24,057 nt of DNA, from the IMG/VR virus record IMGVR_UViG_3300023116_000352, positions 1 through 24,057 of that record; one strand, given 5' to 3'. Numbering within the stretch: the first letter of the stretch is position 1; the number at the start of each line of letters is the position of its first letter. The DNA comes from a virus. Shown here one piece after another: positions 1 to 24,057 of the stretch. The notes under the pieces are model-generated. The model saw only the letters and a program-made list of their open reading frames with translations, ran no database searches and was not told the DNA's origin. Both the position numbers and the translations under genes were made by a program.

Positions 1-180
1 AGCAGCCCCAGTAGAAGCAGGATGCGAGTGCGGTGCGTTAACAGCGCCAACATTATGAGCATGATAAGCATTAGCAGCACCCGTAGAAGCGTTATGTGAA
101 TGAGGAGCATTTGCAGCGCCCGTTGAAGCAGGATGTGAATGAGGAGCGTTTACAGCACCAGTAGAAGCGTTATGAGAGTG
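1..180 (-). repeat. 39-bp tandem repeats encoding His-rich ASTGAxNAPHSH units
   Basis: At least four imperfect 13-codon units follow each other in the collar protein gene and continue past the left edge. Each carries HSH or HAH. One unit is shortened to 11 residues (begins VGAVNA). Such repeats can change copy number by slippage or recombination. The total copy number cannot be seen here. Confidence 0.85.
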
Positions 181-582
181 AGCGTCCTGTGTGTGATTAT
201 GCGAAGGCATCTCGGCAGTATTCAACGTATGAGTAGCAGAACCACCAGTCTCAGCAAGAGCATCAAAAGCAGTATCAGCAGAATCTAAACCAACAACAAC
301 TCGCCCTTTAATGTTCGGCAAATTAAAAGTCGTAGACCCATCACCAGCCCCATAAGTATCACCAACAACAGCATACAAATCAGCATAAGTAGTTCTAGAA
401 ACAGCAGAACCATCACAAATCAACCAACCAGTAGGGGCAGACGAAGCAGCCCAAGCAACCAAACCACCAGTAGGAACCGGCCCAGTAGGATCTAACGTGT
501 GACCACCAAGAGACATCGTTGAAGAAACAAGATGGTCAACTTCAATCTGATCAAACTCTTTATTGACTACACGTTGAATCAT
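1..582 (-). CDS. Tail collar-domain fibre protein, 3' end outside window
   Basis: Open frame of 194 codons from ATG at 582 with no stop before the left edge, so the C-terminus is missing. Residues about 32-95 read as a phage tail collar domain (PF07484 type): PTGGLVAWAASSAPTGWL, then ICDGSAVSRTTYADLYAVVG, then TFNLPNIKGRVVVGLD. This domain occurs in short tail fibres and receptor-binding proteins at the tail tip. From about residue 135 the protein becomes a tandem repeat with consensus ASTGAxNAPHSH(N/P), giving one HxH pair per unit. HxH motifs in T4-type fibres bind metal ions along the trimer axis, and a similar role here is inference. The ATG overlaps the stop of the upstream gene as ATGA. 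GGAG lies 11 nt before the start. It is probably the last-acting adhesin gene of the leftward structural operon. Confidence 0.85.
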   Translation of the reverse strand, partial: MIQRVVNKEFDQIEVDHLVSSTMSLGGHTLDPTGPVPTGGLVAWAASSAPTGWLICDGSAVSRTTYADLYAVVGDTYGAGDGSTTFNLPNIKGRVVVGLDSADTAFDALAETGGSATHTLNTAEMPSHNHTQDAHSHNASTGAVNAPHSHPASTGAANAPHSHNASTGAANAYHAHNVGAVNAPHSHPASTGAA

Positions 583-917
583 CCGGCATCATACTCCACA
601 CCACTAACAGTTAAAGTGATACTAGTACCGGATTGATTAAAATAAATAGAGTCACTAGGTTCCATAGTAATAATCGCATCACTAGTAATAACATCATTAG
701 CAGGAACAGTAATACTGCTTAAAATTTTATTTCCAGCATCAGCAGTATCACCGGAAGGAACAATGTGCAAATCAAAAGTAGCATCAGACCCAGTAGTATT
801 ACAAGCATTAATGCTTCTCACAATAGCATAAGAACCAACATTGCTAGTCAACGTATACACAGAACTACCACCAGTAGCATCACCGATATAAAATCTTTTA
901 GGAACTAAATTAGCCAT
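579..917 (-). CDS. Small virion-type protein, predicted beta-sandwich
   Basis: A 112-residue protein of alternating short hydrophobic and Thr/Ser/Gly-rich stretches, with no signal peptide or membrane segment. Phrases such as YAIVRSINACNTTGSDATFDL, trimmed here to the pattern 'neighbouring strand with Cys-Asn-Thr', plus VPANDVITSD and SIYFNQSGTSITLTVSGVEY suggest an all-beta fold, as in small neck, head-decoration or tail proteins. I cannot assign a family. The start is ATG at 917 with GGAGG 7 nt upstream. The stop overlaps the next start (ATGA). It lies between two other small structural-type genes and the collar protein, so a virion role is likely but unproven. Confidence 0.7.
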   Translation of the reverse strand: MANLVPKRFYIGDATGGSSVYTLTSNVGSYAIVRSINACNTTGSDATFDLHIVPSGDTADAGNKILSSITVPANDVITSDAIITMEPSDSIYFNQSGTSITLTVSGVEYDAG

Positions 918-920
918 CTC

Positions 921-1271
921 TTAACCTCCCATTCCCGTCCATACAAGTATAGCATTATCAAAAGTATTAGTGTTCATTGACTGCACAGTAGCCGCATCCA
1001 AAACATGATCAACCAAATCACCCGATGAATGACTCTGCGCAACCGTGTCGTCGTAACCTCTTTCCTCAACAGTAATAGTATTAGAACTCCTAGAAGAGCA
1101 AAGAATTTTTTCCTCGTTTGACAAACCCCTATTGATTACAATAACAAAAGGATTAGTCGAACCGGAAGGATACGTAGAGCCATCAGTAAGCGAAATGCTA
1201 GTATCCGTATCAGATATATTAGCACTCAACGTTGTTTCTTCGACATTACCGACAAACTCTCTACGCTCCAT
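921..1271 (-). CDS. Small phage structural protein (ISDTDTSISL / VEERGYDDT family)
   Basis: A 116-residue protein containing a pattern I recognise from many phage virion proteins: TTLSANISDTDTSISLTDG, then FVIVINR, then EEKILCSSRSSNTITVEERG, then AQSHSSGDLVDHVLDAATV. The conserved order is two beta-rich halves, a 'VxxRGYddT.A..H..G..V.HvLdA' centre and a short C-terminus. This module is usually found next to tail and baseplate genes, and its exact job is not known to me. The start is ATG at 1271 with GGAGG 4 nt upstream. It is separated by only 3 nt from the next gene and sits in the leftward structural operon. Confidence 0.75.
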   Translation of the reverse strand: MERREFVGNVEETTLSANISDTDTSISLTDGSTYPSGSTNPFVIVINRGLSNEEKILCSSRSSNTITVEERGYDDTVAQSHSSGDLVDHVLDAATVQSMNTNTFDNAILVWTGMGG

Positions 1272-1282
1272 GTCGCCTCCAA

Positions 1283-1666
1283 TCAGTCAATACTGATATC
1301 CAAGTCACCCGTAGCAATACGCAAAGTGTCACCAGCATCAAGAGTCTTGTTAGCAGTCAACGTGCCATGCACAAGAAGATTGCCACCAGTAGAAGCATCA
1401 TGAATACCGACAGCAACAACAGTAGCAGCAGGCATATTAGCAAAGTCAATATTTCCACTATTCTGCGTAGCACCACTAGCCGCAGCATCAAACGTTGCAG
1501 CCTGACGAGCATAAGACCCACCAGACACCTCAGTACCACCACCGCTATCCGAAGGTGCAGCAGTATAAAGTGCTACATACACAGCAGAAGGTGCAGTATA
1601 GGCAGTTGTGCCAAGGAAGTGATCCAACAAAGCATCTTCCAAATAATCGCTAAGATTTCCAGCCAT
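1283..1666 (-). CDS. Conserved phage tail-associated protein (LSDYLEDALLDHFLG family)
   Basis: A 127-residue protein beginning AGNLSDYLEDALLDHFLG, followed by AYTAPSAVYVALYTAAPSD, a Gly-rich GGGTEVSGGSYARQAATF, then VGIHDASTGGNLLVHGTL and a C-terminal DTLRIATGDLDISID. I recognise this arrangement from short phage proteins annotated as tail-fibre or minor structural proteins. No enzymatic motif is visible. AAGGAG lies 8 nt before the ATG. The ATG shares a base with the upstream stop (TAATG), so translation is probably coupled. The assignment to the virion rests on family resemblance and on its place between capsid and collar genes. Confidence 0.75.
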   Translation of the reverse strand: MAGNLSDYLEDALLDHFLGTTAYTAPSAVYVALYTAAPSDSGGGTEVSGGSYARQAATFDAAASGATQNSGNIDFANMPAATVVAVGIHDASTGGNLLVHGTLTANKTLDAGDTLRIATGDLDISID

Positions 1667-2007
1667 TAGTTATTCTCCTTATAATAATCTTCTAACTCAA
1701 TCTGAGTTGGAAGTCTAAAGTTATCCAAAGTAAGCAAGTGGTCAGCCTCTTGCTCCTCAATCTCATAAATCCTGTTCTCTCTAGTGAACCGAATACCACC
1801 CTTAGTAGAGTAAGCGGCACCACTATCAAAATAAATAAACTTCTTACCCGCCGAAGCCTTTGCAACAGTCTTTTTAGGAACAGGAGACTTTTCAGCCTTA
1901 GCAGCAGAAGTCTTCTTAGCGGTTGTCTTTTTAGCCGTAGTCTTCTTAGCAGGAGCCTTCTTAGTAGGCTCAGGAAGATCAGACGACTTTACTACATTCT
2001 CACTCAT
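1666..2007 (-). CDS. Lys/Ala-rich (histone H1-like tail) phage protein
   Basis: A 113-residue protein in two parts. Residues about 12-60 are a basic, low-complexity segment with repeated KKTTAKKTTAKKTS and KKAPAKK, like the C-terminal tail of histone H1. Residues about 60-113 form an acidic, probably folded domain (FIYFDSGAAYSTKGGIRF, then NRIYEIEEQEADHLLTLDNF and RLPTQIELEDYYKEN). I chose ATG at 2007. A longer in-frame start at 2073 would place the first codons inside the terminator hairpin that follows the capsid gene. No Shine-Dalgarno is visible. Instead TGATAGAAT ends 7 nt before the ATG, so the mRNA may be leaderless. A basic tail in a head-region protein suggests contact with packaged DNA, but that is inference. 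Confidence 0.75.
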   Translation of the reverse strand: MSENVVKSSDLPEPTKKAPAKKTTAKKTTAKKTSAAKAEKSPVPKKTVAKASAGKKFIYFDSGAAYSTKGGIRFTRENRIYEIEEQEADHLLTLDNFRLPTQIELEDYYKENN

Positions 2008-2014
2008 AACAACA

Positions 2015-2023
2015 ATTCTATCA
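2015..2023 (-). promoter_or_regulatory. Extended -10 promoter TGATAGAAT, probable leaderless start
   Basis: Reads TGA-TAGAAT on the minus strand, 7 nt before ATG 2007 and just downstream of the capsid terminator. It matches the TGRTANNAT pattern found at seven other unit boundaries in this window. No convincing -35 is seen. Confidence 0.5.
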
Positions 2024-2036
2024 TAAGTATCATTAT

Positions 2037-2070
2037 AAAACAGAAAAGGCGGGGGATTTCTCCCCCCGCC
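2037..2070 (-). terminator. Rho-independent terminator after the major capsid gene
   Basis: A perfect 8-bp GC stem (GGCGGGGG / CCCCCGCC, loop of 7) is followed on the minus strand by TTTTCTGTTTT. It lies about 45 nt past the capsid stop. No U-run follows in the plus direction, so it works leftward. It marks the end of the protease-capsid transcript. Confidence 0.9.
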
Positions 2071-2114
2071 CAATCCGTTAGGATAGTAACTATAACAGTC
2101 CTAAGATTTAGTTA

Positions 2115-3146
2115 TCAGGTGCTGCGAAGCTTGACGTTCTTAGCGATGACATAGCTATCAGCGTTTTCGATGTTAGCAGCCACACGCATGAACTGAGTAT
2201 ACTCAATCGTGTCAGTCTTCGGCTGGAACTGGCGGTACACCGTGATGTCACGATGAAGACCAACCACACGGTTGTTCGGGAACGTAAGTTCCACATAGCC
2301 GTGCGAGCCAGAAGCACCCGAGTAGTCACCCGAAACATCCTCAGGCATCAACGGAACTTCAGTGAGTCCGATACCGAAAGGAGCAAGGCCGGTTGCACCA
2401 GCGCCACCATTTGCACGCATTGCGCCGTTCAAGAAGGCGAGATCGCCAGTCGTTGAACCTGGGCTTGGAGCACCAGCAGCCGACTCAGTAGCCGAGTTCG
2501 GATTCTGAAGCGAGTAAATTGCATCCTGCACAATACCAGGGCCAGTGAAGAACTTAAGCTCGTTACGGCGCTGGAGATACTTGCTGGGAAGGTTACGAAG
2601 AACACGGTCAAAAACTGAACGTGAAGCATTGTCACCAGCCTCGTCAACCGTTGTACCGGAAGCGAGAGCAAGTTTCACAAAGCCGTCAAGGGCCTTGAGC
2701 AGAGTGTTGCTTGACGAGGTGTTGCCGTTGATGAGAAGGTCATCAAGATCGTTAGCGGTCTGGCGAGCCATGACCTGAGCGAGATGATCCTCAAGCGAGG
2801 CACCCTCAATGTTGTCCTCAAGGGACTCTGTTGAAATCTCCCAATCAAGACGAAGCTTGACGCTGGAGAGTGAAACCTTTGAGAAGGTTACTGCTGCGTT
2901 GGAACCGTCATCGGTTGCCTCCGTAGCCTTGCGCATGATGCGCGTACCAACCGACAACTTGTCAATATCCATGCTTGATGCACGCATACGGACAACACGG
3001 CTGTTTTGCATAAGAACAGACTGATCGACCACAAAATCTAGGAACCGATTAGACTGTTCAGCGTTGAGAAGACCACCAGAGGCACCACCCACAACTGAGG
3101 TAGTGACTTCGTTAGCCTTTGCTAGAATTTCTTCTTGAGTTGCCAT
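2115..3146 (-). CDS. Major capsid protein, HK97 fold
   Basis: A 343-residue protein, a normal length for HK97-type capsid proteins. The N-terminus ATQEEILAKANEV has the helical look of an N-arm. Then come FLDFVVDQSVLMQNSRVVRM (N-arm to E-loop), EISTESLEDN with the spine-helix-like region ASLEDHLAQVMARQTANDLD, ALDGFVKLA, and a C-terminal P/A-domain part with GLTEVPLMPED, YVELTFPNNRVVGLHRDITV and FMRVAANIENADSYVIAKNV. These features, its place directly after the protease-scaffold gene, and a strong AGGAGG ribosome site support the call. No obvious long propeptide is visible, which fits a separate or fused scaffold domain in the upstream gene. The gene is followed by a strong terminator. Confidence 0.92.
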   Translation of the reverse strand: MATQEEILAKANEVTTSVVGGASGGLLNAEQSNRFLDFVVDQSVLMQNSRVVRMRASSMDIDKLSVGTRIMRKATEATDDGSNAAVTFSKVSLSSVKLRLDWEISTESLEDNIEGASLEDHLAQVMARQTANDLDDLLINGNTSSSNTLLKALDGFVKLALASGTTVDEAGDNASRSVFDRVLRNLPSKYLQRRNELKFFTGPGIVQDAIYSLQNPNSATESAAGAPSPGSTTGDLAFLNGAMRANGGAGATGLAPFGIGLTEVPLMPEDVSGDYSGASGSHGYVELTFPNNRVVGLHRDITVYRQFQPKTDTIEYTQFMRVAANIENADSYVIAKNVKLRST

Positions 3147-3163
3147 TTATATATTCCTCCTAA

Positions 3164-4726
3164 TCACGACTCATAGCCCAGAGCCTTGACTAGCTCTTGT
3201 GGCAAATAAACATTGTTCCAGAAAGAAGGAGCAGACTTGCGGATTGTCTCCTCGTCACCCTCATCTTCATCGCCGTCTGGATCGACGCTCTTCTTGACTG
3301 CACCAGCAGCGGCAAAAGCCTCCACCTTTTCAGTCTGCTCAGCAAGTGAAGCCTCTGCGGAAGCAAGCTTCTGCTCCAACTCCTCACGCTGTGCATCTGC
3401 GCTCTTAGTAACTTCTTCGATCTTAGCGTCCATTGAAGCCTCAACCTCTTCCTTAAACGAAGCGGCGAAATCAGTGAACTTCTGATCGATGACCGAACCA
3501 AGAGCATCTTTCAAGATATCAATATCCATATGATCCTCCATTTGATCGTTATCCGCCTCAACCTCAGATTCAGTTGAAGCTTCTTCTAATTCGACAGACT
3601 TTTGTACATCTGCCTCTTCCTCAACTGTAAGCCAGTTGACGAATCGCTTTAACAAAGAAAGTTTCTCTTCGGCAGATGTATCCATCTCTGATACCTTAGC
3701 ATAATTTTCATCATTACGCAAAGACTTCTCAACCTCTTCCAAAGTTGTACCTTCTTCATCAAGAACTTGTTCCAAAATATCTTCCATATTGGTGAACTCC
3801 TTAATAATATCATCATTACATGTACCGCATCCGCACGAACATGCAATTTCTTTTTCTAAATCAATATCGTCATCAAATTTGCGTGTGCAGTTATCCAATT
3901 GACGAACTTTTGATCTTGCCCAAACCCAACCAGGAGTACCACCCCAAAGGTTCCAAGCAATTCTTCCATTAGAAGGATAACCTTTATCACCCGGATCAGC
4001 ACCAGTTGCTTTTAAGTCACCGGCATGTCTCGGGAAATACTTCGCTACCTTTCTAACGAACTCTGGAGAAGCAGTACCGCCTTGAGCCAGCCTTCTGGCT
4101 GAACCCATACCGACACTCGTTCCTCCACGACCGTGCTCTTTTCTTTGATTAAGACCAACCTGAGCCATACGTTGTACGGACTTAGGAATAGTCAAATTAA
4201 TATCATTGCAATCAATTTTCAAAATGTAATCAAGTTGATCGGTAGTGTCAAACTTAACAATATCAATAACCGCAGCTGGGTTTGCAGGATTATCTACAAG
4301 ACTCAACTCACCAAGTTCATACTTCTTAATTACATTTACAGGCTTACCACGGAACATCTTTTCTGCATCGATCTGCTTGTCAAGAATTTTACCCCCGACA
4401 GAGAACGAGCGAAGTGTACCGTCAAGAACTTTCTCCCAAGTATCCTGAGCGCCCTTAGAAATATACGCCTCTACTTGCATAGCGTTGTAGTCTTCACCAT
4501 TAGCACCCTTAACCTTAACCGGCTTGTAACTAATAGCCTTACCTACAGCAATTGGAGCGTGCATCTCACGGATGTTTCCGGTCCAATTCTTAAACGCTTC
4601 AACAGAAGCTTCGAACTCAATAAGATCCCCAGCCTTATCAATATTGTCAGCGGTTGCAATACCGACAACAATGCGCTCTTCCCGCTTGACCATATCAATG
4701 GGAAAAGTAAGGTTTAAATCTTCCAT
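3164..4726 (-). CDS. Capsid maturation protease (XkdF/HK97 type) fused to scaffold
   Basis: A 520-residue protein with several parts. Residues 1-160 are an XkdF-like prohead protease: VVGIATADNIDKAGDLI, a likely catalytic His56 in REMHAPIAVGKA, a likely Ser109 in LRSFSVGG, and ELGELSLVDNPANPAA. Residues about 185-280 carry a module seen in many aquatic phages (RGGTSVGMGSARRLAQGG, then VAKYFPRH, then GRIAWNLWGG). A compact Cys cluster follows (C296, C298, C300, C303). Residues about 310-490 are acidic and coiled-coil-rich, as in scaffold or delta domains. The C-terminus FWNNVYLPQELVKALGYES may bind the capsid protein. There is no Shine-Dalgarno; TGGTACTAT ends 9 nt before the ATG. In-frame internal starts with good ribosome sites lie at 3529 and 3787. 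The protease presumably processes scaffold and capsid inside the prohead. Confidence 0.85.
   Translation of the reverse strand: MEDLNLTFPIDMVKREERIVVGIATADNIDKAGDLIEFEASVEAFKNWTGNIREMHAPIAVGKAISYKPVKVKGANGEDYNAMQVEAYISKGAQDTWEKVLDGTLRSFSVGGKILDKQIDAEKMFRGKPVNVIKKYELGELSLVDNPANPAAVIDIVKFDTTDQLDYILKIDCNDINLTIPKSVQRMAQVGLNQRKEHGRGGTSVGMGSARRLAQGGTASPEFVRKVAKYFPRHAGDLKATGADPGDKGYPSNGRIAWNLWGGTPGWVWARSKVRQLDNCTRKFDDDIDLEKEIACSCGCGTCNDDIIKEFTNMEDILEQVLDEEGTTLEEVEKSLRNDENYAKVSEMDTSAEEKLSLLKRFVNWLTVEEEADVQKSVELEEASTESEVEADNDQMEDHMDIDILKDALGSVIDQKFTDFAASFKEEVEASMDAKIEEVTKSADAQREELEQKLASAEASLAEQTEKVEAFAAAGAVKKSVDPDGDEDEGDEETIRKSAPSFWNNVYLPQELVKALGYES
3527..3539 (-). promoter_or_regulatory. Internal ribosome site and ATG for a nested scaffold protein
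   Basis: Within the protease-scaffold gene, GGAGG sits 5 nt before an in-frame ATG at 3529 (codon 400, MDIDILKDALG). Initiation here would make a 121-residue scaffold-only product ending at 3164. A second candidate is AAGGAG 9 nt before ATG 3787 (codon 314, MEDILEQVL). Both SDs also encode ordinary residues, so this is a prediction. Confidence 0.5.
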
Positions 4727-4735
4727 AGTAGTACA

Positions 4736-4744
4736 ATAGTACCA
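4736..4744 (-). promoter_or_regulatory. Extended -10 promoter TGGTACTAT before protease-scaffold gene
   Basis: TGG-TACTAT on the minus strand ends 9 nt before ATG 4726, which has no Shine-Dalgarno. It fits the shared TGRTANNAT pattern. It would start the protease-capsid transcript that ends at the 2037-2070 terminator. Confidence 0.5.
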
Positions 4745-4788
4745 CAGTTTTATTTAAAAGATATGATTTTATGTGGACTCTAGCGCTT

Positions 4789-4944
4789 CTATGCGGGCGG
4801 CTTAGGAGTTCCTACGAGAGACTGAATCCAAGCCTCCCAGTTTTCGGAGGACATGTTGACACTGGGATTCTCGTCGTCACCGTCAACAAGTACAGACTCA
4901 ATAGGAAACATTTCTTTTAGTTCTTGTTCTGTCCAAATTTCCAT
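4789..4944 (-). CDS. Small protein (51 aa) coupled to tail-fibre gene
   Basis: A short frame that is easily missed: ATG at 4944, TAG at 4791-4789, 51 residues, starting MEIWTEQELKEMFPIES and ending WEAWIQSLVGTPKPPA. It is acidic with three Trp. The ATG shares its A with the TGA of the upstream fibre gene (TGATG), the same arrangement used by confirmed neighbours, and GGAG-like bases lie further upstream in the fibre gene. Tiny genes directly after a fibre gene often encode fibre-assembly helpers, and the WEAWI pattern near the C-terminus is reminiscent of those, but I do not recognise a family. Without it, the 4727-4943 gap would be unusually long for this compact genome. Confidence 0.6.
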   Translation of the reverse strand: MEIWTEQELKEMFPIESVLVDGDDENPSVNMSSENWEAWIQSLVGTPKPPA

Positions 4945-6272
4945 CACAAAATCTCCACAACTAGCAAGTAACTTGAAGAACTAGAGTTGCTGACATACAC
5001 CCCTGTAGTGTTACTACTCTGCATGGTGGTCTTGTAAGTCACAGCAGAAGTAGTGTTGGGACTATCTAAATAATAATTATTCACTGTTCCGTTACCAGCA
5101 GCACCCCAGTCGCCTGCATAGTTCAATTGCAACTGTGTTGTGCCGCGTTTCAATCTGCTATTGATGTTGCAAGCACCGGAGATGTAAAAAGCGTGGGACC
5201 AAAAAACAAGAATCTTACTAGACGTAGATTTAGGTGTAATCGTCACAGATAAACCTGTATCAATCTCAGTTGTACCAGTTAACGAATATCCAGTCTTGTG
5301 CGATGCTAGTACCTGTCTAACGCCGAGCATGGCAGAACCCAATGAAGAAATAGCACCTGCAACATCAAGGTTCCCGTTTGAAATATCCAGCGACATACGA
5401 ACGGCAGAGCCATCCAAAAAACGAAGCCCGCTGGCTCCATAGCGGTCTATTCTTGCGTAAGTGCTGGAGTAAGAAGTGCCACCATCAAGACGTATTTCGC
5501 CACCTTCGGTTGCGTTCGATGCCCCGATGGTGATGAACCCGTCAGCTTTGATCTCGCCTACTACGTCTAGTTTCGCACCCGGACTTGCTGTACCGATACC
5601 GACATTGCCCTCAAAGTGATGGTTTCCGAACCCGCTCCCCGTCCAATAGCCGTACCTCATTACGTCCGTAGACGCATCAGCACCGAGAAACCCGTACTCC
5701 GAAACTGTGCCGCCCGTAGATGAAATCCTGATCTGATCGACTGCATTGCCTGCCCCAAACAAGTGCAGAGGCGAACCGGGACTAGTTGTACCGATACCAA
5801 CATTGCCAGAAGTGTCGATACGCATACGTTCAGTATCGTCAGCATTGAACCACGCAAACTCCGCAAGGGCTGGAGAGGATTGAGCCGCAGTAGTTATCAA
5901 ACCCCAGTTGCTATCAGAGAAAAGAGAACCTGCTGTTCTTCCTCCCCCCGTACTAAAACCTATCGAACCTTGAACATCCAAAGTCTCATTAGGGCTGGTT
6001 GTGCCGATACCGACACGATTATTCGTGGAGTCAACATGAAACGTATCGGTGTCAACAGTCAAATCATCGCTAATAGTTAAACTATCAGCAGAACGAGAAC
6101 CATCAACCCGCAAATATTGGGTATGATCATCATCACTCAACCCCCCAAGATTACCGTGATCACCAGAAGCAGCGGTAACAACATTCCAAGAAGTACCATC
6201 CCAAGTCCAAGTCTTATCACCCACAGTATGGGTATCATTAACCGAAGGGGAATCAGGGAAGTTAATAGCCAT
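4944..6272 (-). CDS. Tail/head fibre adhesin with GIGTTSP repeats
   Basis: A 442-residue fibre protein. Residues 1-33 form an anchor module (AINFPDSPSVNDTHTVGD, then TWTWDGTSWNVV) that is clearly paralogous to the N-terminus of the 6640-8271 protein. Next is a DDDHTQYLRVDGSR stretch common in phage fibres, then at least three shaft repeats of the form VGIGTxSPxxxLxV (near residues 92, 155 and 220). The last about 120 residues (from VLASHKTGYSLTGT to YLLVVEIL) look like a separate beta-rich tip domain, probably the receptor-binding part. Start and stop are coupled to both neighbours by TGATG overlaps. It has no S74 chaperone, so folding may depend on the small neighbouring genes. Its receptor is unknown. 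Confidence 0.82.
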   Translation of the reverse strand: MAINFPDSPSVNDTHTVGDKTWTWDGTSWNVVTAASGDHGNLGGLSDDDHTQYLRVDGSRSADSLTISDDLTVDTDTFHVDSTNNRVGIGTTSPNETLDVQGSIGFSTGGGRTAGSLFSDSNWGLITTAAQSSPALAEFAWFNADDTERMRIDTSGNVGIGTTSPGSPLHLFGAGNAVDQIRISSTGGTVSEYGFLGADASTDVMRYGYWTGSGFGNHHFEGNVGIGTASPGAKLDVVGEIKADGFITIGASNATEGGEIRLDGGTSYSSTYARIDRYGASGLRFLDGSAVRMSLDISNGNLDVAGAISSLGSAMLGVRQVLASHKTGYSLTGTTEIDTGLSVTITPKSTSSKILVFWSHAFYISGACNINSRLKRGTTQLQLNYAGDWGAAGNGTVNNYYLDSPNTTSAVTYKTTMQSSNTTGVYVSNSSSSSYLLVVEIL

Positions 6273-6640
6273 CAGTCAACCTGCTCAGTTATGATTGCAG
6301 ATATATTCCTTGTTCTAATTGCGTTACGAGCATCAAGTCTATCAATCAACTTCTGCTTCTCTTTAGCCAGCCATTTCTCTTTACCTTTCGGCCACCCACG
6401 ATCAGGGTGCGCCCAATAACCTACAACCCAGTCACGTAACATCTCAGGCGTGACATCTTCGTACTGCACAAAGTCTTCTGGGTCTGGCATATCAAACTCT
6501 ACTGTCCACTCATTTGCTTCACGCATATCTAAATCATGGTCAAGCAGCGCCAAACGAATACCAACCTTATACACCGAATCTGGCATACCATCATAATCAA
6601 CCAAAGTCGCTTCACTAAACGACCATTTCCATTCTCTCAT
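6272..6640 (-). CDS. Conserved small protein between fibre genes, possible assembly factor
   Basis: A 122-residue protein: EWKWSFSEATLVDYDGMPDS with VYKVGIRLALLDHD, then FVQYEDVTPEMLRDWVVGYW and a basic helical C-terminal half (KEKWLAKEKQKLIDRLDARNA). The layout of a beta-rich start, a 'VTpEmLrdWV' helix and a basic helix resembles small proteins found beside fibre genes in marine phages, but I cannot name the family with certainty. AAGGAGG lies 8 nt before the ATG. The ATG shares a base with the upstream stop (TAATG) and its own stop with the downstream start (TGATG). The sandwich position between two fibre genes with paralogous N-termini suggests a chaperone or connector for one of them. 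Confidence 0.7.
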   Translation of the reverse strand: MREWKWSFSEATLVDYDGMPDSVYKVGIRLALLDHDLDMREANEWTVEFDMPDPEDFVQYEDVTPEMLRDWVVGYWAHPDRGWPKGKEKWLAKEKQKLIDRLDARNAIRTRNISAIITEQVD

Positions 6641-8271
6641 TACGAGCCTCCTTCTACAGCAGATAGTCTATCATCTATATCCTTTACAGCGGATATCAAA
6701 GCGGCAATTATTTGATCTTTAGCAATCGAAAGCAACTCGGAACCGTCAGGATTACCCATGACAGCAGAAGGTAAAACCTCCATAACTTCTTGAGCAATCA
6801 AACCAATAACATCATCTTTTGGCTCAAAGCCTTCTACAACATTACCGGAAACTTCACCAAATCCGATTACATCCCTAGGAGTGTACTCAACAGGTCTAAG
6901 TTGCCTGATAGCATTCATACCTCCAGACCAATCCCTAATGTTTGTCTTAATTCTTTGATCGGAAAAATCGGCAGCAATGGCGCAAATCACATTATCTACA
7001 GAACATTTGACATATGGGCTTGCCCATCTGAAAGCGATGCGGTTTGCGGCCCCACCACAAGTTGCATCGTTGTACGTCACACCACTAGTGTTCAACTGGT
7101 AGTTGATGTGTGCGCCGTATGATTCTGTTTTGATTCTCTCAGTGCCGTTGTGGAACATCCGGGCGTTGGAATTGCGGCTAGCGTACCAGTACCATTCATT
7201 ATCGATATCGTTGTACACACCAGCCACACTGTTGCTTGTGTGTGCCATAAAGTTAGCATGACCAGCAAGGTTTATCCCGTAATAACTCCCACGGCTGTAG
7301 TTGTCAATTTTCATTGAACCGTAGTTTTCATCAGAACGACGAAGACGAGCATCACTAGTAATATAAAGATGAGACTCAGTTTCCAAATACCCCGTAACTG
7401 AAATTTGCCCTCCGTAGGTTAAGTTTCCAGAACCATTACACCCCAAAGAATTACCATTGCTACCAAAACGTATGTACCCTTTATTAGAATCTTGTACACC
7501 AGAAATCCTAGTGGTATTAGCGACATTAGTGTCACCAATCCAAGCATCGTCACCTAAACGATAGTTTTGCCAGTCTCCGTTTGCTGAAGAGTAGTACCTT
7601 GATGCTGTGACGTTTCCAGAAACTGTACCACCAGACGTAGACAGATATGAGTGCGTATGGCTTGTGCCAGACTTGCCATCAAGAGCCGTCTGTAGCCCGT
7701 CAACATTGCTAATGACATGGTTATGAGAATCATCTGCTACAACTATTGCATCATAAGTGCCTGATACATCTCCACCAAACGTTGCTGTAGTATCAACTTT
7801 ACCAGCGAGGGCATTAGTGATAGACGTAGCATAGCTAGCATCATCATTCAAAGCCGCAGCAAGTTCATTCAACGTATCCAAAGCAGAAGGAGCACCACCA
7901 ACAAGATTAGAAATCGCAGTAGTCACATACTCAGTAGTAGCCACCTTAGTGTCATTAGTGGCAGCAGAAACAGTAGGAACAGTAATTATACCCGAAACCG
8001 ACAAATTACCAGTAACACTAGTATCACCACCAACAGTCAAAGCATCAGAAGCATTAGGAGAATCAGTACCAATACCAACCGACTCATTAGTCGAATCAAC
8101 ATGTAAAGCAGAACCGCCAGCGCTAAAATCTTCACTAACCTCTAAGCTAGGAGGAGCAACCTCAACTCGCGCCCGACGCTTACGCCACTTACTACCATTC
8201 CAAACAAAATGACGACCATTAATTTGGAAAGTATCGTTAACTGAGGGGTTCTCTGGAAAACTAATAGGCAT
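6640..8271 (-). CDS. Fibre/spike adhesin with C-terminal S74 intramolecular chaperone
   Basis: A 543-residue adhesin. The N-terminal anchor (PISFPENPSVNDTFQINGR, then FVWNGSKWRKRRA) matches that of the 4944-6272 protein. One VGIGTDSP repeat follows near residue 71. A trimeric-fibre-like segment (TKVATTEYVTTAISNLVGGA, then ALDTLNELAAALNDD) precedes a beta-rich shaft with many Tyr, Asn and Ser. The last 107 residues are a Peptidase S74 chaperone: SDQRIKTNI with the Ser437-Lys442 pair at the spacing of the known Ser-Lys dyad, LRPVEYTPRD, then VIGLIAQEVMEVLPSAV, and a coiled-coil end KDIDDRLSAVEGG. In this family the chaperone trimerises the fibre and cuts itself off before the Ser. AGAGGTGA lies upstream of the ATG, after a TATAAT that may be a promoter. 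Confidence 0.9.
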   Translation of the reverse strand: MPISFPENPSVNDTFQINGRHFVWNGSKWRKRRARVEVAPPSLEVSEDFSAGGSALHVDSTNESVGIGTDSPNASDALTVGGDTSVTGNLSVSGIITVPTVSAATNDTKVATTEYVTTAISNLVGGAPSALDTLNELAAALNDDASYATSITNALAGKVDTTATFGGDVSGTYDAIVVADDSHNHVISNVDGLQTALDGKSGTSHTHSYLSTSGGTVSGNVTASRYYSSANGDWQNYRLGDDAWIGDTNVANTTRISGVQDSNKGYIRFGSNGNSLGCNGSGNLTYGGQISVTGYLETESHLYITSDARLRRSDENYGSMKIDNYSRGSYYGINLAGHANFMAHTSNSVAGVYNDIDNEWYWYASRNSNARMFHNGTERIKTESYGAHINYQLNTSGVTYNDATCGGAANRIAFRWASPYVKCSVDNVICAIAADFSDQRIKTNIRDWSGGMNAIRQLRPVEYTPRDVIGFGEVSGNVVEGFEPKDDVIGLIAQEVMEVLPSAVMGNPDGSELLSIAKDQIIAALISAVKDIDDRLSAVEGGS

Positions 8272-8293
8272 TACGAATCACCTCTATTATACA

Positions 8294-10618
8294 TCAGTTA
8301 CCCTCCGGTTCTAAATCCCGAGACCATATTTGTCGTGGAGGCTCAACAACAACATAGCCGTCATCATCGGTGCTTGAAGAAGAAATAATTGCAGTATCCT
8401 TTCTCTGGGCAACAACCATCCACGCAATAGTGTCCGTGCAGGTTTCGTCTTGTGCCTCTATTAACAAAGTCGATCCTGTCACTGATCCGCGTATTGCAGT
8501 CCATCCGGTCTCATTGCTAGTATAGCATTGCACGTTACGGGTGAGCACAACGAATGTCCCTGATGTCATTCCTGCTGCTTCATCAATGTCTACAGCCGCG
8601 TGCCCATTTACTAGCGTTACCGAACCACGATACAGCAGGTCAGCAGAAGGAGCCTCAACGCTCATATGAGCCAAGTCGGTTGTTTCGTTTAACTCTGGTA
8701 GTGGATGGCGGATACGGAACAGCTTTGAAGAGCCACGAACCTCACCGTCACATACAATGTCTGTGGCACCGTCACCAGTGAACTGGTATTCGTTGCTTCC
8801 ATCGTTATAGATGAGAGAGTCACCATTTGACCATTTAATACCATACGTTGAATCTAGGTGAATGTATCCGGCATAGATTTCTAGTTTATCTCCCGGCGTG
8901 GACGTGCCGATGCCAAGCCTACCAGTGGAGTTGTTGGCGATAACCACATTTCCACCATCAGCATTGAGGTACAAGTAACCGCCTGCCCCGTTACTACGAG
9001 CCTGAATTTCGTTACCGTCGATTATGAGGTTGGTGCTACTAGTACTCCCTACTTGGAATGCGTGTGCTGTGGATGAGAGACTAGCGTCACCTGTTGCTGT
9101 AAGACGTAACTGTGCAGCAGAAAGGTTGCCTGACGCATCCATCGTCATTCGGTCTGCGCCATTCCAGAATCTAAGAATGTTCCCGCTATTGTAAACGACA
9201 AATCGCCCAGTACCAACTCTGTCTATGAACTGCACGCCAGCGATAGAGCCTTGTACTTTGAGTTCTGTTGATGAGCAGTTGACAGTTAGGTCGTCAGTAA
9301 TTACGTCGCCTGTGAATCGGCCTGTGCCGTTGACATCCAACTTGTAAGATGGTGAGGTATCACCGATACCGACATCGCCAGATGAGTTGACTGTCAGACG
9401 ACGAACACCGTTAGTCATAATCGCCGCACTATGAGACGACGTAGAGCCAACAGACAAAAACGGTTCGCTATCGTTCGCTGTCAACTGGATGGTGCGCCCA
9501 CCCGTTGTTGAAAGTTCAACTGACCCAGAAGTGCCTGCGTTGATATCTAGTAACTCGCCAGGTGTCGTTGTGCCAATACCGACATTGCCAGACGAGTCAA
9601 TCGCTCCTCTGTCGCTTCCACCAGTCCTGAAGTACATCTTGTCGGCACTGTGCTCATAACGGAACCCGCCCCGAGCCGCATTATCAGAATCACCAAATCT
9701 AAAATAACCGTTACCAGTAGTGGACGAATACACAGCCATGCCAGAGTCGGTCGCTTCGCCTGAATCAGCGATAATCATGTGCGATGTCGGTACAGATGCG
9801 GGAGCGGCAGATGATCCAATCTGGACATGCAGTTTGGTATCAGGTGACGTTGTACCGATACCAAGATTGCCAGACGAATCAAGACGCATACGGGTTACAC
9901 TGTCAACCCTCATCGAAATACCGGAATCTGCAAGATCGTTACCTTGGTCAGCGGCCAACACCAAAGAACCATCAACCGAATCATGCTTAATGAAAGACTC
10001 AGAAGGGGTTACCGTGTCCTCAAAAATTAAATATGAGTCATCATCCTTGCCGATACGTATGTCACCGATCACATGCAACCTCTCGGCAGGTGATGTTGTG
10101 CCGATGCCCAGATAGTTGTTCGTGTCATCCCAAACCAGATTGCTGGCATCACTAGAGAACGTACCACCCGAAGCAAACTGGATAGCACCATCAGTACCCG
10201 AAGCAGCAGCACTTACAGCACCAACTTCAATCCACTGCGAACTCGTCCCGTCATTATAATAAATATAAGTTTTAGCAGTATCACTATCAAACCACAAATC
10301 ACCATTAACAGGAGTCGATGTAGGAGGGCTAGAGCCTATAGAAATATTAGCAACAGAAGAACCACCAACATCAATCCAAGCCCCATCATAATAAATATGG
10401 AAATCAGCCGTATCTGACTCGAACCACATATCACCCTCAACAGGGCTAGACGGAGCTGCATCAGAAATAGCAACATCTTTTACATGAACAATAGCGTTAG
10501 TAGAATCTTTATAAAAGATTTTGCCATCAGCATAATTGATAGCAAGTTCACCATACTCTAAAGATGAAGGGACATTCGTAGAGGTTCCAGAATTTTTTAA
10601 CTTAATGGTGTTAGCCAC
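8294..10618 (-). CDS. Large fibre adhesin, five GIGTTSP-type repeats, GTG start
   Basis: A 774-residue protein, the largest adhesin here. Residues 1-50 (ANTIKLKNSGTSTNVPSSLE, then YGELAINYADGKIFYKD) are an anchor module paralogous to that of the 10630-12354 protein. Residues about 55-85 and 98-133 are a tandem duplication (PVEGDMWFESDTADFHIYY versus PVNGDLWFDSDTAKTYIYY). The shaft has five GIG repeats (GIGTTSPAERL, GIGTTSPDTKL, GIGTTTPGELL, GIGDTSPSYKL, GIGTSTPGDKL). The last about 140 residues, from HMSVEAPSADLLYRG through FVVLTRNVQCYTSNETGWTA to TCTDTIAWMVVAQR, match a C-terminal domain I know from cyanophage-type fibres. The start codon is GTG, supported by AAGGAGG 6 nt upstream. Confidence 0.85.
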   Translation of the reverse strand: MANTIKLKNSGTSTNVPSSLEYGELAINYADGKIFYKDSTNAIVHVKDVAISDAAPSSPVEGDMWFESDTADFHIYYDGAWIDVGGSSVANISIGSSPPTSTPVNGDLWFDSDTAKTYIYYNDGTSSQWIEVGAVSAAASGTDGAIQFASGGTFSSDASNLVWDDTNNYLGIGTTSPAERLHVIGDIRIGKDDDSYLIFEDTVTPSESFIKHDSVDGSLVLAADQGNDLADSGISMRVDSVTRMRLDSSGNLGIGTTSPDTKLHVQIGSSAAPASVPTSHMIIADSGEATDSGMAVYSSTTGNGYFRFGDSDNAARGGFRYEHSADKMYFRTGGSDRGAIDSSGNVGIGTTTPGELLDINAGTSGSVELSTTGGRTIQLTANDSEPFLSVGSTSSHSAAIMTNGVRRLTVNSSGDVGIGDTSPSYKLDVNGTGRFTGDVITDDLTVNCSSTELKVQGSIAGVQFIDRVGTGRFVVYNSGNILRFWNGADRMTMDASGNLSAAQLRLTATGDASLSSTAHAFQVGSTSSTNLIIDGNEIQARSNGAGGYLYLNADGGNVVIANNSTGRLGIGTSTPGDKLEIYAGYIHLDSTYGIKWSNGDSLIYNDGSNEYQFTGDGATDIVCDGEVRGSSKLFRIRHPLPELNETTDLAHMSVEAPSADLLYRGSVTLVNGHAAVDIDEAAGMTSGTFVVLTRNVQCYTSNETGWTAIRGSVTGSTLLIEAQDETCTDTIAWMVVAQRKDTAIISSSSTDDDGYVVVEPPRQIWSRDLEPEGN

Positions 10619-10629
10619 CTAAAACCTCC

Positions 10630-12354
10630 TTAGAAAGTACCCCCGTCAAAAGTGACACCATCAATAGTACCACCATCAATGTTGACGTTTGTTGAAGCTT
10701 GCGTAGCCATTGTACCAAGTCCAAGAGTGGTGCGTGCGGTAGCAGCATCAGTATCATCAATTAAAGAGCGACCAAAGGAAGTCAAAGTCGCAACAGCAGC
10801 AGTATCTGCTGCCGTAAAGTAAATCATTCTATCAGCAACAGTTGTCAAGCCAGCAATCGTTGCAAGAGTCGCATCATAAGCCTGAACATTAGTGCCAATA
10901 GCAAGACCCAAATTATTTCTAGCGTTTGCCGCATCAGTAGCACCAGTACCACCATAAGCAACACCAACAGCAGTACCCTGCCAAACACCAGTACCAATCG
11001 TACCAACAGAAGTCAAACTAGAGCCAGTAACCCCAGAACCAAGTTCGCCACCATCAAGAACCTTAGTGCCATCAATCTTGTATTCTTTACCAGAAGCAAG
11101 ATCCATGTGCTCTGAAGATGTCCAAGAATCAGTCGTATTCACCCAGTTGAAGGTGTGGTTGGTTGTACCAAGAAGTGTAATACCACCACCATCAGCAGAT
11201 GAATCAGATGGGCTAGCAACATTAGCAAGAATGACGTTCTTGTCTTCAACATTAAGAGTTGCGGCATCAATCGTTACAGTTGCACCGCTTACAGTCAAGT
11301 CGCCAGTGACCGTAAGGTTACGTCCAACAGTCAAGTCTTGAACAATAGAAACATCGTCCGGCAAAGTAAGTGTAATATCACCAGTAGAAGCATCAGCACT
11401 AATTCTGTTAGTTGTTCCGGTAATAGAAGTGACACCAGAGTTTGTAATAGTTGCAGTTGAACCTTCACCAGCAGTGTGAGAAACCGAGATGCCTGTACCG
11501 GCAGAAACATCGGACATATAGTTGCCGGTAGTATCAGTACCCAAAGCAACTGAGTTAGCAGCAATAGTTGCCGTAAGAGTAGCATTGCCAAGATTCGTAA
11601 CAGTTGCGCTACCAGTTAGATCACCTGCAAGCGTTAGGGTAAAATCATCAACATTCAAAGCAAGCGTGCCAGCAGTATCATCATAAGTAGCTGCAATACC
11701 TGAATGAGTTGCCCCAGTAATCATTGTGGAAGCAGTATCTTCAATGTACTCTTCCAAGCCCGTCACAGCAGAAGTTGCAATAGCGATATTTGTATCAGAG
11801 GCAGCAGTCAAACGACCTTGACCATCAACAGTAAACGTAGCAACGGCAGAGGCAGAACCGTAACTAGCCGCAGTAACAGCGGTATCATCAAGATCAATAG
11901 CAATTTGATTATTAGAAACAGTAGTAGTGATACCAGTATCACCAGCAAAAGTCAAAGTATCAGTACCAACAACAACGCCATCAGCAGTCCCGCTATCAGC
12001 AGCAACAGTAAGAGTGCTACCAAAACCGGCAAGAGCGGTATCAACATATGCGGTTGTTGCTACCGATGTTGAGTCATCACCCTGAGACTTTGTTGAAGCA
12101 GTAGCAGAAGAACCTAGAGCAACAGTACCCGTAAAAGTTTTTCCACCAGAAATGGTCTGCGTACCAGAAAGACCAACAAAAGCACCGGAACCACCAATTG
12201 AAATGACAGTGTTAGCGTCACCATTGACATCAGTACCAGTACCATAATAAAGGACATCATCGACCTCGTTAAATGCCAGTTCAGCATTTTTTAGTGAAGA
12301 AGGCGCTCCGCTTAAACCAGTAGCCCTTCTTTTAATTCGAATTGTATTCGACAT
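10630..12354 (-). CDS. Large Thr/Ser/Ala-rich fibre-like protein
   Basis: A 574-residue protein. The N-terminus (SNTIRIKRRATGLSGAPSSL, then KNAELAFNEVDDVLYYGTG) is paralogous to the 8294-10618 protein and resembles the anchor domain at the start of several phage tropism determinants. SVATTAYVDTALAGFGS follows, then a long, low-complexity beta-rich shaft built from Thr, Ala, Ser, Gly, Asp and Val, without GIGTTSP repeats. The C-terminal part contains LTVGRNLTVTGDLTVSGATV, GGTGATDAANARNNLGLAIG and TARTTLGLGTMATQASTNVN, patterns common near the ends of phage fibres, and ends NIDGGTIDGVTFDGGTF. No chaperone domain is present. GGAGG lies 9 nt before the ATG, and the ATG overlaps the upstream stop (TAATG). 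It is probably a trimeric fibre shaft; its receptor is unknown. Confidence 0.8.
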   Translation of the reverse strand: MSNTIRIKRRATGLSGAPSSLKNAELAFNEVDDVLYYGTGTDVNGDANTVISIGGSGAFVGLSGTQTISGGKTFTGTVALGSSATASTKSQGDDSTSVATTAYVDTALAGFGSTLTVAADSGTADGVVVGTDTLTFAGDTGITTTVSNNQIAIDLDDTAVTAASYGSASAVATFTVDGQGRLTAASDTNIAIATSAVTGLEEYIEDTASTMITGATHSGIAATYDDTAGTLALNVDDFTLTLAGDLTGSATVTNLGNATLTATIAANSVALGTDTTGNYMSDVSAGTGISVSHTAGEGSTATITNSGVTSITGTTNRISADASTGDITLTLPDDVSIVQDLTVGRNLTVTGDLTVSGATVTIDAATLNVEDKNVILANVASPSDSSADGGGITLLGTTNHTFNWVNTTDSWTSSEHMDLASGKEYKIDGTKVLDGGELGSGVTGSSLTSVGTIGTGVWQGTAVGVAYGGTGATDAANARNNLGLAIGTNVQAYDATLATIAGLTTVADRMIYFTAADTAAVATLTSFGRSLIDDTDAATARTTLGLGTMATQASTNVNIDGGTIDGVTFDGGTF

Positions 12355-12779
12355 TAGAAATTACCTCCATTTAAAAACATCCCTGTTGACGGATGCCTAT
12401 GATCTGCTCTTGAAGCGAGCAGGCTTGTCCCAGCAGAACCTGTATTGGACAACTCAAGAGGAATATCGCTAGAAAACTGAATTGCCGCACCCAAGTTTAA
12501 TGTTGCTGGAGCAGCTACCAAAACTGTTGCTTCGGCGTTTGCAAACGTCACAGCAGTAGCCTGAGCGTTTGTCAAACTCAAAGAAGTTGACTGACCGTTT
12601 ACAACAGAAACCGTTGTGGTTGTGTTATTAGCCACTGAAAGAGTACTTGCATCCCCTGCCCTAATCGATAGTGAAGTCGAATTAGACGGAGTAACAGAAA
12701 CACTAGTTGACTCACTAGTAAAAGTTACATTGCTAGATTCAGCAGGTGTAACTTGAACAGTAGTAGTCTGAGAACTCAT
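12354..12779 (-). CDS. Ser/Thr-rich small virion protein with ADHRHP motif
   Basis: A 141-residue protein. The first about 95 residues are a repetitive beta-prone sequence rich in Thr, Ser and Val (TTTVQVTPAESSNVTFTSES and similar). The end carries PLELSNTGSAGTSLLASRAD then HRHPSTGMFLNGGNF. The 'G.S...SR.DH.HP' pattern is common in phage fibre and baseplate-associated proteins. The C-terminal NGGNF resembles the DGGTF end of the next gene's product. The ATG overlaps the upstream stop (ATGA) and its own stop overlaps the next start (TAATG), so it is tightly coupled to the first long fibre gene. It may be a connector between fibre and particle; this is inference. Confidence 0.72.
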   Translation of the reverse strand: MSSQTTTVQVTPAESSNVTFTSESTSVSVTPSNSTSLSIRAGDASTLSVANNTTTTVSVVNGQSTSLSLTNAQATAVTFANAEATVLVAAPATLNLGAAIQFSSDIPLELSNTGSAGTSLLASRADHRHPSTGMFLNGGNF

Positions 12780-13108
12780 CTCGTAACCTCTGCTGTAACA
12801 GTCACTGTGCCAGACATAATAGTTAGAACCACAGAGCCGTTTGTTTCCTGCAAGTCATACACATATGTTCCAGCAGCAATGTTTGCTGTCTGAGCAGAAG
12901 ATAAACTAAATCTCATTAAACCCGAACTGGCATTAACAATCTCTGTAGTAAAAGTAGCAGAAACATCCGTTGAACCAGCAAACGGTCTAATTTGACCAGC
13001 ATATGTTCTGTCGGTAATATCAATAGCAGTATTTGACGAATCATTCAACGTCACATCATGCGTATAAGTATCACCTTGATAAATAGAAATATTTCTTTCA
13101 GCAGCCAT
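12776..13108 (-). CDS. Small virion protein, BppU-N-like beta-sandwich
   Basis: A 110-residue protein beginning AAERNISIYQGDTYTHDVTL, followed by TDRTYAGQIRPFAGS, SSGLMRFSLSSAQTANIAAG and TYVYDLQETNGSVVLTIMSG, ending in TAEVTR. The order IYQGDTy - diTgrt - aqIR - G..r.sLSa.qTa.i..G.YvYDlq - G.v.vt.eVTR is a well-known small phage protein associated with baseplates and upper fibre attachment. It has no transmembrane or catalytic features. An AGAGGT-type ribosome site precedes the ATG at 13108, and upstream of it lies TGGTATAAT, a candidate promoter for the whole fibre module. It likely acts as an adaptor for the fibres encoded next. Confidence 0.8.
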   Translation of the reverse strand: MAAERNISIYQGDTYTHDVTLNDSSNTAIDITDRTYAGQIRPFAGSTDVSATFTTEIVNASSGLMRFSLSSAQTANIAAGTYVYDLQETNGSVVLTIMSGTVTVTAEVTR

Positions 13109-13125
13109 TCACAAACCTCTATTAA

Positions 13126-13134
13126 ATTATACCA
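13126..13134 (-). promoter_or_regulatory. Extended -10 promoter TGGTATAAT for the fibre module
   Basis: TGG-TATAAT on the minus strand is a perfect extended -10, placed 17 nt before ATG 13108 with an AGAGG ribosome site between. The -35 region (TTATGC at 17-bp spacing) is poor. It would give the adhesin genes their own transcript. Confidence 0.5.
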
Positions 13135-13138
13135 GCGA

Positions 13139-13402
13139 TCACCCTATAGCATAAACGGCAACTTCTGACGAAGCAGTCACGACTTCAATAGTATTGTAAT
13201 CGCCCGGAACATGAATATAGTCATGCACATGACCAGAAGCATCAGGAATCATAACCGAATGCTTACCGTTCAACTTAACTTCAATCCAATTATTTGTATC
13301 AACATTAACAATGTAAATACCATAGGTGTGATGAGAAATTGTCTGCTCACCATCAGAATCAGTTAAACTAGTATTCGAATACACAATATGTCCATCAATC
13401 AT
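13139..13402 (-). CDS. Small conserved phage protein downstream of portal
   Basis: An 87-residue protein of unknown function: IDGHIVYSNTSLTDSDGEQT, then YGIYIVNVDTNNWIEVKLNG, KHSVMIPDASGHVHDYIHV and a Val-rich end (TIEVVTASSEVAVYAIG). It looks like a small all-beta protein. I chose ATG at 13402 because GGAGG lies 5 nt before it; ATG 13414 has no ribosome site, and longer starts would overlap the portal gene deeply. It overlaps the portal 3' end by 8 nt. The position after the portal suggests a head or connector component, but nothing in the sequence proves this. Confidence 0.7.
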   Translation of the reverse strand: MIDGHIVYSNTSLTDSDGEQTISHHTYGIYIVNVDTNNWIEVKLNGKHSVMIPDASGHVHDYIHVPGDYNTIEVVTASSEVAVYAIG

Positions 13403-15011
13403 TATTTCCTCCATTATCTTGATTTTCGCCTCTTTCGGCTTGATCACCAGTAGTTCTTGGATCAGTTGACCCTTCCGGTGAATCTGCTCTAGCATTTCTT
13501 GGTACAGCAGATTCATTATTAGTGTTACCGGGAGGAGCACCAGGGCCACTGCTGCCCTGCTCCTTCTTAAGTTTTGTTGGGAAAGGCAAAGGATCATCTC
13601 CATCAATCCTTTCCGGCATATTCAAATCACTACGGACTTCATTAGGCGTAATAACCTCGGTACGCAAATACCTGTCATGAATCCTAGACTGAATATCCTC
13701 ATCGACCAGATCAATACGTTCAAACTTGATAGAAACCAAATCTGTGAACTCAGCAATAAGTCGGTTAAGTTTCTTCTCAATAACAGATTGATCCGGACCA
13801 ATAACCTGAGTCTTGAACGTCTTGTCAGCATCTCTAGAAACCGCAAGGTTAGCATTATCATAAACACCTACCTTCGGGGCGGGAACCCTATTAGCAACAA
13901 GAATCTCATCCCGGTTTGACTTGCGGTACTTGTCAAATGATGCATCTTGAATACCTGCCTCAAGTTTCTCAAACTTGATATCGGTATCACCACCAAGAGA
14001 TGCTGGCAAAGGAACAATAAGTGTTCCGTGATTTCTGCCCTTCACCTCCTGACGGAAGTAGTTGACCAATTCCTGCTTTGAACGATTGCTAAGTTTTGCA
14101 CCCTTAACAATAATTGCATAGCGTGGAATAGCCTTGTTTTCAAAGTAATCAATATTATACTCTTTAGCAAACTTATCACCAATAATAGCCGCAGCAGCAG
14201 AAACGCTTGACGGAATACCATAATAAGTATTATTTGGTGAATAAGTCTTAAAGTGAATTACTTCGTTTGGATTAGGATCTGAATTAATCGGATCTTCTGT
14301 TTCCGTGTCTTGAAAGTTTCTAAAGTACACGGCTTGAATCTTGTTGCTCTTAGCTATTTGCACATACCCGTCACGATGACGACGAATTCTCATCAAAGTC
14401 GCTGGGATATGTCCAATATAGCCGATCTCGCCAGAATTAGTTCTACCGATTTCCATATAACCATTACCGGTAGTAAGTACGTCAAGCCATACTCTAGTAA
14501 TTGTTTCAATAAACGTTTCTTCTTCATTGAAATCCTCGAACTTTTGCTCCAGATCCTGTCGGGTGTCTTGAATAGCTTTTCTGACTCTGGCGAGTCTTTC
14601 AGAATTTCCTTGAGCCTTTTCAAGCCTTCTTTTAGACTTTAGGGTCTCAGGGAAAGTGTAGCCCAACCCAACCGTGTTCATAACTCTAGCATTTATAGCA
14701 GCATTGTGAATTGCACTAGAATCATAAAGATCAGCAAGCGTTTCTAAATCATAAGGAGGAGTTACAACATCATACAATGAGTAACCGTCAAGTTCCTCCG
14801 GATCGATATATTTAGCGCCAGTGCCTTCAACGCCATCATACTTTTTTGCAAGACGGGTAGCCTTGCGCTTCATGCGTGATGACAAAGAGGTATACTTTAC
14901 TTTCTTGAACGGGTCGGAAGATTCAACCTTTTTCATTGTCTGAAAGTAATTTACATCATCAATAAATTCTTCAGACTCAGTATCTTCCATATGAATCATT
15001 TCACCCTTCAT
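13395..15011 (-). CDS. Portal protein, HK97/PBSX type
   Basis: A 538-residue protein of typical portal length. Portal features are RMKRKATRLAKKYDGVEG near the start, YDLETLADLYDSSAIHNAAI then NARVMNTVGLGY (clip/stem entry), ETITRVWLDVLTTGNGYMEI, then PATLMRIRRHRDGYVQ, a central VIHFKTYSPNNTYYGIPSSV motif (the H-x-k-x(4,6)-YGiPs signature), DYFENKAIPRYAIIVKGAKL, FEKLEAGIQDASF, RDEILVANRVPAPKVGV, and PNEVRSDLNMPERIDGDD at the end of the core. The last about 65 residues are Gly/Pro/Asn-rich and disordered. The portal forms the dodecameric DNA gate. AGGAG lies 6 nt before the ATG, and the ATG is coupled to the upstream stop (TAATG). TerL, which usually comes next to the portal, is not in the window. 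Confidence 0.93.
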   Translation of the reverse strand: MKGEMIHMEDTESEEFIDDVNYFQTMKKVESSDPFKKVKYTSLSSRMKRKATRLAKKYDGVEGTGAKYIDPEELDGYSLYDVVTPPYDLETLADLYDSSAIHNAAINARVMNTVGLGYTFPETLKSKRRLEKAQGNSERLARVRKAIQDTRQDLEQKFEDFNEEETFIETITRVWLDVLTTGNGYMEIGRTNSGEIGYIGHIPATLMRIRRHRDGYVQIAKSNKIQAVYFRNFQDTETEDPINSDPNPNEVIHFKTYSPNNTYYGIPSSVSAAAAIIGDKFAKEYNIDYFENKAIPRYAIIVKGAKLSNRSKQELVNYFRQEVKGRNHGTLIVPLPASLGGDTDIKFEKLEAGIQDASFDKYRKSNRDEILVANRVPAPKVGVYDNANLAVSRDADKTFKTQVIGPDQSVIEKKLNRLIAEFTDLVSIKFERIDLVDEDIQSRIHDRYLRTEVITPNEVRSDLNMPERIDGDDPLPFPTKLKKEQGSSGPGAPPGNTNNESAVPRNARADSPEGSTDPRTTGDQAERGENQDNGGNND

Positions 15012-15364
15012 TATCTTCTCCTATTAAGTTCTTTACGAACAGCAGCCTCAATAACATCTTCATAAGGATCTGGATTCAGCCCAGCAGCAAGACGCTCTGC
15101 TTGATCATCTTTTTCAGAGGCAGTAACCTTTCTGGCTCCGCCTACCCAAGTTGCATAACCTTCTTCGCTGCCAGTCCAATACTTAGCAGCCTGAGCAACT
15201 TGCTTTTCAATATTTTTATCATTCATGATGCCCTCTGCACACAACACACCATCGCCATCCGACAGCGGCTTACCATCAGGCATGATCCAAATACAGACAC
15301 CATACGCCCTCTCAGGGACATAAAGTTCTTTACGCTTTACATAATCGTCAATCATCTTAGACAT
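15011..15364 (-). CDS. Conserved small phage protein directly upstream of portal
   Basis: A 117-residue protein: YVKRKELYVPERAYGVCIWI, then MPDGKPLSDGDGVLCAEGIM, EKQVAQAAKYWTGSEEGYAT, WVGGARKVTASEKDDQAERL and a C-terminal DPYEDVIEAAVRKELNRRR. It is mixed charged, with no membrane segment, and the end is helical and basic. I have seen this pattern just before portal genes in aquatic phages but know of no function. I prefer ATG 15364 (GGTG about 4 nt upstream); in-frame ATGs at 15376 and 15391 are possible. It is the first gene after the RNR terminator, so a transcript must begin between 15364 and 15401 or read-through must occur. I found no convincing promoter there. Confidence 0.75.
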   Translation of the reverse strand: MSKMIDDYVKRKELYVPERAYGVCIWIMPDGKPLSDGDGVLCAEGIMNDKNIEKQVAQAAKYWTGSEEGYATWVGGARKVTASEKDDQAERLAAGLNPDPYEDVIEAAVRKELNRRR

Positions 15365-15401
15365 TCTACACCACATGATGTTCAAAAGCATCAGATAACG
15401 A

Positions 15402-15432
15402 CAAAAAGCGTACCGGTTTGATACGCTTTTTG
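15402..15432 (-). terminator. Strong terminator between RNR and portal operon
   Basis: Perfect 11-bp inverted repeat CAAAAAGCGTA / TACGCTTTTTG with a 9-nt loop, 22 nt after the RNR stop. Both arms carry A/T runs, so it should terminate leftward RNR transcripts and could stop rightward transcription as well. It separates nucleotide metabolism from structural genes. Confidence 0.88.
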
Positions 15433-15453
15433 CCAGTTAGTGCTTAACTGTAA

Positions 15454-17382
15454 TTATCTAATCGGGCAAGCTCCACCTTCACACTCAAGATCTTCAAGAG
15501 CATACTCGTTGATCTCATCAACAAAAGTAATTTCTTTAATCTTGCCTTTAAGACGAGTGTACTCTTCTTTTGAAATCTCCTCATACGGAGCAAGAGCAAA
15601 ACCGTGATCACTGTGCAAAAGGAACGAAACCGATTTCAAGCGATCTTTATAATTCTTCTTCATCCATTCTTGAATCTCAGGCAACTCCTCCTTATGATAA
15701 TAAACAGTCACAGAAACATTGTTGTCAGCCCAAGCAGCCTGAGCCTTAGCAACCCACTCCAACTGATCGACGGCCTTCAAGTCTTTAGCGAGCACAGCGT
15801 GCTCAGGAGTTTCGCATGGGAATGAAACAACACAAACAGTGTGGTTTTCTTTACCATCAAGACCAACATCATACTGAACGTCATAACCCTTATCACGACA
15901 GTAATTCACAAGAGGATCGCTACTTCCCATGCGAACTCTACGGATATAGTACTGAGAATAAGCAGGATGAATACCTGGAGTAACACCGGCAAGCAAACTC
16001 AAGGTTCCAGAAGGCTTTACAGTTGTCAACTTAATTGACTTGTTAATACCCTTCTCCGCTGACCATTCCTTATCGTACTCTCGCAGTTGCTCGTAGCAAT
16101 CAGAAATCCAAGACAACTGCTCTTCCGTTGACTGCATCCAGCCAGTGATGCCCTGACCCAGACGACGGTTGCGAGCAATAACGGCCTGTGACTTAGGATA
16201 AGGATATGAGAGTGTCGTAATAGCCTTCTGCGTCTTATACAGTAGACGACTAAGATCCATCAACTCTTCTTTGCTTTCAATATTAGGCAAGAAAATTTCT
16301 GCAAGATTGCAAGGCTCACCATCTTCAAGACCGATCTCACCGCATGGGTTTGTACCAATTACTTTGCTGTCATTGACTTTTTCACCCGTCCGACCAGTCT
16401 TGCGAATAAGCTGACGATTAATAAGTCCGTAAGGCTCACCTGTGCCATCGTACCCCTTCCAGAACTCATCAATAATTTCATCGTATGAGTCAGCAAAGAT
16501 TGAGTTGTTTGAGTTACCACGCCATGCAGGAATGTCACCCTTAGACCAATTCTTTGCACGCAGATACAAAAAGTCATCCGGATCACCAATAGCAATCTGT
16601 GCCGAACGACGAGCAGAACCCGCTACAACAATTTTACCAATAATATTGCAGATATCCAAAGCATCAACAGAACGAACCTTCTTACCGGAACGCTCATCAA
16701 GAATCTTGCAGATATCAGCAATCCCTTCAATCAAAACCTCAGGACCAGAAGCAGTGCCACCAAAAGTCTTAAGCGGAGCACCAAACCCTCTAATCAATAC
16801 CGTGCTGTAAGTGAAAGACTCTCCCGTATGAAAATAACTCTCAAGCACTTTTCCAAGAAGAGCAGACCAGCCTTGACGAGAATCAGGAACAATAAAATCT
16901 GCGTCATTTGTTCTCTCATGAACAACACCCTCAACCTCACGAACCTTAGGTAGATCGTGGACAACGGCTCTCTCAACAGAGAAACCAACTCCACCACCGA
17001 CCATAAGGTGATCCATCAAAAACTGAAAATCTTCAACTTTTGAAATAGTGGTCATCCAGCAATTAACTAAAGAAACACCACTCATCTTGCGAACAAGAGG
17101 TGTACCCAATTGCCACAAAGCACGACCTGCAAAAATACCTTTCAAGTTAAAGATATAATCAAACAAGCGTTCTGCTTCTTCTTTGGTGTAATCAGCACCA
17201 ATTTCTTGAGCACCATTGATTGCTCTAGCAATAGTCTCAAACCAATATTCCTTACGACCAAGAGCCTCCAAGTCTCTTGAATAAGTACGGCGGTAAACAA
17301 TCTCCCCCATACCGTTGAAACCCCAAGGCGGGGTCTTATCTGTATACCGAGCAACAAACTCGGGTGTAATAACATTCTCCAA
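15454..17382 (-). CDS. nrdJ: Adenosylcobalamin-dependent (class II) ribonucleotide reductase
   Basis: A 642-residue enzyme of the monomeric RTPR type, somewhat shorter than the roughly 740-residue Lactobacillus enzyme. It reduces ribonucleotides to deoxyribonucleotides with B12 as radical generator. Visible active-site residues are Cys108 in SLVNCWMTT and Cys358 in GEPCNLAE as the reducible pair, and N345-P-C347-G-E349 holding the thiyl-radical Cys347 and the catalytic Asn and Glu. The C-terminal Cys634-x4-Cys639 (ECEGGACPIR) is the redox relay to thioredoxin. DLPKVREVEG, SARRSAQIAIGDPDD and LTTVKPSGTLSLLAG are also typical. The start is TTG at 17382, chosen because AGGAGG lies 5 nt before it and the protein start fits the family. 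The gene has its own candidate promoter and terminator. Use of host cobalamin is implied. Confidence 0.96.
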   Translation of the reverse strand: MENVITPEFVARYTDKTPPWGFNGMGEIVYRRTYSRDLEALGRKEYWFETIARAINGAQEIGADYTKEEAERLFDYIFNLKGIFAGRALWQLGTPLVRKMSGVSLVNCWMTTISKVEDFQFLMDHLMVGGGVGFSVERAVVHDLPKVREVEGVVHERTNDADFIVPDSRQGWSALLGKVLESYFHTGESFTYSTVLIRGFGAPLKTFGGTASGPEVLIEGIADICKILDERSGKKVRSVDALDICNIIGKIVVAGSARRSAQIAIGDPDDFLYLRAKNWSKGDIPAWRGNSNNSIFADSYDEIIDEFWKGYDGTGEPYGLINRQLIRKTGRTGEKVNDSKVIGTNPCGEIGLEDGEPCNLAEIFLPNIESKEELMDLSRLLYKTQKAITTLSYPYPKSQAVIARNRRLGQGITGWMQSTEEQLSWISDCYEQLREYDKEWSAEKGINKSIKLTTVKPSGTLSLLAGVTPGIHPAYSQYYIRRVRMGSSDPLVNYCRDKGYDVQYDVGLDGKENHTVCVVSFPCETPEHAVLAKDLKAVDQLEWVAKAQAAWADNNVSVTVYYHKEELPEIQEWMKKNYKDRLKSVSFLLHSDHGFALAPYEEISKEEYTRLKGKIKEITFVDEINEYALEDLECEGGACPIR

Positions 17383-17411
17383 TGTAGCCTCCTAAATAGT
17401 GATAGAGAACT

Positions 17412-17420
17412 ATGATATCA
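17412..17420 (-). promoter_or_regulatory. Extended -10 promoter TGATATCAT upstream of RNR
   Basis: TGA-TATCAT on the minus strand, 29 nt before the TTG start, which has AGGAGG in between. Just upstream an imperfect inverted repeat AAGCAT-TAG-ATGCTC (17420-17434) overlaps the spacer and could be an operator. This is a candidate only. Confidence 0.45.
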
Positions 17421-17459
17421 AGCATTAGATGCTCAATAAAGAAACGGTACTAGGGAAGA

Positions 17460-18470
17460 TTAGAAAGAATTTTCGAAATTTTCCAACCGTGCGATGATCA
17501 TATCAGCAACGGCGGACCACGACTGCTGTTCGTGAAGAATTCTTGCGGATTGCAAAGTATATTTTTTGAACTCATCGTATTCATTTACAACATGAGTCAT
17601 CAAATCACACAAGCTATCATAACTGGGCACTGCCCAGTCTCCACCATCACAGCCATACAAATGGCTTTGCAATGGCGCTTCACCCCACTCAGCATCAAGT
17701 GGAATTGACATCTTAGCAAAGTCAGCAGTACCAGTAAGATTAGTCACAATACTGGGCATACCAGTAGCAATAGCTTCAAAGGGGATCATACCAAAACCTT
17801 CACCACTTGTTGGATAAACTAAACAATGACAAGCATGATACAACTGAATCATTTGCTCATTTGTTAAAGATTGAGGCATAGCGTAAATCTGAGGATGGTT
17901 GTGTGCCGGAACAATTTTACCGTTCATATAAACATCAGCATCACAATAACCGTTATACTTAAGAACCAACTGGTAGTCTAAGTCACCTTCATACAATTCA
18001 ATAAAAGCATCGACAACCATTTGAACGTTTTTACGCTTAGAGTCACCACCAACATGTAAGAAGTTAAATTTACCTGTCAATTCTCTGTCGATCACTGCAT
18101 AATCTTCTGAGATACCATGTGGTATTACTTGAATATTGTAATGAAGATTATTCTTTACATAGACTTCTTTTACAAAGTTAGACGTTGCCCAAATCTCATC
18201 ACATTCTGACATAGGCTGAAACCAACTCGGAGGAACCTTTGTACTTTCCCACGGAGTGTAACCTACTGTATAACTTCTACCAGTTTGATAGTAAACAGGC
18301 TGACAGAAATTTACATGAAACGGAATAGACCGCCTGTTGTAATATACAGCAACATCACTATCCTGTAGAGCACGGATAGTGTTTAGAGCAGCGTTAGAAT
18401 ACCCCTGGCTGTACCATGACTCGCCAGACTCATCTACGCTGCTGGGTGTGAACCAGCTTATTTTCTTCAT
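17460..18470 (-). CDS. GT-B glycosyltransferase, family 4-like
   Basis: A 336-residue soluble protein. The N-terminal Rossmann half starts KKISWFTPSSVDESGESWYS and includes SQGYSNAALNTIRAL and YTPWESTKVPPSWF. NVIPHGI-type VIPHGISEDY and FLHVGGDSKRKNVQMVVDAF (the GGDSKRKN loop is the usual donor phosphate site) lead into the second half. There YPTSGEGFGMIPFEAIATGM holds the Glu224-x7-Glu232 pair of GT4 enzymes. It probably transfers a sugar from a nucleotide-sugar to phage DNA, a virion protein or host surface glycan; the acceptor is not visible. The start is ATG 18470 with only AGG as ribosome site, 9 nt after the upstream gene. It ends 77 nt before the RNR start. Confidence 0.88.
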   Translation of the reverse strand: MKKISWFTPSSVDESGESWYSQGYSNAALNTIRALQDSDVAVYYNRRSIPFHVNFCQPVYYQTGRSYTVGYTPWESTKVPPSWFQPMSECDEIWATSNFVKEVYVKNNLHYNIQVIPHGISEDYAVIDRELTGKFNFLHVGGDSKRKNVQMVVDAFIELYEGDLDYQLVLKYNGYCDADVYMNGKIVPAHNHPQIYAMPQSLTNEQMIQLYHACHCLVYPTSGEGFGMIPFEAIATGMPSIVTNLTGTADFAKMSIPLDAEWGEAPLQSHLYGCDGGDWAVPSYDSLCDLMTHVVNEYDEFKKYTLQSARILHEQQSWSAVADMIIARLENFENSF

Positions 18471-18479
18471 AAGACCTAA

Positions 18480-18698
18480 CTACTTAGTATAACTCTCAAT
18501 TTCAATACAGTTGACACCTTTGCTAATTAATTTTTGGGCATCTTCTTCAGAGAGTTCACAAGTAACCGGTGTGCCTCGAAAGACACATCTTGTTGCGCCG
18601 AGATAAAATCCGTCGCACTTCATAATCGAAATAAAATCAGAGTCTAATACAGCTGCTGGTCCACAATCGTCAGACTCTACAATCGCGATGATTTGCAT
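18480..18698 (-). CDS. Small unknown protein, first leftward gene
   Basis: A 72-residue protein: QIIAIVESDDCGPAAVLDSD, FISIMKCDGFYLGATRCVF, then TCELSEEDAQKLISKGVNCI and EIESYTK. It has five Cys without a clear metal-binding spacing. Beta strands and one helix are likely, and the fold is not recognised. It has no ribosome site near the ATG; TGGTAATAT ends 6 nt before it, so the message is probably leaderless. It heads the leftward transcript that includes the glycosyltransferase, which follows after 9 nt. Confidence 0.65.
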   Translation of the reverse strand: MQIIAIVESDDCGPAAVLDSDFISIMKCDGFYLGATRCVFRGTPVTCELSEEDAQKLISKGVNCIEIESYTK

Positions 18699-18704
18699 AG
18701 TTAT

Positions 18705-18713
18705 ATATTACCA
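18705..18713 (-). promoter_or_regulatory. Extended -10 promoter TGGTAATAT, leftward
   Basis: TGG-TAATAT on the minus strand, ending 6 nt before ATG 18698, within the 177-bp divergent intergenic region. It fits the TGRTANNAT pattern and implies a leaderless mRNA. Confidence 0.5.
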
Positions 18714-18808
18714 CCTAGTTAGATAAATAGAAATTTAACCGGTACACCCTCTAACTTGTATAACCAGTCTAACGGAGACCCTAGCACAGCGGATCTGGGC
18801 ATGTGTCA

Positions 18809-18823
18809 ATTTCTGAAAGAAAT
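18809..18823. promoter_or_regulatory. Inverted repeat in divergent region, possible operator
   Basis: ATTTCT-GAA-AGAAAT is a perfect 6-bp inverted repeat near the middle of the 177-bp intergenic space between the two divergent operons. It is short and AT-rich, and no T-tract makes it a terminator in either direction. It could bind a dimeric repressor controlling both directions. Weak evidence. Confidence 0.3.
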
Positions 18824-18859
18824 ATTTTAGAGTTCCGCCCCACCGAGATTTGCAGGCTG

Positions 18860-18868
18860 TGGTAGCAT
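18860..18868 (+). promoter_or_regulatory. Extended -10 promoter TGGTAGCAT before thyX
   Basis: TGG-TAGCAT on the plus strand ends exactly 7 nt before ATG 18876, the usual distance to a transcription start. thyX has no Shine-Dalgarno, so a leaderless mRNA is likely. Confidence 0.55.
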
Positions 18869-18875
18869 CACCTTC

Positions 18876-19571
18876 ATGACAGATAATAGAGTGATTCCAG
18901 TGCTGAACGCAGGTAGCGTTAAATTGCTTGACTGCTTTGGTTCCGACGTTGATATTGTAAACTCAGCAAGAGTTAGTTTTGCATCTTACCAAACCGAAAT
19001 GGACGAGCGTGGTAAAGGTTTGATCAACTTCTTAATGCAACATAAACACGCCACACCGTTTGAGCATGTTGTCTTTAAATTTTACATTAAGTGTCCAATC
19101 TTTGTGGCTAGGGAGTGGTTCAGACATAGGTGGTCGTCATTTAATGAAATGAGTATGCGTTACCATGTTCCGCAAAATATTGACTTCTTCTACCCAGCAG
19201 AAGACTCTATTCGCAAACAAGTAGGTAAACCTGGTCACTATACATTTGAAAAGATTGATGACCCAGCAGTTTACGATTATGTTACAGAAACACTTGAATC
19301 AGTTTATCGTCAAGCAGAGTCTGTTTATTACGAAATGATTGATTCTGGCATTGCAAAAGAGATTGCTAGAAGTGTCTTGCCAGTTGGTCAGTACACAGAG
19401 TTTATCTGGACAGTGAATTTAAGAAGCCTTCTAAACTTTGTTTCATTACGGAACGATGACAACGCACAAAAAGAAATTAGAGAATACGCAGAAGTTGTTG
19501 AAAGACTAGCTACTGCTTATGTCCCTGAAACAATGAATGCTTTTGTTGCAAACAACAGAGAGGCTATCTGA
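18876..19571 (+). CDS. thyX: Flavin-dependent thymidylate synthase
   Basis: A 231-residue protein, a normal length for ThyX. It makes dTMP from dUMP using methylene-tetrahydrofolate, FAD and NADPH, without the dihydrofolate side product of ThyA. The signature RHRWSSFNEMSMRY (residues 83-96) matches RHRxxSxNExSxR, the FAD/dUMP site. Upstream are NSARVSFASY and HKHATPFEHVVFKFYIKCPI. Downstream, SVLPVGQYTEFIWTVNLRSL then LNFVSLR supply the dUMP-binding Arg residues. The ATG is preceded by an extended -10 rather than a ribosome site. It is the first gene of the rightward operon, divergent from the small gene/glycosyltransferase unit. Together with the class II RNR it forms a dNTP supply set. Its stop overlaps the next start (TGATG). 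Confidence 0.97.
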   Translation: MTDNRVIPVLNAGSVKLLDCFGSDVDIVNSARVSFASYQTEMDERGKGLINFLMQHKHATPFEHVVFKFYIKCPIFVAREWFRHRWSSFNEMSMRYHVPQNIDFFYPAEDSIRKQVGKPGHYTFEKIDDPAVYDYVTETLESVYRQAESVYYEMIDSGIAKEIARSVLPVGQYTEFIWTVNLRSLLNFVSLRNDDNAQKEIREYAEVVERLATAYVPETMNAFVANNREAI

Positions 19572-19888
19572 TGAGAATTGTTCCTTATGATGGCGATGAA
19601 GGAATCGAAGAACTTGATACAATAGGACTATTAATTAAAGCAGTCCCTTTTGAAGACGGTTTTGTACCGGCCTATAGTATGATTGCTCCAGCAGATGATT
19701 ACTTTATCAAAATAGATGAAGTAAACTGTTTAATGGACGGCATTGAGATTGCGCGTGATAGACTGGATGATCTAATCGCAATGATGCTCCAAAGCAAAAT
19801 TGCAGAGAAAATTATGGAAGACCATCCATCTATTTACGATCAGGATGAAGAGGAGGATTTAGAAGATGATAATGGGGAAGGTGATTAA
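19571..19888 (+). CDS. Small acidic protein of unknown function
   Basis: A 105-residue protein: RIVPYDGDEGIEELDTIGLL, FEDGFVPAYSMIAPADDYF, then EIARDRLDDLIAMMLQSKIA and a strongly acidic tail (DQDEEEDLEDDNGEGD). It has no recognised domain. Translation is coupled to thyX through TGATG. The acidic tail region overlaps the next gene by 23 nt and contains that gene's AGGAGG ribosome site. Small acidic early phage proteins often bind host proteins or nucleic-acid enzymes, but nothing here identifies a target. Confidence 0.7.
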   Translation: MRIVPYDGDEGIEELDTIGLLIKAVPFEDGFVPAYSMIAPADDYFIKIDEVNCLMDGIEIARDRLDDLIAMMLQSKIAEKIMEDHPSIYDQDEEEDLEDDNGEGD

Positions 19889-20153
19889 GGATTTTCCTTA
19901 TCCAGAAAAAAGATGCCCTTATTGCAATTCAAAACTTCAATTGGTCAATGCTATTCATTATGAAAATGATCCTTATCATTTTAAAGCCTTGTATTTAGAC
20001 CCTAACCCTAAATGTTCTGTTTACGATGAAGGTGCAATGCAAGCATATGCTAGAATCTACTATTCTTCAGAAGAAGCATATTGGTACTACGGTGACGTAA
20101 AAATTCCAGTTCAACGCTGGAATCGTGACGACCTCTATACTATTTACCAATAA
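19866..20153 (+). CDS. Small zinc-ribbon-like protein
   Basis: A 95-residue protein with one clear Cys knuckle, CPYCNSK (residues about 17-23), followed by HYENDPYHFKALYLDPNPKC that offers a further Cys and several His, then an aromatic-rich end (IYYSSEEAYWYYGDVKIPVQ). A single CxxC plus one later Cys and His residues could bind zinc. A complete four-Cys ribbon is not present. The start at 19866 is set by AGGAGG 9 nt upstream; ATG 19872 is the alternative. It may be a nucleic-acid-associated accessory protein. No family recognised. Confidence 0.68.
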   Translation: MIMGKVIKDFPYPEKRCPYCNSKLQLVNAIHYENDPYHFKALYLDPNPKCSVYDEGAMQAYARIYYSSEEAYWYYGDVKIPVQRWNRDDLYTIYQ

Positions 20154-20155
20154 TC

Positions 20156-20164
20156 TGATAAAAT
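20156..20164 (+). promoter_or_regulatory. Extended -10 promoter TGATAAAAT
   Basis: TGA-TAAAAT lies in the 20-nt gap after the zinc-ribbon gene and ends 9 nt before ATG 20174, which has only a weak GGA as ribosome site. It fits the shared pattern. Confidence 0.45.
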
Positions 20165-20173
20165 TGGAATACT

Positions 20174-21229
20174 ATGCCAGTCGAAAGGTGCTCAGAGGGC
20201 GGAAAGCCCGGTTTTAGATTTGGAGATTCCGGCAAATGTTACACTTATACAGAAGGTGACACGCCTGGAATGAGAGAAGCAAAAAATAAAGCTCGCGCTC
20301 AGGAAAGAGCAGCCTATGCTTCAGGATTTACAGGTAAATCTTACGATGATACAGAGTATGATTTCTTAAACGAAATCCTTCTTGCTGAAGAGGTCTGGTC
20401 ATACGAAGAGTTTTTGCCAGACCCAACAGATAATTACGAAATTCTTGCTGACATTCTTAAAGAGATGCATGACAACGAGGTCAACACCCCTCCCGATGAT
20501 GAGGAAGAAGAAGGTCATGGGCATGATTTTCTTGAAATGCTTGACCCAGAAGAAAGAATGTTTGCTAATGCGCTGATTGCAATCACTCAAAAATATGGAA
20601 AATTTGACACCGATGATGAAGGTGTATGGGTTGGTTACACTTCAGCAGAAGAAAACGATAATAGAGAGATTGGTGTTAAGTGCGCTAACTGCGCTTTGCA
20701 TGAATCAGAAAAGGTGTGCAGGATTATTTCTGCCCCTATTGAACCCGGTGGTTATTGCCGTCTTGCTGTAATCCCTAAAGGGTACGTTGACCCTTCAGCA
20801 GACGAGGATGACGATGTGAGTAAAGTCACATACGGTCGTCCGGGGCGCAACGACCCTCGCAAGACACCGGCTAAGCCTTCTGAGAGGAGAAGTGGTTCTA
20901 GACGGAACCGAAGGGGGTCGGCTCAGTCTGGTTCTTCTGTCAACTTCTCAGAGGCTGTGACAAATTCTCTTAAGACTAAGATGGAGAATCATAATAAAAA
21001 GCATGATGCTGCATCTAAGCGTGCTACACTGTCGGCACTGAAGGCAGTTTATAGGCGTGGGGCTGGGGCTTTCTCAACTTCGCACCGTCCGGGTATGACA
21101 AGAGGTCAGTGGGCAATGGCTAGAGTTAATGCTTACCTCTATCTCCTCCGCAACGGAAGACCGTCAAATCCGAACTATACTACAGATAACGATCTTTTGC
21201 CGAAGGGTCATCCCAGAAGCAAGAAGTAA
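20174..21229 (+). CDS. Composite Cys-rich phage protein with head-maturation-type domains
   Basis: A 351-residue protein in three parts. Residues 1-52 (ERCSEGGKPGFRFGDSGKCY, then EAKNKARAQERAAYASGF) are a common phage motif with two Cys. Residues about 150-210 hold C170-x2-C173-x8-C182-x12-C195 in VKCANCALHESEKVCRI then GGYCRLAVIP, spaced as in high-potential iron-sulfur or zinc modules. Residues about 265-351 (KAVYRRGAGAFSTSHRPGMT, RGQWAMARVNAYLYLLRNG, DNDLLPKGHPRS) form a module often fused to phage capsid proteases or MuF-like head proteins. An Arg/Ser-rich linker separates the last two. In this genome the protease lies elsewhere, on the other strand, so this may be a separate head or packaging accessory protein. 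Its function is unknown. Confidence 0.78.
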   Translation: MPVERCSEGGKPGFRFGDSGKCYTYTEGDTPGMREAKNKARAQERAAYASGFTGKSYDDTEYDFLNEILLAEEVWSYEEFLPDPTDNYEILADILKEMHDNEVNTPPDDEEEEGHGHDFLEMLDPEERMFANALIAITQKYGKFDTDDEGVWVGYTSAEENDNREIGVKCANCALHESEKVCRIISAPIEPGGYCRLAVIPKGYVDPSADEDDDVSKVTYGRPGRNDPRKTPAKPSERRSGSRRNRRGSAQSGSSVNFSEAVTNSLKTKMENHNKKHDAASKRATLSALKAVYRRGAGAFSTSHRPGMTRGQWAMARVNAYLYLLRNGRPSNPNYTTDNDLLPKGHPRSKK

Positions 21230-21242
21230 TAAGGAGATAAAA

Positions 21243-21614
21243 ATGATCATTAATCTACCATATGACAATGTTGAAATGATGAAATCACATCATGACAAGA
21301 TGAAGTCTTGGAACGAGAACATGGCCAAGCAGCATGAAGCCGCAGCTCTATGGCATGAGCAGCAGATTGAAGAGCTTGAAAAGGCTATGATTCAGGTTCC
21401 GCTTAACCCAGAGAGCAAGCCTGCTCCCAGCGCAGGTGGTTCTGGTGGTGGCGACACAGGTGAAACTGCATCGTCAACTCCTCCGGTAACACAAGTTCCT
21501 CTTGATCCGGTTAAGAAGGCTGATCTGGTTAGCATCCTTCAAGACCATGCCGCAGAGTATGGTGACTTTGAAAAGTCGATTGAAGATATTGCTGACATGA
21601 TCTTGGGTGAGTGA
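21243..21614 (+). CDS. Coiled-coil protein with Gly/Ser linker, unknown
   Basis: A 123-residue protein. Residues about 8-50 are a helical, probably coiled-coil segment (NVEMMKSHHDKMKSWNENMA, KQHEAAALWHEQQIEELEKA). A Pro/Gly/Ser-rich linker with two VPL(N/D)P boxes follows. A C-terminal helical domain reads KKADLVSILQDHAAEYGDF then EKSIEDIADMIL. AAGGAGATAAAA directly before ATG 21243 fixes the start; longer in-frame versions would overlap the preceding gene. The stop shares its A with the next ATG (TGATG). It lies between the composite Cys protein and a holin-like gene. No family recognised. Confidence 0.78.
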   Translation: MIINLPYDNVEMMKSHHDKMKSWNENMAKQHEAAALWHEQQIEELEKAMIQVPLNPESKPAPSAGGSGGGDTGETASSTPPVTQVPLDPVKKADLVSILQDHAAEYGDFEKSIEDIADMILGE

Positions 21615-21820
21615 TGGATAGCACGGCTCTGTCTGCAATCATTGTTGCATTAATCACAACAATGGGAACAGTTTTAGTAGCTTTATTCAACGTTCTCAGA
21701 AAAGAGAACCGGCAAGATCACAACATTGTTAGAGAAAAAATTGAAGAACTTCGTCAAGATGTAAAAGATGTAGACGACAAATTAGACGGACACATCAACT
21801 GGCATTTAGACGATAAGTGA
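21614..21820 (+). CDS. Holin-like single-pass membrane protein
   Basis: A 68-residue protein. Residues about 5-27 (LSAIIVALITTMGTVLVAL) form one transmembrane helix, followed by a basic RKENR stretch and a charged coiled-coil tail (VREKIEELRQDVKDVDDKLD) ending GHINWHLDDK. This layout matches small phage membrane proteins of the DUF2746 type that occur near lysis genes and are often called holins. No endolysin is seen in the window, so the lysis role is tentative. I prefer ATG 21614 (TGATG coupling) over the GTG one codon earlier. The stop codon TGA is also the TGn of a promoter (21818-21826). Confidence 0.72.
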   Translation: MDSTALSAIIVALITTMGTVLVALFNVLRKENRQDHNIVREKIEELRQDVKDVDDKLDGHINWHLDDK

Positions 21821-21826
21821 TATAAT
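21818..21826 (+). promoter_or_regulatory. Extended -10 promoter TGATATAAT
   Basis: Perfect TGA-TATAAT overlapping the stop of the holin-like gene. A start 7 nt downstream (21833) falls on the first bases of a 16-bp hairpin. No good -35 is seen. Confidence 0.6.
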
Positions 21827-21832
21827 AGGTTT

Positions 21833-21900
21833 GTGACGGACTCTCTGGTTGTAAGTATTTCGTAAGATTATTTATGATGCGGGGGGTCCGTCACATTTTA
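21833..21900 (+). ncRNA. Predicted small hairpin RNA or structured leader
   Basis: Bases 21832-21847 pair with 21880-21895: 10 Watson-Crick pairs (TGTGACGGAC / GTCCGTCACA), then six more with three G-U pairs, closing a 32-nt loop. TTTTATTT follows the 3' arm. With the predicted start at about 21833, the RNA would be about 68 nt with both ends paired. It does not fit a tRNA: there is no T-arm or CCA. The alternative is a structured 5' leader for the next gene, whose ATG lies 12 nt after the hairpin and has no ribosome site. Confidence 0.55.
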
Positions 21901-21907
21901 TTTGATC

Positions 21908-22234
21908 ATGAAGTTTAAATTTTACCCCGTCGTAGAACTTTTTTGGAAAGATCACTACAGCCTCGGTGATGAGTGGTATGATGAAATTCCGGAGGCCGAT
22001 GTTCGCATACTTTCAGCGGTAGGATACCTTGTTGGAGAAGACGAAGATTATTACTACGTATCTTGTAATTATGATTTTGGGAACGACCAGTTTTCTGCTG
22101 GGACTGCTGTACTCAAAAATTGTATTGTCAAGAGAAGGGTCTTGAGTAGAGGAAAATTTGACTATGATCAGTTTAGTGGAAAGAGAAAGACTCGTAAAAA
22201 TCGTATACCAAAACCACAGCCAGACGAATCCTGA
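21908..22234 (+). CDS. Unknown phage protein
   Basis: A 108-residue protein: KFKFYPVVELFWKDHYSLGD, EWYDEIPEADVRILSAVGYL, VGEDEDYYYVSCNYDFGND, QFSAGTAVLKNCIVKRRVLS, and a basic end (GKRKTRKNRIPKPQPDES). The middle looks like a small beta-barrel of a type ('sVGylv.Edddyy.vs......g..aG.avlk.cI..r') I have met in phage genomes without function. ATG 21908 has no ribosome site; a TTG two codons earlier is possible. The last 71 nt overlap the next gene in another frame. Confidence 0.65.
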   Translation: MKFKFYPVVELFWKDHYSLGDEWYDEIPEADVRILSAVGYLVGEDEDYYYVSCNYDFGNDQFSAGTAVLKNCIVKRRVLSRGKFDYDQFSGKRKTRKNRIPKPQPDES

Positions 22235-22601
22235 ACGAACCAGAGCGGGCTGCTGTGTGGCAACTGGGTATTACAACGAAAAGTCTCTCCCAGAAATTTG
22301 CGCTTACTATCAAGTATCTCAAGATGATGGATTGTACTGGTGGGAATACTTTGGGTTTAATAGCGAACTTGCAAAGCCCGCTAAACGTAAAAAACGAAAA
22401 CAATCTGATATCTTTGCTTTCCTTAAAGAAAACTCCGGCAAAAAGATTACAGTAAAGCAACTAGTTGAAGAATGCTCGATTAGCTCTCCAACTGCTTATA
22501 AGTTTATCAACGAAAACCCTGGCTGGTTTAAAAAAGTTAAAAGAGGAGTTTATGAGGTGGTGAATGCAGATGAAGAAAGAAGAAAAGCAAAAACTAAGTA
22601 A
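22164..22601 (+). CDS. Putative winged-helix DNA-binding regulator
   Basis: A 145-residue protein. The N-terminal half (RTRAGCCVATGYYNEKSLPE, ICAYYQVSQDDGLYWWEYFG) is of unknown type. A basic linker KPAKRKKRKQ follows. The C-terminal part, DIFAFLKENSGKKITVKQLV then EECSISSPTAYKFINENPGW and FKKVKRGVYEVVN, reads as helix, helix-turn-helix (VKQLVEECSISSPTAYKFIN) and a beta-wing. A transcription regulator is a reasonable guess. The start is unclear: ATG 22164 has GAGG 12 nt upstream, while TTG 22158 has it about 5 nt upstream. Either way it overlaps the previous gene by at least 71 nt. It ends 38 nt into the next gene. Confidence 0.65.
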   Translation: MISLVERERLVKIVYQNHSQTNPERTRAGCCVATGYYNEKSLPEICAYYQVSQDDGLYWWEYFGFNSELAKPAKRKKRKQSDIFAFLKENSGKKITVKQLVEECSISSPTAYKFINENPGWFKKVKRGVYEVVNADEERRKAKTK

Positions 22602-22791
22602 AGTAAATGAAGAATACATTGAGCAGATGATGGTTGCTACAAAAGTTTCAAGAGCCGTCAGGGAACTTGAAGAACATAATCGAACATTGATGCTAAAACT
22701 AGCTAGCGCTTATGAGGAACTAGAAGAACTGCAAGAAGCCTATTACAGTCTGCTTAATGAAAGGAAGAGGGAGTATGGAAACTATGAATAA
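22564..22791 (+). CDS. Small coiled-coil protein
   Basis: A 75-residue protein that is almost entirely helical and charged: KKEEKQKLSKVNEEYIEQM, VATKVSRAVRELEEHNRTLM, LKLASAYEELEELQEAYYSL. The heptad pattern (A..L..L..A...L..L) predicts a dimeric coiled coil. GAGG lies 6 nt before ATG 22564. It overlaps the gene before it by 38 nt and the gene after it by 17 nt, so the three are probably co-translated. No family recognised; it may be a partner of the adjacent regulator or Nmad1-like protein. Confidence 0.7.
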   Translation: MQMKKEEKQKLSKVNEEYIEQMMVATKVSRAVRELEEHNRTLMLKLASAYEELEELQEAYYSLLNERKREYGNYE

Positions 22792-23329
22792 AACGTGGCA
22801 AGCAGCCGCAGATGCCGCTGTATCAGAGATTTACGATATGGCTATTGTCTCCAAGGACAACTCTGTTGATAATCTTATCAAGTTTATGAGGCATAGGTTT
22901 GATCAAACACTTAAAGGTATTGAAAACTACAATTACGTTCCACCTCAATCTCTTATTGTTGATGGTCAAGCGCTGTGGTCTTTTGTAGGTAGACATGCTC
23001 TTAATATTCTTACAATTACGGGATGGAGGCCGGATAAGGGCGAGATAATTGCTACCCTTATCCGTAAACAAAAAGACTATGGGCCTGAAAATATTTCTCG
23101 ATTTGGAAACATAGGTCTCCTTATCAGAATGCACGATAAAATTGCACGACTTGAAAACATTTATGAAAAATGCGAATGGGACTTCAACAAGGCTATTGCT
23201 GTTAATGCAGTTTCAGATGAAACAATTATTGACACTTTGATTGATATAATGGGTTATAGTGCGATTGCTCTTATGTGGTCAACTATTGACTCTAATGGAG
23301 ATCGTGCCTTTCTTTATCCCATGAGTTGA
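22775..23329 (+). CDS. Nucleotide modification associated domain 1 (DUF1599-like) protein
   Basis: A 184-residue helical protein. The second half carries the family pattern: LIRKQKDYGPENISRFGNIG then LLIRMHDKIARLENIYEK, and SDETIIDTLIDIMGYSAIAL, with K..DYG..N..RFG..G...R..DK.aRL and E...DTl.DI.GYs.ia. The conserved Glu149, Asp153 and Asp157, with Asp121 and Lys122, suggest a MazG-like metal-dependent nucleotide site. Such proteins accompany modified-nucleotide metabolism in phages, but the exact reaction is not known. I chose ATG 22775 (GAGGGAG immediately upstream); ATG 22757 is the longer option. It lies just before two oxygenase-like genes, which fits a nucleotide or DNA modification cluster. 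Confidence 0.72.
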   Translation: METMNKTWQAAADAAVSEIYDMAIVSKDNSVDNLIKFMRHRFDQTLKGIENYNYVPPQSLIVDGQALWSFVGRHALNILTITGWRPDKGEIIATLIRKQKDYGPENISRFGNIGLLIRMHDKIARLENIYEKCEWDFNKAIAVNAVSDETIIDTLIDIMGYSAIALMWSTIDSNGDRAFLYPMS

Positions 23330-23330
23330 T

Positions 23331-23975
23331 ATGAAAAAAACAAACATTAAAATATTCGAGGTAAACAATTTTACGGTATCAGCTATAGAAATAGGTAATG
23401 CTCTTAATCGGCTTGTAATTGTTGAAGACTTTTTTAAATATCCTGATTTGGTTAGAGAGTATGCTTTAAACTGTAACTATTTTGAGATGCCTCACACAAA
23501 AAATCCCGGCGTTGTTAGCAGAATGGCTGTGGACCTGCCCGAAGTCAGAGAGGCTGTTGATTTTATAAAGAAAAATACTTTCTCTGACCATGCTAGAAGA
23601 GATGACTTAACTGTAATGACTTTTCAGGCATACAGGACCAACAATAACAACGCTCCTCATTACGACTTTTTTCAATACGCAGGGATTTGTTCATTAAACA
23701 CTTATGAAGAAAATCCAGACATATCTGGAACATCTTTCTACAGATACAAAGATGGACATGAATATGCCACTACTTCAATGTATCGTGGCGAAAAGTGCAA
23801 AGATAATATTCATGAAGATTGGACTAAGTACCATACAGAAACTCATGAATTTAATAAGTTTATATTCTACGAGGGCTACTTGTACCACAATCTTGAGTGG
23901 GACGAAGGTGCTTGGAAATCAGAAATTCCAAGACTGACGTTCAATTTTTTCGGCGCAGAAGATGTATACTACTAA
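23331..23975 (+). CDS. 2OG-Fe(II) oxygenase-like protein (DUF6445-like)
   Basis: A 214-residue protein: LNRLVIVEDFFKYPDLVREY, ALNCNYFEMP, LTVMTFQAYRTNNNNAPHYD, YAGICSLNTYEENPDISGTS, FYRYKDG, then FNKFIFYEGYLYHNLEWDEG and PRLTFNFFGAED. The likely iron ligands are His110-x-Asp112 and His186, with Arg201 in PRLTFNFF for 2-oxoglutarate, in the order of prolyl-hydroxylase-like dioxygenases. The 'vDDF...P..vR.yAl' start and 'GTsFYRy' are shared with DUF6445. The substrate is unknown: proteins, nucleotides or metabolites are all possible. It begins 1 nt after the stop of the Nmad1-like gene. Confidence 0.72.
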   Translation: MKKTNIKIFEVNNFTVSAIEIGNALNRLVIVEDFFKYPDLVREYALNCNYFEMPHTKNPGVVSRMAVDLPEVREAVDFIKKNTFSDHARRDDLTVMTFQAYRTNNNNAPHYDFFQYAGICSLNTYEENPDISGTSFYRYKDGHEYATTSMYRGEKCKDNIHEDWTKYHTETHEFNKFIFYEGYLYHNLEWDEGAWKSEIPRLTFNFFGAEDVYY

Positions 23976-23978
23976 TGT

Positions 23979-24057
23979 ATGAGCTTTGAGACCACCGGAT
24001 ATGTTGTAATCAGAAACGCTGTTCAAAAAGATGTTGTGGACTTTCTAGTTGACTATA
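23979..24057 (+). CDS. Start of a second 2OG-oxygenase-like gene, cut by window edge
   Basis: ATG at 23979 opens a frame of 26 codons to the right edge without a stop: SFETTGYVVIRNAVQKDVVD then FLVDY. The 'GYVVIRNAV..d..dFl..Y' pattern is typical of the N-terminus of phytanoyl-CoA hydroxylase-like and phage 2OG-Fe(II) oxygenases. Only this piece is visible, so the iron ligands cannot be checked. It begins 3 nt after the preceding oxygenase-like gene. Confidence 0.5.
   Translation, partial: MSFETTGYVVIRNAVQKDVVDFLVDY

Follow-up and report, generated by a model that had tools for sequence, protein, structure and literature searches.

The window analysed here is a stretch of DNA of 24,057 nucleotides, positions 1 to 24,057 of the IMG/VR virus record IMGVR_UViG_3300023116_000352. 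On its + strand, a gene encoding a 69-aa membrane-like protein (21611-21820; PHROG 32850, E-value 4.5e-9) forms the end of the thyX operon. This gene adjoins a conserved RNA hairpin (21832-21895, +) in nearly all relatives and is not part of the RNA. An extended -10 element, TGATATAAT (21818-21826, +), precedes the hairpin, and the TGA within it doubles as the stop codon of the 69-aa gene. After the hairpin come a U-rich tail, TTTTATTT (21896-21903, +; 7 T in 8), an open reading frame of 108 aa counted from an ATG at 21908 (21908-22234, +) and a winged-helix gene (22164-22601, +), the second of the unit. A sequence-only reading of the window had called attention to a promoter motif upstream of a 16-bp stem, to a U-rich tail after its 3' arm and to an ATG without a ribosome site. 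Each of these lies where that reading placed it, and in the clade of the window the tail is present and no Shine-Dalgarno sequence stands before the ATG. A Shine-Dalgarno sequence hidden in the G-rich 3' arm was considered and discarded since its spacing to the ATG (about 14-22 nt) is too long.

The hairpin, which is defined by its fold, by two covariance models (R1 and R2) and by covariation, is 64 nt long and contains 28 pairs. Its predicted folding energy is -35.4 kcal/mol, compared with -14.35 +/- 2.53 kcal/mol for shuffled sequences (z -8.3; none of 200 shuffles as good). From the base upward, the fold consists of a lower helix of 16 pairs (5' arm 21832-21847, 3' arm 21880-21895, both +), a bulged G at 21879, an upper helix of 10 pairs (5' arm 21848-21857, 3' arm 21869-21878, both +), a UU/U internal loop, two pairs and a GUAA tetraloop. 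The outer 10 pairs of the lower helix are perfect Watson-Crick pairs and the others are G-U-rich. The stem had thus been drawn correctly from the letters, but the 32-nt loop described above it is not open, being occupied by the upper helix, the internal loop, the two pairs and the GNRA tetraloop. Likewise, the GTAAG direct repeat (21851-21855 and 21862-21866) that had been listed as a feature of its own is incidental, because one copy is helix and the other is the tetraloop with its closing base, and because most relatives differ there, carrying GAAAG or GCAAG. The remark that the RNA is not a tRNA holds, as ARAGORN and Rfam show no cloverleaf. Rfam release 15 gave no family at the gathering score for the hairpin or the window and returned tRNAs only on six relatives, while neither the region nor the hairpin matched anything among annotated phage records. 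Judged by sequence comparison, the hairpin is a real, previously uncatalogued RNA element of phages of water-dwelling actinobacteria.

Relatives of the hairpin were collected from metagenomic contigs. An IMG/VR scan with the downstream 108-aa protein found 15 loci, each with the -10 element and the hairpin directly before the gene; over two scans the 108-aa gene was found at 16 IMG/VR loci and the hairpin was present at every one. The lower stems differ among the 15 loci (GTGACGGACTCT, GTGACAACCCCC, TGGGGAACCCCC and others), and the opposite arm changes to match. Three of 16 IMG/VR pattern matches (L037, L044 and L048) were put down to chance. Model R1, built on the first relatives, scored 70-93 bits against 14-24 bits for an opposite-strand model, and loci reached through a 95-aa gene about 1.7 kb upstream yielded more distant members, outside R1, at 41-47 bits; the tool itself describes the E-values of such models as rough. 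When an alignment of the 95-aa gene was used to reach further loci, model R2 gave 46 matches there, nearly all in sequences from which the model had not been built; the exceptions are L108, L109 and L124, whose contigs are those of L086, L087 and L090. In all, the IMG/VR scans and the two models provide 51 distinct homologues in actinophage contigs, with hairpins of about 56-66 nt. Each genome has one hairpin locus, in records of up to 107 kb, with no second copy elsewhere.

The homologues show that the stems are maintained by pairing. Among the first 12 distinct relatives, double changes occur at 11 of 28 pairs, compared with a mean of 4.5 in shuffles and 0-3 for slid pairings, and none of 500 shuffles scored as high. 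The later set comprises 34 distinct sequences, and in it both partners have changed without loss of pairing at 25 of 28 pairs (15 of 16 in the lower helix and 8 of 10 in the upper helix). Double-change cells in this set number 274 against a shuffled mean of 86 (0/500 as high); relatedness of the sequences inflates these counts and is not removed by shuffling, but slid controls, which keep the relatedness, still fall far below the observed values. The covariation score is 0.843 for the later set, 0.276 for shuffles and 0.09-0.19 for slid pairings. The alignments behind the covariation counts were fitted to the structure, although unconstrained folds of single sequences agree with it. Covariation in relatives, whose absence the sequence-only reading had named as grounds for giving up the element, is therefore clear, and selection for RNA pairing is supported by these comparisons. 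In addition, the RNA of the + strand is the more stable one in all 51 homologues (mean -34.3 versus -19.0 kcal/mol on the - strand). This asymmetry, together with the many G-U pairs, argues for an RNA rather than a DNA palindrome.

The best conserved part of the hairpin is its tip. In the window the tip reads UAUU-UC-GUAA-GA-UUA (21856-21870, +) and comprises the UU/U internal loop, two pairs and the GNRA tetraloop at 21862-21865. Across 49 members the consensus UAUU-NN-GNRA-N'N'-UUA is near-invariant, with very few exceptions, and the loop is GAAA in 35, GUAA in seven, GCAA in five, and GAGA and GUUAA in one each. The two pairs under the tetraloop covary (UC/GA, CC/GG, AC/GU and AG/CU), and in the helices below the tip the sequence is free to vary while pairing is retained. 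Because the tip is held by sequence rather than by pairing, we infer that it is recognised by a trans-acting factor, probably a protein. The operator hairpin of MS2-type RNA phages, which is bound by coat protein, has an ANYA loop and a bulged A. It resembles the element described here in the architecture of a protein-recognised hairpin, with a tetraloop, two pairs, a small bulge or internal loop and a longer stem, and differs in its loop, in its bulged A and in belonging to an RNA phage. A search for the tip sequence in 84,980 bacterial and archaeal genomes gave 12 matches, of which none folds into this hairpin and none is in an actinobacterium; thus no host copy was found that the phage could mimic.

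The phages that carry the hairpin are actinophages, to judge from their genes. Their capsid and portal proteins share about 44-53% identity with those of Streptomyces phages of the Stanwilliamsviridae, and WhiB genes are present in 9/9 larger records and, among 14 control genomes, in Corynebacterium only. Two Stanwilliamsviridae genomes and DSL-LC01 contain no convincing match to the hairpin, and a match of 19.9 bits in BillNye was treated as chance. An aquatic habitat is assumed for them because of the kinds of IMG/VR sample and the lake origin of DSL-LC01, and in part on general background. Two further features were seen in these records. The ribonucleotide reductase gene at L043:6049-9030 appears to contain an intein, as it has some 350 additional residues whose last two, HN, precede the next C. 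In the 94-kb record IMGVR_UViG_3300006802_000076 (L062:1-3400), the GC content is about 60% over the first 3 kb and about 40% beyond, possibly a chimeric end, and Rfam gave no RNA family for that region.

The hairpin occurs in three genomic contexts. In class A (20 sequences, including the window), a gene of the 108-aa protein family lies downstream of it. In class B (seven sequences), the downstream gene encodes a proteasome-like protein (Pfam PF00227), and this gene follows the hairpin directly at L092:3285-3887 and likewise at L115, L116, L153, L161, L164 and L088. Proteasomes occur in actinobacteria, which makes a phage copy of interest. In class C (22 sequences), the 108-aa gene is absent and the winged-helix gene directly follows the hairpin. 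The stem in this class begins no more than about 10 nt past the upstream stop codon, the -10 element before the stem is missing (a script found it in 1/22), and a separate promoter-like element resembling TGnTAnnnT lies between the hairpin and the gene. The proposal that the hairpin is a structured leader specific for the next gene was dropped on these contexts, as class B has an unrelated gene in that position and class C lacks the gene. Because the hairpin occurs with differing next genes, what is conserved is the RNA domain and not one gene.

Taken by itself, the extended -10 motif is not unusual in the window, where three are found and 1.2 are expected. One of these, TGGTATAAT (13126-13134, -), lies just upstream of a 110-aa gene on the minus strand (12776-13108). 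The element before the hairpin is significant because of its conserved distance of 4-8 nt from the stem rather than because of the rarity of the motif. A gap of 4-8 nt separates the end of a -10 element from the stem in 19/20 class A sequences and in all seven of class B (7/7 on reading and 6/7 by script, as the fold of L153 shifts), compared with 0.8% of random positions. A -10 hexamer at conserved spacing from the hairpin, as expected of a sigma-70 type promoter, is thus present in 26/27 class A and B sequences, as well as in G023 and G026, and represents a predicted promoter for which a conserved -35 was not established. The spacing suggests that transcription starts at the base of the stem at 21833 (+), a G that is the seventh base after the -10 and has a pyrimidine before it. 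Conserved promoter spacing had been expected among relatives. It holds in classes A and B, where the element has a promoter-like -10 of its own and transcription is predicted to begin at the base of the stem, and it does not hold in class C.

Natural rearrangements at the junction bear on which parts belong together. In G023 and G026, inserted cassettes separate the hairpin unit from the thyX operon (L167, G023:5500-13500, and L168, G026:23500-28500), with an SDR-like gene further on. Genes resembling cytochrome P450 follow the 69-aa gene in G026, and P450-like and acyl-CoA ligase-like genes follow it in G023, as named by eye from the translations. In both, the -10 element (TGTTATACT, TGATATAAT), the hairpin and the 108-aa and winged-helix genes stay together, 3-4 kb from the 69-aa gene. 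The -10 element therefore belongs to the unit and is no by-product of the upstream stop codon, since it is kept after the insertions. At L120:7374-7431 a second long hairpin (-35.1 kcal/mol) follows the 69-aa gene; it is of similar size and without a GNRA tip, and the true element lies about 4 kb further on. At L091 an ordinary terminator occupies the slot of the hairpin, so the element can be lost and its function is dispensable or replaceable.

The 108-aa protein of the unit has no Pfam match, and its structure model (pLDDT 46) is too poor to use. The protein encoded at 22164-22601, whose gene comes after the hairpin in all three classes, has two domains, helices at the N-terminus and a winged helix at the C-terminus, in a model of fair quality (pLDDT 80). 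No family assignment above the cut-off was found for it. Comparison of the model with the PDB gave weak matches, none with an E-value below 0.001, and among them are Z-alpha and IclR-type winged helices and, at rank 50, the SECIS-binding domain of SelB. The winged-helix protein, encoded near the hairpin, is a possible partner of it and is treated as a lead only.

Several functions can be considered for the hairpin. The strongest rival to the interpretation favoured below, a realistic though lesser prospect, is the trans-acting small RNA of the sequence-only reading, in which a free hairpin of about 70 nt, made from its own promoter (classes A and B) or released by cleavage of the upstream mRNA at its 3' end (class C), serves as a decoy or scaffold to which a protein of the host or the phage binds. 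The hairpin is untied to any one downstream gene and would be made by different routes, it has a single locus per genome, and the promoter, stem and U-tail form a unit in the window's clade, where TTTTATTT is a possible point of intrinsic termination. A U-tract, defined as at least 5 T in 8, follows the stem in 20/22 class C sequences but in only 8/20 of class A and 2/7 of class B. Release as a free RNA consequently fails as a general rule, because the remaining 12 of class A and five of class B have a ribosome site or start codon in its place, with the start codon within about 20 nt, and release from them would need a cut. Additionally, a GNRA loop in a helix is a poor seed for base pairing. 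DicF-type small RNAs, which also resemble terminators and come from phage-derived genome segments, act by base pairing (PMC12197685), whereas no conserved seed is exposed here. A U-tract also invites the reading that the element is an ordinary intrinsic terminator of the thyX operon, with a GNRA cap that is stable in a merely thermodynamic sense. The class C order of stop codon, hairpin, U-tract and promoter-like element is in accord with this, as is the plain terminator in the equivalent slot of L091. Nevertheless, the reading is quite unlikely, as most class A and B members lack the U-tract and have a promoter before the hairpin, the UAUU/UUA tip persists while the stems are rewritten, and no second copy is found elsewhere in the genomes. 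A somewhat less doubtful idea is that of a processing or stability element, either an RNase III site or a blunt end hairpin that guards the 5' end (classes A and B) or the 3' end (class C) of an mRNA with no tip-binding factor. The double strand of about 26-28 bp and the constant position at an inferred transcript end, with the stem base at the inferred start, are consistent with it, yet neither role needs a conserved tip sequence.

Phage leaders also contain hairpins that act on transcription in cis, and the nascent hairpin at the beginning of an operon could modify RNA polymerase, either by itself or by way of a protein bound to it, so that the polymerase passes terminators. Lambda boxB is a hairpin of 15 nt in a phage leader that has a GNRA-like cap in the form of a pentaloop, is bound by the N peptide and is accompanied by boxA. 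It shares the GNRA-like cap with the element described here, whose stem is longer and contains a UU/U internal loop. HK022 putL, a processive antiterminator, is a phage-encoded RNA of about 70 nt that lies directly downstream of a promoter and acts through its structure (PMC9378689), as an element of about 64 nt directly at a promoter might, but putL consists of two stem-loops and a triplex and the element described here is one hairpin of two helices capped by a GNRA loop, and in class C it ends an operon instead of starting one. The dfn hairpin of LoaP leaders is likewise a small, protein-bound hairpin of a 5' leader, but it has a UNCG tetraloop, occurs in Bacillus antibiotic operons and works with a NusG paralogue (PMC12691694). 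No NusG or LoaP partner was found, as no NusG domain was detected in six phage records, and a LoaP supplied by the host is conceivable. Although the hairpin is independent of the first gene and its GNRA-capped tip is a possible protein site, these differences make a cis-acting element of the put, boxB or LoaP type unlikely. Far less probable still is a DNA operator for the winged-helix protein, suggested by the presence of its gene near the hairpin in all classes. The stems conserve pairing and not sequence and contain many G-U pairs, and the idea was rejected on the strand asymmetry found in 51/51 homologues. An RNA-based replication origin was also considered; in mycobacterial prophages such origins have been linked to deleted regions of about 400-500 bp and to extrachromosomal prophages (PMC7157519), and it has no support here. 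The probabilities of these readings overlap, since free RNA, processing and leader functions can coexist.

The interpretation favoured here, held at about even odds, is that the hairpin is an autonomous structured RNA at a transcript end, placed at the junction of the thyX and winged-helix operons, whose tip is recognised and which protects, processes or gates the RNA. In classes A and B, including the window, the promoter would start the RNA at the stem base so that the hairpin forms the 5' end of the transcript. In the window, the U-rich tail may let some transcripts stop as a free RNA of about 70 nt, and the remaining transcripts would continue through the 108-aa and winged-helix genes. The hairpin of class C would form the 3' end of the upstream transcript, with a separate promoter after it. 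Binding at the tip would then protect, process or gate the RNA at the end of the transcript. A mechanism common to both contexts is an assumption, because classes A and B differ enough from class C. A bolder and more tentative version is that the hairpin represents a new phage RNA family whose GNRA-capped tip recruits a specific protein, perhaps the adjacent winged-helix protein, and which has been redeployed as a 5' or a 3' transcript end.

Phages that infect aquatic actinobacteria have received little attention, and only a few of their structured RNAs have been catalogued. The hairpin RNA occupies one junction in each genome and is present in at least 51 distinct phage sequences, its covariation is very clear for a short hairpin, and natural cassette insertions separate it from its neighbours. 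It offers an RNA suited to pull-down experiments, a defined tip for mutagenesis and a candidate protein partner, which makes its function directly testable.
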